From contig NZ_AUMA01000003.1 of NCBI RefSeq assembly GCF_000422565.1, forward strand, positions 62,001-126,000: a stretch of 64,000 nucleotides of DNA, in the 5' to 3' direction. This stretch comes from Desulfovibrio aminophilus DSM 12254. Lineage in GTDB: Bacteria; Desulfobacterota; Desulfovibrionia; Desulfovibrionales; Desulfovibrionaceae. The notes below the pieces were generated by a model that worked only from the letters and a program-made list of their open reading frames with translations, searched no databases and was not told the origin of the DNA. The translations under genes were made by a program, and so were the position numbers. This document shows positions 1 through 64,000 of this stretch, piece by piece; the stretch's first letter is position 1, and each line of letters begins with the position of its first letter.

Positions 1-742
1 CGAGCATGAGCCCGCCTTGGACCACATGCCCCTCGGGCAGGTTCAGTGCGGCCTTGAGAGGGGCCCAGTGTTGGGCGGCGCGGGTGAATATCCCGGCCCA
101 GCAGGCGCCGAAGCCGTTGGCGGCGGCCAGGATTTCCATCCAGGCCACGGCCGTGGCGCAGTCCACCTGGCCCCATCGGGCGCTTTCCGGGGCATGAGCC
201 AGGACGAGGTGCGGCGCGCCGTGCAGGATTCTGTCCTGTCCCTGGTCCCAGGCCGTTATCCAGCCCTTGTAGGGCATGTCCGGCACACTGCGCATCCAGT
301 CCACGGTCATTCCGGCCAGCTCCCGGGTCCGCGCCGGCTCGAGGCTCGCGGCCCAATGCACGGGCTGGGAGTTCACCGCCGAGGGCGCGAAACGGGCAAC
401 GTTCAGCAGGGCTTCGATCTCCCGACGGTCCAGGGGCTCGGGCTTATAGGCCCGGATGGAGCGCCGCGACTTGAGAAGCAGCGTGACGCTTTCCGGTTCC
501 GGAAGGGCGTGGCGTTCCACGGCCGGGAGCGAGCTGGCCGAAATCCCGTTCAGGCTGAGCGCGGCGCGGGGGCAGATGGCCACGCAATGGCCGCAGCCGA
601 TGCACATTTTTTCCGCGGCGCGGCGTAGCGAGGGCAAGCCCTCGGCGTCCACCTCGATGAGCCCGAAGGGGCATTCGCGGGCGCAGAGCCCGTCACGCGC
701 GCAAAGATTGAAATCCACGTCCAGGCGGACGGTTCCGTTCAT
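1..742 (-). CDS. Ferredoxin-nitroreductase fusion, C-terminus beyond the window
   Basis: This gene runs off the left edge; about 247 codons are visible. Residues 1-60 form a two-cluster ferredoxin domain: C14, C20, C24 followed by P25, then C47, C50, C53 and C57 followed by P58. The second position of the first motif is Asp17 instead of Cys. A flavin nitroreductase domain follows, beginning near SRRSIRAYKP and continuing with an APSAVNSQPVHW segment. The family uses FMN to reduce nitro compounds or quinones, here probably fed by the fused clusters. The start at 742 is preferred over an ATG one codon upstream because the AGGAAA ribosome site then has normal spacing. It points the same way as the separate nitroreductase upstream. 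The substrate is unknown. Confidence 0.85.
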   Translation of the reverse strand, partial: MNGTVRLDVDFNLCARDGLCARECPFGLIEVDAEGLPSLRRAAEKMCIGCGHCVAICPRAALSLNGISASSLPAVERHALPEPESVTLLLKSRRSIRAYKPEPLDRREIEALLNVARFAPSAVNSQPVHWAASLEPARTRELAGMTVDWMRSVPDMPYKGWITAWDQGQDRILHGAPHLVLAHAPESARWGQVDCATAVAWMEILAAANGFGACWAGIFTRAAQHWAPLKAALNLPEGHVVQGGLML

Positions 743-842
743 CATGTTTCCTTTTGACGACGTGTTGTTTCTGCGGGTCGCGGCGACCCTCCGGAAATCG
801 GTTTCCACCGGACCGGGAGGGGTTTCGCGACGTCGCGTTCGT

Positions 843-1352
843 TCACCAGCGGTCCGCGTGGATGCGTTCCGGCTTGAAGCGGTCGCGGCGTCCGGATTCC
901 TGGGCGGGACGGCCCAGGACCGCGAAGCCGAGCGGCTTGACGGTTTCGGGCAGGGCGAGGAGCTTGCGGAAGCCCTCTTCGCGGTCGGCCATGGGATGGA
1001 CCCCGGTCCAGACCGCGCCCAAGCCCTTGCCGTGGGCCGCCAGAAGAAGGTTCTGCATGGCCGCCGAACAGTCCTGCACCCAGTAGCCGGGATACTTCTC
1101 CAGAGTCAGCTCGGCGCAGACCAGGATGCCCAGGGGCGCGTGGACGATCATGCCCGCGTAGGGACTGAAGGCGGGGATGGCCTCGCGCAGGGCCTTGTCG
1201 CGGATCACGATGAAATGCCATGGCTGGGCGTTGCCCGCGCTGGGCGCGCTCATGGCTGCTTCCAGGATATCCCGGACCAGTTCGTCGGACACCGGCGCGT
1301 CCTCGAACTTGCGGATGCTGCGCCGGGTATGGATGGCTTCGAAGAGTTCCAT
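843..1352 (-). CDS. Nitroreductase family protein
   Basis: The protein has 169 residues, the usual size of a compact FMN nitroreductase. The N-terminus carries the family signature RRSIRKFEDAPV, followed by the FMN-contact segment SAPSAGNAQPWHF and a late GLGAVWTGVHP segment. The expected role is NAD(P)H-dependent reduction of nitroaromatics, quinones or electrophiles in the cytoplasm. The start has a GGAG ribosome site. The gene is divergent from an HxlR regulator across about 100 bp, an arrangement in which HxlR proteins often control the neighbouring reductase. The exact substrate cannot be read from sequence. Confidence 0.9.
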   Translation of the reverse strand: MELFEAIHTRRSIRKFEDAPVSDELVRDILEAAMSAPSAGNAQPWHFIVIRDKALREAIPAFSPYAGMIVHAPLGILVCAELTLEKYPGYWVQDCSAAMQNLLLAAHGKGLGAVWTGVHPMADREEGFRKLLALPETVKPLGFAVLGRPAQESGRRDRFKPERIHADRW

Positions 1353-1372
1353 GACGGCTCCTTTGGTTTCCG

Positions 1373-1406
1373 GTTTACACTGCCCACTGTTTCATGCAGT
1401 ATACAC
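1373..1406. promoter_or_regulatory. Imperfect palindrome, candidate HxlR operator
   Basis: Two 11-base arms, GTTTACACTGC (1373-1383) and GCAGTATACAC (1396-1406), are inverted repeats matching at 9 of 11 positions across a 12-base spacer. The element lies between the divergent nitroreductase and HxlR genes, where an autoregulatory operator would be expected. Assignment to this regulator is inference. Confidence 0.6.
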
Positions 1407-1456
1407 AAAAAAGCAAGCAGGCACCTGAAAGTCATATAGTATCCGGAAGGAAACCA

Positions 1457-1858
1457 ATGAAGAAAGACAACGCGGAACAGGAATCCAAGAGTTGCGCGGT
1501 GAAGCGGTTGTGCGGCAAGGAATACTGCTGCTCAGTGGAGTTGACGCTCCAGGTCATCGGCGGCAAGTGGAAACCCGTGATCCTCTATCATCTGGGCCGC
1601 CGGGGCACCCTGCGTTTCGGGCAAGTCCGCAAGTCCATGCCGAGCATCACCCAGAAGATGCTCACTCAGCAGCTGCGCGAACTGGAGGCCGACGGCATGG
1701 TGCACCGCGAGGTGCATGCCCAGGTGCCGCCGAAGGTGGAATATTCCCTGACCGAGCTGGGCTTGAGCGTCATGCCGGTGCTCAAGGAGCTGTGCCGCTG
1801 GGGCGGGCAGTACGAGAAGCTGCTCAAGGAGCGCGAGGCGGCGGAACAAGCCGCCTGA
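1457..1858 (+). CDS. HxlR-family winged-helix regulator with N-terminal cysteines
   Basis: The protein has 133 residues with the HxlR (DUF24) core: a VIGGKWKPVILYHL helix, a recognition region around SITQKMLTQQLRELE, and a wing ending in EYSLTELG. Four cysteines (C13, C19, C24, C25) lie before and at the start of the winged helix. In relatives such as YodB, CatR and HypR of Bacillus, N-terminal cysteines sense quinones or disulfide stress, and HypR controls a nitroreductase. The divergent nitroreductase here fits that pattern. The start at 1457 is chosen over an upstream ATG because GGAAGGA sits just before it. Confidence 0.9.
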   Translation: MKKDNAEQESKSCAVKRLCGKEYCCSVELTLQVIGGKWKPVILYHLGRRGTLRFGQVRKSMPSITQKMLTQQLRELEADGMVHREVHAQVPPKVEYSLTELGLSVMPVLKELCRWGGQYEKLLKEREAAEQAA

Positions 1859-1976
1859 GCTGTTCAGTGCGTCTCGCCGCGGCGCATCCGCCTTGAGCGG
1901 TACGGTCCCTGCAAGGTGGCGCGGAGGGGAAAAAAATACCCCCGCCCCATCAACCGAATCGAGGGAGCCGTCCTTC

Positions 1977-2963
1977 ATGCCGCTGTTCGCCGCCGCCAAT
2001 GCGAAACGGGTCATCCCGGAACGGGATGCCGGCGTCGTCTCTGTCCTTCTGCCCGAACACTATCTGCGTACCCCGCTGACGGCCGACCTGGAACGCCTTC
2101 GCGACCCGCGCCGACCGCCCGAGGACGCGCTTTTCGTCAATCTGGTCGCGAAATACTTCTTCGCCTACGTCTACGAGGGGGCGCACGACGCGGTGGTGCC
2201 CCTGCCGGAGATCACGAAGTTGTTCGAACAGTTCAGCCGCCATCAAAGCCTCAACGAGGACGGCGACGACGTGGAGGTCATGAACAGCCTGCGCCAATGG
2301 TCCTTCGCCCTGCGCATGCTGGCCGACCTGCCCAAGACCGCGCACATCCTGCGTTCCGTGGCCTTGCGCCGCCTGTCGCCGAAGATCCTGGAACAGCCTT
2401 ACGTGGGCCTGGACATCGGCACGGGTTCGGGCATCCTCATGCTGGCCGCCGAGGTTCAGGCCCGGCGCAACGGTTTCGACAAGCCGGAAATATGGGGTCT
2501 GGAGTATGACCGCCCGGTGGTCGAACGCTCCAGCGTCCTGGTGCGGAGCCTGGGGGGGGGCGAGGTGGTCTTCGCCGACGCCCGCGACGTGTCCGCCTAT
2601 TCCCCGTTCGCGGACAAGGAACTGAGCTTCGTCTCCAACGAAACCGTCTCAGCCACGCACCAACGCCTGCGGCGGGAGCATTTCGCGAAGATATTCCGGG
2701 CCCTGTTCGGCGCGTGCCGGGGCGGGCTTGAGCACACGGCCTTCTTCCCCGAGGGCCTCATCGTCTACAACAAGGAGATGAACGTCTCGGTCATGCTTTC
2801 GCGGATCAATGGATTCCAGGGAGTGCCCGAGTATGAAACCCTGGACTTCTATCCCCAGGGGCTGTTCATCGAGGGCCGGGTGGTGCCGCTGCACCAACTG
2901 GGCGAGGAGTTCCTGCCCTATCTCACGCCCCTGGGGCGTTCGCTCATCTCCCGGCGCTGGTAG
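1977..2963 (+). CDS. SAM-dependent methyltransferase-like protein
   Basis: The protein has 328 residues. A mostly helical N-terminal half precedes a Rossmann methyltransferase core beginning with [16 protein letters not shown] (motif I) and followed by the acidic motif WGLEYDRP. A later VFADARDVS segment fits the region that contacts the adenine. The start at 1977 is preferred because GAGGGA lies ten bases upstream and the residues encoded before it look like leader sequence. The gene stands alone, and its last 20 bases overlap the end of the converging gene. The substrate is unknown. Confidence 0.7.
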
Positions 2964-3957
2964 ACGGGTTCGAGCGGAACGTGACCCCGCCCTGGCGCAG
3001 GCGGTATTCCAGCAGGCGGCCGTCGCGGGGATCAAGCACCGCCGTGAGCGTGAAGAACGGTTCGCGGCCGTCGCCGGTCACGGCCCGGACCAGAGGATGC
3101 AGGCTGACGAAGCGGAGATCCTGGAAAATGAGCGTCTCGTGGTCGCCCTCCAGGGTGCGGATCACGGCCGGGTAGCGGCTGAACCACTCGTAGGTTTTGA
3201 ATACATCCGCCTCGCGACCCAAACCGTCCAGCAACCCCTTGTCGGCCTTGGTGTAGATCGTGCCGGACGGAGTTTTGTCCGCATCCTGGAAGCGGATCAG
3301 GGACAGTTCGTAGGTTTCCCCCAGGTCGAGCACTCCTTTCCAATACCAGGGAGTGAACGCCTCGGGGCTGAGGCGCAGGGAGAGGAATTGCCGCCCTTCG
3401 TGGCGCAGGGCCGTTTCCAGGCGGGATTCAAGAACCAGACGGCAGGACCAGCTGGCCAGGGGATAGGCCAGGAGCCAGACCAGCCCGGCCAGGGCCAGTG
3501 AGGTGCGCCGCCCGGGCAGACGCCAGGCCGCCAGGGCCGCCAGGAGCAGGCCCGCCGTGAACACCGGGTCCACGATGAACACGGACTCCAACGTGAAGCG
3601 GGTGTTGCTGAACGGGGCCAGGAGCTGCGTACCGTAGGAGGTCACGTAGTCCAGCCAGAGATGTCCGAGCACTAGGCCGAGCATCAGGAGCCAGGCCTTT
3701 CGGAGCGGGACGTCCCGGACCAGGAGTTTCCAGGTCCCGGCGAGGAGCGCGGCCAGGACGGGCGCGGCCGTCAGGGCGTGGGACAGGGCCCGGTGCTGGA
3801 TGAGATATTTTTCCGGGTCGCCGCCGGTGAAGTTGTCCAGGTCCGGGAACAGGGCCGCCGCGAGGCAGGCGGGCAGCAGCAGGCGGGTTCCGGGCAGGAA
3901 GCGCCGGACGGCCTGGGACGCGAGCAGGCCCGTGGCGGCGTGGGTTACTGGATCCAT
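2944..3957 (-). CDS. YdjM/DUF457-like membrane-bound putative metal-dependent hydrolase
   Basis: The protein has 337 residues. The N-terminal half is membrane-embedded and has the family layout: MDPVTHAATGLLAS at the start, HRALSHALTAAP in the middle, and a GHLWLDYVTSYG helix whose His and Asp could bind metal. The C-terminal half (about 190-337) is soluble and less typical. The family is known mainly from E. coli YdjM, and its activity is poorly defined. The start at 3957 gives the conserved N-terminus; the open frame extends upstream without family similarity. The 3' end overlaps the methyltransferase gene by 20 bases, so there is no room for a terminator between them. Confidence 0.8.
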   Translation of the reverse strand: MDPVTHAATGLLASQAVRRFLPGTRLLLPACLAAALFPDLDNFTGGDPEKYLIQHRALSHALTAAPVLAALLAGTWKLLVRDVPLRKAWLLMLGLVLGHLWLDYVTSYGTQLLAPFSNTRFTLESVFIVDPVFTAGLLLAALAAWRLPGRRTSLALAGLVWLLAYPLASWSCRLVLESRLETALRHEGRQFLSLRLSPEAFTPWYWKGVLDLGETYELSLIRFQDADKTPSGTIYTKADKGLLDGLGREADVFKTYEWFSRYPAVIRTLEGDHETLIFQDLRFVSLHPLVRAVTGDGREPFFTLTAVLDPRDGRLLEYRLRQGGVTFRSNPSTSAGR

Positions 3958-4055
3958 ATGCAACGGATACCTGAGAATCGGCGGCGTTGAAAGGGGTTGT
4001 TGACCTCGCGGCCCGGCGCGGTTAGGGAAGCGGAAACGATCGCGCGGAGGCGGCA

Positions 4056-4697
4056 ATGCTCAAACCATCGGCGGGCGTCAGCCTGGAAGGACTGCCCCAC
4101 ATTTTTTTCGCGGCTTTTTGCACCGTGGTCTTCGCCGTCCTCGAGTGGTGGTTCCCGACCGTTCTCATGCTCGTCCTGACCGCGCTGGCCCTGAATTTCT
4201 TCCGTGATCCCGAGCGGATCCAGCCCGAGGACGCCGAGGCCGTGGTCTCCCCAGCCGACGGCAAGATCGTCAAGATCGGGCGTGAGACCGACCCCGTGTC
4301 CGGTGAGGCCCGTCAGGTCATCTGCGTATTCATGAACATCTTCGACGTGCATGTGAACCGCATGCCCGTCTCCGGCACCATCCAGGCCCTGCACTACCAC
4401 CCCGGCAAGTTCTTCAACGCCTCCCTGGACAAGGCCAGCAAGGACAACGAGCGCAATGTGGTGGAGATCGTGGGCAAGGGCAATCAGCGCTTCACCGTGG
4501 TCCAGATCGCCGGGCTCGTCGCCCGGCGTATCGTCTGCTGGGCGGAGAAGGGCGACAAGCTCAAGCGCGCGGAGCGGTTCGGTCTGATCAAGTTCGGGTC
4601 GCGAGTTGACCTTTACCTGCCCGATGGTTACGATTGCACCGTGTACGTCGGCGATCAGGTGTTCGCCGGCCAGACCGTGGTCGCCGTGAAGCGTTGA
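4056..4697 (+). CDS. psd: Phosphatidylserine decarboxylase proenzyme
   Basis: This enzyme decarboxylates phosphatidylserine to phosphatidylethanolamine at the inner membrane. The protein has 213 residues, matching the short bacterial/archaeal form. Hydrophobic residues 15-50 are followed by VVSPADGKI and MNIFDVHVNRMPVSG. Self-cleavage should occur at Gly181-Ser182 in the KFGSRVDLYLP segment and turn Ser182 into the pyruvoyl group. pssA begins 25 bases downstream and makes its substrate, so the two are very likely co-transcribed. Confidence 0.96.
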   Translation: MLKPSAGVSLEGLPHIFFAAFCTVVFAVLEWWFPTVLMLVLTALALNFFRDPERIQPEDAEAVVSPADGKIVKIGRETDPVSGEARQVICVFMNIFDVHVNRMPVSGTIQALHYHPGKFFNASLDKASKDNERNVVEIVGKGNQRFTVVQIAGLVARRIVCWAEKGDKLKRAERFGLIKFGSRVDLYLPDGYDCTVYVGDQVFAGQTVVAVKR

Positions 4698-4722
4698 CCT
4701 TCCCGGGGCCTGCGACGAGAGA

Positions 4723-5484
4723 ATGAGCGAAAGACCGCTGCCGCGCCACAAGGGCGTGTACATCCTGCCCAACATGTTCACCACGGCCAGCCTGTTCGTG
4801 GGGTTCCTGGGCATTCTCTGGGCCGTGCAGGGCCGCTTCGAGGTGTGCGCGCTGGCAATCCTGGGCAGCGGAATCCTGGACGGACTGGACGGCAAGGTGG
4901 CCCGGCTCACTGGCACCAGCAGCGAGTTCGGGGTGCAGTACGACTCCCTGGCCGACCTCGTGGCCTTCGGAGTGACCCCGGCCATGCTCGTCTACTTCTG
5001 GAAGCTCCAGCAATTCGGCCGCCTCGGACTCATGGCCGCCTTCCTGATCGTGGCCTGCGGCGCGCTCCGGCTGGCCCGCTTCAACGTCCAGACCAAGGTG
5101 ATCTCCAAGAAGTTCTTCATCGGCCTGCCCATCCCGGCCCAGGCCTGCACCCTGGCCACCCTGGTTCTCTTCACCCCGTACATCCCCGAGGCATGGAGCG
5201 GCAGGCCGCTCGCCCTGACGGTCCTGACCATGACCTATGCGCTGTCCTTCCTCATGGTCAGCACCATCCGCTTCGCCTCCTTCAAGGAGTATGGTTTCCT
5301 CAAGGCACACCCCTTCAGCTCGATGGTCACCGCCATCCTGCTGTTCGTGCTCGTGGCCTCCCGGCCGCGCGCCTTGGGCTTCCTGCTTTTCCTCGGCTAC
5401 ATCGCCTCCGGCATTCTCTACACCCTCTTTTATCTTTCCCGCAGGGGCTCCAAGCTCCTACGGGAGACCCCCAAGCTATCCTAG
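4723..5484 (+). CDS. pssA: CDP-diacylglycerol-serine O-phosphatidyltransferase
   Basis: This 253-residue polytopic membrane protein condenses CDP-diacylglycerol with serine to give phosphatidylserine. The CDP-alcohol phosphotransferase motif is complete: D56-G57, A60-R61, G70, D74 and D78. Several hydrophobic segments follow, including one ending near residue 250. With psd directly upstream it forms the two-step route to phosphatidylethanolamine. A GC-rich hairpin without a T tract follows the stop codon. Confidence 0.96.
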   Translation: MSERPLPRHKGVYILPNMFTTASLFVGFLGILWAVQGRFEVCALAILGSGILDGLDGKVARLTGTSSEFGVQYDSLADLVAFGVTPAMLVYFWKLQQFGRLGLMAAFLIVACGALRLARFNVQTKVISKKFFIGLPIPAQACTLATLVLFTPYIPEAWSGRPLALTVLTMTYALSFLMVSTIRFASFKEYGFLKAHPFSSMVTAILLFVLVASRPRALGFLLFLGYIASGILYTLFYLSRRGSKLLRETPKLS

Positions 5485-5518
5485 CCTGACTTCCGTTCCA
5501 GCGACCGTGTCCCCAGTC

Positions 5519-5596
5519 GCCGCGGAACCGGGCCAGGGCCCGGTCGCGGCGTGTTGCCCTAATGCATCGACAAGAGTAAACCCATCGGACGATGGG
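5519..5596 (+). other. Two stem-loops in the leader before leuA
   Basis: Positions 5519-5550 can form a long GC-rich hairpin (outer arms GCCGC/GCGGC, inner arms ACCGGGCC/GGCCCGGT) with no T run. Positions 5581-5596 form a perfect short hairpin, CCCATC-ggac-GATGGG, which ends a few bases before the leuA ribosome site. They could cause a pause or modulate translation. No leucine-rich leader peptide is visible, so classical attenuation is not supported. Confidence 0.45.
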
Positions 5597-5615
5597 CGTC
5601 AGTGGAGGAAAGAAC

Positions 5616-7166
5616 ATGGCTGAGCGCATCTTTGTCTTCGACACCACCTTGCGCGACGGCGAACAGTCCCCGGGCGCGACCATGAACATCCAGGAAAAGG
5701 TGAGCATGGCCCGCCAGCTGGAGACGCTCGGCGTGGACATCATCGAGGCCGGGTTCCCGGCCGCCAGCCAGGGAGACTTTGAAGCCGTGCGGGCCATCGC
5801 CGCCGCCGTGGGCTCGGCCCAGGTGGCCGGGCTCTGCCGGGCCATGCCCGCGGACATCGACCGAGGCTGGGAAGCCATCAAGGAGGCCGCGTATCCCCGC
5901 ATTCATACCTTCCTGGCCACCTCCGACATCCACATGAAGCACAAGCTCCGCAAGACCCCGGAGCAGGTTCTGGAAATGGCCGACGCTGCCGTGCGCCACG
6001 CGATGCGGCACACCGCCAATGTGGAGTTCTCTGCCGAGGACGCCTCGCGTTCGGATTGGGGCTTCCTGGCCAAGGTCTGCTCCGTGGCAGTCAAGGCCGG
6101 GGCCACGACCCTGAACATTCCGGACACCGTGGGCTACATCCAGCCCCACGAGTACGCCGAACTGATCGCCTTTCTGCTCAAGAACGTTGAGGGTGCGGAC
6201 AAGGTCGTCTTCAGCGTGCATTGCCACAACGACCTGGGCTTGGCCGTGGCCAACACCCTGGCCGCCGTGCGGGCCGGAGCCCGGCAGATCGAGGGCACGG
6301 TGCTGGGCATCGGCGAGCGCGCGGGCAACGTGGCCATCGAGGAAGTGGTCATGGCCATGCATACCCGGCCGGACGTCTATCCTTATGAGACGAACATCAA
6401 GACCGAGCAGATTTATCCGGCCTGCCGCCGGCTGTCGCAGATCATCGGCCAGCCCATCCCGCCGTACAAGGCCATCGTGGGGCCCAACGCCTTCGCCCAC
6501 GAGTCCGGCATCCACCAGGACGGCGTGTTGAAAAACCGGCTGACCTACGAGATCATGACCCCGCAGTCCGTGGGCCGTTCCGGCACGGAGATGGTCATCG
6601 GCAAGCACTCCGGCTCCCATGCCATCAAGCGCAAGATCGAGGAGTTGGGCTACTCCCTGGACGAGCAGCAGCTGGCCGTGGTCTTCGGCGCGGTCAAGGA
6701 GCTGGCGGACAAGAAGGAGCAGGTCTTCGACGAGGACGTGGAGGCTCTGGTCCTGGAGAAGGTCTACCGCCGCCGCGACAAATACCGCCTCAAGGACATG
6801 AGCGTGTTTTCGGCCACCGGCGGGGTTCCCCCGCACGCCGCCGTGGTCATGGAGTTCGTCACCCCTGACGGAGTGGAGACGCGGCGCGGCTCGGCCTTCG
6901 GCGAGGGCCCGGTGGACGCCATCTTCAAGTGCATCGGCCGAATGGTGGGCATGACGCCCACCTTGGAACGCTATCAGGTGAACGCGGTCACGGGCGGCAC
7001 GGACGCCCAGGGCGCGGTCACCGTGCGCATAGCGGACAACGGCTTCAAGGCCGTGGGGCGCGGCACCAGCGAGGACGTGCTGGTGGCCAGCGCCCAGGCC
7101 TTCATCACGGCCCTGAATCGTTTGGAGAAGACCAAGGAGGAGAAACGGGAATGCCCCACACTTTAG
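5616..7166 (+). CDS. leuA: 2-isopropylmalate synthase
   Basis: This enzyme catalyses the first committed step of leucine synthesis, condensing acetyl-CoA with 2-oxoisovalerate. The protein has 516 residues. The TIM-barrel catalytic domain opens with [13 protein letters not shown] and carries the metal motif HCHNDLG; a linker with the HESGIHQDG signature follows. The C-terminal 130 residues are the regulatory domain that binds leucine in the family. The start at 5616 follows GGAGGA; an in-frame ATG eight codons upstream lacks a ribosome site. leuC starts 16 bases before this gene ends, so translation is probably coupled. Confidence 0.97.
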
Positions 7167-8410
7167 CGGAAAAAATCCTGCAGGCCCACACGGCCGACGA
7201 CGCCTCGGAACCCGGGCGCATCGTCCGCTGCCGCGTCGACCTCGTATTGGCCAACGACATCACCGCCCCCCTGGCCATCAAGTCCTTTCGGGCCATGGGT
7301 GCCCAAGAGGTCTTCGATCGCGACCGCGTGGCCCTGGTCTGCGACCACTTCACGCCCAACAAGGACATCGAGTCGGCGGAGCAGGTCCGCACGGTACGCG
7401 AATTCGCCCTGGAAAAGAAGATCACGCACTACTTCGAGGGCGGCGACGTGGGCGTGGAGCACGCGCTGTTGCCGGAACTGGGTCTGGTGGGCCCGGGCGA
7501 CGTGGTCATCGGTGCGGACAGCCACACCTGCACCTACGGCGGCCTGGGAGCCTTCGCCACCGGCATGGGCTCCACGGACATCGCCGCGGCCATGGCCCTG
7601 GGTGAAACCTGGTTCAAGGTGCCGCCGACCATCCGGGTGGAAATGAGTGGTAGCCTGGCCCCCTTCGTGGGCGGCAAGGATCTCATCCTGACGGTCATCG
7701 GCCGGATCGGCGTCTCCGGGGCGTTGTACAAGGCCCTGGAGTTCGGCGGCCCGCTGACCTCCGAACTCTCCGTCGAGGCCCGCATGACCATGGCCAACAT
7801 GGCCATCGAGGCGGGCGGCAAGGTCGGGCTGTTCCCCGTGGACGACAAGACCCTGGCCTTCTGCCGGACGGCCGGGCGCACGGGCGACACCTTGCTGGAC
7901 GCCGATTCCGGGGCCGCCTACGAGCGTGTGCTGCGGATCGACGCCACGGGCATGGAGCCCCAGGTGGCCTGTCCGCACCTGCCGGAAAACGTGCGGCCCG
8001 TGAGTGAACTCAAGGATTTGCGCGTGGATCAGGCGGTCATCGGCTCCTGCACCAACGGCCGCATCTCGGACCTGCGCGAGGCCGCCGCCGTGCTCAAGGG
8101 CCGCAAGGTGAAGAAGAACCTCCGCTGCGTCGTCCTTCCCGCCACCCCGAATATCTGGCGTCAGGCCCTGCGCGAGGGACTCATCGAGACCTTCATGGAG
8201 GCGGGCTGCATCGTGGGCCCGGCCACCTGTGGCCCCTGTCTCGGCGGGCACATGGGCATCCTGGCCAAGGGCGAGCGGGCCGTGGCCACCACCAACCGCA
8301 ACTTCAAGGGCCGCATGGGCAGCCTCGAATCCGAGGTCTACCTGTCCAATCCCTCGGTGGCCGCGGCCAGCGCCGTGGCCGGCGAGATCATCCATCCGGC
8401 GGCGCTCTAG
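7151..8410 (+). CDS. leuC: 3-isopropylmalate dehydratase large subunit
   Basis: This 419-residue aconitase-family subunit pairs with LeuD to isomerise 2- to 3-isopropylmalate. Cluster-ligand motifs are present: the Cys of IGSCTNGR and the two of CGPCLGGH bind the [4Fe-4S] cluster. ADSHTCTYGGLGAFATG is also a family hallmark. The length matches the compact type of bacteria and archaea. The start at 7151 has AAGGAGG upstream and overlaps leuA by 16 bases. leuD follows after nine bases. Confidence 0.96.
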   Translation: MPHTLAEKILQAHTADDASEPGRIVRCRVDLVLANDITAPLAIKSFRAMGAQEVFDRDRVALVCDHFTPNKDIESAEQVRTVREFALEKKITHYFEGGDVGVEHALLPELGLVGPGDVVIGADSHTCTYGGLGAFATGMGSTDIAAAMALGETWFKVPPTIRVEMSGSLAPFVGGKDLILTVIGRIGVSGALYKALEFGGPLTSELSVEARMTMANMAIEAGGKVGLFPVDDKTLAFCRTAGRTGDTLLDADSGAAYERVLRIDATGMEPQVACPHLPENVRPVSELKDLRVDQAVIGSCTNGRISDLREAAAVLKGRKVKKNLRCVVLPATPNIWRQALREGLIETFMEAGCIVGPATCGPCLGGHMGILAKGERAVATTNRNFKGRMGSLESEVYLSNPSVAAASAVAGEIIHPAAL

Positions 8411-8419
8411 GAGGCAGAC

Positions 8420-10050
<1,631 letters not shown>

Positions 10051-10058
10051 TGACGACG

Positions 10059-10085
10059 CGGGGCCGGAGGTTCCCTCCGGCCCCG
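10059..10085. terminator. GC-rich hairpin after leuB
   Basis: CGGGGCCGGAGG (10059-10070) pairs perfectly with CCTCCGGCCCCG (10074-10085) across a 3-base loop, between leuB and the converging small gene. There is no uninterrupted T tract, so efficient intrinsic termination is likely but not certain. Confidence 0.6.
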
Positions 10086-10086
10086 T

Positions 10087-10248
10087 TCAATCCTTGTCCT
10101 CGTCATCCCGGCCCGTGAGCCAGCGCTGGATGGGGTTGCCCTTCTCGCCGGGATGGCGGTCCCGCCAGTTGCGCTTCATGCGCTCGAAGATGATGAAATA
10201 ACCGACCCCGATGGCCAGGACGGCCAGGATGAAGGCCAGATCGCTCAT
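10087..10248 (-). CDS. Small single-span membrane protein
   Basis: This 53-residue protein has one N-terminal membrane segment (residues 3-20, hydrophobic, ending in GVGYFIIF). A basic region, RMKRNWRDRH, and an acidic tail ending DDEDKD follow. Its start ATG overlaps the stop of the GIY-YIG gene as ATGA, so the two are translationally coupled. I do not recognise the family. The clean overlap and protein-like composition support a real gene. Confidence 0.65.
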   Translation of the reverse strand: MSDLAFILAVLAIGVGYFIIFERMKRNWRDRHPGEKGNPIQRWLTGRDDEDKD

Positions 10249-10523
10249 GGCTGCTCCTCGGTGTGCGCCAGTTCCCGGACGAAGGCCAGTTTTTCCCCAG
10301 CCTTGCGGCGACGCACGGCGGCCTCGGCCTTGAGCGCCGCGCTTTTGTCCGCGCAGGGCGCACTGGCGGCCAGGGCCACCGGACGCCGCGCGCGGGTGTA
10401 GCGTGCGCCCGTGCCCGCGTTGTGTTCGGCCAGACGGCGGGCGAGGTCCGTGGTCACGCCGCAGTAAAGGCTGCCGTCGGCGCAGCGCATCAAGTAGACG
10501 AACCAGCCGGTTCCGGCGGGCAT
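10245..10523 (-). CDS. GIY-YIG nuclease-domain protein
   Basis: The protein has 92 residues, about one GIY-YIG module. The signature is FVYLMRCADGSLYCGVTTDL, in which VYL and YCG replace the literal GIY and YIG. LARRLAEHNAGTGARYTRARRP follows with the usual Arg and Asn residues. It resembles the UPF0213/YhbQ group, whose physiological role is unclear. It forms a two-gene unit with the small membrane protein downstream and is divergent from the ABC-F gene. Confidence 0.88.
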   Translation of the reverse strand: MPAGTGWFVYLMRCADGSLYCGVTTDLARRLAEHNAGTGARYTRARRPVALAASAPCADKSAALKAEAAVRRRKAGEKLAFVRELAHTEEQP

Positions 10524-10597
10524 GGGCGATCCTCCCGGGCCGGAGAGCGGCCCTCTTCAGGCTCTATGCCAGGGCGTGGCTCCTGGCAAGGCCGCTC

Positions 10598-10626
10598 TTG
10601 CCAAGCCGGGCCCCTGCATATATGAA
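10598..10626 (+). promoter_or_regulatory. Candidate sigma-70 promoter of the ABC-F run
   Basis: TTGCCA at 10598-10603 is followed after 17 bases by TATGAA at 10621-10626, inside the run TATATGAA. It sits 39 bases before the ABC-F start. The same -35 word recurs at other promoters in this window. Confidence 0.5.
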
Positions 10627-10664
10627 CGTAATCCTTTTACAGCCCACTATGTCAGGTAGTCCGC

Positions 10665-12632
10665 ATGTCGCGCATCACTGTCACGAATCTGGTCAAGGCT
10701 TACGGCGGAGAGGATCTCTTCGACGGCCTGTCTTTCGAGATCGCCCCGGGAATGCGTCTGGCCGTGGCCGGTCCCAACGGCTGCGGCAAGAGCACGCTGC
10801 TGCGCATCCTGGCCGGGGAGGTCGAGCCCGACGGCGGCCAGGTGGCCATGGAGAAGGGCGCCCGTCTCGGCTACGTGGCCCAGGAACTGGGTGACGAGGA
10901 TCTGGAGCAGGCGTTGCTGCCGTGGGTTCTGGCGGCCCTGCCGTCCTGGGGCTCGTTCTGGCGGGAATGGGAGCAGGCCGTGGCCTCCGGCGACGAAGCC
11001 CGCATCCGGGCCCTGTCCGAGCGCCAGCATGAACTGGAGGCGGGCATGGGCTACAATCCCGAGCACCGCGCCCGGGCCATTCTCACCGGCCTGGGTTTTT
11101 CCGAGGACAAGCACCTGCGCCGCATCGGCGAACTGTCCGGCGGCTGGCGCGAACGGGCCAAGCTGGCCCGGGTGCTTCTGCAGGGCGCGGACGTCCTGCT
11201 CCTGGACGAGCCCACCAACCACCTCGACCTTGAGGCCGTGGAGTGGCTGGAGAACTATCTTTTGAACTTCCGGGGGGCGGTGGCCTTCGTGGCCCACGAT
11301 CGCGTCTTCCTGGACCGGGTGGGCTCGCACGTGCTCTTCCTGGGCGGAGCCCGGCCCATGCTGCGCAAAGGCTCCTTCGCGGAGTTCCTGGAGTGGGAGG
11401 CCGAGGCCGCCCAACAGCGCGAACGCGAGGCGGCCAAGCTCTCGGCCCGCATCGAGCACGAGCAGTCCTACATCCGCCGTTTCCGGGTCAAGGCCCGCAA
11501 GGCGGCGCAGGCGCAGAGCAAACTCAAGAAAGTGGAGAAGCTCCAGGCCGAGCTGTCCAAGGTCCAGGACGACACGCGCGGTTCCCGGCCGGGCCGCAGC
11601 CTGGCCTTCGCCCTGCCCGAGCCCCGGCGCGGGGACAAGGTGGCCGTGAGCGCCGTGGATCTGGAGTTCGCCTATCAGGGTGACCACAAGGTCTGGCACA
11701 AGCTGGACTTCCAGGTCTTCCGGGGCCGCAAGATCGCCCTGGCCGCGCCCAACGGCGCGGGCAAGTCCACGCTGCTCAAGCTCATCGCGGGCAGCCTCAA
11801 GCCGACGCACGGGCATGTGAAGATCGGGCCGAACACGGACATGGCCTATTTCAGCCAGCACCAGACCGAGATACTGCGGCCCACGGGCAGTGTGCTTTCG
11901 GAAATCCGCCGCCTTTCCGACCCGCGCAACACCGAGGAACAGCTCATGGGCGTGCTCGGCCTGTTCCTCCTCGGCGAGCCCTATTTCGAGCGCCCGGTGG
12001 CCGCGCTCTCCGGCGGCGAGAAGAGCCGTCTGCTGCTGGCCACCCTGTTCCTGGCCCGGCCGAATTTCCTGCTCCTGGACGAGCCCACCAACCACCTCGA
12101 CCTGGAGAGCCGCGAAGGATTGGTCCAGGCCCTGCGCGACTACGAGGGCACCTTGCTGTTCGTGGCGCACGACCGCTACCTCATGAGCGAGGTGGCCGAC
12201 GAGATATGGAGCCTGTCCCAGGATGGCATCGTGGTCTTCTCCGGGGGCTTCGCGGAGTACGACGCCCACCGCCGGGCCGAGCAGGCCGCCGAGAAGGCGG
12301 CCGAAACCGCCCCGGCCAAGTCCCGCATGGACAAGGAGGACAAACGCCGGGCCGCCGAGATCCGCAACCGGATATCGCGGGAGATGAAGCCCCTCAAGGA
12401 CGAATACGCGAAGCTGGAGGGCGAGTTGGACAAGGCCCTGACCGAGCAGGCCGAGCTGGAGGCAAGGCTCAACGACCCGGCCACCTACGCCGATTCCGGC
12501 AAGGCCCTGGAGCTGAATGCGCGCTACCGCGAAACCTCCGAGTGGGCCGAAGGCCTCATCGAGCGCATGGGGCGTCTGGAACTGGAGATGGAACGGCTGA
12601 ACGGCCTCAAGCAGGAGATGCTGGCCGAATGA
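10665..12632 (+). CDS. ABC-F family ATPase (Uup/YdiF-like)
   Basis: The protein has 655 residues and two ATP-binding cassettes without membrane segments. Cassette 1 has GPNGCGKSTLL, LSGGWRERAK and LLDEPTNHLDLE. Cassette 2 has APNGAGKSTLLK, LSGGEKSRLLL and the same LLDEPTNHLDLE. The linker near residues 245-300 is rich in Lys/Arg and Glu, and the last 110 residues look like a coiled coil, as in Uup-type members. ABC-F proteins act on the ribosome to relieve stalling or affect antibiotic response. The stop overlaps the Nudix start as ATGA. Confidence 0.93.
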   Translation: MSRITVTNLVKAYGGEDLFDGLSFEIAPGMRLAVAGPNGCGKSTLLRILAGEVEPDGGQVAMEKGARLGYVAQELGDEDLEQALLPWVLAALPSWGSFWREWEQAVASGDEARIRALSERQHELEAGMGYNPEHRARAILTGLGFSEDKHLRRIGELSGGWRERAKLARVLLQGADVLLLDEPTNHLDLEAVEWLENYLLNFRGAVAFVAHDRVFLDRVGSHVLFLGGARPMLRKGSFAEFLEWEAEAAQQREREAAKLSARIEHEQSYIRRFRVKARKAAQAQSKLKKVEKLQAELSKVQDDTRGSRPGRSLAFALPEPRRGDKVAVSAVDLEFAYQGDHKVWHKLDFQVFRGRKIALAAPNGAGKSTLLKLIAGSLKPTHGHVKIGPNTDMAYFSQHQTEILRPTGSVLSEIRRLSDPRNTEEQLMGVLGLFLLGEPYFERPVAALSGGEKSRLLLATLFLARPNFLLLDEPTNHLDLESREGLVQALRDYEGTLLFVAHDRYLMSEVADEIWSLSQDGIVVFSGGFAEYDAHRRAEQAAEKAAETAPAKSRMDKEDKRRAAEIRNRISREMKPLKDEYAKLEGELDKALTEQAELEARLNDPATYADSGKALELNARYRETSEWAEGLIERMGRLELEMERLNGLKQEMLAE

Positions 12633-13042
12633 GCCGCCGCGAGATCTGGGTGGTGGCCGGAATCATCTGGCGCGGTCGGGAGTTCCTGGCGGTGGACCGG
12701 CCCGAGGGCAAGGATTTCGCCCACCTGTGGGAATTCCCGGGGGGCAAGATCCGACCCGGCGAGAGCGCCGAGGAGGCTCTCGTGCGCGAACTGCGCGAGG
12801 AACTGCGCATCACGGCCACTTCCTTCGCCGTCTGGCGCGAGAAGCGTCACGACTATGAGGAGTTCAGCGTCCATTTGACCTTTTTTCACGTTCATGCCTT
12901 CATGGGCGATCCCTTTCCGGCCGAGGGCCAGGCCCTGGCCTGGGTCCGGCCCGAGGAACCGGTCGAGCTGGCCTTTCTGCCGGCGGACGTGGAGATCCTG
13001 GAGGCCCTCAAGCGCTACACCGGACCCCGGGGTCAGGGCTGA
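12629..13042 (+). CDS. Nudix hydrolase, MutT-like
   Basis: The protein has 137 residues, the size of MutT. The Nudix box is complete: GGKIRPGESAEEALVRELRE continues into ELRI. The preceding LWEFPGGK segment is typical of 8-oxo-dGTP hydrolases. The likely role is to cleanse oxidised nucleotides, although other dinucleotide substrates are possible. It starts within the ABC-F stop codon and is followed by metF after 30 bases. Confidence 0.9.
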   Translation: MSRREIWVVAGIIWRGREFLAVDRPEGKDFAHLWEFPGGKIRPGESAEEALVRELREELRITATSFAVWREKRHDYEEFSVHLTFFHVHAFMGDPFPAEGQALAWVRPEEPVELAFLPADVEILEALKRYTGPRGQG

Positions 13043-13072
13043 CCCGGGGCGCCGCAACGCAAGGAGAACATC

Positions 13073-13945
13073 GTGCGCATCGTCGACCTCATCCGTCGCC
13101 GCGGTCCTTTCCTCTCCCTGGAATTCTTCCCGCCCAAGGATCGCACCACCTGGCCCGCGTTTTACGCCGAGGTGGAGAAACTCAAGGCCCTCGATCCATT
13201 GTTCGTCTCCGTGACCTATGGCGCGGGCGGCGGCACCCAGGACAACACCCTGGACGTGGTCACGCACCTCAAACGGGATATGGGCCTTGAGCCCATGGCC
13301 CACCTCACCTGCGTGGGCGCGTCCTCCGAGGCCCTGCACGGCTTTCTGGGTGCCCTGAAGGACGTCGGCATCGAGAACGTCCTGGCCCTGCGCGGCGACC
13401 CGCCCAAGGACCGCCCGGACTTCCGCTTTGAGGGCCAGGAGTTCCGCCATGCCTCGGACCTCGTGACCTTCATCCGCCGTCACTACCCGGGCCTGGGCGT
13501 GGGCGTCGCGGGCATCCCCACCAAGCACCCGGAGTCGGCCAGCGTGGAGATCGACCTCAAGTGGCTCAAGTTCAAGCTGGACGCGGGCGGCGATTTCGTG
13601 GTCACGCAGCTGTTCTACGACAACGAGCACTACTTCGGCTATGTCGGCAAGCTGCGCGCTCTCGGGGTCGAGGCTCCGGTGATCCCGGGCATCCTGCCGG
13701 TGATGAGCATGAAATCCGCCCAGTTCATCGCCGGACTCAACGGCCGGGAGGTCTTCGGGGGGTTCTACGAGGTGCTGGAGCGCACCCACGCCGAGGGCGG
13801 CGACGAGGCGGTCCGGGCGCTGGGCCTGGCCCACGCGACGAAGCAGGCGCAGGACCTTATTGACAGGGGCGCGCCCGGAGTGCATCTCTATACGCTCAAC
13901 CGCGCCGAGGCATGCCTTGAGATCGCGGACAAACTGAAGTTCTAG
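13073..13945 (+). CDS. metF: Methylenetetrahydrofolate reductase
   Basis: The protein has 290 residues and a GTG start preceded by AAGGAG. MetF reduces 5,10-methylene-THF to 5-methyl-THF for methionine synthesis and, in many anaerobes, the Wood-Ljungdahl methyl branch. Family features are LEFFPPKD at the N-terminus, VSVTYGAGG, NVLALRGDPP and the GADFVVTQLFYD-type strand (here GGDFVVTQLFYDN). No partner gene such as metV is adjacent. asd follows 13 bases downstream. Confidence 0.95.
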   Translation: MRIVDLIRRRGPFLSLEFFPPKDRTTWPAFYAEVEKLKALDPLFVSVTYGAGGGTQDNTLDVVTHLKRDMGLEPMAHLTCVGASSEALHGFLGALKDVGIENVLALRGDPPKDRPDFRFEGQEFRHASDLVTFIRRHYPGLGVGVAGIPTKHPESASVEIDLKWLKFKLDAGGDFVVTQLFYDNEHYFGYVGKLRALGVEAPVIPGILPVMSMKSAQFIAGLNGREVFGGFYEVLERTHAEGGDEAVRALGLAHATKQAQDLIDRGAPGVHLYTLNRAEACLEIADKLKF

Positions 13946-13958
13946 GGGGTTTGGCGAG

Positions 13959-14986
<1,028 letters not shown>

Positions 14987-14987
<1 letters not shown>

Positions 14988-15928
14988 TGCTGCGCGTCGC
15001 CGGTTCCGACGATTACCTGGACGCCCTGCTGGAGGCCATCCGGCCGGGGGCCGAACACGTGCTGGCCTTCTACGACCACCGCGTGGGCCTCATCGGCACG
15101 GATCCCCGGCTCATGCTGATGCCCTGGGACGACCACCTCGCCCACCGGGGCGACGGCGTGTTCGAGACCGCCAAGTTCGTCGGGCGCAAGATCTACCAGT
15201 TGGACGCACACCTCAAGCGCATGCGCTCCTCCTGTCAGGGCATCCACCTGGAGCCGCCGTGCTCCTGGGAGGAAGTCCGGGAGATCGTCCTGCAGGTGGC
15301 CACTGCGGCGGACACATCCCAGGGACTGGTCCGCGTCCTGCTCGGCCGGGGCCCCGGCGGTTTCGGCATCGACCCCTACGAGTGCCCGGTGCCGAGCCTC
15401 TACGTGGTGGCCTACGACATCCACCTCAAGTCCGAGGACGTGTACGAGCGGGGCGTCAGCGCCTTTAAGGCCTCCATCCCGGCCAAGCAGTCCTGGTTGG
15501 CGACGCTCAAGACCACCAACTATCTGCCCAACGTGCTCATGAAGCGCGAGGCGGTGCGGAAGGGCTACGACTACGCCCTCTGCTTCGACGAAAACGGATT
15601 CCTGGCGGAGGGCGCCACGGAGAACGTCTGCATCGTGGACGCCCGGGGCCGCCTGTCCATCCCGGAGTTCACCAACGCCCTGGCGGGGACCACGCTCATG
15701 CGCGGCGTGGATCTGCTCAAGCGTGAGATGGACGTGGTCTTCCGGGGCATCTCCGAGGGAGAACTGCTGGAGGCCCGGGAGATCATCCTCGTGGGCACGA
15801 CCATCGACGCCCTGTCCGTGGTGCGTTTCAACGACAAGCCCGTGCATGACGCCCGGCCCGGGCCGGTGAGCAAGCGGCTGCGCGAACTGCTGCGCGCCGA
15901 TCTCGTGGAGAACGGGATACCGTTCTAG
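14987..15928 (+). CDS. Class IV aminotransferase (branched-chain aminotransferase-like)
   Basis: The 313-residue fold-type IV PLP enzyme has HRGDGVFETAKFVGRKIYQL near the N-terminus. The probable Schiff-base Lys lies in LKTTNYLPNVLMK, and the cofactor motif is FLAEGATENVCIVD. Relatives include branched-chain aminotransferase, D-amino-acid aminotransferase and aminodeoxychorismate lyase. Context with leucine and aspartate-family genes favours amino-acid transamination, but the substrate is not fixed by the motifs. A textbook terminator follows. Confidence 0.85.
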
Positions 15929-15947
15929 GTTCGAGAAGAAAGACAGA

Positions 15948-15978
15948 CGGCCACCGGGAAACCGGTGGCCGTTTTTTT
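15948..15978. terminator. Intrinsic terminator after the aminotransferase gene
   Basis: Arms CGGCCACCGG and CCGGTGGCCG pair across a GAAA loop and are followed by seven T residues at 15972-15978. It ends the plus-strand run that begins with the ABC-F gene. On the minus strand the hairpin is followed by pyrimidine-rich sequence and may also stop the converging GT2 gene. Confidence 0.92.
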
Positions 15979-15988
15979 GTTCCGAAGT

Positions 15989-16891
15989 TCAGGCCGAAAG
16001 GGTGCGATCGGGCAGGAAGCGGTCCCAGGTCAGCTCGGAGGCATCGGGCGCGTCGGCGGCCGGGGGGCGGGTGCGTTGGACCGGGGCGTTCTCCAGCATG
16101 AGCCTGGTCTGGCGTTCGTTGGGCGCTCGGCCCGGCCCGGCGGGCAGGGCCCAGGGTTCTCCACGCAGCAGGGCCAGGGCCCAACGAACCACGGTGTCCG
16201 GGAAGAATGCCGGATTGCGGATCACCAGCAGGGCTTCGTGTCGACCGTCCTCGACGGGCGTCACGCCGGGCGTCACGACGGGCGGCGCGGCGCGGCAGAG
16301 CAGGGGGCGCGGAACGCGGATCAGGGTCTTGCCCCGCAGCGTCGCGCGGATCCACATTTCCCAGTGGCCCAGGCGGGTGCGTCCGCTCAGGCCTCCATTC
16401 TCCTCCCACAGCTCCCGGCGCAGGAGCACGGCTCGCCCCAGGGGATTGCCGACGCGCAGCACGTCAGGATGGAAGTCCGGCAGGCGACGGTAGCGCAGGA
16501 GGTTGCCATCCATGAGCACCCGGTCGGTATAAGCCGCGTGCGCGCCCTGCTTCAGGGCGTCGAGGCAGGTTTCCAGGTGTCCGGGCAGAAGTCGATGCCG
16601 GGAGTCGACAAGGAGCAGTGCCTCGCCTTCGGCGCGCCGGACGGCGGCGTTGGCCACGGAGGACTGCCCGCTGTCGCCGGTTTCCAGGAAGACGAAATCG
16701 CGGCAGGGCAGGATGGCCCCCCAACGGAGCAGACTCGGCGGGAAGCCGGGATCGCCCTCCCCGCGCGCGACCACCACCTGGACCTCGCGGAGCAGAGAAG
16801 CCTGCCGCGCCAGGGAGCGCATGAGCGGCTGGAACGAGGTTTGTCGCCCGTCCGCGACAAGAATCACGGATATGGAGGGACGCTCGCGCAT
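15989..16891 (-). CDS. Glycosyltransferase family 2-like protein
   Basis: The protein has 300 residues. The N-terminus SISVILVADGRQTSFQPLMR resembles the opening strand of GT-A glycosyltransferases, and ALLLVDSRHRLLPGHLE lies where the DXD metal motif normally sits. Here the second acidic residue is missing (DSR), so catalysis may differ or be lost. A LGHWEMWIRATLRG segment resembles the GT2 acceptor-loop region. The start at 16891 has AAGGAAG upstream. It is divergent from the CgeB-like gene and probably belongs with it in surface glycan synthesis. Confidence 0.65.
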   Translation of the reverse strand: MRERPSISVILVADGRQTSFQPLMRSLARQASLLREVQVVVARGEGDPGFPPSLLRWGAILPCRDFVFLETGDSGQSSVANAAVRRAEGEALLLVDSRHRLLPGHLETCLDALKQGAHAAYTDRVLMDGNLLRYRRLPDFHPDVLRVGNPLGRAVLLRRELWEENGGLSGRTRLGHWEMWIRATLRGKTLIRVPRPLLCRAAPPVVTPGVTPVEDGRHEALLVIRNPAFFPDTVVRWALALLRGEPWALPAGPGRAPNERQTRLMLENAPVQRTRPPAADAPDASELTWDRFLPDRTLSA

Positions 16892-17073
16892 GAAACCCTT
16901 CCTTGGGATGCTCCGGGCCGCGCACCTTCCCTGTGCGCATGAACGCCCATCGATGAACATATCGGCGGTTCGGCCGGATTCTTTAGGGCGCGGGCGCACG
17001 AATCTCCTGGAAATAGTTTGAAAATGAGATAACACTGAGACGGTATTGAAGAATCGCGCGGCGGGAAGGAATC

Positions 17074-18819
17074 ATGACCCGGACCTTTGACTACGAAGTG
17101 CGGCCCGTGATCATCGATGGGGATCTGACGGACTTGCGCGTGCTGCGCGGTGGTCGGACCTGGACTCTCTGGGGACGGCGCGGCGGCGCGGCCGAGCTGG
17201 CCCTGTTGGAGGGTCTTCCCGAGGGCCTGCCCGTGTTGCTGGGCACGGGCCTGGGACTGGCTCTGGAGGCCCTGCTCGAACGTGGCGGGCCCGTGGCCGT
17301 GGTGGATCGCGAAACTCCGTTGATCGAGGTGAGCGGCGTGCGGAGGCGTTTCGGCGACGATCCGCGCGTGCTCTGGCTGGACGACCCGGACCCCGATCAG
17401 GTTGTGCGCGCCCTGGAACAGTGGCGGGCGGAACACGACGGTCGGCCCCTGAGGCCTTTGGCCGTACCCCTCTGGCAACGGCTGGTCCCGGAATACTATG
17501 GGAGCCTGCTCTCGGCCCTGCGGCCCGCGCCGAACGGGGATTTCTGGTCCCGCGTTCGGCGGCCGCGCTTCCGCCAGGCCGTGCCCCGCGTACTCGTTCT
17601 GCATCGCCCCTATTTCCTCACCGACGAGATCGCCTCGGCACTGGACGCTTTGGAGCTGCCGTGGCGCGCCGTGGAGGTCGGCATGGGGGCGACCGTGCGC
17701 CCCGGGTTCGTGGAGGATCTGCTTACGGCGGCCGTTGCATTCCGGCCCGACTTCGTGCTCACGGTGAACCACTTCGGCCTGGACCGCGAGGGCAGGGTGG
17801 CCGAACTGCTGGAACGTCTGGGATTGCCCCTTGCCTCCTGGTTCGTGGACAATCCCCGGCTCATTCTCTCGCGTTATGTCGGGCTGAACCGACCGGGGAC
17901 AGTGCTTTTCACCTGGGACGAGGCCGGAGTGGAGCCGCTCAAGGCCGACGGCTACCCGGAGGTTCACTACCTGCCCCTGGCCACGGACCCGGAACGCTTT
18001 CGACCCGACGCCGGGCAGGCGCCCTCGGCATGGCGCGCGGACGTGTCCTTCGTGGGCAATTCCATGCGCCGGGCCGTGGACGGCTGCCTCGCCTCACTGG
18101 TGCGGTTCCCGGAACTCGTCAAGGGATACGAAGGGCTGGCCCGAGAATTCGGAGCGTGGCCCGACAGCACGGCGGCGGCCTTTCTGGCCGAGGCGGCTCC
18201 GGAGACATGGCGGCTGCACCAGACCCTGCCGGACGAGGAGAGCCGTTTGGCCTTCGAATCCCTGCTGACCTGGGAGGCCACCCGGCAGTATCGCCTGGAA
18301 TGTGTGCGCGGCCTGTTGCCGCTCAAGCCGCTGGTGGCCGGGGACGAGGGCTGGCGCGCGGCCCTTGGGCCGGGGAACTGGCGTTGGCATCCGTCCCTGG
18401 ACTACGCCCGGGATCTGCCGTGTTTCTATGCGGCGGCCCAGGTCAATTTCAACTGCACGAGCCGCCAGATGAAGGGCGCGGTGAACCAGCGGGTTTTCGA
18501 CGTGCCCGCCTGCGGCGGTTTTCTGCTCACGGACGCCGGGCCGCAATTGGAGCGGCTGTTCGATCCCGGAGCGGAAACGGCGGTCTACGACCGGCCGGAG
18601 GACGTGGAGGAGGTCGCGCGGCGTTGGCTGGCCGATCCCCTCGGCCGGGCGGAACTGGCTCGGCGGGCTCGGGCCCGCGTCCTGGCCGAACACACCTACG
18701 CGCACCGGCTGCGGCGGCTGGCGGAGATCATGCGCCAGACCTTCGATCTTGCGGGAACCGTTGGATTCTGCGATAGAAAAAAAGGATCGGTTGTGCCCGC
18801 GCCGCAAGACAAGGAGTGA
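17074..18819 (+). CDS. CgeB/DUF3880-like glycosyltransferase
   Basis: The protein has 581 residues. Residues 170-330 match the CgeB/DUF3880 pattern, with PDFVLTVNHFGLDREG, a PLASWFVDNPRLIL segment and HYLPLATDPERFRP. The C-terminal part has the GT-B ending seen in family 1-type transferases: NQRVFDVPACGGFLLTD, then a short helix with RARARVLAEHTYAHRL. Such proteins decorate polysaccharide or flagellin in deltaproteobacteria, but the acceptor is unknown. The ribosome site GGAAGGA supports the start. The next gene begins at the stop codon. Confidence 0.82.
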   Translation: MTRTFDYEVRPVIIDGDLTDLRVLRGGRTWTLWGRRGGAAELALLEGLPEGLPVLLGTGLGLALEALLERGGPVAVVDRETPLIEVSGVRRRFGDDPRVLWLDDPDPDQVVRALEQWRAEHDGRPLRPLAVPLWQRLVPEYYGSLLSALRPAPNGDFWSRVRRPRFRQAVPRVLVLHRPYFLTDEIASALDALELPWRAVEVGMGATVRPGFVEDLLTAAVAFRPDFVLTVNHFGLDREGRVAELLERLGLPLASWFVDNPRLILSRYVGLNRPGTVLFTWDEAGVEPLKADGYPEVHYLPLATDPERFRPDAGQAPSAWRADVSFVGNSMRRAVDGCLASLVRFPELVKGYEGLAREFGAWPDSTAAAFLAEAAPETWRLHQTLPDEESRLAFESLLTWEATRQYRLECVRGLLPLKPLVAGDEGWRAALGPGNWRWHPSLDYARDLPCFYAAAQVNFNCTSRQMKGAVNQRVFDVPACGGFLLTDAGPQLERLFDPGAETAVYDRPEDVEEVARRWLADPLGRAELARRARARVLAEHTYAHRLRRLAEIMRQTFDLAGTVGFCDRKKGSVVPAPQDKE

Positions 18820-18821
18820 TC

Positions 18822-21452
18822 GTGGCCACATTCCAGTGCGCTTCGTGCGGCTTCTCCCGGGAGGTTCCCGCCCGTCTCGCCGGGCGCAGGACCAAGTGCC
18901 CGCAATGCGGGATTCCGGGTGCAGTGGCCGGAACGACCGAGGGAAAGGCGCCGGCGTCGGCGATTCCGGCCTTCTTCGCCTGCCCCTCCTGCGGCCGGAG
19001 GACCGAGGTGCCCGCGCGTCTCGTGGGGCGGAGCGCCAAATGCCCCTCCTGCGGCGGTATCGGCACGATCACCGCCGCGCCGCCCAAACCCGCGGACCTG
19101 GAAGTGGACTCCATCTCCCTGGACGATCTGGTTCAGGATGCGCCGCCTCCGCCGACCCCGCGCGGCGATCCCTCGCAACCGCTCCCGACCCTGGCCCCGG
19201 ATGCGCCCCCGCCCTCGGAAGCTCCGCGACTGTTCCAGGGCAATCCGCTGAAGAACCTTTTCGCCGGAATCGTTTCCGGTCTGCTCGGCGTCTTTTTCTG
19301 CCTCGCCCTGGCCGGGTTGGTCTTCCCCCAGGCCGCCCTGGCTCCGTTCTATCCGTCGGCCCTGGGGATGGCCCTGATTTCGGCCGCCGTCATGGGCACG
19401 GTCTACGCCACGCGGAGTTGTGTACCCTTCGCGATCGCCGGACCCGAGTCCATGGCCTGCGCCCTGTTGGCCCTGATGGCGGGCGACGTGGTCCGGGCCA
19501 TGCCCGGAAGCCCTCCCGAAACGGTCTTCGCCACGGCGGCCGTCGCGGTGGCCCTGAGCGCCTGTGTGGCTGGAGGCATGAGCTGGCTGGCCGGTCGCCT
19601 GCGGCTCGGCGCGTTGGTGCGCTTCATCCCCACGCAGATCATCGGCGGCGTGTTGGCGGCGGTGGGCGTTTTCCTCCTGGCGGGGGCCCACGGATTCGTC
19701 ACCGGCAAACCGTTTTCCCTGGCCGAACTGCTCGGGGGATTGTCCCTGGAGGGATTGTCCCGCTTCCTGCCGGACGCCCTGAGCCAGCCCTGGACGGCGG
19801 CCATGCTTTTCGGCGGTCTGCTCTTCGTCCTCCTTTTCCGCTTGCGGCATTCCCTGTTCCTGCTGCTTCTGCTTGGTCTGGGGGTGGCAGCTGGTCTGGC
19901 CGGAAACTGGTGGCCGGGTTCGGCCCTGGCCCGGTTGGCCGACGTCTCGGGCTTTCTTCCGGCCGGGGCCATCCCGCCCATGTCCCTGCTCATTTCCGAT
20001 TGGCTCCCGGGCGTGTCCTGGACCGTTGTTTTCGACCAGGCCCCGTCGGCGTTGGCCCTGGTGGCCTTGCTGGTGATGAGCGACATGTCGCGCATCACGG
20101 CCCTGGAAATCTCATTGGGCCGTGAACTGGATCTGGATCGGGAGTTCCGTATCCTGGGCCTGGGCAATCTCGCCGCCGGGGTGTGCGGCGGTCTGCCCGG
20201 AGCGGTGTCCCTGGGCAGGAGCCTGGGAAACCGGGCCGCCGGAGCCGCCGGTCCCCTGGCGGGCATCGTGGCCGCCTTGGTCTGCCTGGCCGCGTTCCTG
20301 CACCTGGGCCCCTGGCTCGGACTGGTGGCCCGCTTCGTGCCCGGCGGTTTTCTCGTCTATCTCGGCCTGAGCCTGCTCAAGGACTGGCTCCTGGACACCC
20401 GGGGCGAGTTCACCCGCAAGGACGACTACGCCCTGCTCTGGCTGACCTTCGTCGTGACCGTGGTGCTGGGGCTGCTCCTGGGCATGGCAGTGGGACTGGT
20501 CCTGGCCATGCTCGTAACCGTGAGCCGCTATGGGCGCGGCGCGTCCGTGGGCCGGGTTCTGTCCGGTGACAGCCACCGCAGCAACGTGGATCGGGCCAAG
20601 ACCCAACTCACGATCCTGCGCGAAAAGGGCGGCCGGACGCTCATCCTGGAACTGCGCGGGTTCCTCTTCCTGGGCTCGCTGCAGGGGGTGCTGCGTTGCG
20701 TGCATCAACGCCTGGCCGACCGCGACGCCGAGCCCTTGCGCTACGTGGTCCTGGATTTCGGCGCGGTCACCGGCCTGGGCTCCTCGGTGAACATGGGCTT
20801 TTCCATGCTCACCCGCTTGGCCGACGCCCAAGGCTTCCGGCTGGTGCTGGCCCAGTTGTCCCTGGAGGTCTCCCAGCACCTGGAACGGGCCGGTCTGCTC
20901 AGGCCCGGCGACGAGGACGCGCCGGTTCAGGCGTTCATGAACCTGGATTATGCCCTGGAATGGTGCGAGAATCGCATCCTGGAGGCGGAGGGCGCCCTCG
21001 GCGGCCCGGAGATGTCCCTGGCCGATCTTCTGCGGCCGGTCTTCCCGGACCCGGAGGTGGTGCCGCAGCTGTTGCGTGTGCTGAAGCGGGTCGAAGTCCG
21101 CAAGGGGCAACACGTGTTCCGACAGGGCGATCTTTCCGATTCGCTCTACTTCATCGAGTCCGGCATGGTGAACGTCGAACTGGAGCTGGAGGGCGGGCGC
21201 ATTCTGCGGCTGAAGAAGCTTGGTCCGGGCACGGTCTTCGGCGAGATGGGCCTGTACACCACGGCCCCTCGCTCGGCTTCGGTGGTGGCCACCCGCACAT
21301 GCGTCCTGCATCGCCTTTCGACGGAGAGCTTCCGGGCGCTTCAGGAGCGCGCGCCGCGCCTAGCCTCAGCCGTGCATCGCTTCGTGGTCACACTCCTGGC
21401 CGATCATCTTTCCGACGCCAACCGCAAGCTGCGCGACCTCTCGCGCCGCTGA
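18822..21452 (+). CDS. SulP-type transporter fused to two zinc ribbons, STAS and cyclic-nucleotide-binding domains
   Basis: The protein has 876 residues. Two near-identical zinc ribbons come first: C6, C9, C26, C29 and C54, C57, C74, C77, both CxxC-16-CxxC. A Pro/Asp-rich linker (about 80-125) leads to a SulP-like membrane region (about 130-560) with FAIAGPESMACALLAL and many hydrophobic helices. A STAS domain (about 590-700, LILELRGFLFLGSL) and a cyclic-nucleotide-binding domain (about 735-850, FGEMGLYTTAPRSASV with the phosphate-binding Arg) follow. The substrate may be sulfate, bicarbonate or another anion. The GTG at 18822 is preferred because AAGGAG ends five bases before it. Confidence 0.85.
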   Translation: MATFQCASCGFSREVPARLAGRRTKCPQCGIPGAVAGTTEGKAPASAIPAFFACPSCGRRTEVPARLVGRSAKCPSCGGIGTITAAPPKPADLEVDSISLDDLVQDAPPPPTPRGDPSQPLPTLAPDAPPPSEAPRLFQGNPLKNLFAGIVSGLLGVFFCLALAGLVFPQAALAPFYPSALGMALISAAVMGTVYATRSCVPFAIAGPESMACALLALMAGDVVRAMPGSPPETVFATAAVAVALSACVAGGMSWLAGRLRLGALVRFIPTQIIGGVLAAVGVFLLAGAHGFVTGKPFSLAELLGGLSLEGLSRFLPDALSQPWTAAMLFGGLLFVLLFRLRHSLFLLLLLGLGVAAGLAGNWWPGSALARLADVSGFLPAGAIPPMSLLISDWLPGVSWTVVFDQAPSALALVALLVMSDMSRITALEISLGRELDLDREFRILGLGNLAAGVCGGLPGAVSLGRSLGNRAAGAAGPLAGIVAALVCLAAFLHLGPWLGLVARFVPGGFLVYLGLSLLKDWLLDTRGEFTRKDDYALLWLTFVVTVVLGLLLGMAVGLVLAMLVTVSRYGRGASVGRVLSGDSHRSNVDRAKTQLTILREKGGRTLILELRGFLFLGSLQGVLRCVHQRLADRDAEPLRYVVLDFGAVTGLGSSVNMGFSMLTRLADAQGFRLVLAQLSLEVSQHLERAGLLRPGDEDAPVQAFMNLDYALEWCENRILEAEGALGGPEMSLADLLRPVFPDPEVVPQLLRVLKRVEVRKGQHVFRQGDLSDSLYFIESGMVNVELELEGGRILRLKKLGPGTVFGEMGLYTTAPRSASVVATRTCVLHRLSTESFRALQERAPRLASAVHRFVVTLLADHLSDANRKLRDLSRR

Positions 21453-21455
21453 GCC

Positions 21456-22328
21456 TCAGACGCCCAGCCCCAGATCCCCGAAGACGTAATCCCGCAAGGC
21501 CTGGTTCCAGGGGCGGGGCGTGACGCCCGTGGCCTCGGTGAAGGCGCTCGTGTCGAGCACCGAAAAGGCCGGGCGCGCCGCCTTGGAGGGCCAGGCCGAG
21601 GAAGGAATGGGTTGGACTCGGCAAGGCAGGCCCGCCAGATGGACGGCCTCGGCCGCCAGTTCGCACCAGGTGGCCCGGCCGGAGTTGGCCAGATGCAGGA
21701 CGCCGTCGACCTTCGACGCCGCCAGGGCCAGGGCCAGTGCGGCCAGGTCCGGGGTGTAGGTCGGCGAGCCTTCCTGGTCGTGGACCACGTTGAGCGATTC
21801 ACGGGTCTTGGCCAATTCGAGAATCTTGGTCACGAAGTTGGTCCGTCCGGGTCCATAGAGCCATGCCGTGCGGGCCACGGTCACGCCGGGCAGGCCGCGC
21901 AGGGCCTCCTCTCCGGCCAGCTTGCTGGCCCCGTAGACCGAGAGGGGACCGGTGGGATCGCCGGGGCGCAACGGCTCATGACCCCGGCCGTCGAAGACGA
22001 AGTCCGTGCTGAAGTGCAGAAGACGGACGCCGCGCTCGGCGCACAGCCGCCCGAGCAGGGCGGGCAGGTCGCGGTTCAGACGGTAGGCGGCCTGGGGTTC
22101 GTCCTCGGCCTGATCCACTGCGGTGTAAGCTGCGGCGTTGAAGGCCATATCCGGCTTCTGGCGGTCGAGAAAGCTTTCCAGGGCCCGGGCGTCCAGGGGA
22201 TCGAAATCCTGTGAGGAGAGGGGCAGGGCCACGGCCTTGGAACGCTCCAGGGCCCGCGTCAGTGCCTGTCCCAACATGCCCCGACGGCCGCCGAACACGG
22301 CGACCTTGGCCCCGGCCAGGGCGGTCAC
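21456..22328 (-). CDS. rfbD: dTDP-4-dehydrorhamnose reductase
   Basis: The 290-residue short-chain dehydrogenase catalyses the last step of dTDP-L-rhamnose synthesis. The Rossmann motif is GGRRGMLGQAL, the active-site pair is YGASKLAGE, and NAAAYTAVDQAE is a family signature. The GTG at 22328 is preferred because GGAG precedes it and it overlaps the rfbB stop as GTGA. An upstream in-frame ATG at 22346 would give a deeper overlap. Its end lies three bases from the converging transporter gene. Confidence 0.92.
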   Translation of the reverse strand: MTALAGAKVAVFGGRRGMLGQALTRALERSKAVALPLSSQDFDPLDARALESFLDRQKPDMAFNAAAYTAVDQAEDEPQAAYRLNRDLPALLGRLCAERGVRLLHFSTDFVFDGRGHEPLRPGDPTGPLSVYGASKLAGEEALRGLPGVTVARTAWLYGPGRTNFVTKILELAKTRESLNVVHDQEGSPTYTPDLAALALALAASKVDGVLHLANSGRATWCELAAEAVHLAGLPCRVQPIPSSAWPSKAARPAFSVLDTSAFTEATGVTPRPWNQALRDYVFGDLGLGV

Positions 22329-23356
22329 GCGCGTTCTCCGTACCATTCGTCCATGAAGCGGCGGTAGGCCCCGCTCTGCACGGATTCCAGCCAGGCGGCA
22401 TTGTCCCGGTACCAGTCCAGAGTTTGGGCCAGACCGGTTTCGAAGTCCAGGGAGGGAGCGAAGCCCAGTTCACGGGCGGCCTTGGAGAAATCCATGGCGT
22501 AGCGCTGGTCGTGGCCGGGGCGGTCCTTGACGAAGGTGATGAGCGATTCCGGCTTGCCGAGAGCCTTGAGGATGGCCCGGACCACATCCAGGTTGGCGCG
22601 TTCGGCCGCGCCGCCGAAGTTGTAGACTTGGCCCGGCGCGCCGCGCGTCAGGGCCAGCTCCACCCCCTTGCAGTGGTCCCCGACCCAGATCCAGTCGCGC
22701 ACATTGGTCCCCTGGCCGTACACCGGCAGGGGGTCGCCGTTCTTGGCCTTGAGGAACATGAGTGGGATGAGCTTTTCCGGGAACTGGTAGGGACCGTAAT
22801 TGTTCGAGCAGCGGGTGATGATGACGGGCAGGCCGTAGGTCTCGCGGTAGGCCCGGCAGACAAGGTCGGCCGAGGCCTTGGAGGCGGAGTAGGGGGAGTT
22901 GGGCGAGAGCGGCGTGGATTCGTTGAAGGTTCCGTAAGCGCCGAGGCTGCCGTAGACCTCGTCGGTGGAGATCTGCACGAAGCGTTTGACGCCCCGCAGC
23001 CGGGCGCATTCCAGGAGATTCTGCGCGCCCATGACGTTGGTGCTCAGAAACGGCGCTGGATCGTTGATGGAGCGGTCCACGTGGGATTCGGCGGCGAAGT
23101 TGACCACCGCCTCCAGGCGATGCTCCTCCAGCAGGGAGAGAACCAGCGCCCGGTCCCCGATGTCGCCGTGGATGAAGACGTAGTTCGGATCGGCCCGCCC
23201 GGCCTGCTCCCGCTCCAGGGCCAGGAGGTTGTGGCGGTTTCCGGCGTAGGTCAATCGGTCCAGGTTGACCACGACCCAGTCCGGGTGCGCGGAGAGCACG
23301 CCCTGAATGAAGTTGGTGCCGATGAAGCCACAGCCGCCGGTGACGAGAAGCCGCAT
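22325..23356 (-). CDS. rfbB: dTDP-glucose 4,6-dehydratase
   Basis: The 343-residue extended SDR enzyme converts dTDP-glucose to the 4-keto-6-deoxy sugar, the second step of the rhamnose route. GGCGFIGTNF binds NAD, the catalytic Tyr-Lys are in YSASKASAD, and NNYGPYQFPEKLIPLM is diagnostic. The start at 23356 has AAAGGA upstream. rfbA and rfbC are not in the window, so those steps must be encoded elsewhere. It is coupled to rfbD. Confidence 0.95.
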   Translation of the reverse strand: MRLLVTGGCGFIGTNFIQGVLSAHPDWVVVNLDRLTYAGNRHNLLALEREQAGRADPNYVFIHGDIGDRALVLSLLEEHRLEAVVNFAAESHVDRSINDPAPFLSTNVMGAQNLLECARLRGVKRFVQISTDEVYGSLGAYGTFNESTPLSPNSPYSASKASADLVCRAYRETYGLPVIITRCSNNYGPYQFPEKLIPLMFLKAKNGDPLPVYGQGTNVRDWIWVGDHCKGVELALTRGAPGQVYNFGGAAERANLDVVRAILKALGKPESLITFVKDRPGHDQRYAMDFSKAARELGFAPSLDFETGLAQTLDWYRDNAAWLESVQSGAYRRFMDEWYGERA

Positions 23357-23379
23357 GTCGTGTCCTTTGTTGATGGGGC

Positions 23380-23408
23380 AAAATAGCGGCAAAGCGCTCC
23401 CGGCGCAA
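23380..23408 (-). promoter_or_regulatory. Candidate sigma-70 promoter of rfbB-rfbD
   Basis: On the minus strand TTGCGC (23408-23403) precedes TATTTT (23385-23380) with 17 bases between. It lies 24 bases upstream of the rfbB start. It overlaps the gap after trmL, which is read in the same direction. Confidence 0.5.
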
Positions 23409-23417
23409 GGCGCGCCG

Positions 23418-23870
23418 TCAGTCGTCCAGCTCCCCGGTTCGGCGCAGGGCTTCGTGCAGCAGGATGCCCGCCGCGGTGGACATGTTCAGGCTGCGCACCT
23501 GCCCCTTGATGGGAATGCGCACGAGATGCTCGGACAGGGCCAGAACCTCGCCGGGCAGGCCAGTGGTCTCCGGGCCGAGCACGATGGCGTCTCCGGGCTC
23601 GAAGGCGAAACGGTGGGCCGGGGCGCCGCCGCGGGCGCTGGAAAGCACCAGGCGGGCGGGAGCCGTCTCGCGTAGGAAGTGGTCCAGATCCGGGTGGACG
23701 TGCAGATCCACGTGCGGCCAGTAGTCCAGCCCCGCGCGCTTGAGGTAGCGGTCGGCCAGGGAGAAGCCCAGGGGTTCGATGAGGTGCAGGGGCACCCGCA
23801 TGGCTGCGCAGAGTCGGGCCACGTTGCCCGTGTTCGGGGGAATTTCCGGGTTGAACAGGACCAGACGCAT
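23418..23870 (-). CDS. trmL: tRNA (cytidine/uridine-34-2'-O)-methyltransferase
   Basis: The 150-residue SPOUT protein methylates the ribose at the wobble base of certain tRNAs (tRNA-Leu in E. coli). Family features are LFNPEIPPNTGNVARLCAA at the N-terminus, VLGPETTGLP, and the knot-forming RIPIKGQVRSLNMSTAAGI. The start at 23870 follows a weak GGAGCC site; the frame continues upstream into the tRNA and is not coding there. It lies just downstream of tRNA-Val and its terminator. Confidence 0.94.
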   Translation of the reverse strand: MRLVLFNPEIPPNTGNVARLCAAMRVPLHLIEPLGFSLADRYLKRAGLDYWPHVDLHVHPDLDHFLRETAPARLVLSSARGGAPAHRFAFEPGDAIVLGPETTGLPGEVLALSEHLVRIPIKGQVRSLNMSTAAGILLHEALRRTGELDD

Positions 23871-23880
23871 GGCGGCTCCG

Positions 23881-23911
23881 GGAAAGAAAAAGCCCCGGTC
23901 TTGCCGGGGCT
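23881..23911 (-). terminator. Intrinsic terminator downstream of tRNA-Val
   Basis: Read on the minus strand, AGCCCCGG and CCGGGGCT pair across CAAGA and are followed by TTTTCTTT. It should end the tRNA transcript before trmL, whose start is only 11 bases further on. Confidence 0.9.
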
Positions 23912-23920
23912 GTGGTCTCG

Positions 23921-23996
<76 letters not shown>

Positions 23997-24009
23997 ACGA
24001 GGGAACGTC

Positions 24010-24038
24010 TCTATAACCAGACTCCCGGCGGCTGGCAA
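24010..24038 (-). promoter_or_regulatory. Candidate sigma-70 promoter of tRNA-Val
   Basis: On the minus strand TTGCCA (24038-24033) and TATAGA (24015-24010) are 17 bases apart, with the tRNA 5' end 13 bases beyond the -10 box. GC-rich sequence between them resembles a discriminator. Confidence 0.65.
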
Positions 24039-24047
24039 GGACTTTTT

Positions 24048-24126
24048 TCGACGCGTCGACTTTTTTTGCCGGGGTCAAGTTCTTTTTGGAACATGGCTTG
24101 TCAAAGATCGTGAGTTGACCCATAAG
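24048..24126 (+). promoter_or_regulatory. Control region upstream of the hydrogenase genes
   Basis: A perfect 12-base palindrome, TCGACGCGTCGA (24048-24059), lies between T tracts. Further on, GGGTCAA and TTGACCC form an inverted pair 36 bases apart (about 24072-24121). A promoter-like TTGTCA (24098-24103) is followed after 17 bases by CATAAG (24121-24126). The parts are visible in sequence; the regulator is unknown. Confidence 0.4.
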
Positions 24127-24169
24127 AGCGGGTACTTCCTTATTCGTTTGATTCCGCCCAGGGGGGTCC

Positions 24170-25219
24170 ATGACCACGACCTACACCGTCTTCCAGGAGC
24201 AGCTTCCAGAGTTGTTCCGCCAGTGGAGCCGTGAGTACGCGCTCCACGTGCCGGCCCGGGCCGCCGAGGGGTTTTATGATTTCCGCCCCTGGCATGAGGA
24301 TCTCGAAGTGGCGTGGGAGTATGACGTCGCCTACAACTCCCCCAAGCGCTACCTCCTTCCGCCGCGCGAAACGCTCATCCGTTACGACCTCGCGGCGTAC
24401 ACCGCGGAGCCGGTCTTCGAGGCTCCGGCGCAGATTCTCTTCGGGGTTCATCCTTATGATCTGAAGGCCCTGAACCAGCTGGATCAGATCATGGAGGGCG
24501 GCAGCCCGGACCAGAACTACATGCGCCGCCGGGAGGCCACCCTGATCATGGCCCTGGACCCGCTGACCGTCTCGCCCACGGCCTTCTGGGGCAGCATCGG
24601 CGCGGACAAGGTGAACCACGGCTACGATCTGTACTGGACCAAGATCGGCCCGGCTTCCTTCCTGGTCCAGGTGGGGTCGGCGCGCGGCGAGGAACTCCTG
24701 CGCCGCGCCGGGGAGCCCATGAAGGCCACGGCCGCCGACCGCGAGGCCGCGCGCCGGGCCAAGCTCCGCGCGTTGTCGCTGACGCGGGCCAACTCTCTCA
24801 AGTACAACTGGGAGGAGACCCCGCGCATCCTGGGCCGCAGCTGGGATTCGCCCATCTGGCGCAAGTACGCGGTGATGTGCTTGGCCTGCGGCTCCTGCAA
24901 CCTGGTCTGCCCCACCTGCTACTGCTTCGACATCCGCGAAGAGGCCGACGACCGGCTGGAGAAGGGCGAGCGCTTCCGGGCCTGGGACGGCTGCATGCTG
25001 GAGTCCTTCGCCCGGGTGGCGGGCAACCACAATTTCCGGCCCAAGGCCCTGGACCGTTACCGTCACCGCTATTTCCGCAAGGGGAAATACATCTACGACA
25101 AGTTCGGGGAACTGGGCTGCGTGGGCTGCGGCCGTTGCGTCCGCGCCTGCACGGCCGGGATCGCCAACCCTCTGGCCGTGTTCAACGAGCTTTGGGAGGA
25201 GTCGGGCAATGAGTATTAA
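24170..25219 (+). CDS. hydB: Sulfhydrogenase-type hydrogenase, beta (iron-sulfur) subunit
   Basis: The protein has 349 residues. The C-terminal third carries two [4Fe-4S] motifs: CGSCNLVCPTCYC near 240 and GCVGCGRCVRAC near 320. The N-terminal part resembles the beta subunit of the soluble Pyrococcus-type sulfhydrogenase and anaerobic sulfite reductase AsrA. It probably passes electrons between the flavin subunit and the hydrogenase dimer. The order beta-gamma-delta-alpha here matches group 3b operons. The end overlaps the gamma gene by 11 bases. Confidence 0.88.
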   Translation: MTTTYTVFQEQLPELFRQWSREYALHVPARAAEGFYDFRPWHEDLEVAWEYDVAYNSPKRYLLPPRETLIRYDLAAYTAEPVFEAPAQILFGVHPYDLKALNQLDQIMEGGSPDQNYMRRREATLIMALDPLTVSPTAFWGSIGADKVNHGYDLYWTKIGPASFLVQVGSARGEELLRRAGEPMKATAADREAARRAKLRALSLTRANSLKYNWEETPRILGRSWDSPIWRKYAVMCLACGSCNLVCPTCYCFDIREEADDRLEKGERFRAWDGCMLESFARVAGNHNFRPKALDRYRHRYFRKGKYIYDKFGELGCVGCGRCVRACTAGIANPLAVFNELWEESGNEY

Positions 25220-26039
25220 GAACTTCTCTCCCTATGTGCCGCGTCCGGCGACCCTCGTGGCCAAACAGAAGCTCTCGGACTTCGTGACCCTGTTCACCTT
25301 CGAGCAGGACAACGGCAAGCCCCTGGCCCACAAGCCCGGGCAGTTCGTGAACCTGTCCATCTACGGGGTGGGCGAGGCGCCGTTCTCCATCAGCTCCCCG
25401 CCGGAGCAGAAGAACGTCTTCGAGCTGGCCGTGCGCAAGATCGGCACCGTGACCCAGGCCCTGCACGCCCTGGAGCCGGGGGCCAAGATCGGCATCCGCG
25501 GCCCCTACGGGAGCTTCTTCCCCGTGCAGCAGTTCGTGGGCAAGGACACGCTCTTCGTGGCCGGCGGCCTGGGCTACATCCCGTTGCGTTCGCTGCTGCG
25601 CTACCAGCTCCGGCACCGTGAGGAGTTCGGCCGGATCATCGTGCTCATCGGCACCCGCGACCCCAAGGAGCGCATCTTCACCGAGCAGATCAAGCGTCTG
25701 GGCGAACGGGGGGACGTGGAGGTCCTGGAGACCGTGGACCGGGGCGACGAGACCTGGCAGGGCAACGTGGGCCTGATCACGACGCTTCTGCCCAAGGTCC
25801 AGATCGACGCGGCGGGCACCTTCGTGGCCATGGTCGGACCGCCGATCATGTACCGCTTCGTCATCGCCGACTGCCGCAAGATCGGCATCCCGGCGGAGCA
25901 GATATACGTCTCCCTGGAACGCAAGATGAAGTGCGGCCTGGGCAAGTGCGGGCACTGCCAGATCAACGACCTGAACGCCTGCATCGACGGCCCGGTGTTC
26001 CGCTACACGGACATCGAGGCGTACCAGGAAGCCATCTAA
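25209..26039 (+). CDS. hydG: Sulfhydrogenase-type hydrogenase, gamma (FAD/NAD(P)-binding) subunit
   Basis: The protein has 276 residues. The ferredoxin-reductase fold is visible: a FAD-binding barrel with APFSISSPPEQ, an NAD(P) domain starting FVAGGLGYIPLRSLLR, and a C-terminal [2Fe-2S] motif in KCGLGKCGHCQIND plus the Cys of NACIDGPVF. It should exchange electrons with NAD(P)H, making the complex a soluble NAD(P)-linked hydrogenase. It starts inside the end of the beta gene and precedes the delta gene by 13 bases. The name follows Pyrococcus usage, not the radical-SAM maturase HydG. Confidence 0.9.
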   Translation: MSIKNFSPYVPRPATLVAKQKLSDFVTLFTFEQDNGKPLAHKPGQFVNLSIYGVGEAPFSISSPPEQKNVFELAVRKIGTVTQALHALEPGAKIGIRGPYGSFFPVQQFVGKDTLFVAGGLGYIPLRSLLRYQLRHREEFGRIIVLIGTRDPKERIFTEQIKRLGERGDVEVLETVDRGDETWQGNVGLITTLLPKVQIDAAGTFVAMVGPPIMYRFVIADCRKIGIPAEQIYVSLERKMKCGLGKCGHCQINDLNACIDGPVFRYTDIEAYQEAI

Positions 26040-26052
26040 CCCGGAGGCGGCC

Positions 26053-26796
26053 ATGACGGCGAAACCGAGAATAGCCTTCTTCGACTTCGCGGGCTGCGAG
26101 GGCGACCAGCTCCAGGTGGCCAACCTGGAGGAACGTCTGCTGGACATCCTCGGCCACGTGGAGGTTGTCAGCTTCCGCGAGGTCGCCACGCGCTCGGCCG
26201 AGACCTACGACGTGGCCTTCGTCGAGGGCTCCATCACCCGGCCCGAGGACATCGAGCGCATCAAGAGCATCCGCGCCAATGCGGGCGTGCTCGTGGCCCT
26301 GGGGGCCTGCGCCTGCATCGGCGGCATCAACTGCCTGAAGAACTTCATGGCCGAGAACGTCTACCGCGAGGAGGTCTACGGACCCTCCGCCCGTTGGTAT
26401 CCGACCGCCCCGGCCCGGCCGCTCAAGTCCGTGGTCAAGGTGGACGCGGAAATTCCCGGTTGTCCCGTGGACCCGGCCGAGTTCGCCCGGGTGGTCAAGG
26501 AAGTGCTTCTGGGCAAGACGCCCTGGCTGCCGGACTGGCCGGTCTGCGTGGAGTGCAAGGAGGCCGGGAACATCTGCCGCTTCGAGATGGGCCGCATGTG
26601 CCTGGGCATCATCACCCGGGCGGGCTGCGGGGCCTGCTGCGTCACCGAAGGGGCCCATTGCTGGGGCTGCCGCGGGCTGGTGCCCGGGGCCAACCTGGAC
26701 TCGGCCCGCATCGTCCTGGACCGCGCCGGGCAGGACCGCCGGGCCGTGCAGGATCTGCTCCGTTTCTACCTGGGAGACACCGCCGCCACGCTCTAG
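26053..26796 (+). CDS. hydD: [NiFe] hydrogenase small (delta) subunit with Asp at a proximal-cluster position
   Basis: The protein has 247 residues. It carries the electron-relay clusters next to the catalytic subunit. Cysteine motifs are GACACIGG, PGCPVDP, and a C-terminal set CVECKEAGNIC, CLG, GCGACC and CWGCRG. The first motif, normally CxGC, reads C15-E-G-D18, so Asp18 replaces the second Cys. An Asp ligand at a proximal cluster is known from actinobacterial-type group 1h enzymes. The gene lies between the gamma and alpha genes. Confidence 0.88.
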   Translation: MTAKPRIAFFDFAGCEGDQLQVANLEERLLDILGHVEVVSFREVATRSAETYDVAFVEGSITRPEDIERIKSIRANAGVLVALGACACIGGINCLKNFMAENVYREEVYGPSARWYPTAPARPLKSVVKVDAEIPGCPVDPAEFARVVKEVLLGKTPWLPDWPVCVECKEAGNICRFEMGRMCLGIITRAGCGACCVTEGAHCWGCRGLVPGANLDSARIVLDRAGQDRRAVQDLLRFYLGDTAATL

Positions 26797-26814
26797 GCGG
26801 CTTGCGAGGACGTC

Positions 26815-28182
26815 ATGGCGAAAAAGACGCAGCAGTCGGCGGCTCCGGGCGGGGCCGGAAAGCGGGTGGATGTTCACTATCTGACCCGCGTCGAGGGCCA
26901 CGGCAACATCGTGGTCGAGATCGAGGCGGACGGCCGCGTGTCGGCCTGCCGCTGGGAGGTGCCCGAGGCCCCGCGATTCTTCGAGGCCATGCTCATCGGC
27001 CGGGACTACCGCGACGTGCATCACATCACCTCGCGCATCTGCGGCATCTGCTCCATCGGGCACCAGCTGGCCTCGCTCCAGGCCACCGAGGACGCCCTGG
27101 ACATCCGGGTTTCGGAGCAGACGCTTCTGCTGCGCCGCCTGGCCGTGCATGGCGAGAACCTCCAGAGCCATCTGCTGCACATCGCCTATCTGGTCTTGCC
27201 GGACCTGCTCGGCGTGGATTCCGTGATCCCCCTGGCCGAGACGCACAAGGACGCGTTGCTCAAGCTGGTGGCCGCCCGGCGCATGTCCAATGAGTTCTGC
27301 CGGATCATCTGCGGCCGCACCACCCATCCCCAGCGCATGACCCCGGGCGGCTGGATGAAGATCCCCACGGTTCAGGATTTGATGACCCTGCGCACCCTTC
27401 TGGTGGAGAGCCTGCCCAACCTGGACTTCGCCGTGGACCTGGTGGCCTCGTTGGCGGACAAGATTCCGGCCTTCGAGCGCAAGACCGAGTACATCGCGCT
27501 GGTTTCGCCCACGGACTACGCCCTGTACTGGGGCGAAGTCGGTTCCAGTCAGGATGAGCGCCACCCCGTGCGCGACTACAAGAGCGTGACTCGGGAATAC
27601 TGTGTGCCGCAGTCCACGGCCAAGTGGAGCAAGAACGTGGACGAATCCTACATGGTCGGGGCCCTGGCGCGCTTCAACCTGAACGCCGCGAAGCTCACCC
27701 CCGGCGCGACGGCCGCCGCCGCCAAGCTCGGGCTCAAGCAGGGCTGCGCCAACCCGTTCATGAACACCGTGGCCCAGCTAGTGGAGTGTGTTCATTCGGT
27801 GGAGGACTCCGTGGCCCTCATCGACAAGCTCCTGGCGCGCGGCCCGCGCGAGGAGGCCCTGCCGCCCATCCGGGTCAAGGCGGGCAAGGGCGCGGGCGCG
27901 GTGGAGGTGCCCCGGGGCATCCTCTTCCACGCCTACGAGTACGACGCCAACGGCCGCGTCTTCCAGGCCGATTGCGTCATCCCCACGAACCAGAACCACG
28001 CCAACATCCAGAAGGACATGGAGGCCCTGGTCCCGACCCTGGCCGACAAGTCCGAGGCCGAGATCGAGCTCATCCTGTCCATGCTCGTGCGGGCCTACGA
28101 TCCCTGCATTTCGTGCTCCACCCACACCCTGGACCTGCGGCCGGGGCAGGAGAAGAAGCTCGTGCGCTTCGTGCGCAAGTAG
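26815..28182 (+). CDS. hydA: [NiFe] hydrogenase large (alpha) subunit
   Basis: The 455-residue catalytic subunit binds the NiFe centre. L1 is SRICGICSIGH (C76, C79, H83) and L2 is DPCISCSTH (C431, C434, H437), so all four nickel-binding cysteines are present. The 18 residues after H437 fit a C-terminal peptide removed by a maturation protease; no such protease or hyp gene is in the window. The subunit order suggests the soluble NAD(P)-linked group 3b. A terminator lies 20 bases after the stop. Confidence 0.93.
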   Translation: MAKKTQQSAAPGGAGKRVDVHYLTRVEGHGNIVVEIEADGRVSACRWEVPEAPRFFEAMLIGRDYRDVHHITSRICGICSIGHQLASLQATEDALDIRVSEQTLLLRRLAVHGENLQSHLLHIAYLVLPDLLGVDSVIPLAETHKDALLKLVAARRMSNEFCRIICGRTTHPQRMTPGGWMKIPTVQDLMTLRTLLVESLPNLDFAVDLVASLADKIPAFERKTEYIALVSPTDYALYWGEVGSSQDERHPVRDYKSVTREYCVPQSTAKWSKNVDESYMVGALARFNLNAAKLTPGATAAAAKLGLKQGCANPFMNTVAQLVECVHSVEDSVALIDKLLARGPREEALPPIRVKAGKGAGAVEVPRGILFHAYEYDANGRVFQADCVIPTNQNHANIQKDMEALVPTLADKSEAEIELILSMLVRAYDPCISCSTHTLDLRPGQEKKLVRFVRK

Positions 28183-28203
28183 AACCCCTCAGTTCCGCAT
28201 CTG

Positions 28204-28232
28204 AGACCCCGCCCCGGCGGGGTCTTTTTTTT
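28204..28232 (+). terminator. Intrinsic terminator after the hydrogenase operon
   Basis: GACCCCGCC and GGCGGGGTC pair across a very short loop and are followed by eight T residues at 28225-28232. Confidence 0.93.
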
Positions 28233-28379
28233 CGCCGCGCGGATGGGAAGCCGCGTCGACGGCCGAATCCTGTTGACGCGCCGAAGTGGAATATGTACCT
28301 ATGCCGTGTTACTGAAAATAGATTGATCATCATCTCGTCAGACAATTTTTGAAACATGATGCGCAGTCTGGAGGCCGCC

Positions 28380-29477
28380 ATGATTCGCCGCCTGTTTCTT
28401 TTGTGCTCCGCCGTCCTGCTCGGCGCGGTTCCGGCCCTGGCCGGGGAGACCCGCGTGGTCACCGACGCCCTGGGCCGCCAGGTGACCATCCCGGCCAAGG
28501 TGGAGCGGGTCATTTGTTCAGGTTCCGGCTGCCTTCGGCTGCTGACCTATCTCCAGGCCCAGAACCTGGCCGTGGCCGTGGACGACATCGAGGGCAAGCG
28601 CAACCAGTTCGATGCCCGGCCCTATGCCATCGCCAATCCCGGTTTCCGCGACCTGCCGGTGTTCGGGCAGTTCCGGGGCGAGGACAACCCCGAGCGCATC
28701 CTCTCCCTGGCGGTGCAACCCCAGGTGATTCTCAAGGTCAACCCGGAGATGGGCACGAACCCCGTGGATCTGGAGCGCAAGACCGGCATCCCGGTGGTTG
28801 TGTTGCGCTATGGCGACCTGGGCCGGAAACGGCCGGAATTCTATGCCGCCCTGCGGCTCGTGGCCCAGGTGACGGATCGTGCGGAACGGGCCGAGGCCGT
28901 GATCCATTTCTTCGATGCGCGCATCGAGGAACTGGGCCGGAGGGTGGCCGGAATGCCGGATTCCGCGAAGCCCCGGGTCTATGTCGGCGGCGTGGCCTAC
29001 AAGGGGCCGCAGGGATTTCATTCCACCGAGCCGGGCTACCCGCCGTTCCTCTTCCTGAACGCGCGCAACGTCGCCGCCGAGGGCGCGTTGACGCCGGGGC
29101 AGACCGTGGTGGCCAAGGAGAAGATCGTGGAGTGGAATCCCGACGCGCTCTTCCTCGACTTGGCCACCCTGCAACTGGGCGAGGACGCGGGCGGTCTGCA
29201 CGAGTTGAAGACTGACCCGGCCTACCAGACCCTGGACGCTGTGAAGACCGGCAGGGTCTACGGCCTGCTGCCCTACAACTGGTATTCCCAGAACTACGGC
29301 TCCATCCTGGCCGACGCCTACTACGTGGGCAAGGTGCTCCAGCCCGAGCGCTTCCAGGACGTGGACCCGGCGGTCGAGGCTGACGCGATCTATTCCTTCC
29401 TCGTGGGCAAGCCCGTGTTCGAGGAGATGAACCGCCGCTTCGGCGGAATGGCCTTCAAGCCGGTTCCCCTGCGCTGA
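28380..29477 (+). CDS. FecB/BtuF-type ABC transporter substrate-binding protein
   Basis: The protein has 365 residues and a signal peptide ending near VPALA. The type III binding-protein fold is suggested by TDALGRQVTIPAKVERVICSG split across the first lobe, a long middle helix, and IVEWNPDALFLD in the second lobe. The start at 28380 has GGAGG at good spacing, unlike the ATG at 28356. It heads a binding protein-permease-ATPase-FmdE run. FecB/BtuF proteins bind siderophores, cobalamin, haem or, in the MolABC type, molybdate and tungstate. The FmdE link favours the last option, as inference. Confidence 0.9.
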   Translation: MIRRLFLLCSAVLLGAVPALAGETRVVTDALGRQVTIPAKVERVICSGSGCLRLLTYLQAQNLAVAVDDIEGKRNQFDARPYAIANPGFRDLPVFGQFRGEDNPERILSLAVQPQVILKVNPEMGTNPVDLERKTGIPVVVLRYGDLGRKRPEFYAALRLVAQVTDRAERAEAVIHFFDARIEELGRRVAGMPDSAKPRVYVGGVAYKGPQGFHSTEPGYPPFLFLNARNVAAEGALTPGQTVVAKEKIVEWNPDALFLDLATLQLGEDAGGLHELKTDPAYQTLDAVKTGRVYGLLPYNWYSQNYGSILADAYYVGKVLQPERFQDVDPAVEADAIYSFLVGKPVFEEMNRRFGGMAFKPVPLR

Positions 29478-29479
29478 TC

Positions 29480-30547
29480 ATGCACTTCGCGGACGGGCAA
29501 ATCCCCGGCGATTACGCCCGCTATGTGGGGCGCAAGGCGCTGCTCATTCTCGCCCTGACCTTGGCGACCGCCTGCGCTCTGGCCCTGTCACTGGGGCTCG
29601 GGGCGGCGGACCTTTCCCTGGCGGCGGTGCTCAGAACCCTGGCTGGCGCGGCCGATTCCGAGCGGGCCCGGGTCATCCTCTGGAACATTCGTCTGCCCCA
29701 GGCCCTGGCCTCCCTGGCCGCCGGGGCCGGCTTGGCCCTGAGCGGGGCGGCCATGCAGTCCATCCTGCGCAACCCCCTGGGGTCGCCGTTCACCCTGGGC
29801 ATCTCCCACGCGGCGGCCTTCGGCGCGGCCCTGGCCGTACTGTTTCTGGGAGACGGGCGGCTGACCGCCGTCACGGGCGGGGCCGTGGCCCTGAGTCGGC
29901 CCGGCGTCATCGTGGCCTCGGCCTTCCTGTGCAGCCTGTCCGCCGCCCTGGTTGTGGTGGCCCTGGCGCGGCGGCGCGGCTCCACGCCCGAGGTCATGAT
30001 CCTCGGCGGCGTGGCCCTGGGCGCGCTGTTCACGGCCGGAACCATGTTTCTGCAATATTTCGCCGACGATGTGCAGTTGGCGGCCATGGTCTTCTGGACC
30101 TTCGGCGACACGGCCCGGGCCGACTGGACCCAGGTGGGAGTGCTGGCTGTGGCCGCGCTGTTCGCGCTGATCTATTTCACCGCCAACGCCTGGAACTACA
30201 ACGCCGTGGACGCGGGCGACGAGACGGCCCGGAGCCTCGGAGTGCGCGTCGGACGCGTGCGCCTCTGGGGCATGCTGGCCGCCACCCTGGTGACGGCGGT
30301 GATCATCGCCTTCCTGGGCGTCATCGGCTTCGTGGGGCTGGTCACGCCGCACATGGTCCGCCGGGTCATCGGCTCGGACCACCGCTTCCTGCTGCCCGCC
30401 TCGGCGGCGGCCGGAGCCCTGCTTCTGCTGGCCGCGGACACCGCAGCGCGTCTGATCCTGGCCCCGCACGTGCTGCCCGTGTCCGTGCTCACGGCCTTTC
30501 TCGGCGCGCCGGTCTTTTTCCTGCTCATTCTGAGGAGGCGGTCGTGA
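29480..30547 (+). CDS. FecCD/BtuC-type ABC transporter permease
   Basis: This 355-residue polytopic membrane protein has about ten hydrophobic segments. Family landmarks are LRNPLGSPFTLGISHAAAFG and, in the coupling region, ARSLGVRVGRVRLWG followed by GVIGFVGLVTPHMVRR. It starts two bases after the binding-protein stop and ends in a GTGA overlap with the ATPase gene. It should form the dimeric pore of the importer. Confidence 0.93.
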   Translation: MHFADGQIPGDYARYVGRKALLILALTLATACALALSLGLGAADLSLAAVLRTLAGAADSERARVILWNIRLPQALASLAAGAGLALSGAAMQSILRNPLGSPFTLGISHAAAFGAALAVLFLGDGRLTAVTGGAVALSRPGVIVASAFLCSLSAALVVVALARRRGSTPEVMILGGVALGALFTAGTMFLQYFADDVQLAAMVFWTFGDTARADWTQVGVLAVAALFALIYFTANAWNYNAVDAGDETARSLGVRVGRVRLWGMLAATLVTAVIIAFLGVIGFVGLVTPHMVRRVIGSDHRFLLPASAAAGALLLLAADTAARLILAPHVLPVSVLTAFLGAPVFFLLILRRRS

Positions 30548-31305
30548 TTCTGGATGTGGCCGGAGTGAGTTTTTCCTACAACGGCCGCCCCGTGTTGCGG
30601 GACGTGCGCCTCGGCGTTGGTCCGGGCGAGGTTCTGGCCGTGCTCGGGCCCAACGGCGTGGGCAAGACCACGCTGCTCAAATGCATCAACGCCATCCACC
30701 GGCCCAGCCGGGGGGCGGTGCTGGTGGAGGGCGAGGACGTGTTGCGCCTGTCGCCGGACGCCGTGGCCCGGGCCGTGGGCTACGTGCCCCAGCGCGGCGA
30801 GGCCCCGCGCTTGACCGTGTTCGACGCCGTGCTTCTGGGACGTCGGCCGCATATCCGTTGGCGCGCCGCGGACAAGGATCTGCGCATCGTGGAGTCGGCC
30901 ATCCGCCATCTGCGCCTCGGGCATCTGCAACTGCGCCACCTGGACCAGCTCTCCGGCGGAGAATTGCAGAAGGTGGCCATCGCCCGGGCCCTGGTCCAGG
31001 AACCCCGCCTGCTGCTCTTCGACGAGCCCACCAGCGCCCTGGACATGCGCAACCAGGAGGACATCCTGCGCCTCATCCGGCACGTGGCGGTGGAGCACGG
31101 CATGGCCGTGGTCATGACCATGCACGACCTGAACACGGCCCTGCGTTTCGCCCACAAGCTGCTGTTCCTCAAGGACGGTCGGGTCTTCGCCGCTTGCAGC
31201 CCCGGCGAGATCGAGGCCGACACGGTGCGGGAGGTCTACGGCCTGCCCGTGACCGTGCATCGTGTCGACGACCACCCCCTGGTGCTGCCCAGAAGCGAGG
31301 TCTGA
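30544..31305 (+). CDS. FecE/BtuD-type ABC transporter ATP-binding protein
   Basis: The 253-residue protein has Walker A GPNGVGKTTLL, signature LSGGELQKVAIARAL, Walker B LLLFDEPTSALD and the H-loop TMHDLNTALR. The GTG start overlaps the permease stop. It powers the importer encoded by the two preceding genes. Confidence 0.95.
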   Translation: MILDVAGVSFSYNGRPVLRDVRLGVGPGEVLAVLGPNGVGKTTLLKCINAIHRPSRGAVLVEGEDVLRLSPDAVARAVGYVPQRGEAPRLTVFDAVLLGRRPHIRWRAADKDLRIVESAIRHLRLGHLQLRHLDQLSGGELQKVAIARALVQEPRLLLFDEPTSALDMRNQEDILRLIRHVAVEHGMAVVMTMHDLNTALRFAHKLLFLKDGRVFAACSPGEIEADTVREVYGLPVTVHRVDDHPLVLPRSEV

Positions 31306-31307
31306 TC

Positions 31308-31913
31308 ATGCCTTGCGCCTTTTCCCTGGAATTGTTGCGGAAGGTCGCGGTGTTTCACGGCCACGAGTGCCCCGGACTGACCATCGGCATCCGCGCGGCC
31401 GAGCTGGCCTTGCGCGAGCTGGGCGGCCCCGGCCCGGACCTGGTCGCCGTGTCCGAGACGGACATGTGCGGCGTGGACGCCATCCAGGTGCTCACCGGCT
31501 GCACCTACGGCAAGGGCAATCTCATCCATCGCGACCTGGGCAAGATGGCCTTTTCCTTTTATCGGCGGGGCGCGGGCGGCTTCCGGGCCGTGCTGCGTCC
31601 CGAGGCGCGTGGCGGCATGGACGAGGAGATGGGGGCGCTTTTCCGCAAGCAGAGCGACGGCGCGGCCACGCCCGAGGAGGAGGTCCGGGCCCGCGTCTTG
31701 CGCGAGGAACTGCGGCGACGCTTTCTGGATTTGGAGTTGGAGGAGATGTTCACGATCACGCCGTTGCCCGAGCGGCCGCCGCGCCCGGCTCGGGTGCTGC
31801 GCAGCCTGGCCTGCGACTCCTGCGGCGAGATGACCATGGAGTCGCGGACGCGGCGTTTCGACGGCCAGACTCTCTGCATCTCCTGTTTCGAGGCCGTGGA
31901 GCAGAAAATCTGA
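31308..31913 (+). CDS. FmdE-like protein with C-terminal zinc ribbon
   Basis: The protein has 201 residues. The N-terminal FmdE domain has FHGHECPGLTIGIRAAELAL, ETDMCGVDAIQVLTGCTYGKGN and a basic DLGKMAFSFYRR segment. A C-terminal zinc ribbon is formed by CDSCGE and CISC. FmdE was named from the molybdenum formylmethanofuran dehydrogenase operon, but it is widespread in anaerobes lacking that enzyme; its role may be in metal or cofactor delivery. It follows the ATPase gene by two bases, so it belongs to the importer operon. Confidence 0.9.
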   Translation: MPCAFSLELLRKVAVFHGHECPGLTIGIRAAELALRELGGPGPDLVAVSETDMCGVDAIQVLTGCTYGKGNLIHRDLGKMAFSFYRRGAGGFRAVLRPEARGGMDEEMGALFRKQSDGAATPEEEVRARVLREELRRRFLDLELEEMFTITPLPERPPRPARVLRSLACDSCGEMTMESRTRRFDGQTLCISCFEAVEQKI

Positions 31914-31936
31914 AACCATCGGTCGCGCCCGGCATG

Positions 31937-31978
31937 AAAAAAACAGGCCCCGGTGAGTCTTCGCCGGGGCCTGTTTTT
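31937..31978. terminator. Bidirectional intrinsic terminator
   Basis: ACAGGCCCCGG (31943-31953) pairs with CCGGGGCCTGT (31964-31974). T runs lie on both strands, five T on the plus side and seven on the minus side. It serves the FmdE gene and the converging flavoprotein gene. Confidence 0.93.
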
Positions 31979-31996
31979 CGTCGCGCGGGAGGCGGG

Positions 31997-32938
31997 CTAC
32001 AGTTCGTCCTCTTCCTCGTCGCCGGGTTCCTGGGCTTCCTTGATCTTCTTGGCGTAGGTCGCGGCCTCCAGACCGGCCACGCAGCCCTCGCCGATGGCCT
32101 TGGCGATCTGCAGCGGCGGCCCGGCGATGTCACCGGCCGCGAATACGCCGGGCACGTTGGTGCGCATGCGCTTGTCCGTGTCCACGTATTTCATGCTCTC
32201 GTCCAGGTTCAGGCCCAGGGTGGCGGCCAGCTCAAGCACGCCCTTGGCTCCCAGCTCGATGAACACCCCGGCCACGGCCAGGCGGGAGCCGTCGGAAAGC
32301 GTCAAGGCCTCCACCGCGTTCGTTCCCACGATCTCCAGCGGTTTGACGCCCTCGTGCAGGATCACGCCGCGTTCCAGGATCTGGGCGCGCAGGGCCTCGG
32401 CCACGTCCAGCTTCTCGCAGACCAGGTGGACGCTTTTGGCCATGTGCGTGAGAGTCAGCGCCCCTCCGGCCGCCGCGCTCTGGCCGCCGATGACGGCCAC
32501 GTCCTCGCCCCTGAAGAAGCCGCCGTCACATTCCACGCAATAACTCACGCCCCGGCCCAGGAGTTCCTTCTCGCCGGGGACGCCGAGCTTGTTGCGGGTG
32601 GTGCCGGTGGCGATGACCAGCGTGCGGGCGACAACGTTCCGGCCGCCCTCGGTGGCCAGCTCGAAAAAGCGCCCCTTCTGTTCGATACGCAGGGCGTCCT
32701 CGCCCACGATTTCGGCTCCGAAGCCCAGGGCCTGTTCACGGCCCACGCGCAACATCTCCTCGCCCGTGACCTTGAACTGGCAACAGAGATTTTCCACGTG
32801 GGCCCAGTACAGGCTGCTTTTGTCCATGCGCCCCAGCAGGAGCACGGACGCCTTTTTGCGGGCCGCGTGGATGGCGGCCTGCAGACCGGCCGGGCCGCAA
32901 CCCAGGATGACCACGTCGTACAGCGGATGATCGGGCAT
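31997..32938 (-). CDS. Thioredoxin reductase-like flavoprotein
   Basis: The 313-residue flavoprotein has an FAD site GCGPAGLQAAIHAARK near residue 13. The redox motif is C134-V-E-C137 followed by DGG, and the FAD-closing segment is VPGVFAAGDI. The NAD(P) loop reads GGQSAAAGGA, a variant of the usual GGGxSAxEEA. It could reduce thioredoxin or a related small redox protein, but no thioredoxin gene is adjacent. The last residues are acidic (EEEDEL). The start at 32938 has AAAGGAGG. Confidence 0.88.
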   Translation of the reverse strand: MPDHPLYDVVILGCGPAGLQAAIHAARKKASVLLLGRMDKSSLYWAHVENLCCQFKVTGEEMLRVGREQALGFGAEIVGEDALRIEQKGRFFELATEGGRNVVARTLVIATGTTRNKLGVPGEKELLGRGVSYCVECDGGFFRGEDVAVIGGQSAAAGGALTLTHMAKSVHLVCEKLDVAEALRAQILERGVILHEGVKPLEIVGTNAVEALTLSDGSRLAVAGVFIELGAKGVLELAATLGLNLDESMKYVDTDKRMRTNVPGVFAAGDIAGPPLQIAKAIGEGCVAGLEAATYAKKIKEAQEPGDEEEDEL

Positions 32939-32964
32939 GACGCCTCCTTTGCATGCTGCCTTCA

Positions 32965-32992
32965 ATAATAGGCGGGATGCCGCGTCTGGCAA
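32965..32992 (-). promoter_or_regulatory. Candidate sigma-70 promoter of the flavoprotein gene
   Basis: On the minus strand TTGCCA (32992-32987) and TATTAT (32970-32965) are 16 bases apart, 27 bases upstream of the start codon. The -10 box matches consensus at five of six positions. Confidence 0.65.
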
Positions 32993-32999
32993 GGGGGGG

Positions 33000-33779
33000 T
33001 CAGGGACGGCGCACCTGCTCTTCGATCCGTTTCCTGAGCGTCAGCATGCGCTCGTCCCGGGGCAGCTCCCCGAAAATCCGCGACAGGTGGCCGCTTTGGT
33101 CCAGAATACGCCGCGCGGTCGCGTAGTTCAGGTCGAAGACCCAACCCAGGAGCAGGAGGCGGAAGTCGTTGGAGAAGCGCATGTCGGCGTAGTTGGCCAG
33201 CCTGCCGCGCTCCAGTTGGCCGATGATGGCTTCCGAATAGCGGTCGGGGTCGCGCGCCACCCCCAGGCAGACCACAGGGTCCAGGGGCTTGTCGCCGTCC
33301 AGGTGGGAGAGCATGACCGGATAGATGTCCAGCTTGTCGGCGTCACGCACCCCCCGGGTCACGGCCCCCAGGGGCTCGGGCAGGCGCGGCGGCAGGGCCC
33401 GGACGTTGTGCAGGAAGACCGCGCCGAGGGCCACCCGGCGCGTGGCCGGGTCCAGGCCGCCCAGCAGTCCGTCGCGAAGCAGGACCGTGATGCCCATGCG
33501 GGCGTGGTTGCATGACTGGCGGTCGTTGAAGGTGTGGTGGCGGGCGAACTGCTCGAAGCGGCCCGCGTCGTGGAACAGGGCGGCGATCTCCAGCAGGCGG
33601 GCCGTCCCGGACTCCAGTCGCTCTTCGCGGGCGATGGTCCGGGCCAGTTCCAAGACGCGCAGGGAATGCTCGGCCTTGAGACGAATGTGGTAGTCGTGGT
33701 CGGCGTCGCCGTTTTTGAACCCGGCGGCGTAGTTCAGGAAGCGTTCGATCAGGGCTTCGACGTCCGGACCGTTGCTCAC
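33000..33779 (-). CDS. HD-domain phosphohydrolase
   Basis: The protein has 259 residues. The metal-binding pattern is visible as H-S-L-R-V near residue 38, AALFHDAGRF near 68 and HARMGITVLL near 92. HD proteins hydrolyse phosphate esters such as nucleotides or signalling molecules; the substrate here is unknown. Its start overlaps the stop of the small membrane-protein gene upstream as ATGA, so the two are co-translated. Confidence 0.85.
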   Translation of the reverse strand: MSNGPDVEALIERFLNYAAGFKNGDADHDYHIRLKAEHSLRVLELARTIAREERLESGTARLLEIAALFHDAGRFEQFARHHTFNDRQSCNHARMGITVLLRDGLLGGLDPATRRVALGAVFLHNVRALPPRLPEPLGAVTRGVRDADKLDIYPVMLSHLDGDKPLDPVVCLGVARDPDRYSEAIIGQLERGRLANYADMRFSNDFRLLLLGWVFDLNYATARRILDQSGHLSRIFGELPRDERMLTLRKRIEEQVRRP

Positions 33780-34081
33780 CGCAGCCTCTTTTTGCGATAG
33801 ATGTAATCCAGTTCCGAGATTTCACCGGCGGCGCGGGCCCTCTCGATCTCCTCCAGTTCCTTGCGGCGGAGTTCCTCGGCCTCGCGGTCCAGTTCCTTGT
33901 CCCGGAAGATTCCCTTGGGCCCGTAGAGCAGGCGCAGGAAGAGCAGGATCAGGCCCAGGATCACGGCCACCAGGGCGAATTTGGCCAGGGTGGAGGAGAA
34001 GTCCCCATAGCCGGGCGTGAAGGGCCAAGTGTCCCAGAATGGGCCTTGGCCGAGAGAGGCCAGGGGAAGATGCATGGACAT
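33776..34081 (-). CDS. Small membrane protein with SHOCT-like C-terminus
   Basis: The protein has 101 residues, with one membrane segment (about 30-50, FALVAVILGLILLFLRLL) and a charged helix rich in Glu and Arg. The C-terminal stretch RAAGEISELDYIYRKKRL resembles the short SHOCT motif. The start at 34081 follows GGAG and lies behind a good promoter. It is coupled to the HD gene. Its function is unknown. Confidence 0.75.
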   Translation of the reverse strand: MSMHLPLASLGQGPFWDTWPFTPGYGDFSSTLAKFALVAVILGLILLFLRLLYGPKGIFRDKELDREAEELRRKELEEIERARAAGEISELDYIYRKKRLR

Positions 34082-34114
34082 GTGTCGCTCCGTGGGCTGA
34101 TTCGTTGTGGCGGC

Positions 34115-34143
34115 ATAGTAAGGAGGCGCGGGGTTTCTGGCAA
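34115..34143 (-). promoter_or_regulatory. Candidate sigma-70 promoter of the SHOCT-HD pair
   Basis: On the minus strand TTGCCA (34143-34138) and TACTAT (34120-34115) are exactly 17 bases apart, 34 bases upstream of the start. Confidence 0.65.
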
Positions 34144-34155
34144 GGGGCGGGCGTG

Positions 34156-34184
34156 TTGAGTCCCGGGCCGGAATGAGGTAGAAA
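34156..34184 (+). promoter_or_regulatory. Candidate promoter of the response regulator run
   Basis: TTGAGT (34156-34161) and TAGAAA (34179-34184) are 17 bases apart, 25 bases before the response regulator start. The match to consensus is moderate. Confidence 0.4.
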
Positions 34185-34208
34185 TGATGAAAGACGCGGG
34201 AGACAGGC

Positions 34209-34607
34209 ATGAGAGCGCTCATCGTCGAGGACGAGTTCACCAGCCGCAGGCTTTTGGAAAACATTCTCGCTCCCTATGCGGAGGGAATGTCCGTGACCAA
34301 CGGCGAGGAGGCCGTGGCGGCCTTCGCCGAGGGCTTGGCGGAGGGTAGACCCTTCGACCTGGTCTGCATGGACATCATGATGCCCGCCATGGACGGGCAG
34401 CAGGCGGTGCGGACCATCAGGCAACTGGAGAGCGCCTCGGGCGTGAAGCCCGCCGATGAGGCCAAGATCATCATGATAACGGCCCTCGACGATCCCAAGA
34501 ACGTGGTTTCGGCCTACTACCGCGGCGGCGCGGCCGCCTACCTGACCAAACCGATCAATGTCCGGGAATTTCTCGACCTGATCCGCGACATGGGACTCAT
34601 CCTCTGA
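34209..34607 (+). CDS. Single-domain response regulator (CheY-like)
   Basis: The 132-residue receiver has no output domain. The acidic pocket is E7/D8, the phosphoacceptor is D55 in VCMDIMMPAMDG, and the conserved Thr and Lys are in MITALDD and LTKPIN. It differs from the flagellar CheY encoded further right. No histidine kinase is nearby. Its stop overlaps the start of the Tim44-like gene as TGATG, linking it to the YcaO run. Confidence 0.9.
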   Translation: MRALIVEDEFTSRRLLENILAPYAEGMSVTNGEEAVAAFAEGLAEGRPFDLVCMDIMMPAMDGQQAVRTIRQLESASGVKPADEAKIIMITALDDPKNVVSAYYRGGAAAYLTKPINVREFLDLIRDMGLIL

Positions 34608-35344
34608 TGCGCGCACGGTTTTTCATTCCTTTCGCCGTCCTGTTTCCGCGTGCGGCCCAAGCCGCCGAAACGGCGCTGTCCGGGGTGGGCTTCATCCGTT
34701 CGTATCTCCTCGGGCAGGGCGACTTCGGAGGCCTGGACATCCTGGACATCATCGTCCTGGTCCTTGTGGCCGTGGTGCTCGTGCGGGTTCTGCGCAACGG
34801 CGGATTCCGGCGCGGTGGAGAGCCTCCTGAAGGCCGCGCGGAAGGGCCGGAAGCCGAACAACTCCGGGACGAGGAGAATCTGGAGGCGCGCCATGCCCGA
34901 GCCCGCGAGGCCTGGGCCCGCCTGTCCGGCGGGAGCGCCCCGGCGGGAGCTGGAGGAAATCCGGTTTCAACCCCGGCCTCGGCCGGTTCCGAGGAGCGGG
35001 AATTCCTGGCCGGAGCCAAGGCCGCCTTCGTTCGCATCCAGGGTTCCTTCGGCAAGGGCGATCTGGCCGACCTTTCCGGTTTCGCCACGCCCGAAGCCGT
35101 GGAGTGGTTCGCCAAGCGGATGGTGAATCCGTCGCCCGGTCCGCCGGAGATCGTCCTGCTGGAGGCCGAGGTTGTGGAGCGCGAGACAAGCGGCGGCCTG
35201 GAGCGTGTGCGTGTGCGCTACAAGTCTCTCATGCGCGAGGGGGCGGGACGTTCCGCGCCTCATGATGTCTCCGCCCTCTGGCGTTTTTCCCGCCGTGTCG
35301 ATGATCCGTCCTCGCACTGGACCCTTGAGGCCGTCGAGGAGTGA
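34607..35344 (+). CDS. Tim44-like domain membrane protein
   Basis: The protein has 245 residues. The first 20 resemble a signal peptide (FAVLFPRAAQA), a membrane segment follows at about 43-63 (LDIIVLVLVAVVLVRVL), and then a charged low-complexity linker. The C-terminal 120 residues (EFLAGAKAAFVRIQGSFGKGDL onward, split here for brevity) resemble the Tim44/MRP-L45 domain. The bacterial role is uncertain and may involve membrane protein handling. It is coupled to the response regulator upstream; the methyltransferase follows after 56 bases. Confidence 0.75.
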   Translation: MRARFFIPFAVLFPRAAQAAETALSGVGFIRSYLLGQGDFGGLDILDIIVLVLVAVVLVRVLRNGGFRRGGEPPEGRAEGPEAEQLRDEENLEARHARAREAWARLSGGSAPAGAGGNPVSTPASAGSEEREFLAGAKAAFVRIQGSFGKGDLADLSGFATPEAVEWFAKRMVNPSPGPPEIVLLEAEVVERETSGGLERVRVRYKSLMREGAGRSAPHDVSALWRFSRRVDDPSSHWTLEAVEE

Positions 35345-35400
35345 GGCTATTATCCCCCCGCCCGTGACACGGGCCATTCCGTTTCGTTCCGGAGGATCTC

Positions 35401-36117
35401 TTGCTGAAGGACTTCCCGCGTACAGCCTCCCTGGAGGAATTGCTGGACATCGCCCGGGCCGAGTTCGGGCCGGTGCGTTTCGAGGACGTGCAACTGGGCG
35501 ACGCCCGGCTGCATATTCTCCAGATCGAGGACATGCCGCGCTACCTGGACACCCTGGTGAACCGCGCACGTCCCGGTGAGCCCGTGCGGTTGCCGCTTTG
35601 GGCCAAGATTTGGACCTCGGCCCTGATCCTGGGCACGATGCTGCGGCGCTATCCGCTGCCCAACGGATCGGAAATACTGGAGATCGGCTCCGGCTGCGGC
35701 CTGTGCGGCTTGGCCGCGGCGGCGGGGGGGGCGAACGTGACCCTCTCGGACAAGGAGCCCGCCGCGCTCCTGTTCAGCCGCATCAACGCCCTGAAGAACG
35801 GGCTGGCCGACCGAGTGGAGGTGTGCCCCGCCGACTTCACCCGGGATCGTCTGGGCCGTCGCTTCCACAGCATCATCGGCTGCGAGGTGCTGTACGAGGA
35901 CGCGGTCTACGCTCCGCTGCTGGATTTCCTGGACGCGCACATCCTGCGCGAGGCCGGTTCCGAGGTCGTCCTGGCCCAGGACGGCGCGCGCCAGGGGCGG
36001 GTTTTTTTCGAGCGGGCCCGGGAGAAATACCGCCTTTTGCGCAAGGAGGTTCCCTGCGCCGGACAGGAAGGCACCGCCACGACCGTTCTGTATCGTTTGG
36101 GGGTCACGGGGTCATGA
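35401..36117 (+). CDS. Methyltransferase of the lysine/nicotinamide (METTL21-like) type
   Basis: The 238-residue protein probably starts at TTG, six bases after GGAGGA; no in-frame ATG fits better. A LPLWAKIWTSALILG segment precedes motif I, ILEIGSGCGLCGLAAAA, and the acidic motif VTLSDKEP. A CEVLYEDAVYAPLL segment follows, as in the family of protein-lysine methyltransferases around METTL21 and FAM86. The target is unknown. Its stop overlaps the YcaO start as ATGA, so the two enzymes are made together. Confidence 0.8.
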   Translation: MLKDFPRTASLEELLDIARAEFGPVRFEDVQLGDARLHILQIEDMPRYLDTLVNRARPGEPVRLPLWAKIWTSALILGTMLRRYPLPNGSEILEIGSGCGLCGLAAAAGGANVTLSDKEPAALLFSRINALKNGLADRVEVCPADFTRDRLGRRFHSIIGCEVLYEDAVYAPLLDFLDAHILREAGSEVVLAQDGARQGRVFFERAREKYRLLRKEVPCAGQEGTATTVLYRLGVTGS

Positions 36118-37841
36118 TCCGGCTCACCGATTGCTTCAAGGCTTACACCGAGGACCAGGACAAGGCCGCCTCGCCCGCCGAGACCGTGGCCCGGGTGCGC
36201 GGCCTGCTGGAGGCCCGTTGCCGGGGCGTCCTGGAGGAGACTCGGCGCGTGGACACGGGCCGGCTGGGCATTCCCGTGTTCCTGAGTGTCTGCGGCGCGG
36301 CCGCGCGCGACGTCATGCCCACGCGCAAGCAGATGGGCAAGGGCGCCTCGCCGGAGCAGGCCGAAGCCTCGGCGCTCATGGAACTGGTGGAGCGCTTCAG
36401 TTATTTCAGCTTTTGGGCCGATCCCGAGCATTTTCAGTCCTTGCGCTGGTCCGAGGCCAAACGCCGTTTTGGGGCCGGGCTCATGGACATTTCCAGAATT
36501 CTTCAGTCCGTGGGCGAGGATATGCCGCAGGAGCAGGCCGAGACGGTCATGGATATCGTGCGCTGGCGTTTCCACCCGGCCCTGGATGTGTCCTCCGGAA
36601 ACGAGGTCGCCGTGCCCTTGGACTGGTTCAAGAAGCTCAACGAGTTCAACGGGTCGTCCGCCGGAAACAGCTTCGAGGAGTCGATACTCCAGGGGGCCTG
36701 CGAACTGGTGGAACGACACGTCTCGGCCCTGGTGGACCGCAGCCGTCCCGTGCTGCCCACCCTGGACCCGGCGAGTTTTCATGACGAGGTGCTTGTGCGC
36801 CTCTGCCGGGCTTTCTCGGACAACGGCATCGTGCTCCTGCTCAAGGACATCACCTTGGGCATGCCCGTGCCCACCGTCGCGGCCCTGGCCTACGACCCGG
36901 CCTCTTTTCCGGCCATGAGCGAGATCGTCTTCACCGCCGGGACGGCCGCCTCTCCGGCCAAGGCCGCCATCCGGGCCGTCACCGAGGTGGCCCAACTGGC
37001 GGGCGATTTCCAGACCGGTCGGGTCTACGAGGCCTCGGGTCTGCCCAAGTTCACCGATCTGGGACAGATTCGCTGGCTGGAGCAGGGCCCTCTGGTTCCC
37101 CTGGATTCGCTGCCCTGTGTGGAGAACCGCAACATTTTGCGGGAACTGGAGGCCCTGGCCCGGGGGCTCGACCACCAGGGATACCGCCTCTACAGCGTGG
37201 ATACGAGCCACCCGGACCTGGGCGTGACCACGAACTACAATTTCGTGCCCGGCTTCGAATTCCGGGAACGCACGCCGAATCGGAGTCTGGGTCTGTTCGT
37301 GGGGCGCATCCTGGCCGAGGAGGCCCCGCCCGACGCCGCCGAACGCGGGCTGGCCGTGCTCGGCCGGACCTGCCCGGGTGCATCCTATCTGCCGTTCTTC
37401 ATGGGCCTGCTGCGCCTGCGCCAGGGCCGCAATCAGGAGGCGGCTGCGAGCTTCGCCGAGGCCGAGCCGATCCAGCCCGCCGCCGGGGAACGCGCCCTGG
37501 CGGCCTTCTATCAGGCCTACGCCATGACTCAGGCCGGATTGTGGGAGGAGAGCATCCCGCATCTGGACCGGGCCGCACTCCAGGATTCGGAGGTCAAGGA
37601 GTTCTTCAACCTGCGCGGGGTGGCGCGGTTCAAACTGAAGCGCTACCAGGAGGCCATGACGGACTTCCAGGAAGCTCTGGCCCTGGACAGCGGTTCCGCC
37701 CCGGACTTGGCCAACCTGGGCTTGTGCCACAAGTTCCTGGGGCACGCCGAAGAGGCCCTGGACTATCTGGGGACCGCATTGGAACTGGACCCTTCCCTGG
37801 ACTGGGCGCGCAAGCATTATGAGGAATTGTTGCGCGGCTGA
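36114..37841 (+). CDS. YcaO-domain protein with C-terminal TPR repeats
   Basis: The protein has 575 residues. YcaO enzymes phosphorylate a backbone amide to make azolines, thioamides or amidines. Mg-ATP residues are visible: GKGASPEQAEASA, then SALMELVERF (E90, E93, R94), and later EESILQGACELVERH (E188, E197, E200, R201). After about residue 410 come TPR-like helices, e.g. FFNLRGVARFKLKRYQEAM and ANLGLCHKFLGHAEEALD. E. coli YcaO also has a C-terminal TPR-like region. No PxPxP tail, TfuA partner or precursor peptide is seen. dsrC follows after 223 bases. Confidence 0.9.
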   Translation: MIRLTDCFKAYTEDQDKAASPAETVARVRGLLEARCRGVLEETRRVDTGRLGIPVFLSVCGAAARDVMPTRKQMGKGASPEQAEASALMELVERFSYFSFWADPEHFQSLRWSEAKRRFGAGLMDISRILQSVGEDMPQEQAETVMDIVRWRFHPALDVSSGNEVAVPLDWFKKLNEFNGSSAGNSFEESILQGACELVERHVSALVDRSRPVLPTLDPASFHDEVLVRLCRAFSDNGIVLLLKDITLGMPVPTVAALAYDPASFPAMSEIVFTAGTAASPAKAAIRAVTEVAQLAGDFQTGRVYEASGLPKFTDLGQIRWLEQGPLVPLDSLPCVENRNILRELEALARGLDHQGYRLYSVDTSHPDLGVTTNYNFVPGFEFRERTPNRSLGLFVGRILAEEAPPDAAERGLAVLGRTCPGASYLPFFMGLLRLRQGRNQEAAASFAEAEPIQPAAGERALAAFYQAYAMTQAGLWEESIPHLDRAALQDSEVKEFFNLRGVARFKLKRYQEAMTDFQEALALDSGSAPDLANLGLCHKFLGHAEEALDYLGTALELDPSLDWARKHYEELLRG

Positions 37842-37897
37842 ACTCGGAAGGCCGGTTGGGAAAAAAAGCGCAAAGTCCGCTTGAATGTGAGGTTCTG

Positions 37898-37927
37898 TTG
37901 ACAAAAAGCTGTTCAAGCGAGTATCAG
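37898..37927 (+). promoter_or_regulatory. Candidate dsrC promoter with inverted repeat
   Basis: TTGACA (37898-37903) and TATCAG (37922-37927) are 18 bases apart. CTTGAA (37880-37885) and TTCAAG (37912-37917) form an inverted pair flanking the -35 box and could bind a regulator. The predicted leader of about 130 bases contains the hairpin TCCGGG/CCCGGA near 38000. Confidence 0.5.
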
Positions 37928-38064
37928 TCAAAAAATTACTGCGCAAAAGTTTTCCGGCAAATGGCGGCGGCTTGCCGCTTGATGGATAGGGTAGATTCCG
38001 GGGCGGTCTTTTGTCCCGGAGAGAGGAAAAAGACCTGTTCCAACGCGTTATAGGAGGAAAACAC

Positions 38065-38382
38065 ATGGCTGTTGTGGAATTCAAGGGCAAGAAATTCGAG
38101 GTGGACGAGGACGGCTTCCTGCAGCGCTTCGACGACTGGAACCCCGAGTGGGTGGAGTACGTCAAGGAGTCCGAGGGCATCAAGGAGCTGACCGACAACC
38201 ACAAGAAGGTCATCGAGTTCCTGCAGGACTACTACAAGAAGAACGGAATCGCCCCCATGGTCCGCATTCTGTCCAAGGTGACGGGCTTCAAGCTCAAGGA
38301 AATTTACGAGCTGTTCCCGTCCGGTCCCGGCAAGGGAGCCTGCAAGATGGCCGGCCTGCCCAAGCCCACGGGCTGCGTCTGA
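38065..38382 (+). CDS. dsrC: DsrC, sulfur carrier of dissimilatory sulfite reduction
   Basis: The 105-residue protein has the invariant C-terminal arm GACKMAGLPKPTGCV with both redox cysteines, C93 and C104. In sulfate reducers DsrC accepts sulfur from sulfite at DsrAB as a trisulfide that the membrane complex DsrMKJOP then reduces. The two cysteines separate it from TusE-like sulfur-transfer relatives with only one. AGGAGG precedes the start, its own promoter lies upstream, and a terminator follows, so it is a highly expressed single gene. Confidence 0.98.
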   Translation: MAVVEFKGKKFEVDEDGFLQRFDDWNPEWVEYVKESEGIKELTDNHKKVIEFLQDYYKKNGIAPMVRILSKVTGFKLKEIYELFPSGPGKGACKMAGLPKPTGCV

Positions 38383-38409
38383 TTTTTCTCGCTGAGCGTG
38401 CATCCGAAA

Positions 38410-38438
38410 ACGGGGGCTCCGGCCCCCGTTTTTCTTTT
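38410..38438 (+). terminator. Intrinsic terminator after dsrC
   Basis: ACGGGGGC and GCCCCCGT pair across TCCG and run into TTTTCTTTT. Confidence 0.93.
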
Positions 38439-38472
38439 CCGGCGGGCGCTGCGGGGAGGGGGCTTTTCCCTC

Positions 38473-38501
38473 TTGCCAAATCGGGGTTCCATGCGTATAT
38501 G
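38473..38501 (+). promoter_or_regulatory. Candidate sigma-70 promoter of rpmE
   Basis: TTGCCA (38473-38478) and TATATG (38496-38501) are 17 bases apart, 35 bases before rpmE. The block CTCTTGCCAA and the -10 region closely resemble those upstream of the ABC-F gene. Confidence 0.65.
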
Positions 38502-38536
38502 AATCTGCTTCGCGCATCCAGAACCAGGAGATCGCC

Positions 38537-38764
38537 ATGAAAGAGAAAATTCATCCCAAGCTCCACGCAGCCAAGATCCGCTGCCACTGCGGCTTCGAAA
38601 TCGAGGCCAAGTCCACCAAGGGGCAGGTCGTGGACGTGGAAATCTGCTCCCATTGCCACCCGTTCTTCACGGGCAAGCAGCGTTTCGTGGACACCGCCGG
38701 TCGTATCGACCGCTTCCGCAAGAAGTACGCCAAGTTCCAGGAGCCCGGCGAAGCCGGGAAATAG
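38537..38764 (+). CDS. rpmE: 50S ribosomal protein L31, zinc-binding form
   Basis: The 75-residue protein carries the four zinc ligands of the C+ type: C-H-C in [16 protein letters not shown] and C-S-H-C in [15 protein letters not shown]. The C-terminal [12 protein letters not shown] is typical. It has its own promoter and begins a run with a DUF1385 gene, prfA and prmC, a neighbourhood seen in many bacteria. Confidence 0.97.
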
Positions 38765-38790
38765 CCCCCTGGGGCGCGTCCGGGGAATGT

Positions 38791-38845
38791 GCCTCCGGGG
38801 GATGGTGTCCTTCCCGGACACTTTCTCCCGGGGGCTTTCTTGTTT
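38791..38845 (+). terminator. Candidate terminator between rpmE and the DUF1385 gene
   Basis: GCCTCCGGGGGA (38791-38802) can pair with TCTCCCGGGGGC (38824-38835) with few mismatches, enclosing an inner GTGTCC/GGACAC hairpin. TTTCTTGTTT follows. It may reduce read-through into the next gene. Confidence 0.55.
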
Positions 38846-38908
38846 GCCGAAAGGCCGGGTTCGACCGACGTCGCCGTCGCGCCGGGAAACCGGGAAGGAA
38901 CCGCCAGG

Positions 38909-39856
38909 GTGAGACTTCGGAATCTGCTTCTGCACGCCGCCCAGGAGACCGTGGGAGGCCAAGCCGTGATCGAGGGCGTCATGATGCGCGCCAAGGATCG
39001 CCTGGCCATAGCCGTGCGTCGCCCGGGAGGCGAGATCCACGTGGAGGTCCGGCCCTGGTTTTCCCTGACGAAGGCCCCTCTTCTGCGCAAACCCTTCGTG
39101 CGCGGCTTCCCCGTGCTGCTGGAAACCCTGGTCAACGGCATCAAGGCCCTGAACTTCTCGGCCACCCAGGCCGTGGACGAGGAGACCGACGGCGAGATCA
39201 CCGGGTTCCACTTGGCTTTGACCATGGTCGTGGCCATCGGCGCGGCCCTCGGACTCTTCGTCGTCCTGCCGCACTTCTTTTCCTTGGCCATGGAATGGCT
39301 CGGCCTGTCCGGCGACGTGGACGCCCTGAGCTTCCACATCTGGGACGGCCTGTTCAAACTGCTCCTGTTCGTGGGCTACATCCTGGCCATCTCCTACGTG
39401 CCGGACATCCGGCGGGTCTTCCAGTACCATGGGGCCGAGCACAAGGTCATCTGGACCTTCGAGAGCGGCGGCCTGCTCACGCCGGAGTCCACCCGGCCCT
39501 TCAGCCGCCTGCACCCTCGTTGCGGCACGGCCTTTCTGCTCTTCGTCCTGGCCGTGAGCATCGTGCTCTACACATTTCTCGTCCCCTGGCTGTTGACCTT
39601 CTACGCCCCGTCAGTCTTCCTGGTGAAGCACCTCTACATCGTGACCCTCAAGCTCTTCCTGATGATCCCGGTGAGCTGTCTGGCCTATGAGATGATCAAG
39701 TTCGCCGGGCGCTATCGCGACAACGGTTTGTGCAAGATTCTCTGCTGGCCTGGGCTGGCCATGCAGATATTGACCACCAAGGAGCCCGACGACCGCCAGA
39801 TCGAGGTGGCCATCGCTGCTCTCAAGGGTGCGGTGGGCGAAAGGAGTGCCTGCTGA
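38909..39856 (+). CDS. DUF1385 (YqhQ-like) membrane protein
   Basis: The protein has 315 residues. The DUF1385 core is evident: [20 protein letters not shown] at the start, then three or four membrane segments, then [13 protein letters not shown] and [13 protein letters not shown], which hold conserved His, Glu and Cys residues. The family is sometimes called a predicted metal-dependent enzyme, but its function is unknown. The GTG at 38909 is chosen because AAGGAA lies before it and the family N-terminus begins there. The stop overlaps the prfA start as TGATG. Confidence 0.88.
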
Positions 39857-40929
39857 TGTTCGCCAAGCTGGAACAGATCGAGCGCACCTTCATCGACCTG
39901 GAAAAGGAGCTGTCGCAACCCGAGGTCTTCGGCGACCAGGAGCGCTACCGCAAGCTGACCAAGAGCCATTCTGACATGGGCGAGATCGTCAAGGTCTTTC
40001 GTGACTACAAGCGCCTGACCCAGGAACTGGCCGACAACAAGGAGCTGGTCCGGGACGCCGACCCCGAGATTCGGGAGATGGCCCATGCCGAGATCGCGTC
40101 CATCGAGGAACGCCTGCCCGCCTTGGAGGAGGAGTTGAAGATTCTGCTCCTGCCCAAGGATCCCATGGACGACAAGAACATCATCGTGGAAATCCGCGCG
40201 GGCACCGGTGGCGAGGAAGCCGCGCTGTTCGCGGCGGACCTCTACCGCATGTACGCCCGCTACGCCGAGGCCCAGGGCTGGAAGGTCGAGGAAATGTCCA
40301 GCCATGACACCGGTTCCGGCGGATTCAAGGAAGTGATCGCGGCCATCTCCGGCAACAAGGTCTACTCCAAGCTCAAGTACGAGTCCGGGACCCACCGGGT
40401 GCAGCGCGTCCCGGCCACCGAGGCCCAGGGGCGCATCCATACCTCGGCCGTGACCGTGGCGGTGCTGCCCGAGGCCGAGGAGGTGGACGTGGAGATCAAG
40501 CCGGACGAGGTCCGGGTGGACGTGTTTCGTTCCTCCGGCCCCGGCGGCCAGAGCGTGAACACCACGGATTCGGCCATCCGCGTGACGCACCTGCCCACCG
40601 GCCTGGTGGTCTCCTGCCAGGACGAGAAGTCCCAGCACAAGAACAAGGCCAAGGCGCTCAAGGTGCTGCGTTCGCGGTTGCTCCAACTGGAGCAGGACCG
40701 CAAGAACGCCGAATACAACGAGGCCCGGCGCAGTCAGGTGGGATCGGGCGACCGCTCGGAGCGCATCCGCACCTACAACTTTCCGCAGGGACGGGTCACG
40801 GACCACCGCATCAACCTGACCCTCTACAAGCTCGCCGCCGTTCTGGAAGGAGATCTGGACGAGCTGGTCCAGGGACTTGTCAGCCACTACCAGACCGAGG
40901 CCCTGACTCGTCAGGCCGGAGCCCAGTAG
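39856..40929 (+). CDS. prfA: Peptide chain release factor 1
   Basis: The 357-residue protein has the RF1 stop-codon motif PAT within [10 protein letters not shown] and the catalytic GGQ in [15 protein letters not shown]1 releases the peptide at UAA and UAG. The N-terminal helical domain and [15 protein letters not shown] are normal. It is coupled to the DUF1385 gene, and prmC, which methylates its GGQ glutamine, starts seven bases later. Confidence 0.98.
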
Positions 40930-40936
40930 CACGCCC

Positions 40937-41797
40937 ATGACCGGACCCACCGTCCGGGAAATTCTCGGAAAGTCCCAGGAGTACCTCGCCGCGCGCGGCG
41001 TGGACTCTCCGCGTCTGTCGGCCGAACTGCTGCTGGCCGAGGTCTTGGGAACGGACCGTCTGCATTTGTTCCTGAACATGGACCGGCCCCTGGCGGGTGA
41101 GGAACTGGCCCGGGCCCGCGCGCTGGTGACCCGTCGCGGCCGGGGCGAACCCGCCGCCCTGATTTTGGGCCGCAAGGAGTTCTGGGGGCTGGAATTCACG
41201 GTCTGCGGCGACGTGCTCGTGCCCCGGCCCGAGACGGAATGCATCGTGGAGGAGGCCGGGAGCCTCTTTCCTCGGGACGCGGCCCTGACCATCGTGGACC
41301 TGGGCACGGGTTCGGGCTGCTTGGCCGTGATTCTGGCCCTGCAGTTTTCAACCGCCCGGGTGGCGGCCGTGGACCTGAGCCCGGCCGCGCTCGCCGTGGC
41401 CCGTGAGAATGTCCGGCGGCATGGCGTGGCGGAGCGGGTCACCCTGACCCGGGCCGACGCCGGGGCCTGCCCCCTGGCCGACGACTGCGCCGATCTCGTG
41501 GTGGCCAACCCGCCCTACATCAGTGACGTCGAGTACGCCGAGCTTTCCCATGAGGTGCGCGATTTCGAACCGCCGCTGGCCCTGCGCGGCGGGCCGGACG
41601 GCCTGGATCAGATTCGGGCCCAGGCTCCGGAAATGGCCCGCATCCTGCGCCCCGGCGGCGTGGTCTTGATGGAGATCGGCTGCGGCCAGGGCGCTGCCGT
41701 CCGGGCCTTGTTCGAGGGACTGGACGCCTTCGGCGAAGTGGCGGTTCTGCGCGACTTGGCCGGTCTGGACCGTGTGCTTTTGGCCCGCCGCCGTTGA
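40937..41797 (+). CDS. prmC: Release factor glutamine methyltransferase
   Basis: The 286-residue protein has a helical N-terminal domain, LGRKEFWGLEF leading to VPRPETE, motif I VDLGTGSGCLAVILAL and the catalytic NPPY in VVANPPYISD. It methylates the GGQ glutamine of release factors, and prfA is immediately upstream. The length is typical. Confidence 0.97.
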   Translation: MTGPTVREILGKSQEYLAARGVDSPRLSAELLLAEVLGTDRLHLFLNMDRPLAGEELARARALVTRRGRGEPAALILGRKEFWGLEFTVCGDVLVPRPETECIVEEAGSLFPRDAALTIVDLGTGSGCLAVILALQFSTARVAAVDLSPAALAVARENVRRHGVAERVTLTRADAGACPLADDCADLVVANPPYISDVEYAELSHEVRDFEPPLALRGGPDGLDQIRAQAPEMARILRPGGVVLMEIGCGQGAAVRALFEGLDAFGEVAVLRDLAGLDRVLLARRR

Positions 41798-41976
41798 TCA
41801 GGCTGTGGTGAAAAGCACACAACTCCCGGAAAGCTGTGGGGAAAACCCTACGAAAAACGGCTGCCCGTACCGTGGGTGGGCAGTGGGAATTTTTTTGTAA
41901 CTCATTGAAACAGTTGGATGTAAAATTCTCTAGACTCCATGGCGCGATTCTTGCTTGGTGGGAAGCCGGAGGGAGT

Positions 41977-42903
41977 ATGCTACAGACCACCATCCGCAAG
42001 ACCGTTCGCTGCAAAGGAATCGGGCTGCATAGCGGCAAGCAGGTCGAACTGACCCTGCGCCCGGCCCCTGAAGATACCGGTATACTGTTTTCCGTCCGCA
42101 ACGGCTCCGGCTCCGCCTTCCTGGCTCCCAACCCGTCGCTGGTCGTGGACACGGGTTTGGCCACCACACTGGGAAACGGACAGGAGAGCGTGGCCACGGT
42201 GGAGCATTTGCTGGCCGCCATCCGGGGCCTGTCCATCGACAACATCCACGTCGAGGTCCAGGGCCGGGAAGTTCCGATCATGGACGGCAGCGCCGGTTCC
42301 TTCGTCTACCTGCTGAACCAGGCGGGCGTCCGCGCCCTGGCCAAGCCGCGGCGCGTCCTGGCCCTCAAGGCCCCGATCAACTTCGAGAACCAGGGCCGCT
42401 TCATCAAGGCCGAGCCTTTCAACGGCTTCCGCGTGGACTACACCATCGAGTTCGCCCATCCGCTCATCGGCCGCCAGCACCTCGCCTGGGAAGGCTCCCC
42501 GCGCGCCTTCGCCGCCGATCTGGCCAAGGCCCGCACGTTCGGCTTCCTCAAGGAAGTGGACTATCTGCACGCCAATGGCTTGGCTCTGGGCGGTTCTCTG
42601 GACAACGCCATCGTCCTGGACGAGTACAATGTGCTCAACGCCGACGGTCTGCGCTACAAGGACGAGTTCGTGCGCCACAAGCTGCTGGACTTCGTGGGCG
42701 ACATGGCCGTCATGGGCATGCCGCTTCACGGCAGTTTCGAGGTCTTCGCCTCGGGGCACGCCCTGAACAACGCCTTCCTGCGCTATCTGGACGCCCACCG
42801 CGCGGATTATCTCGAGGAGATCGAGTTGCCCGTCGCCGCTCCCGTTCAGGCCCCTGAATCCATGGCCGGAAAAATCGCCCGCCCTGTCCAGGCCGTGGCC
42901 TGA
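41977..42903 (+). CDS. lpxC: UDP-3-O-acyl-N-acetylglucosamine deacetylase
   Basis: The 308-residue zinc amidase catalyses the committed step of lipid A synthesis. Zinc ligands are expected in VEHLLAA and in HKLLDFVGD (His and Asp), and the acid-base His in SGHALNNAFL. The N-terminal KTVRCKGIGLHSGK is typical. The start at 41977 follows GGAGGGA; the frame is open further upstream without similarity. The 180 bases before it hold an AT-rich stretch (about 41890-41935) that may contain the promoter. A terminator follows. Confidence 0.96.
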   Translation: MLQTTIRKTVRCKGIGLHSGKQVELTLRPAPEDTGILFSVRNGSGSAFLAPNPSLVVDTGLATTLGNGQESVATVEHLLAAIRGLSIDNIHVEVQGREVPIMDGSAGSFVYLLNQAGVRALAKPRRVLALKAPINFENQGRFIKAEPFNGFRVDYTIEFAHPLIGRQHLAWEGSPRAFAADLAKARTFGFLKEVDYLHANGLALGGSLDNAIVLDEYNVLNADGLRYKDEFVRHKLLDFVGDMAVMGMPLHGSFEVFASGHALNNAFLRYLDAHRADYLEEIELPVAAPVQAPESMAGKIARPVQAVA

Positions 42904-42923
42904 TTTCGGTTCGCTTTTCCTTG

Positions 42924-42963
42924 AAAACGAAACGACCCGCCGTGAGGCGGGTCGTTTCGTTTT
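42924..42963. terminator. Perfect bidirectional terminator
   Basis: An 18-base-pair perfect stem with a GTGA loop has four A at its left and four T at its right. It stops lpxC on the plus strand and the flagellar operon on the minus strand, whose last stop codon touches it. Confidence 0.95.
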
Positions 42964-43730
42964 CAGATCCGAAGCCCGCGCAGAGCCTCGGCCAAGACGC
43001 CGCCCCGACCGCCGGGAGGCAGGCGTTCCAATCCCAGGAATTCCGCACGCGCATCGGATGCTGTGAACGCCTTCAATCCTGCGTTCCAGGCTTCCGGACG
43101 TTCCAGCAGCAGCCGCCAGGCGGCCCTGGGAGGTTTGAAGAGCACCCGCAGACGCGTCATGCCCCTGGGCGGAGCGATGAATCCGAGTTCGGCGTCCAGC
43201 AGCCCGCGCCCAGTGTTCCGCACCACCAGCTCATGGGCCTCGGCTCCCATGGGGAGCCAGGGCAGCCAATACAGGCGCCGGCCATGGGGAGCCAGCGCCC
43301 GGTTCAGGGTTCCGACGACGCCGGCGCAACGCAGAAAGGCCTCGGCCCGGGCGGTGTCGCTCATGAGCCAGGACCGGTAGGCCGCCGGGTTCGCCTCGGC
43401 CGGGTATTCAGGAGTGTGCCGCAAAAGGCCGTCGAAGTGGGAGCGAACGGTCAGGAAATCCGCGGCCATGATGGCCAGGGGGGTGGCAGGACTGTAAGCC
43501 GGGGTCACGTCCTGAAGCTGGATGTCCGGCTCCAGGCTCTTGACCAGGAACAACAAGACGGCGCCGGGCGCGGGCATTTGGGCCACGCGGGCCAACAGCT
43601 CCTGGCCGTCCACGGAGACCCAGGCCAGCCCACCTTCCTCGCGGAGGAAACGCGCCCGCACCTTCTGTCCCACCTTGTGACGGGAGCGGAAGGCGGCTTG
43701 CCGGGCCAGGGCTTCCCAAGGGTCGTGCAT
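42963..43730 (-). CDS. Uncharacterised protein, last gene of the flagellar operon
   Basis: The protein has 255 residues. The N-terminal 75 include a small beta-rich unit (VSVDGQELLARVAQMPAPGA) that loosely recalls modules found in FliK-like hook-length control proteins, but I cannot confirm this. The middle is helical, and HGRRLYWLPWLPMGAEAHE leads into a segment with several hydrophobic strands. No signal peptide or membrane segment is seen. It ends at the operon terminator. Confidence 0.6.
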   Translation of the reverse strand: MHDPWEALARQAAFRSRHKVGQKVRARFLREEGGLAWVSVDGQELLARVAQMPAPGAVLLFLVKSLEPDIQLQDVTPAYSPATPLAIMAADFLTVRSHFDGLLRHTPEYPAEANPAAYRSWLMSDTARAEAFLRCAGVVGTLNRALAPHGRRLYWLPWLPMGAEAHELVVRNTGRGLLDAELGFIAPPRGMTRLRVLFKPPRAAWRLLLERPEAWNAGLKAFTASDARAEFLGLERLPPGGRGGVLAEALRGLRI

Positions 43731-43745
43731 GGCCTCGTATCCGGC

Positions 43746-44165
43746 TTAGTTTCCGGCCTGGCTGATGATGAGTTCCACTTCCTCCACGCTGAGACCTGTG
43801 GCCCTGGCCAGGCTCGGGGTCGGCTTGCCCTCGCCGTGCCCCGCGAGGATGACCTGCCGCAGGAAGCGGGGAGAGCGGGTGAAGCCCTCGGCCTGCTTGA
43901 CCAGGTCGCTCAGTTGTCTGGTGCGTTCCTCCAGGAGCTGGTCCAGGCGGGCCAGCTCCTCCTGGCGGCCGCGAAAGCTGTCCACCAGCTCCCTCTCCAA
44001 CTGGGCGTTGACCTGGAGCTTGCGCAGGAGTTCGCCCTGGCGGGACTGGAGGCCATGCACCAGGGCTTCGGATTTTCGCAGCCGCAGGAAGAAGACGATG
44101 ACCACGGAGAGCAGGGCCAGTTCGGCCAGGGAAACCAGGACCAGAAGCAGGGCGGAAGCGTTCAT
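43746..44165 (-). CDS. DUF2802-like protein with N-terminal membrane anchor
   Basis: The protein has 139 residues. A membrane segment at 4-26 is followed by a long Glu/Gln/Leu-rich coiled coil (about 30-95). The C-terminal 40 residues resemble DUF2802, with a helix-turn-helix-like TPSLARATGLSVEEVELII. DUF2802 genes occur in polar flagellar/chemotaxis clusters, where a localisation role has been suggested. It lies between two uncharacterised flagellar-operon genes. Confidence 0.75.
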   Translation of the reverse strand: MNASALLLVLVSLAELALLSVVIVFFLRLRKSEALVHGLQSRQGELLRKLQVNAQLERELVDSFRGRQEELARLDQLLEERTRQLSDLVKQAEGFTRSPRFLRQVILAGHGEGKPTPSLARATGLSVEEVELIISQAGN

Positions 44166-44265
44166 GCATACCTCGGGTTGCGTCACCGCCGCGGGTGTCA
44201 AAAATCCGGTGCGCGCGGCGTATCGCGAGATGGGTGTGCAAGAAATCTGCCGTGGGGAGGGGAAG

Positions 44266-44589
44266 CTAAATCTTGACGTTGATGATGTTGCCGGTCCAAG
44301 GCGAGGCGTTGGAGGCCAGGGCTTCCTGTTCGGAAGCCGGAGAGCGTTCGCGATACTGTTCCTGAGGCTGTCCGCGGCTCTGTCCTCCGCCGTCCCGGTC
44401 CACCGGATCGGCGGCTTCCGACTGTTCCACCTGCTGCACGGTTTCCTTTTCCTCGCGCATCTTCCGGTGCAGGAGCGGGGCGAACAGGCTCTGGTGCGCC
44501 TCGGGCTTGACCTGCTCGGCATGCACCACCTTCTGCACATACGGCAGCTGGGAGATGAGGATGGGCAGATCCAAGGGCGAGGGCGTCAT
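44266..44589 (-). CDS. Uncharacterised small flagellar-operon protein
   Basis: The protein has 107 residues. The first 50 look folded or helical (DLPILISQLPYVQKVVHAEQ); the rest is rich in Gln, Glu and Arg and probably disordered, ending in GNIINVKI. It starts one base after the fliL stop region. I recognise no domain. Its consistent strand and tight spacing support a real gene. Confidence 0.65.
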   Translation of the reverse strand: MTPSPLDLPILISQLPYVQKVVHAEQVKPEAHQSLFAPLLHRKMREEKETVQQVEQSEAADPVDRDGGGQSRGQPQEQYRERSPASEQEALASNASPWTGNIINVKI

Positions 44590-44590
44590 G

Positions 44591-45307
44591 TCACTTCACC
44601 ACATACTCCTCAAAGAGGAGGTTTTCGAACTGCCCGGCCCCCATGTACTGGTTGACCACGGTGAGCAGCTCTTTTTTGAGTCGTTCCGCATTCTTCTCAT
44701 CGGCCAGAAATTGCAGATCTTTATTCTTCAGGTAGTAGTACACGGCGTTGCGCACCGTGATGGTTTCCTGGGTCAGGTTCTTGGCCAAGTTCTGGTCCTT
44801 GGTGCTGAAGACGATGCGCACCACCAGGAACCGGATGTCGCCGTTCTTGTCCTTCTGCTCCACCCAGAAGGGATCCAGACGCAGAATGGTTTCGCCTTCA
44901 TCCTTGGGCTTGGCCTCCTCCACCGGCGGTGGCGGCGCCGGTTCAGCCTTTTGCTCCTCCACCGACGGTGGCGGCACCGGCGCGGGTTTGTTGAAGAACA
45001 GGAATTTGACCACCACTGAAATGAGCACCAGGGCCACGGCCAGTCCGATCCAGAGAAATTTGTTCTTGAGCCATGCCGGCGCCTGCCGAGGCGGTTTTTC
45101 CTCCTCCAACTGAGGTTGCGGAATCGCTTCCTCGACGACCTCCTCCTCTTCCTCCTCTTCCAGGAAGGGTGCGTCGTCCAGGTCCAGTTCGACCTTCTTG
45201 GTCTCGCGGCCCGCGCTCTCGCCTTCGTCGAGCTGAGCCTTGATCTGGCCCGCAGCCTCCGGAGCTTCGCGTGTTTCGTCGCTGTCGTCGGGGACGATGA
45301 AGAGCAT
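44591..45307 (-). CDS. fliL: Flagellar basal body-associated protein FliL
   Basis: The protein has 238 residues. A long acidic N-terminus contains a run of seven Glu. A membrane segment follows at about 86-106 (LWIGLAVALVLISVVVKFLF), then a Pro/Glu-rich linker and the FliL periplasmic domain with LDPFWVEQKD and AVYYYLKNKDLQFL. FliL sits near the stator and supports motor torque. The acidic cytoplasmic extension is longer than in enteric FliL. Confidence 0.9.
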   Translation of the reverse strand: MLFIVPDDSDETREAPEAAGQIKAQLDEGESAGRETKKVELDLDDAPFLEEEEEEEVVEEAIPQPQLEEEKPPRQAPAWLKNKFLWIGLAVALVLISVVVKFLFFNKPAPVPPPSVEEQKAEPAPPPPVEEAKPKDEGETILRLDPFWVEQKDKNGDIRFLVVRIVFSTKDQNLAKNLTQETITVRNAVYYYLKNKDLQFLADEKNAERLKKELLTVVNQYMGAGQFENLLFEEYVVK

Positions 45308-45328
45308 GAGTCGGATTCCCCGCCGGTG

Positions 45329-45712
45329 TTATTTACCGAAGATCTTCTGGATCTTCTGGTTCAGCGTTTCGGGTGTGAACGGTTTGACGATGTAGTTGGA
45401 GACCTTGGCCTGCACGGCCTCGATGATGTTCTCCTGCTGGGCCTCGGCGGTGACCATGAGGAAGGGCAGCTCTGCATACTCCTCGCTGGCCCGTACCTTG
45501 CGCAGGAATTCGATGCCGCTCATCTTGGGCATGTTCCAGTCCGAGATGATGAAGTCGACATTCTCGCGGTTCAGGGCCTCCCAGCCGGTGGAGCCGTCGT
45601 CGGCCTCGATCACGTTGGTGAAGCCCAGTTGGCGCAGGATGTTCTTGATGATCTTGCGCATGGTGGAGAAGTCGTCCACCACGAGGATGCGCATGTTGAG
45701 ATCGGCCGCCAT
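45329..45712 (-). CDS. cheY: Chemotaxis response regulator CheY
   Basis: The 127-residue receiver has the acidic pair D13/D14, phosphoacceptor D58 in ISDWNMPKMSG, and the conserved Lys in IVKPFTPE. The motor-binding surface (NILRQLGFTNVIEADDG) is close to classical CheY. Its position between fliA and fliL in the flagellar operon supports a motor role. It is more CheY-like than the receiver at 34.2 kb. Confidence 0.93.
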   Translation of the reverse strand: MAADLNMRILVVDDFSTMRKIIKNILRQLGFTNVIEADDGSTGWEALNRENVDFIISDWNMPKMSGIEFLRKVRASEEYAELPFLMVTAEAQQENIIEAVQAKVSNYIVKPFTPETLNQKIQKIFGK

Positions 45713-45729
45713 CGCGTTCCCTCCGCTTC

Positions 45730-46524
45730 CTATTCGCCCTCGTTTTCGAACTTGGCCCGGAAGTTCTCCCGGAGTTTGAGCAGGGCCTGGGAGTGCAGTT
45801 GGGAGACACGGCCTTCCGTGATGTCCATGACCTCGGCCGTCTCTTTCATGTTCAATTCTTCACTGTAATAGAGCGAAATTACCAGCTTCTCACGTGGCGT
45901 CAATTCCTCGATGAGCCCGGCGACCTTGTTCACCATTTCCTGGAAGGCCGCTGATTGGAAAGGCTCGTTCTCGGTAAGGAGTTCCCTGTTGCCCATCAGG
46001 GATTCGTGCAGGGAGTCGATGCTCACGCAAAGGTTGTTTTGCAGCGCTTCCAGCCCTTGCTGGACTTCCCGGGGGGAAAGTCCGGTACGTTCCTCGATCT
46101 GCTTGGTGTTGGCCGAGACGCCGGTCTCATGCTCGATCTGGCGCATGGCGTCCTCGATGACCTTGACCTTGTGGCGCAGGCCTCGGGAAAACCAGTCCAT
46201 GCGGCGCAGCTCGTCGAGCATGGCGCCCTTGATCCTGTTTTCGGAGTAGGTGTCGAACTTGATGCCGAACTCGGGGCGGAACTTGCTCAGGGCGTCCAAC
46301 AGGCCCAGGCTTCCGGCGCTGAGCAGCTCGTTCAGCTCCACGCTTTGCGGGAGCTTGGCCTTGAGGCGCAAGGCCAGAATACGGATCTTGGGGCCGTAGT
46401 GACGGACCACCTGCTCCCGTTCCTTGGGGGAGAAGGCGTCCCAGGGCTTCAGCCCTTGCTCCAACTCAAGCCACGGAGGGTTCGTGGAAGAGGAGCTTTT
46501 TCCAGAAGAACTTGATGTTTCCAT
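45730..46524 (-). CDS. fliA: Flagellar sigma factor FliA (sigma-28)
   Basis: The 264-residue protein has region 2 (ELLSAGSLGLLDALSKF, FDTYSENRIKGAMLDELR) and region 4 (LVISLYYSEELNMKETAEVM, VSQLHSQALLKLR). It directs late flagellar genes. If the ATG at 46524 is the start, the gene overlaps flhG by 59 bases; a TTG at 46464, just after the flhG stop, would remove the overlap and a Ser-rich 20-residue head. Neither has a strong ribosome site. No anti-sigma gene flgM is in the window. Confidence 0.93.
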   Translation of the reverse strand: METSSSSGKSSSSTNPPWLELEQGLKPWDAFSPKEREQVVRHYGPKIRILALRLKAKLPQSVELNELLSAGSLGLLDALSKFRPEFGIKFDTYSENRIKGAMLDELRRMDWFSRGLRHKVKVIEDAMRQIEHETGVSANTKQIEERTGLSPREVQQGLEALQNNLCVSIDSLHESLMGNRELLTENEPFQSAAFQEMVNKVAGLIEELTPREKLVISLYYSEELNMKETAEVMDITEGRVSQLHSQALLKLRENFRAKFENEGE

Positions 46525-47293
46525 CCGTTTTCGCCGCCGTTTTCCAGGAGCCGATTGCGCGCGCGGCCGCGCCGATCGCCTGACTGGCCGCTGCATCGGG
46601 AGCGTGCGCACAGACCGGGATCTGGTTGATCACGGCCTTCTTCATCGCCGGATCCTGGGGGATGGCCCCCACCAGATCCAGCGAAACGCCGGAGAGGAAA
46701 TGATCGCAAGCGCCCACGAGACGGGCGTAAGTCTCCTTGGCCTGCTTCGGATCCTTGACCATGTTCACCAGGACGCGGAAACGCTCCACGCCGTGCCGGT
46801 TCTTGAGCACCTTGATCAGGGCGTAGGCGTCGGTGAGCGAGGTCGGCTCGGGGGTCAGCACCAGGAGCCGTTCCTGGGCGGCCAGATTGAAGTAGAGCAC
46901 GTTTTCGTTGATGCCCGCGCCGGTGTCCACGATGAGATAGTCGATGTCGTTCTCCAGGGAGTCCATGGATTCCAGGAGCTCGAGCTTCTGGCCGGTGTCC
47001 AGGTTGACCATCTCGGAGACGCCCGAGGATGCGGGCAGGATGCGGAATCCATACGGCGTGTCCAGCAGGATCTGGTCCAGAGTCACGTCTTCGTGGAAGA
47101 GATGAAAGATGTTCAGCTTGGGCGCGAGGCCCAGGATCACGTCCACGTTGGCCAGGCCCAGGTCGGCGTCCAGCAGGACCACCCGCTTGCCCATGCGGGA
47201 CAGGCAGAGGGCCAGGTTGACCGAGATATTGGTCTTGCCCACGCCGCCCTTGCCGGAGGTCACGGAGAAGACCATGGGAAAACGAGAGGTCAT
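46466..47293 (-). CDS. flhG: MinD-like ATPase FlhG (FleN/YlxH)
   Basis: The 275-residue ParA/MinD family protein has the deviant Walker A SGKGGVGKTNI near residue 13, VVLLDADLGLANVD and the switch YLIVDTGAG. FlhG sets the number of polar flagella and works with FlhF, encoded 25 bases upstream. The C-terminal helix has basic and aromatic residues (IKFFWKKLLFHE) that could act as a membrane-targeting sequence. Confidence 0.94.
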   Translation of the reverse strand: MTSRFPMVFSVTSGKGGVGKTNISVNLALCLSRMGKRVVLLDADLGLANVDVILGLAPKLNIFHLFHEDVTLDQILLDTPYGFRILPASSGVSEMVNLDTGQKLELLESMDSLENDIDYLIVDTGAGINENVLYFNLAAQERLLVLTPEPTSLTDAYALIKVLKNRHGVERFRVLVNMVKDPKQAKETYARLVGACDHFLSGVSLDLVGAIPQDPAMKKAVINQIPVCAHAPDAAASQAIGAAARAIGSWKTAAKTDGNIKFFWKKLLFHEPSVA

Positions 47294-47318
47294 CGGATCT
47301 CCTTGCCTATGCCGGGGC

Positions 47319-48386
47319 TCAGGCGGCGGCGCCTTCAGCCGGCAGCTGGTGCTTGAACAGAAGTCTCCAGATCATTTCGCCCCGAGCCGGCACCAGGCTG
47401 CCCGAAAGCCCCGGCGCGAAGGAGAGGGCCGATACGGGCAGTCCACTCTCGTGCGGGACGTTGATCAGTGCCCCGAAGGTACAGGCTTCATCGAGTTTCG
47501 TCCAGATGAGGCTTTTCAGGGCCGGGCTCGCGTATTTTTCGCGGAAGGCCCGGAACTGGGCCGGACTGTAGTAGGGATTGAGCACGAGATGCACGGCCAT
47601 GTCCTCGAAATGGAGCATGCCGCGTGATCCCAGCCAGGATTCCAGGTCTGTACCGGCGGGAAGCCCGGGCAGGTCCACGAAGACCCGGTCGAAGTTGCGG
47701 GCGTCGGCCACCAGGCAGGCGAAGTCCTCGCGGCCGGCCACCTCCCGGAAGGCCAAGCCGGAGAGTTCGGCGTAGTGCCGGAGTACGACCCGCCCCTTGC
47801 CCTGGCACTGGTCGGCTGAGGCGAGGCAGATGCGGGCCTTGGGGTTGCGCTTCTTTTCGCGCAGGGCCAGACGGATGAGCGAGGTGGTCTTGCCCGCGCC
47901 GTGGGGGCCGGCCATGACATGAAATTTTTGGGGCCATTTTTTTGACTCGAAGGGTCGCACGCCGGTGAGGCTTTCCAGCACGGGCAGGATGGACAGGCCG
48001 GGATCCTCGCGCAGGCGCAGGTACACGGCCAGGAGCACGTCCTGCTCCACCCCCTCGCGCTCCAGGTATTCCAGGCTCAGGCGCTGGCGCGGCGTGAGCG
48101 CGGCGAGGTCCATCTGGGGCCGCATGAGGGCCAGAAATTGGTCCTTGAGCTGGCGCCACTCGCGCGACCACTCCGAAGCGGCCAGGGCTTCGCCCAGCAC
48201 CTCCTCGCGGGTGCGGGAGGGGTGCGGGAGGATCGGCCGTTCCACGGCCGCCGTGATTTCGCAGACACGGGTTCCGTTGTCCGCGACGGTCTTGTTGGAA
48301 AGGATCACGGCCTCGTCTCCCAGGTCGGCCTTGACCTGGTCCAAGGCTTCCTTGGCGCTGCGGCCTCTGTAGGTCTTCACGTGCAT
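47319..48386 (-). CDS. flhF: Flagellar GTPase FlhF
   Basis: The 355-residue protein starts with the family B-domain MHVKTYRGRSAKEALDQVKA. The SRP-type NG domain has P-loop AGPHGAGKTTSL, RICLASADQ, and the base-specificity motif TKLDEA. The G3 region reads VFVDLPGLP instead of the common DTAGR, a difference worth noting for GTP hydrolysis. FlhF determines the polar site of flagellar assembly. It lies between flhA and flhG as in other polar flagellates. Confidence 0.93.
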   Translation of the reverse strand: MHVKTYRGRSAKEALDQVKADLGDEAVILSNKTVADNGTRVCEITAAVERPILPHPSRTREEVLGEALAASEWSREWRQLKDQFLALMRPQMDLAALTPRQRLSLEYLEREGVEQDVLLAVYLRLREDPGLSILPVLESLTGVRPFESKKWPQKFHVMAGPHGAGKTTSLIRLALREKKRNPKARICLASADQCQGKGRVVLRHYAELSGLAFREVAGREDFACLVADARNFDRVFVDLPGLPAGTDLESWLGSRGMLHFEDMAVHLVLNPYYSPAQFRAFREKYASPALKSLIWTKLDEACTFGALINVPHESGLPVSALSFAPGLSGSLVPARGEMIWRLLFKHQLPAEGAAA

Positions 48387-48389
48387 GGT

Positions 48390-50489
48390 TTAGCTCAACT
48401 CCACGACGGCCAGGGATTGAATCTTCACGTCGGCGGGGATCTCGGCCTGGGAGATCACCGGCAGATTGGGGAGAAAACGCAGGAGCAATTGAGCCAAATG
48501 CGGGCGGAGCTGTGGGTTGGTCAGCAGCACGGGCTGGCCGTCCGGCGCCAGGACCGAGTCCATGGTCTTGCTGATGGACCGGATGATGCGTTGGGCCAAT
48601 CCCGGTTCCATGGCCAGGTAGGCGCCGTGCTCGGCCTGACGCAGGGCCCCGTTGAGGCTTTCGTCGATGGTCTGGTTCAGGGTGAAGAAACGCAGGCCGT
48701 TGTCCGTGCCCAGGTAAGGCTTGATGATGGTCCGTCCCATGCGGGCGCGGACGTATTCCGTCAGTTGCGTGGGATCCTGGCTGGCGGGGCCGTAGTCGGC
48801 CAGGGTTTCCACTATGGTCAGGAGGTCGCGGATGGACACGCCTTCCATGACCAGGTTCTGGAGAACCTTCTGCACGACGCCCAGGGAGAGGACGGCGGGA
48901 ACCAGGCTCTCCACGGCCTTGGGCGCGCGCTTGGAGAGGTTGTCCAGCAGGTTCTGGACTTCCTGGCGGCCCAGGAATTCATGCAGGTTGCGCCGGAAGA
49001 CTTCGGTGAGATGCGTGGCCACCACGGTGGAGGGGTCCACCACGGTGTATCCGGCGAGCATGGCCTCTTCCTTCTGGGCTTCGGGGATCCAGATGGCGGG
49101 CAGGTTGAAGGCGGGCTCCACGGTCTCCACGCCCTGGATGCGGTGTTTGGCGTCGCCGGGATCCATGGCCAGGAAGTGGTCGATGAGGATCTCCGAGCTG
49201 GCGATGGGGTTGCCCTTGACCAGTACGCGGTATTCTCCGGGCTTGAGCTGGAGGTTGTCCCGCAGGTGCAGGGAGGGGATGATCACGCCCATGTCCAGAG
49301 CGAACTGGCGCCGGATTGAGCGGATGCGGGCCAGGAGGTTGCCGTTCTGTTCCTCGTCCACCAGGGGGATCAGGCCGTAACCCACCTCCAGCTCCAACTG
49401 GTCCAGGGGCAGGAGGGTCTGCACCTCCTCCGGGGTGTCCAGGGTCTTGGACTGAAGTCCCTTGTCGGCCTCCTCCTTCTGGGTATCGCCGAAGAACTTC
49501 GCCGAAAGCTTGCTCACGAAGAAGACCAGCCCGGCCAGCGTGATGAAGGGCAGGAAGGGCATGCCGGGCACCAGGGAGAAAAGGCCGAGCATGCCGGAGA
49601 CCAGGCGCAGGGCGCGGTGGTGGAAGGTCAACTGGCCCAGGAATTCCTCGCCCATCTTGGCTTCGGCCGCCGCGCGGGAGACGATGATGCCCGCTGCGGT
49701 GGAGGTGATGAGCGAGGGGATGATGGACACCAGTCCGTCGCCGATGGTCAGCAGGGTGTAGGTTTCTGCCGCGTCGGCCCAATTCATGCCCTTCTGCAGG
49801 ACGCCGATGAAGAAGCCGCCGACGATGTTGATGGCGGTGATGATCATCGTCGCCTTCACGTCTCCGGATACGAACTTGCCCGCGCCGTCCATGGCTCCGT
49901 AGAAGTCGGCTTCCTTGCGGATCATGTGGCGGCGCTTGGTGGCTTCCTTTTCGTCGATGAGCCCGGCGTTGAGGTCGGCCTCGATGGCCATCTGTTTGCC
50001 CGGCATGGCGTCCAGGGTGAAGCGGGCCGCCACTTCGGCGATGCGGGTGGTGCCCGAGACGATGACGACCTTGTTCAGGGTGAAGAGGATGAAGAAGATG
50101 ACGATGCCGATGGCGTAGTTGCCGCCGACCACGAACTCGCCGAAGCTTTGGATGACCGTACCCGCCGCGCTGGTGCCCTCGTCGCCGTGGAGCAGGATGA
50201 GGCGCGTGGAGGCCACGTTCAGGGCCAGACGGAGCAGGGTGGTCACCAGCAGCAGGGACGGGAAGATGGAGAACTCCAGGGGCGAGGTCATGAACATGGA
50301 CGTGACCAGAACCACCAACCCCAGGGAGATGCTCACGCTGAGCATGAAATCGAGGAAGGGCGTGGGCAGCGGCACGAGCATCACGAAGAGGATCGTGACC
50401 ACTCCGCCCGCCAAGAGGACGTCGCCCTGTTTTGCGAACTTGCCGTAGTCGAGGTCGAGAATCGCGGTTTTGGCGTTGGCCTGGGACAT
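48390..50489 (-). CDS. flhA: Flagellar type III export component FlhA
   Basis: The 699-residue protein has about eight membrane segments in its first 330 residues and the FHIPEP landmark RLALNVASTRLIL followed by IVSGTTRIAEVAARFTLDAM. The C-terminal cytoplasmic ring-forming domain (about 360-699) includes LIPLVDEEQNGNLLARI. It forms the export gate nonamer for flagellar proteins. The length is normal. Confidence 0.97.
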   Translation of the reverse strand: MSQANAKTAILDLDYGKFAKQGDVLLAGGVVTILFVMLVPLPTPFLDFMLSVSISLGLVVLVTSMFMTSPLEFSIFPSLLLVTTLLRLALNVASTRLILLHGDEGTSAAGTVIQSFGEFVVGGNYAIGIVIFFILFTLNKVVIVSGTTRIAEVAARFTLDAMPGKQMAIEADLNAGLIDEKEATKRRHMIRKEADFYGAMDGAGKFVSGDVKATMIITAINIVGGFFIGVLQKGMNWADAAETYTLLTIGDGLVSIIPSLITSTAAGIIVSRAAAEAKMGEEFLGQLTFHHRALRLVSGMLGLFSLVPGMPFLPFITLAGLVFFVSKLSAKFFGDTQKEEADKGLQSKTLDTPEEVQTLLPLDQLELEVGYGLIPLVDEEQNGNLLARIRSIRRQFALDMGVIIPSLHLRDNLQLKPGEYRVLVKGNPIASSEILIDHFLAMDPGDAKHRIQGVETVEPAFNLPAIWIPEAQKEEAMLAGYTVVDPSTVVATHLTEVFRRNLHEFLGRQEVQNLLDNLSKRAPKAVESLVPAVLSLGVVQKVLQNLVMEGVSIRDLLTIVETLADYGPASQDPTQLTEYVRARMGRTIIKPYLGTDNGLRFFTLNQTIDESLNGALRQAEHGAYLAMEPGLAQRIIRSISKTMDSVLAPDGQPVLLTNPQLRPHLAQLLLRFLPNLPVISQAEIPADVKIQSLAVVELS

Positions 50490-50546
50490 GTTTTTGACAC
50501 CCCTCGACGTTGGTTCCGGTCATCGACGGGGTGTTTTGAACCCCCG

Positions 50547-51617
50547 TCAGCGCTTGCTTTTCTTGAAACGGTCCAGGCGGGCGAGCAGGGCGGCCACGGC
50601 CTGGTACAGCTCCTCGGGGATCATCTCCCCGATTTCCACCTGCTTATACAAAGCCTGTGCCAAGGGCTTGTTCTCGCGGATGGGGATGTCGTGCTCGCGG
50701 GCGACTTCCTTGATCTTCTCGGCCAAGTGATCCAGACCCTTGGCCAGAACCCGGGGGGCGGGAGCCTCCATGACGTTGTAGCTCAGGGCCACGGCGATGT
50801 GCGTGGGGTTGGTCACCACCACGTCGGCCTTGGGCACGTCGGCCAGCATGCGCTTGGCCATCATGTTCATCATCTTCTGGCGTTGTTCGGCCTTGACCTG
50901 GGGATCGCCCTCGGCTTGGCGGCGCTCGTCCTTGATCTCGTTCTTGGTCATCTTGATCTGTTCTTCGTAGTTCCAGCGCGTGTACCAGAGGTCGGCGATG
51001 GCGATGAGCATCATCGGAACCAGGGCGTAACAGACCATCTTGTAGGCCGAGCCCAGGATGTAGGCGGCGAGACCCTCGGGAGCGGCATAGAACAACGGCA
51101 GGAAGTTGGGAAACTCCTGCCGGATGACGATGTACGGGGCGATGGCGACCACTGCGGCCTGGAGCATGCTGCGGGCGAAGCGGACCAGGGCTTGGGGACT
51201 GAACATGAGACGTTTTATACCGGCGAATATATTAAATATTTTACCAAATTTCGGTTTGAAGACCTTGGGGCTCCAGAGCTTGCCGACCTGCAGGCGCAAG
51301 GTGAGCCAGGCCACGAAGGCCAGGATGAGCATGAGCGGGAGCATGAGCAGGGCCATCCGTTGGATGCTCCAGAGAAACAGCTCGTAGGCGGACGACTGGG
51401 TCAGTTCCTGGAACATGCCGCCCGTCAGGAACCAACGGAAGATGGAGGACAGCTCCTTGTAATAAAATTCCACGAGATAGCGCAGGGCGATGACCCCGGC
51501 GAGCAGGGTCATGGTCTTGCCCATCTCCGCGCCCTTGGGGACGTTGCCCTCATCGCGGACTTTCCTGCGCCTCTTCGGCGTGGCTTTTTCTGTCTTGCTC
51601 GGATCTTGTTGCGCCAT
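50547..51617 (-). CDS. flhB: Flagellar type III export switch protein FlhB
   Basis: The 356-residue protein begins with the typical EKATPKRRRKVRDEGNVPKG, has four membrane segments, and carries the self-cleavage site N270-P271-T-H in VVVTNPTHIAVAL. Cleavage there switches export from hook to filament proteins. The C-terminal domain has GLDHLAEKIKEVAREHDIPI. It follows fliR by seven bases. Confidence 0.97.
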   Translation of the reverse strand: MAQQDPSKTEKATPKRRRKVRDEGNVPKGAEMGKTMTLLAGVIALRYLVEFYYKELSSIFRWFLTGGMFQELTQSSAYELFLWSIQRMALLMLPLMLILAFVAWLTLRLQVGKLWSPKVFKPKFGKIFNIFAGIKRLMFSPQALVRFARSMLQAAVVAIAPYIVIRQEFPNFLPLFYAAPEGLAAYILGSAYKMVCYALVPMMLIAIADLWYTRWNYEEQIKMTKNEIKDERRQAEGDPQVKAEQRQKMMNMMAKRMLADVPKADVVVTNPTHIAVALSYNVMEAPAPRVLAKGLDHLAEKIKEVAREHDIPIRENKPLAQALYKQVEIGEMIPEELYQAVAALLARLDRFKKSKR

Positions 51618-51624
51618 GACGGCC

Positions 51625-52416
51625 TCAGGGCGACGGCGGCCGCATGGCCTGGAGCATGTTCATGAACACGGCGTCCAGTCCCTGCACGTAGTCCGTGATG
51701 ACCATCGAGAGGATCTGGAAGAGCAGCGTCAGAAAAAGGAACCCGACGGCCAGCTTGATCGGGAAGCCCAGCACCAGCACGTGCATTTGGGGAGCGGACT
51801 TGGAGATGAGAGCCAACGACAGGTCCACGAGAAACAGCGAGGCGATGATCGGGGCCGCGATCTTCACGGCCAGGAAGAACATCTGGCCGGAGAAGTCGAA
51901 AATCTGCCGCGTCAGCGTCGGCGAGAGGAAGAGCTGGCCCGGAGGAACCATGCGGAAGGTGGAGGCCAAGCCCTTGATGAGGTAGAGGTGTCCGTCCAGG
52001 GCCAGGAACACGAGCATGCTGCACATGTACAGGAAGTGCGAGGTGACCGCCTCGGAGACTCCGGTGTCGGGGTCCACGACGTTGACCATGGCGAAGCCCA
52101 TCTGGAAGCCGATGATCTGCCCTCCGGTCTGGACCGCCGCGAAGAGGAAGCGGATCACGAGCCCCAGGGTCAGGCCCAGCAGAAGTTCCCCCAGGAGCAT
52201 GACCGCGAGGTTCCAGTAATCCATGGGGAAGAGGTTCCCGGGAAAGGCGAGGCTGGGCCAGACGGCCAGGGTCAGGACGATGAGCAGGGCCGCCTTGACC
52301 GTGTTCGGCAGTCCCTGGCCTCCGAAAAAGGGCATGAGGAAAAGCACCACGCTGATGCGGAAGAGGGTGAGCAGAAAGCTCAACAGGGTCGACGGATCGT
52401 AGGCGAAGAGATTCAT
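51625..52416 (-). CDS. fliR: Flagellar type III export component FliR
   Basis: The 263-residue membrane protein has the family pattern FRISVVLFLMPFFGGQGLPN, then GFQMGFAMVNVVDPDTG. It forms the export channel core with FliP and FliQ, which are not in the window. The start at 52416 gives proper spacing to GAGGA; an ATG two codons earlier sits directly on the ribosome site. It is the first gene behind a sigma-54-type promoter. Confidence 0.95.
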   Translation of the reverse strand: MNLFAYDPSTLLSFLLTLFRISVVLFLMPFFGGQGLPNTVKAALLIVLTLAVWPSLAFPGNLFPMDYWNLAVMLLGELLLGLTLGLVIRFLFAAVQTGGQIIGFQMGFAMVNVVDPDTGVSEAVTSHFLYMCSMLVFLALDGHLYLIKGLASTFRMVPPGQLFLSPTLTRQIFDFSGQMFFLAVKIAAPIIASLFLVDLSLALISKSAPQMHVLVLGFPIKLAVGFLFLTLLFQILSMVITDYVQGLDAVFMNMLQAMRPPSP

Positions 52417-52439
52417 GGCCATTCCTCGGGACGAGGATT

Positions 52440-52455
52440 TGCAAGGAATGGGCCA
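52440..52455 (-). promoter_or_regulatory. Sigma-54 (RpoN)-type promoter of the flagellar operon
   Basis: The minus strand reads TGGCCCATTCCTTGCA, against the consensus TGGCACG-N4-TTGCW: the -24 GG and -12 GC are exact and correctly spaced. The predicted start of transcription is about 12-14 bases before fliR, leaving just enough leader for the ribosome site. An enhancer-binding activator would be required. Confidence 0.75.
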
Positions 52456-52477
52456 AGGATGGAGCGGTGTATTCGTG

Positions 52478-52514
52478 AAAAAGCCCTCCGGGAGAGCTGG
52501 GCTTCCAGGAGGGC
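52478..52514 (-). terminator. Intrinsic terminator after the M23 peptidase gene
   Basis: On the minus strand GCCCTCC and GGAGGGC pair, with inner complementary sequence, and are followed by five T. It separates the peptidase gene from the flagellar operon promoter. Confidence 0.85.
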
Positions 52515-52537
52515 GGGCGGCCGGAGGGAAAACAAGG

Positions 52538-53443
52538 CTAGTTCAAGATGTAGTGCAACGGGTTCTGGGGTACCCCCGCCAGGAGCACCTCGTAGTGCAG
52601 ATGCGGGCCGGTGCTGCGTCCGGTGTCGCCGACGTAGGCGATCAGGTCGCCGCGTTTGACCACGTCTCCCGCCTTTACGGCGAACCGCTGAAGGTGTGCG
52701 TAGCGGGTGGTCAAGCTGGGCGAATGGGCCAGCACCATGGTCAGGCCGTTGGAGCCGTCCTTGTCGGCCGCCACCACCCGGCCCGAGGCCGGCGCATAGA
52801 CCGGTGTGCCGCGGGCCGCGGAGATGTCCAGGCCCCGGTGGAATTCTTCCTGACCGGTGAAGGGCGACTTGCGGTTGCCGAAACTGGAGGTGACCCAGCC
52901 GTCCGTGGGCCAGACCGAAGGCGTGGAGAGCAGGATGCCGGAGTTGGATTCGATCTTGAGCAGGACGTCCTGCTGGCGGACCTCCTCCAGCTTGGCGTCC
53001 ACGTTCAACTGTTCCAGGAAGCCATGCATCTTGCGGGCCAGGAGCTCGTGGCGATGCAGCGGGAGATAGCCCTTGGAGAAGTCGGTGGTCACGGAGCCGC
53101 CCTTGGCGGTCATGGCCTGGGCGTTGTCCTGGTCCAGGTTGATCATGACCCGGAGCTTGGAGTCGAAATCGCGGATTCGAGTGAGATTCTTCTGAAGGCT
53201 GGTGATTTTTTGGGAAAGGCTCAGAAGCTGTGTTTTCTGCTCCTGGAGGGTTCTTTCGGATAGCTCAAGGTCGCGCTGAAGGCGTTCGTGGCTGTAATAG
53301 TAGCGGAGAAGGAAGACGTTCCCGGCGGTGAGGCCCGCCAGGATGAGGATGAGGGTGAAGAGCGTCCACCCCCGGAGCTGAAGCTTGCTGCAACTACCTC
53401 GTTTGTCCTTGAAAACGACGATGTGGTATTTCTTGAAAAGCAT
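52538..53443 (-). CDS. M23 family peptidoglycan endopeptidase
   Basis: The protein has 301 residues. A membrane anchor at about 28-48 is followed by a coiled coil (about 52-95) and then the M23/LytM domain from about 175. Zinc and catalytic residues are in FHRGLDISA, the His of TRYAHLQ and HLHYEV, so it should be active. It probably cuts cross-links during cell growth or flagellar insertion. It has its own terminator, so it is separate from the flagellar operon. Confidence 0.93.
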   Translation of the reverse strand: MLFKKYHIVVFKDKRGSCSKLQLRGWTLFTLILILAGLTAGNVFLLRYYYSHERLQRDLELSERTLQEQKTQLLSLSQKITSLQKNLTRIRDFDSKLRVMINLDQDNAQAMTAKGGSVTTDFSKGYLPLHRHELLARKMHGFLEQLNVDAKLEEVRQQDVLLKIESNSGILLSTPSVWPTDGWVTSSFGNRKSPFTGQEEFHRGLDISAARGTPVYAPASGRVVAADKDGSNGLTMVLAHSPSLTTRYAHLQRFAVKAGDVVKRGDLIAYVGDTGRSTGPHLHYEVLLAGVPQNPLHYILN

Positions 53444-53523
53444 AGGTTTCCGCGGCTTGTGTTGCAGGTTGGGGAAACCGCCTCAACTCATCTGCATCAT
53501 GTTCGGACCCCTATAAACGAGTG

Positions 53524-54267
53524 TCAGGTCGAGGTCAAGTCGAGCTGTTTGCGGGTCAGCCCGTTGAAGGTGTTGACGCGGAACGCCTTGTCATGGGCCC
53601 AGAGCTCCTGGAGCCAAGTGCGCATCTCGTCGCGCCGGGTGTTGCCGTTGGAGGGACAGTCGTTGGCCCAGATCGGCAGACCCCACTGCCGGGCGGCGGC
53701 CCGGATGAAACCTTTCTCCACAAGGAGCGCCGGACGGACGACCTGGAGGCGGCCCTCGAAGAAATCCTCGCGGATGGACAGGCCGTCGGATCGGCCGTTC
53801 TGCAGCAGATTCATGAAGGTGGTCACCACCAGATCGTCGGCGTTGTGCCCGAAGGCCAGGTGGGTCATGCCGTAGTCCTGGCAGAGGCGGAACAGACGTT
53901 TGCGGCGCAGCATGGCGCAATAAAAGCAGGGGGAATTCTTGCGGTTCTCCGGGGAGTGGGCGCGGGGGCCGAAGTCCGTGAGTTCCGCATGCAGAGCCAC
54001 GCCTTCCGTCGCGCACCAGTCCGTCAAGGCCTGGTGGCTGTCCGGGGAGAACCCCGGGTTCACGTGCAGGGCCATGATTTCGAAAGGAAAGGGTACGATG
54101 GCTTGGCGGATGAGCAGGGTCTTGAGCAGGACGAAGCTGTCCACCCCGCCGGATACGGCCACGCCGATCCGGTCGCCCGGGCGCAGCATGCCCGTGCGCT
54201 GCATGCATAGTCCCACCAGCGCGACGCACTTTTTTTGGGCGTAAGTGAGTTTTCCGAATTTCGACAT
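53524..54267 (-). CDS. TtcA-like PP-loop ATPase (tRNA thiolation family)
   Basis: The 247-residue protein has the PP-loop SGGVDSF (39-45) after GDRIGVAV. A CxxC motif, PCFYCAMLRRKRL, is in the position of the TtcA motif, and GHNADDLVVTTFMNLL is typical. TtcA makes 2-thiocytidine at tRNA position 32 using an iron-sulfur cluster; the third cluster cysteine could be the one in ANDCPSNGNTRR. Related PP-loop enzymes also exist, so the exact product is not certain. It is divergent from the DUF4340 gene. Confidence 0.82.
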   Translation of the reverse strand: MSKFGKLTYAQKKCVALVGLCMQRTGMLRPGDRIGVAVSGGVDSFVLLKTLLIRQAIVPFPFEIMALHVNPGFSPDSHQALTDWCATEGVALHAELTDFGPRAHSPENRKNSPCFYCAMLRRKRLFRLCQDYGMTHLAFGHNADDLVVTTFMNLLQNGRSDGLSIREDFFEGRLQVVRPALLVEKGFIRAAARQWGLPIWANDCPSNGNTRRDEMRTWLQELWAHDKAFRVNTFNGLTRKQLDLTST

Positions 54268-54314
54268 GGCTGTTGCGGCCTTGGCCCCTTTGGGGAGTGA
54301 TAGTGCATCTTGTC

Positions 54315-54343
54315 TTGACTCGCAAGGTTCCGCCGTATATGTT
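54315..54343 (+). promoter_or_regulatory. Candidate promoter upstream of the DUF4340 gene
   Basis: TTGACT (54315-54320) is followed after 17 bases by TATGTT (54338-54343), inside TATATGTT. It resembles the TATATG-type -10 boxes seen elsewhere in the window. Confidence 0.45.
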
Positions 54344-54444
54344 TCTTGCCTTTGCCCGGGCGGGGGGTCGCCTGCCTGTGGGGGATGGAGCCGGTGTTTC
54401 GTCCCCGACCGCCAACCTGACGCTTATCCGGAGGCGCCGGATTC

Positions 54445-55782
54445 TTGAAACGCTGGTTTGCCCTGGCCCTTGGTCTGGCGGTGGCCGCCATCGGCGTGGC
54501 CTTGTTCTTGTCCCGGACTCCCCTGGACAAGAGCCGCCAAACGGTGGAGCCCGTCTGGCCGAGCGTGACCGTCGATTCGGTGCGTGAGATTTCGATCGCC
54601 GCGCCCGCTGGTCGGTACGTTTTGACGCGCGAGGACAAGGTCTGGTACGTCCGTCCCGGTGAAGCCTCCCTGCCTGCCAAGGCCAAGGCCGATCCATTCA
54701 AGGTGGCGGCCCTGCTTGACCTCCTGTCCCTGAACAAGCCCATCCGGGCGCTGCCGTCCGCCGAGCGCCGCGACGACGCGGCCCTGGGACTGGATCGGCC
54801 GCGCATCCGGATTTCCGTGACCCTGGAGAGCAAGGATCAGGCCCTCTCCGTGGTAGAGCTGTCACTGGGACGGGCCGTTCCTTCGGGCGAGGGGCTCTAC
54901 GCGGTCAACTCCATGAACCCGGGCACCGTTTTTCTCCTGGCGAAGGCCTGGGAACGGCAGTTGGATCACCAGAGTGAATACTTCTGCGACACCCGGATTT
55001 TTTCCGCGCCGGAGGACAAGATATCCCGTCTGCGTTCCCTGGGGGCCGCTGGGCCGGACTGGGAGGTCGCCCGCAAGGACGGAGGCTTCGTCTTTCTCCT
55101 GCCGGAAGCGGCCAAGGACAAGCCCGTGGCCGAATCCGAGGTCAAACTGCTGATCCACAATCTTACCGGTCTACGGGCCCGATTGCTTCCCGACGGGACG
55201 CGGACCGTCGGAGAACCCTGGCTTCGGTACGAGTTGTGGAGTGGCGGCGCGGTGCCGGAGTTTCTGGAGATTTTCGGCCAGGAACCCCTTCCGGGAATGA
55301 TTTTGGCCCGGTCTTCCTGGCAGCCCGGCCCGGTGGCCCTGGACCGCGATGTGCTGGACCAACTGGCCAAGAGCGGATTCGATCTTGAGGGCCGCAAGGT
55401 GCTCAGCCTGGACACGGGAAAGGTCCAGTTTTTCCGCATCGTCCTCGGCGGGCAGCTCCTGAACATGGAGAAGACCCAGGACGGTTGGATGGACTCCGCC
55501 ACGGGCAAGGCCTTGCGGGGCATTGACATGGCGTTGTGGCGTCTTAGTGATGTGAAGTTCGAGGCGGCGGCCGTGCCCGCCCTGCCGCCTTCGGCGGATG
55601 AGGCCATGACCTGTGAAGCCCGGGACAAGTCCGGAGCTTCGCTGGTTTTGCTGCGTTTTTACACGGACATCGGACTGAGCCCCGGGCTCTGTTGGCTTCG
55701 GGTCGAGGGAAGTCCGCTCTGTTATCCGGTTTCGGCACAATTGTTCAAGGATCTTCAAGGGCTTTTTCCCTTGAAGAAATAA
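54445..55782 (+). CDS. DUF4340-like membrane-anchored protein
   Basis: The protein has 445 residues and an N-terminal hydrophobic anchor ([19 protein letters not shown]). Two similar beta-rich units can be seen: one with [12 protein letters not shown] near 53 and another with [13 protein letters not shown] near 330. DUF4340 proteins usually accompany a gliding-motility-type ABC exporter, which is absent here. The start is TTG with GGAGG about ten bases upstream; no ATG is better placed. The function is unknown. Confidence 0.75.
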
Positions 55783-55819
55783 GACGGCCGGGCTTTCGAG
55801 TCCGCCGCAAGGAGTCGAC

Positions 55820-56047
55820 ATGGCGAGAATCACGGTCGAAGATTGTCTGGAAAAGGTCAGCAACCGCTTCCTCATCGTCCAGATGGCCATCAAGCGGGTC
55901 AAGCAGTACCGCGAGGGCTACGAACCCCTGGTGGAGACCAAGAACAAGGAAGTGGTCACCGCGCTGCGCGAGATCGCCGAGGGCAAGGTTCTGCCCGGCG
56001 CGTCCATCCCCGAGGCGGGGCTGATGATCGAGGCCGAGGCGGAATAA
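55820..56047 (+). CDS. rpoZ: RNA polymerase omega subunit
   Basis: The 75-residue protein starts [20 protein letters not shown] and contains [13 protein letters not shown] and [15 protein letters not shown], all characteristic of omega. It helps assemble RNA polymerase. AAGGAG precedes the start. dnaJ begins three bases after the stop. Confidence 0.95.
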
Positions 56048-56050
56048 TCC

Positions 56051-57160
56051 ATGGCCAAGCGGGACTACTACGAAATCCTCGGCGTGTCCCGAACCGCCTC
56101 CGAGGACGAGATCAAGAAGGCTTACCGCAAGCTGGCGTTCGAATTCCATCCGGATCGCAACCAGGATGACCCGGAGGCGGAAACCAAGTTCAAGGAGGCC
56201 GCCGAGGCCTATGAAGTCCTGCGCGATCCGGAGAAGCGCAAGCGTTTCGACCAGTTCGGCCACGAGGGCTTGGGCAACGGCTTCTCCGGCTTCAACAGCG
56301 CCGAGGACATCTTCGGGGCCTTCAGCGACATCTTCGGCGAGGTCTTCGGCTTCGCCTCGGCCTCCCGCGGGCCCCGCCCTCGCGCCGGGTCCGACCTGCG
56401 GTACGACCTGACCATTTCCTTCCGCGAGGCGGCCCGGGGAACGGAGGTCGAACTGGAGATCCCCATGGACACGGTCTGCTCCACGTGCAAGGGCACGGGC
56501 GCCGAGCCGGGCACCTCGCCGGAGGTCTGCCGCCAGTGCGGCGGCAGCGGCCACGTGCAGCAGTCCCAGGGCTTCTTCCGCATTTCCGTGCCCTGTCCGG
56601 TGTGCCACGGCCAGGGGCGCGTCATCACCCGTTATTGCCCGGACTGCCGGGGACACGGCCAAGTGACCGAGACCAAGCAATTGCACGTGCGCATTCCCGC
56701 CGGTGTGGACACCGGGGCCAGACTGCGCCTGCGCGGCGAGGGCGAGGCCGGCCGCCACGGCGGCCCCCACGGCGACCTCTACGTGGTCATCACCGTGGAG
56801 CCGGATAAGACGTTGCGCCGTCAGGGCCAGAATCTCGTGGCTTCCTGCGAGATCGACATGGTCCAGGCGGCGCTCGGGGCCAAGGTCGAGGTGCCCACCC
56901 TGGACGAGACCGTGACCGTGGACGTGCCCAAGGGCACCCAGCACGGCGAGGTCTTCCGCCTGCGTGGACTGGGGCTGCCGCACGTGGGCAGCACCCAGAA
57001 GGGCGATCTGCTGGTTGAGGTGCGCGTGCGCATTCCCAGCCGTTTGAACAAGCGCCAGGAGGAGATCCTGCGTGAGTTCGCGGAGATCGAGTCCGGCAAG
57101 GCCGTGAACAAGGTCCAAAAGCTTTTCAAGAAGACCATGGACAAGGTCATGGGAGAGTAG
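56051..57160 (+). CDS. dnaJ: Chaperone protein DnaJ
   Basis: The 369-residue type I J-protein has the J domain with HPD in [11 protein letters not shown], the Gly/Phe linker [17 protein letters not shown], and four zinc-finger repeats from CSTCKGTG to CPDCRGHG, then the substrate-binding domain. It delivers unfolded proteins to DnaK. grpE and dnaK are not in the window. It is tightly placed between rpoZ and moaC. Confidence 0.97.
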
Positions 57161-57161
57161 A

Positions 57162-57641
57162 GTGGGAGAGGACTTCACCCATATCGCCGCCGATGGGTCG
57201 GCCCGCATGGTCGATGTTTCGGACAAGCGCGAAACCGTCCGGGTGGCCATCGTCCGGGCGCATGTGGCCATGTCCCCCGCCACCCTGGATCTTCTGGATC
57301 GTCGGGCCCTGCCCAAGGGCGACGCCCTGAACACCGCCCGCGTGGCGGGCATCCTGGCGGCCAAGAAGACCGCCGACCTCATCCCGCTCTGCCACCCTCT
57401 GCCTCTGAGCTTCGTGGACGTGCGTTTCGGCGTGAACCGCGAGGCGAATAGGGTGGAGGTGGAGGCCGAGGCCCGCACTCGGGCCCAGACCGGGGTGGAG
57501 ATGGAGGCCCTGCTGGCCGCCCAGGTGGCTTGCGCCACCATCTACGACATGTGCAAGGCGGTGCAGAAGGACATGGTCATCGGCGATTGCCGGTTGGTTT
57601 ACAAATCCGGCGGCAAGAGCGGGGAGTTCAAGGCCGAATAG
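57162..57641 (+). CDS. moaC: Cyclic pyranopterin monophosphate synthase MoaC
   Basis: The 159-residue protein starts at GTG one base after the dnaJ stop. Family features are [17 protein letters not shown] near the N-terminus, [20 protein letters not shown], and [19 protein letters not shown] with catalytic Asp and Lys nearby. MoaC acts with MoaA in the first step of molybdenum cofactor synthesis, needed for Mo/W enzymes such as formate dehydrogenase. No other moa gene is adjacent. Confidence 0.95.
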
Positions 57642-57665
57642 CTTGCTCGGAAGGCTGCAGTCGAA

Positions 57666-57698
57666 GGCCGTCGCGCATGTGGGCGCGGCGGCCTTTTT
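57666..57698 (+). terminator. Intrinsic terminator after moaC
   Basis: GGCCGTCGCGC (57666-57676) pairs with GCGCGGCGGCC (57683-57693) with one G-T wobble and is followed by five T. Confidence 0.9.
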
Positions 57699-58465
57699 CA
57701 TTGCGTCGGCGGTGTGTTGCCGGTCTGCCGTCCGTGGAGCACGTCGTCCAGCACGAGCCATTCGTCGCCTGTGGCGGTGGCGAAGCGCTGTTCCAGCAGA
57801 GCCCGGACGCGCGGAACCTTCAGGTTGGAGCGCAGGGACCAGCGCGCGGTGAATCCCAGGAGCTTGGCGCCCTCGTCGTCGGCGGACACGGAGAGACAGG
57901 CCGCGCGGACGATGTCCTCCACGAAGGTCGGGTCGTCCGAGGCCAGATAGCGCATCCAGAGGCAGTCCAGGTCTTGGGCCGTCTGTCGCAATTCTTCCTC
58001 ATCGCGGGGCGAGGTGACTGCCAGCAGCGGGCGGGGGCCCTCGGCCAGCATGCCCTGCAGGAGCGCTGCCAGGTGCGGCGCGGTCCAGGTGGGACGAAGA
58101 CGCGCCAGCAGGGCGCGCGACTCGGGCACACCGGCGTACCAGACGGCGTTCAGGAAGATCACCCGGGCCGTGGGGTTGGGGTCGGCCTCCAGGGCCGTCA
58201 CGGCCTGTTCGCGTTGTTGGGACGAGGATCGGAACAGGGCCGTGCCGAAAAAGTAGGCCAGCGGGCGGCGCAGCTGCTGCGCCTTGAACAGGCCGGAGCC
58301 CGCGAAATAGCTGATGCCGTCTGCCAGACGGCCCGGCTCGGGGTGCCGGCCGTAGTTCTCCACCCAGTCCATGAAGGTCTGGTCGGCGTCGAAGCCCGCC
58401 GCCGAGGCCGGAAAGGGCGCGGCCAACAGGAAGACCAGGAGCAGGGTGACGAAGGTTCGGATCAT
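57698..58465 (-). CDS. Secreted uncharacterised protein
   Basis: The protein has 255 residues. The signal peptide TFVTLLLVFLLAAPFPASAAG directs it to the periplasm. The mature part is helical, with HEAT-like pairs such as PTARVIFLNAVWYAGVPES and APHLAALLQGMLAEG. I recognise no catalytic motif. The ATG at 58465 overlaps the hisF stop; a GTG one codon earlier is an alternative. It is co-directional with hisF but probably unrelated to histidine synthesis. Confidence 0.7.
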   Translation of the reverse strand: MIRTFVTLLLVFLLAAPFPASAAGFDADQTFMDWVENYGRHPEPGRLADGISYFAGSGLFKAQQLRRPLAYFFGTALFRSSSQQREQAVTALEADPNPTARVIFLNAVWYAGVPESRALLARLRPTWTAPHLAALLQGMLAEGPRPLLAVTSPRDEEELRQTAQDLDCLWMRYLASDDPTFVEDIVRAACLSVSADDEGAKLLGFTARWSLRSNLKVPRVRALLEQRFATATGDEWLVLDDVLHGRQTGNTPPTQ

Positions 58466-59244
58466 CACCAGACCATGCGCATCTTCACGCCCTTGGTTGC
58501 GATGTGCTGCTTGATCTGTGGAATGGTGTACTCGCCGTAATGCACGATGGAGGCGATGAGCGCCGCCGAGGCTCCGGCCTGGGTGAAGGCGTCGGCCATG
58601 TGCTCGGGCGAGCCCGCGCCGCCGGAGGCGATGACCGGGATGCCCACGCTTCGGACCATGAGCCGGGTCAATTCCAGGTCGTAGCCCTCCTTGGTGCCGT
58701 CGGCATCAATGGAGTTCAGGCAGATCTCGCCCGCGCCCAAGGCTTCTCCGGATCGGGCCCATTCCAGAGCGTCCAGCCCGGTGGGTTTGCGCCCGCCGTG
58801 GATGACCACCTCGAAGCCCGAGGGGATGGTCTCGCTCTTCGGCACGCGCTTCACGTCCATGCCCAGCACCACGCACTGGGAACCGAAGGCCGCCGCGCCC
58901 TGGCTGATCACGTCCGGGTTCTTCACCGCGCCGGAGTTCACGGAGACCTTTTCGGCCCCGGCCAGGAGCACGGCGCGCATGTCCTCCAGGGTGTTGATGC
59001 CGCCGCCCACGGAGAAGGGGATGAAGATCCGCGAGGCGACCTTTTCCACCACGTCCAGGAAGATGCCCCGGCCTTCGGCCGAGGCCGTGATGTCGTAGAA
59101 GACGATCTCGTCGGCGCCCTGCTCGTAGTAGTGGCGGGCGCTTTCCACCGGGTCGCCTATGTCCACGTTACCCTGGAATTTGACGCCCTTGGTCAGCTTG
59201 CCGTCGCGCACGTCCAGGCAGGGGATGATCCTCTTACTGAGCAT
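58465..59244 (-). CDS. hisF: Imidazole glycerol phosphate synthase subunit HisF
   Basis: The 259-residue TIM barrel opens with [17 protein letters not shown] and has the second catalytic Asp in [15 protein letters not shown]. It uses ammonia from HisH to cyclise the histidine precursor, also releasing AICAR. It overlaps the end of hisH by 11 bases. Other his genes are not in the window. Confidence 0.97.
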
Positions 59245-59881
59245 CGGCGGCCTCCCGGCAGTAGTCTGCGAAATTGGAGAGCAGTTGGAGCCCGGGCCAG
59301 CCGCTTTTTTCGGGGTGGAACTGGACGGCCCAGAGCCCGCGTCGTCCGTGGACTGAGCAGAAGGGGCGGCCGTAGACGGTCTGGCCGATGACGTATTCCT
59401 CGGCGGGAGCCGGAAAATAGCTGTGCACGAAGTAGAATTCGCTGCGCGGGTCGATGCCCCGGAACAGTTCGCAGTCGACGCGCAACTGCACGGAGTTCCA
59501 GCCCATGTGCGGTACCTTGATGGGGATGCGGCCCTCGGCGTCCTCGGTCCAGGACGGGTTGAACAGGCGGCACTCGCCTGGGATCACGGAGAGGGCCTTG
59601 GTGTCGTTCTCCTCCGAGTAGTCCAGGAGAATCTGACAGCCCACGCAAATGCCGAGCAGAGGTTTTTCCTGCCAGATGAGCGACTTGAGGACCGCGTCCA
59701 AGCCCTCGCCCACCAATTCATCCATCGCCGTTCCGGCCGCGCCCACGCCGGGGAAGATGACCCCCTGGGCTTGCTCCAGTTCGGCGGGATCGGCTGTGAT
59801 CGTGTTTTCGATGCCCAGGGAGTCCAGAGCCCTGCGCACGCTGGTCTGGTTGCCGGCCTTGTACTTGAGGATGGCGAGCAT
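59234..59881 (-). CDS. hisH: Imidazole glycerol phosphate synthase subunit HisH
   Basis: The 215-residue class I glutamine amidotransferase has nucleophile C79 in [12 protein letters not shown] and the His-Glu pair in [11 protein letters not shown]. The usual Met/Leu after the elbow is Cys82 here. The oxyanion strand [13 protein letters not shown] is normal. It supplies ammonia to HisF. GAAGGAG lies before the start. Confidence 0.96.
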
Positions 59882-60122
59882 GGCGTCTCCTTCGCTTACA
59901 GAAACGGCCAGTAGTAGAAATCGTCCTTGAGTTCAAGGGTGGGAAGTCGTCCCCGTCGAGATCGTCCCTGAGCGAAGCCGGGCGGATGGATTCCAAAAAG
60001 ACGCGAAAACGTTTTCCCGGAGACATGAAAGCCGCTTCAACCAAGGGTAGAGGGAATTTTCGCGGCTGGTTTTCGATGATCCGGAACAACGCCGCACGAT
60101 GCGCGAAAAAAAGGAGGCCGTC

Positions 60123-60302
60123 ATGGGCTGGGACGTCATTGCGATCTGCCTGGGACTGTTCGTCTGGGAAGTCGGAGCGGCGCTTGTTTTCCTGCGTCTG
60201 GAGCGGGGGGACGGAGTGAATCCGGTCGACTTCTTCACTTGGCCAGGACGCGCAGGTAGAGGTCGCCCGTCAGCGGACCGAGTTTGCGCCCCAGCCCCTT
60301 GA
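60123..60302 (+). CDS. Possible small membrane protein
   Basis: The frame has 59 codons. A very good ribosome site, AAGGAGG, sits six bases before the ATG. The first 30 residues form one hydrophobic segment (VIAICLGLFVWEVGAALVFL). The last third overlaps the end of the converging J-protein gene by 68 bases and looks less protein-like (Pro/Arg-rich). It may be a real short membrane protein. The 240 bases between it and hisH contain no convincing gene. Confidence 0.45.
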   Translation: MGWDVIAICLGLFVWEVGAALVFLRLERGDGVNPVDFFTWPGRAGRGRPSADRVCAPAP

Positions 60303-61035
60303 GCCGGATGGGGCGACCCACCACGAAGTCGGCGGGCAGGGTCACTTCCACGGTCTTGTCCTCTCCCGAGAATTGGCGCACCGAGAGTCGCAGCGTACGG
60401 CCGGGCAGGAGATGCTGGAGCGGAAAGTACACGGTCCGCTCGTCGTCCATCTGGCTTCGGAACCATGTCTTCAGGCCGCGCCAGAAGCCCTTGGACAGAT
60501 CCAGGTCCATCGCCCGGTCGCGCCAGTTGAGCCGAAGCCTGCTGCGCCGGAACTCTTTCGGTGGGCGATAGCCTGGGCGGTCCTTGCGGATCTGGCTGTA
60601 GAGGTCGTCGAAGACCTGGCGGGCGAAGGGGTCCTTGAGCAGGTCGCGGAGCACCTCCTCGTCGCGGAAGGTGTAGCTGCGCGACCATGCGGCCTGACGC
60701 TCGGCTCCTGAGTCCCGACGGGCCCGCGAACGGGTCTCGGTATGGGAGCGGCGTTGTTGGCGTTCGTAGGCCTGCGCGCCCTGGGCCGGCCCCGTGCGGG
60801 GTTCGGCCTCGGGACCGAAACCTGTCGCGTCTCCGGGCGATTCCTGGAGCGTCCGGCTGAGCAGCACATAGGCTTCGTTTATTTCACGAAAACGACCGGC
60901 CGCGTCCGGTGCGGGGTTGAGATCCGGGTGGAACTGGAAGGCCAGCTTGCGGAAGGCGGTCTTGACCTCGGCCAGCGTGGCCCCGGGGGCCAGTTGCAGG
61001 ATGCGGAAACACTGGGCCGGGGTCAGGCTGCTCAT
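60235..61035 (-). CDS. J-domain protein with DnaJ C-terminal-like region
   Basis: The 266-residue protein has a J domain at 6-70 with HPD in FQFHPDLNPAPD. The middle is charged and Arg-rich, with no zinc-finger cysteines. The end (about 195-266) has beta-strand repeats like the DnaJ substrate-binding domain: LLPGRTLRLSVRQF and PIRLKGLGRKLGPLTGDLYL. It is probably a co-chaperone for a DnaK-type protein with a specialised client. Its start overlaps the YkgJ gene stop as ATGA. Confidence 0.85.
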   Translation of the reverse strand: MSSLTPAQCFRILQLAPGATLAEVKTAFRKLAFQFHPDLNPAPDAAGRFREINEAYVLLSRTLQESPGDATGFGPEAEPRTGPAQGAQAYERQQRRSHTETRSRARRDSGAERQAAWSRSYTFRDEEVLRDLLKDPFARQVFDDLYSQIRKDRPGYRPPKEFRRSRLRLNWRDRAMDLDLSKGFWRGLKTWFRSQMDDERTVYFPLQHLLPGRTLRLSVRQFSGEDKTVEVTLPADFVVGRPIRLKGLGRKLGPLTGDLYLRVLAK

Positions 61036-61484
61036 GACTCGTCACCGTCGTCGATCTTGAGCAGGGCGTTGGGTGCGCTGCCCTGGTCCTCGCGTTCCAG
61101 GTCGTGTTCCTTCAGGTAGCGGCGGCCCTGGCTCACGAAGTCGGGAAAGGGCACATCCGGGTTCACGCCCGGGCAATAGTCCTGGATGAGCCGCCAGCTC
61201 GTCTCGTCCACCAGGTTGCCCCGGAAGAACGGCCAGGCCCGGCAGACGTCGGGGCGGCCGGGGTGTACGCCGCAGCCTTCATTGTAGAAGACGCAGAAGC
61301 CGTCGGGGCCGCATGTGATCCCGACCTTGCCGTTCCGGGTTTCGGTGTAGCGTTCCAGAACCTCCGCCGGTTTCAGCCCCAAGTGCTCCGCCAGGCGGCT
61401 CAGATCCTTGTCGGTCAGGAGAATGCCGCCCTGCCCCCGGCAGCAGTGGCCGCACATACGGCAGGAGAAGGCTTCGTCAGCCAT
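61032..61484 (-). CDS. YkgJ-family cysteine cluster protein
   Basis: The 150-residue protein has the family pattern CRMCGHCCRGQGG at the N-terminus and then CGPDGFCVFYNEGCGVHPGR split by Cys residues, ending in VCRAWPFF. The cysteines probably bind zinc or an iron-sulfur cluster. Its function is unknown. It overlaps the CoA-binding gene upstream by eight bases and the J-protein gene downstream by four. Confidence 0.88.
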   Translation of the reverse strand: MADEAFSCRMCGHCCRGQGGILLTDKDLSRLAEHLGLKPAEVLERYTETRNGKVGITCGPDGFCVFYNEGCGVHPGRPDVCRAWPFFRGNLVDETSWRLIQDYCPGVNPDVPFPDFVSQGRRYLKEHDLEREDQGSAPNALLKIDDGDES

Positions 61485-61899
61485 GGGCGTTTCCCAGCAG
61501 GCGCGCGTGTTCGACCATGAGGCAACGATCCTCCACCACGATCAGCGAATGTTCGAGCAGGGCGCGGGCCTCGGCGCTCGCGATGCCCAGTTGCATCCAG
61601 AAACAGCGGGGCCTGGTGGGCAGGCGCAGAACTTCGGCGGCGTGGGCCGGGCAGTGCTCGGGCGCGCGGAACAGGTTCACCAGATCCACAGGCTCTTCGA
61701 TGTCCAGCAGGCTCTTGCGCGCGGGCAGACCCCAGACCGCGTTCCGGGCCGGATGCACCGGGATGACCCTGTAGCCCGCGTCGATGAGGTAACGCCCGAC
61801 GCGGTCCACCGGCCGTCCCGGCCTGTCGTTGGCGCCCACCACCGCGATGGTCTTGACCTCGCGGAGCATGGCGGCTAGCTCTGAATCGCTGATCGGCAT
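61477..61899 (-). CDS. CoA-binding domain protein (YccU-like)
   Basis: The 140-residue Rossmann-fold protein has IAVVGANDRPGRPVDRVGRY at the start, VIPVHPARN and a CFWMQLGIAS segment. It matches the CoA_binding_2 family, which resembles the CoA site of succinyl-CoA synthetase. Its role is unknown. It heads a three-gene run with YkgJ and the J-protein and is divergent from the M24 gene. Confidence 0.88.
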   Translation of the reverse strand: MPISDSELAAMLREVKTIAVVGANDRPGRPVDRVGRYLIDAGYRVIPVHPARNAVWGLPARKSLLDIEEPVDLVNLFRAPEHCPAHAAEVLRLPTRPRCFWMQLGIASAEARALLEHSLIVVEDRCLMVEHARLLGNAHG

Positions 61900-61978
61900 T
61901 CCGAGACCTCTCTCCGAAGGCCAGTACGTAGCGCAAACCCGGGCCGTTGCCTAGCCCGTTCCCAGGAGGACCCAACTC

Positions 61979-63202
61979 ATGTTCGAAGCACTCTCCGTCG
62001 TGCCCCGCGCGGAACTGGAGGCCCGTTGGGCCAAGGTCCGCCGCTTCCTGGCCGAAACAGCGCCCGATGCGGGCGGCGTCCTGGCCTTTTCGCGCCTCAA
62101 CGTCTACTACCTGTCCGGCGTCCTGGGCGCGGGCTGTTGCTGGCTTCCCCTGGAGGGTGAGCCGGTGCTCCTGCTGCGCAAGGGCCGGGAGCGGGCGTTG
62201 CTGGAAAGCGCCCTGACTCGGATCGCCGCATTCAAATCCTACAAGGATCTTCCCGCGCTGGCCGCCGAGGCGGGCAGCCCGTTCAGCGAGGTGATCGCGG
62301 CCGAGACCACCGGCCTGTCCTGGCAGTTGGGCCAGATGCTGGCCTCGCGCCTCTCCGACCGGCGTTTCGTCTCCGGCGACCTGGCCTTGAACTTGGCCCA
62401 AAGCCTCAAGTCCGAATGGGAACTGAACATCCTGCGTCTGGCCGGGGAGCGCCACCATCAGGCCCTGCACGACATTCTGCCGGAGGTCATTCGGCCGGGC
62501 ATGAGCGAACGGGAAATTTCCCATCTGGCTTGGCAGGTCTTCTTCACTTTGGGGCACCAGGGGCTCATGCGCATGAGCGCCTTCGGCGAGGAGATATTCC
62601 TCGGCCACGTCTCGGCCGGGGATTCCGGCAACTATCCCAGCGTGTTCAACGGCCCCCTCGGCGTGCGCGGCGAACATCCGGCCGCGCCCTACATGGGCTA
62701 CGCGGGCAAGCTCTGGAATCGGGGCGAACCCCTGGCCCTGGACATCGGCTTCGCCCTGGAGGGCTACTGCACGGACAAGACCCAGCTCTACTGGGCCGGG
62801 GAGGAGGGCGAGATTCCCGAGGCCGCCCGTTCGGCCCACGCCTTCGCCATGGACGTGCAGGCCTGGGCCGCCGAGAATCTGCGGCCCGGCAACACCCCCG
62901 AACACATCTGGCTGCATTGCCGGGATTGGGCCGCCAAGGCCGGGTTCGCCGAGGGCTTCATGGGTCTGGACGAAAACAAGGTGCCTTTCCTCGGGCACGG
63001 CATCGGCTTGGCCATCGACTGCTATCCGGCCATCGCCAAGGGTTTCGACCGGCCCATCGAGGCGGGCATGGTCTTCGCCCTGGAGCCCAAGATCGGCGTT
63101 CCCGGCCTGGGCATGGTCGGGGTGGAGAACACCTTCGAGGTCACGCCCTCGGGCGGGGTCTGCATCACCGGCGACGACTGCCGCATGCTCTGCATCGCTT
63201 AG
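61979..63202 (+). CDS. M24 family peptidase (Xaa-Pro aminopeptidase-like)
   Basis: The 407-residue protein has an N-terminal creatinase-like domain (1-150) and a pita-bread catalytic domain. Metal ligands are in DIGFALEGYCTDKTQ (two Asp), LGHGIGL (His), LEPKIGV (Glu) and VENTFEV (Glu), so the dinuclear site is complete. AGGAGG precedes the start. Substrates are likely peptides with proline at position two, but this is not certain. Its stop codon overlaps that of the converging gene. Confidence 0.9.
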   Translation: MFEALSVVPRAELEARWAKVRRFLAETAPDAGGVLAFSRLNVYYLSGVLGAGCCWLPLEGEPVLLLRKGRERALLESALTRIAAFKSYKDLPALAAEAGSPFSEVIAAETTGLSWQLGQMLASRLSDRRFVSGDLALNLAQSLKSEWELNILRLAGERHHQALHDILPEVIRPGMSEREISHLAWQVFFTLGHQGLMRMSAFGEEIFLGHVSAGDSGNYPSVFNGPLGVRGEHPAAPYMGYAGKLWNRGEPLALDIGFALEGYCTDKTQLYWAGEEGEIPEAARSAHAFAMDVQAWAAENLRPGNTPEHIWLHCRDWAAKAGFAEGFMGLDENKVPFLGHGIGLAIDCYPAIAKGFDRPIEAGMVFALEPKIGVPGLGMVGVENTFEVTPSGGVCITGDDCRMLCIA

Positions 63203-63705
63203 GGGAAGGCCCGCTCCACCGACCGGCACATGCCGAGGACCACGAGATGGTGGAAGGGTCGGATGAGGTTGAAATAGACCGGCCCGGTCCAGTGCTTGTA
63301 ATGGACCACGGTGAAGACCAGGAAGACGGCCGCGCCGTGGTCCCCCGAGCGGCGCTCCACCACGACCCTGGCCGCGAGGTGCTTGTCCTCGGCGATCCCG
63401 ACCCAGAGCCGATCCTCGCGGGACAGCTCGGTGGTGAAGAAGCGCAGTTTCCCGCCGGGCGTCAGGTCCACGTCCTGCTCCTCCAACGGAGCCGTGTCCA
63501 TGTGTTCCTGGCGCATGCCGAGCAGGCGCACGAGCCCGGCGCGAACGACATAGAGCCAGTCGAGCCAACGTGGGTGGTAGGAGATGAAGGCGGCCAGGAA
63601 GCCGCGCAACGACGTCCGCGCCCGCACCCGCTTCACGTCCACGTGGTCGGCCCCGGCGATCAGTTCCGCCAGCTCCGGCGTGGTGTCGGCGAAGCGGGTG
63701 CTCAT
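63199..63705 (-). CDS. DUF2867-like protein
   Basis: The 168-residue protein has the DUF2867 pattern: AGADHVDVKRVRA near the N-terminus, a GMRQEHMDTAPLEE linker, and a beta-rich half ending GPVYFNLIRPFHHLVV. The start at 63705 has GGAGGAGG. It overlaps the AhpD-like gene by four bases and shares four bases with the end of the M24 gene. The function is unknown. Confidence 0.8.
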   Translation of the reverse strand: MSTRFADTTPELAELIAGADHVDVKRVRARTSLRGFLAAFISYHPRWLDWLYVVRAGLVRLLGMRQEHMDTAPLEEQDVDLTPGGKLRFFTTELSREDRLWVGIAEDKHLAARVVVERRSGDHGAAVFLVFTVVHYKHWTGPVYFNLIRPFHHLVVLGMCRSVERAFP

Positions 63706-64000
63706 TGATCCTCCTCCCCGAAGGCCCGGTCCATGACTTCCAGGGCGAAGCGGGCCGAGACCGTGGCCGGTCCTCCGCCCATCTCCATGCCCACCTCCAC
63801 GGCCTCCAACACCTCCTCCCGCGTGGCTCCGCGGGCTACGGCCTGTTCGATGTGCCACTGCATGCACGACTCGCAGTCGATGACTACGGAGATGCCCACG
63901 GCGATGAGCTCCTTGGCCTTGCGCGGCAGGGCCCCGTCGGAATAGGCGGCCTTCTCCAGTTCCAGGAAGGCCGCGTAGGTCCGGGACTTGAGCCGCAACA
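63702..64000 (-). CDS. Carboxymuconolactone decarboxylase/AhpD-like protein, start probably beyond the window
   Basis: About 98 residues are visible. The active-site-like motif is C-E-S-C-M-Q-W-H within VIDCESCMQWHIEQAVARG, as in AhpD-type peroxidase partners. A TTG at 63998 could be a start, but the true start may lie past the right edge. The Gly-rich GMEMGGGPATVSA is typical of the family. It is coupled to the DUF2867 gene downstream. Confidence 0.85.
   Translation of the reverse strand, partial: LRLKSRTYAAFLELEKAAYSDGALPRKAKELIAVGISVVIDCESCMQWHIEQAVARGATREEVLEAVEVGMEMGGGPATVSARFALEVMDRAFGEEDQ

Follow-up and report, generated by a model that had tools for sequence, protein, structure and literature searches.

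In the window analysed here, a stretch of 64,000 nucleotides from Desulfovibrio aminophilus DSM 12254, a methyltransferase gene, a gene for a YcaO protein with a TPR domain (YcaO-TPR) and dsrC form a conserved unit. We lean towards reading this unit as a DsrC maturation system, in which YcaO-TPR would thioamidate DsrC, probably at Gly89, and the METTL21-like methyltransferase would methylate a DsrC lysine. This reading is based on the gene order, the co-occurrence with dsrA, the residue pattern at Gly89, an intact ATP motif and published +42 and +16 masses. More tentatively, a thioglycine at the base of the DsrC arm may occur throughout the phylum's sulfate reducers, together with a methyl-lysine in most Desulfovibrionales, made by a dedicated YcaO-TPR enzyme and the adjacent METTL21-like enzyme, respectively. 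Dissimilatory sulfate reduction has DsrC as its central carrier, and models of the DsrC cycle would have to account for a thioamide close to the protein's redox cysteines.

Coordinates and profile matches placed five genes, from a response regulator gene to dsrC, as in the preliminary description (Table 1). The response regulator and Tim44-like genes overlap by 1 base, 56 bases separate the latter from the methyltransferase gene, and the methyltransferase end overlaps the YcaO-TPR start by 4 bases. In the YcaO-TPR protein the YcaO domain covers residues 74-382, and TPR matches lie within about 435-565. DsrC belongs to its family by both profiles, and the alignment shows both arm cysteines, Cys93 and Cys104, which we take to be the residues labelled CysB and CysA, respectively. 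A scan of the gap between YcaO and dsrC revealed neither a sigma-70-like promoter nor a plus-strand terminator.

Table 1. Features of the locus, in positions of the window.
Feature	Position	Strand	Basis
Response regulator gene	34209-34607		PF00072 match, 70.3 bits
Tim44-like gene	34607-35344		PF04280 match, 40.1 bits
Methyltransferase gene (METTL21-like, Methyltransf_16), TTG start	35401-36117	+	PF10294, 45.6 bits (cut-off 21)
YcaO-TPR gene	36114-37841	+	PF02624, 191.3 bits (cut-off 25.7)
dsrC	38065-38382	+	PF04358, 129.7 bits; TIGR03342, 122.7 bits (both above cut-off)
Codon of DsrC Lys78	38296-38298	+	Aligned without gaps to D. vulgaris DsrC
Codon of DsrC Gly89, most probable site of a putative thioamide	38329-38331	+	Residue pattern across DsrCs
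DsrC C-terminal arm, presumed CysB to CysA	38341-38376	+	Sequence, alignment
Codon of DsrC Cys93 (presumed CysB)	38341-38343	+	
Codon of DsrC Cys104 (presumed CysA)	38374-38376	+	
rpmE	38537-38764		PF01197 match, 103.7 bits

The preliminary description had proposed a conservation check of the methyltransferase-YcaO-dsrC synteny; the pairing of YcaO and dsrC is kept beyond close strains. Among the matches listed for Desulfovibrionales, the methyltransferase gene lay just upstream of YcaO in all 125 genomes with both genes, at a distance of at most 383 bases or overlapping. dsrC followed YcaO just downstream, after 135-409 bases, in 89 of 109 genomes from 4 families and lay away from it in the other 20, again among the matches listed, some extra DsrC rows falling outside these. 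The counts are drawn from rows for YcaO in 150 of 177 genomes, DsrC in 129 of 199 and the methyltransferase in 149 of 157, with distances taken from alignment ends. The order is far beyond chance; as a rough figure that ignores shared descent, two given genes of a 3 Mb genome would share a strand and lie within 500 bp of each other with a probability of 1.7e-4. Outside Desulfovibrionales, dsrC adjoined full-length YcaO-TPR on either side in 16 of the 81 genomes, which represent 9 of 33 families, and was not beside it in 65. In 19 loci from outside Desulfovibrionales, no methyltransferase gene was detected next to YcaO. Short YcaO paralogues of two genomes (G284, G300) likewise adjoin a dsrC.

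Across 33 named loci, counting only those whose contig leaves room, dsrC was a neighbour in 26 of 33 and the methyltransferase gene in 24 of 31. The response regulator gene (9/27), the Tim44-like gene (11/29), rpmE (9/28) and prfA (8/28) were kept in a minority and were rejected as members of the unit. The response regulator and Tim44-like genes, initially described as parts of the system, are local neighbours only.

Full-length YcaO-TPR (>280 bits; G233, G315 and G371 were set aside) was detected in 81 of 236 sampled genomes of the phylum outside Desulfovibrionales. All 81 contained dsrA, and YcaO-TPR occurred in none of the 122 dsrA-less genomes, counts that carry no correction for relatedness. 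A dsrA match was found in all 92 full-length YcaO-TPR genomes, that of G036 consisting of two fragments below the cut-off; one such genome (G271) had no DsrC match. The split between close and distant DsrCs (E 1e-45) was picked after the data had been seen, and the absence of YcaO in G191 and G196 was deduced by elimination, two genomes without a match being outside the rows listed.

YcaO-TPR belongs to the YcaO superfamily. Its ATP motif SSAGNSFEESILQGACELVER begins at residue 181 and follows the pattern Sx6-7Ex3Qx3ExxER. Of 33 extracted relatives, 32 also show this pattern; it is missing from L025, whose frame is truncated. The best-scoring curated family was that of McrA-glycine thioamidation, TIGR03266, with 104.7 bits, below the cut-off of 365 (156.5 bits for the relative L051), and the top Foldseek matches were M. 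jannaschii YcaO. An E. coli-type uL16 enzyme and an azoline cyclodehydratase were rejected as main readings on scores of 44.8 bits against a cut-off of 700 (NF040716) and 66 against 219.25 (SagD, TIGR03604). The preliminary description's remark that TfuA is missing holds for the entire genome, with 0 matches to PF07812 and a positive control in Methanosarcina acetivorans, and a TfuA-dependent system was rejected. According to the accessible text of PMC13063428, some thioamide-forming YcaOs from high-sulfide settings do without TfuA. AlphaFold2 gave a pLDDT of 93.4 and a pTM of 0.89 for YcaO alone, and global scores of 88.9 and 0.76, with neither coordinates nor PAE, for a read-through from YcaO to DsrC.

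The McrA-modifying YcaOs (M. jannaschii 6pe3/6peu, M. kandleri 6ci7/6cib) share the YcaO domain and, if our proposal is correct, a glycine target in a central protein of anaerobic respiration. The window's enzyme differs in its score below the TIGR03266 cut-off, its bacterial origin, its extra TPR domain and in having DsrC as neighbour and co-occurring protein. E. coli YcaO, described in the accessible text of PMC13063428 as thioamidating Met82 of uL16, likewise combines YcaO with a C-terminal TPR-type domain, acts without TfuA and has a folded cellular protein as substrate, as proposed for the window's enzyme; the latter differs in its NF040716 score, its partner and its confinement to dsrA genomes.

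DsrC residue 89, at the base of the redox arm in which Cys93 is invariant, was Gly in all 66 rows from genomes with YcaO-TPR. On the tree, 51 rows came from genomes without it, 27 with Gly89 and 24 with Ala or Ser; all 24 Ala/Ser89 rows were thus without YcaO-TPR. Within one family (f41), G291 with YcaO-TPR has Gly89, and G233 and G315 without it have Ala. A tree test of the Gly89-YcaO association comprised four changes and was not significant. Two DsrC rows (L008, L025) end before residue 89, and a paralogue with Lys at this position (L129, 38% identical) was dropped from the tree. Lys94 was rejected as a covarying site; Arg was confined there to rows lacking YcaO, 4 of the 51 such rows on the tree, and a single change accounts for it.

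A mass shift of +42 Da was reportedly found on DsrC by Gaucher in 2008. In the accessible text of a 2011 study of D. vulgaris (PMC3125180), the DsrC peptide LKEVYELFPSGPGK is given three times, each time with 'trimethylation+oxidation', and Table 1 of that study assigns the trimethylated lysine to the equivalent of Lys78. The peptide is devoid of Met, Cys, Trp and His and contains Gly89. Replacing O by S shifts the mass by almost the same amount as oxidation (11 ppm apart), and the mass tolerance was 100 ppm, so that the published +16, whose residue on the DsrC peptide the accessible text leaves unstated, cannot separate the two. We infer that this +16 is sulfur, that it would sit near the arm base, that YcaO-TPR and the methyltransferase would be the makers of the two marks, and that these would have the role outlined below. 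In the open-licence literature, beyond which print may differ, no link between YcaO and DsrC was found; PMC3125180 was the only source on trimethylation of this DsrC among the matches listed, and the only one found on DsrC arm peptides or a thioglycine DsrC.

Methyltransf_16 or METTL21-type members methylate protein lysines. The window's methyltransferase belongs to this family (PF10294), with METTL21A and METTL21B as PDB sequence matches; it differs from METTL21-type enzymes in being bacterial, in the overlap of its gene with YcaO and in its putative target. Lys78 is retained whether or not the methyltransferase is present and was rejected as a residue covarying with it. Residue 48 was Lys in 37 of 37 Desulfovibrionales rows with YcaO, in 20 of 22 without and in 53 of 60 rows outside the order. 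Methylation is not specific to DsrC, since ApsA, ApsB and RplL are also methylated in the accessible text of PMC3125180, which names no enzyme for the DsrC trimethyl-lysine.

In the proposed maturation of DsrC, YcaO-TPR would, with the help of ATP, activate a single backbone amide at the arm base (FPSGPGKGAC, most likely Gly89), and sulfide, abundant in the cells, would take the place of the amide oxygen, so that a thioamide forms with no TfuA involved. The METTL21-like enzyme would, in most Desulfovibrionales, methylate Lys78 and/or Lys48. Both marks would probably tune the docking of the arm with Cys93 and Cys104 on its partners, and their loss may be tolerated yet change fitness, particularly where electron flow proceeds in the absence of sulfate. 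If this holds, DsrC would carry the third protein thioamide; besides uL16, the authors of PMC13063428, in its accessible text, know one other characterised case, in MCR. Published D. vulgaris data would then already contain the thioamide, recorded as an 'oxidation' that lacks an explanation, and it may show in deposited crystals of native DsrAB-DsrC. Entries 2v4j, 2xsj, 3or1 and 3or2 hold DsrC in complex with sulfite reductase. In addition, the 2011 report of DsrC lysine methylation (PMC3125180) would gain a candidate maker.

The notion of a thioamidating and methylating system linked to DsrC, raised in the preliminary description, fits the synteny, the co-occurrence and the published masses, its chemistry being putative. 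There DsrC had been cast near the source of sulfur; its involvement stands, but it is likelier the substrate. A donor role, in which DsrC persulfide feeds YcaO-TPR for thioamidation of another protein, is unlikely, even though it fits synteny and co-occurrence equally well, in a genome without TfuA, and DsrC falls within TIGR03342, a sulfur-relay family. Sulfate reducers have ample free sulfide anyway. A donor needs its cysteines, yet the residue that varies without YcaO-TPR is Gly89, and the +16 was reported on DsrC itself (accessible text of PMC3125180).

Similarly improbable is a target elsewhere, either in another sulfate-pathway protein (e.g. ApsA/ApsB or DsrAB) or in the ribosome, with dsrC adjacency reflecting shared pathway or regulation. 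YcaO-TPR tracks aprA as well as dsrA: among 80 genomes chosen from a first list of 86, aprA exceeded its cut-off in 22 of 23 with YcaO and in 20 of 57 without (8/22 in Desulfovibrionales, 12/35 outside). Trimethyl-lysine is also given for D. vulgaris ApsA and ApsB in the accessible text of PMC3125180, yet its table lists no unexplained +16 for them, and the gene-order partner, also of the short YcaO paralogues, is dsrC. A ribosomal target, initially suggested by the proximity of rpmE and prfA, is disfavoured by the minority retention of these genes and the low NF040716 score.

YcaOs yield several kinds of product (accessible text of PMC13063428), and on DsrC the enzyme might convert Cys93 to an azoline or form some other product of amide activation, the +16 being ordinary oxidation; we regard this as very unlikely, as an azoline corresponds to -18 Da and would consume the invariant Cys93, and the SagD score is low. 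About as unlikely is a gene order due to descent only, without functional meaning. Most of the 89 adjacencies within Desulfovibrionales may stem from one event, and co-occurrence was not corrected for relatedness. However, the flanks reshuffle while methyltransferase, YcaO and dsrC stay together, which counts against pure inheritance by descent, as do the separate arrangements outside the order and the strict limitation to dsrA genomes.

YcaO-TPR is of the ortholog type of D. vulgaris DVU2210, which has the same YcaO and TPR domain pair, a nearly identical printed ATP motif and, in PMC7774982, an unknown target. Locus numbers suggest that DVU2210 lies apart from dsrC (DVU2776), like other g3 genomes among the matches listed. 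The hypothesis of PMC7774982 that such a YcaO is chiefly an ATP consumer activating molybdate or another oxyanion is the least credible. In its favour, S195R or DVU2210 deletion with sat loss gives molybdate resistance; against it, E. coli bearing DVU2210 is not molybdate-sensitive in rich medium and behaves alike with either allele in sulfate medium, and the dsrC linkage is left unexplained. The E. coli result suggests that the phenotype may need a partner from the sulfate reducer. DsrC maturation, if correct, would provide a native target for DVU2210 in molybdate toxicity and syntrophic evolution, and is directly testable with JW9479, a published DVU2210 deletion of D. vulgaris Hildenborough JW710, and with the DsrC structures already deposited. 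Deletion of DVU2210 leaves growth on sulfate unslowed (PMC7774982). In the accessible texts of PMC8319347, PMC10102598 and PMC10128000, DVU2210 was mutated during sulfate-free syntrophic evolution, and the genes with a high G-score in syntrophic evolution include those for both DVU2210 and D. vulgaris DsrC.

We consider it slightly favoured by the evidence that the YcaO-TPR protein modifies DsrC, probably by forming a thioamide. YcaO-made protein thioamides are already known in MCR and uL16; new here would be the substrate, the lineage and a methyltransferase as partner. The preliminary description had tied the response regulator to the Tim44-like gene and the methyltransferase to the YcaO gene by overlaps, with a 56-base gap between the pairs, and gene coordinates and domain matches bore this out. 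By family the methyltransferase belongs to Methyltransf_16, and its sequence matches in the PDB are METTL21A and METTL21B of human type. In the YcaO protein the YcaO domain is matched over its full length; the ATP motif is present, and TPRs lie at the C-terminal end.

Coordinates of the genes discussed (G, genomes, with G000 the own genome; C, contigs; L, loci)
Feature	Position	Strand
Response regulator, Tim44-like gene, methyltransferase, YcaO-TPR gene, dsrC	34209-38382	+
Second DsrC of own genome	G000:C3:254746-255060	-
Second YcaO of own genome	L039:3398-5155 (contig C1)	-
MoaE-like gene	L023:11730-12101	+
Shorter YcaO paralogue	G284:C1:1525736-1527720	
Shorter YcaO paralogue	G300:C164:2560-4637	

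The search with the YcaO protein returned 35 loci, 33 of them with a true relative (L004-L036); L037 and L038 matched its TPR part only. Of these 33 loci, 26 have dsrC after YcaO, and 24 of the 31 with enough contig have the methyltransferase ahead of YcaO. Retention of the flanking genes was 9/27 for the response regulator, 11/29 for Tim44, 9/28 for rpmE and 8/28 for prfA. Of 199 sampled genomes of the order Desulfovibrionales, 177 had YcaO-TPR, 199 DsrC and 157 a methyltransferase match. Among the matches listed, the methyltransferase adjoins YcaO in all 125 genomes with both, 25 more have YcaO but no methyltransferase, and none of seven g2 genomes has the two side by side. Again among the matches listed, dsrC lies 135-409 bases downstream of YcaO in 89 of 109 genomes, spanning four families and 22 of the 29 genera with YcaO; three of the seven remaining genera (g9, g21, g28) had no DsrC row, and dsrC was non-adjacent in genera g3 (9/9), g6 (2/2), g39 (1/1), g42 (5/5), g2 (2/7) and g13 (1/8). 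Where at least two dsrC copies occur among these matches, one adjoins YcaO (21/21 genomes, including our own). The second DsrC of the own genome is 98% identical to that of the window and does not lie beside YcaO. In Desulfomicrobium-type loci (L023, L015, L018, L019, L020, L032, L034) a MoaE-like family (PF02391, 43.5 bits for L023) replaces dsrC close to YcaO-TPR, possibly a sulfur-transfer link.

In a phylum sample of 247 genomes, 11 of them in Desulfovibrionales, 92 carried a full-length YcaO-TPR (>280 bits), with 34-44% identity outside the order. There, 81 genomes had both YcaO-TPR and dsrA, none YcaO-TPR only, 33 dsrA only and 122 neither (Fisher p ~1e-36, relatedness uncorrected). A same-strand dsrC lies within 1.1 kb of YcaO-TPR in 16 of the 81, representing 9 of 33 families; f18 has it upstream, and f32, f50, f57, f63, f68, f79, f84 and f93 have it downstream. 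The other 65 lack a nearby dsrC, and both genes share a contig in only 29/81. No methyltransferase was found beside YcaO in the 19 outside-order loci read, save a 17.9-bit match on the opposite strand near L057. Of the proposed YcaO-methyltransferase-dsrC synteny, the YcaO-dsrC part held in four families within the order and nine outside. G284 and G300 each have a shorter YcaO paralogue less than 600 bases from a dsrC copy.

DsrC residue 89, in FPSGPGKGAC, is the likeliest site of the proposed modification. Every readable row from a genome with YcaO-TPR has Gly there (66 rows, 36 in-order and 30 outside-order). Without YcaO-TPR, 30 outside-order rows have Ala (21), Gly (8) or Lys (1, a distant DsrC paralogue), and 22 in-order rows Gly (19), Ala (2) or Ser (1). 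On a tree of 117 DsrC rows Gly89 changed four times and all non-Gly rows lack YcaO-TPR; the tree test was non-significant, independent pairs being too few. Within family f41, G291 with YcaO-TPR has Gly89, and G233 and G315, with only shorter YcaO, have Ala89. Outside the order YcaO-TPR occurred in 80/87 genomes with close DsrC versus 0/30 with distant DsrC (split at E 1e-45, chosen after the data had been seen). However, aprA also tracks YcaO (22/23 tested YcaO-positive genomes, versus 8/22 in-order and 12/35 outside-order genomes without it), which counts against an exclusive DsrC link. In four Desulfovibrionaceae without YcaO-TPR (G084, G168, G161, G150; L083, L097, L098, L099) Arg replaces Lys94 beside Cys93, and two of the four have Ala89, as if the constraint on the DsrC arm were relaxed. 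In family f81 (G399, G418, G380; L107, L108, L113), where neither dsrA nor YcaO-TPR was found, the arm ends KPEGC(V/A).

Published mass data from D. vulgaris were also considered. In a 2011 interaction study (PMC3125180), the DsrC peptide LK*EVYELFPSGPGK was assigned 'Trimethylation+Oxidation' in 3/3 pull-downs, and another DsrC peptide carried +42 on Lys48. LK*EVYELFPSGPGK is without Met, Cys, Trp and His and includes the Gly89 equivalent. Thioamide and oxidation differ by 0.018 Da, 11 ppm for this peptide. Mascot was run with 100 ppm allowed on the precursor mass, and modifications were assigned by ProteinPilot (PMC3125180). The study's authors back the trimethylation with a 59-Da neutral loss; the +16 goes undiscussed in the section consulted (PMC3125180). 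A thioamide in Met-containing peptides would be taken for oxidation, according to the uL16 paper (PMC13063428). The methyltransferase is a likely maker of a DsrC methyl-lysine in Desulfovibrionales. The 2011 table also lists methyl-lysines on ApsA, ApsB and RplL (PMC3125180), so methylation is not DsrC-specific.

As to chemistry, TIGR03266 (McrA-glycine thioamidation protein) was the top NCBIfam model, at 156.5 bits in the relative L051 and 104.7 bits here, below the membership cut-off of 365. Foldseek of the YcaO model gave M. jannaschii YcaO structures as best matches; the first M. kandleri YcaO chain came after chains of LynD, MusD and E. coli YcaO as well. An E. coli-type identity was rejected (44.8/700 bits, far below cut-off). 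A profile search of the own genome found no TfuA. PMC13063428 places certain thioamide-forming YcaOs in organisms of high-sulfide environments; others tend towards a thiocarboxylated carrier and TfuA. The second own-genome YcaO (585 aa, TPR-free), about 22 kb before the window, scored best with SagD (105.3/219.25 bits) and matched no full equivalog.

AlphaFold2 gave pTM 0.89 and mean pLDDT 93.4 for YcaO alone, and 0.76 and 88.9 for a natural read-through with YcaO and DsrC, its linker disordered. With DsrC present, pLDDT rose by 9-15 points in YcaO blocks 41-50, 171-180 and 291-310, which contain many invariant residues; in these predictions the gains may lend weak support to a DsrC link.

D. 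vulgaris DVU2210 has the domains of the YcaO-TPR protein and nearly the same ATP motif (PMC7774982). Its S195R change or deletion, combined with sat loss, confers molybdate resistance; the single deletion remains molybdate-sensitive, grows like wild type on sulfate and reaches a higher density in fermentation, and E. coli carrying DVU2210 showed no molybdate sensitivity in rich medium (PMC7774982). These genetics fit a possible non-essential tuning of DsrC by YcaO, as does syntrophic evolution: for 13 lines, DsrC and DVU2210 are both among the named high-G-score genes, DsrC with a G-score of 74.7 and no loss-of-function changes.
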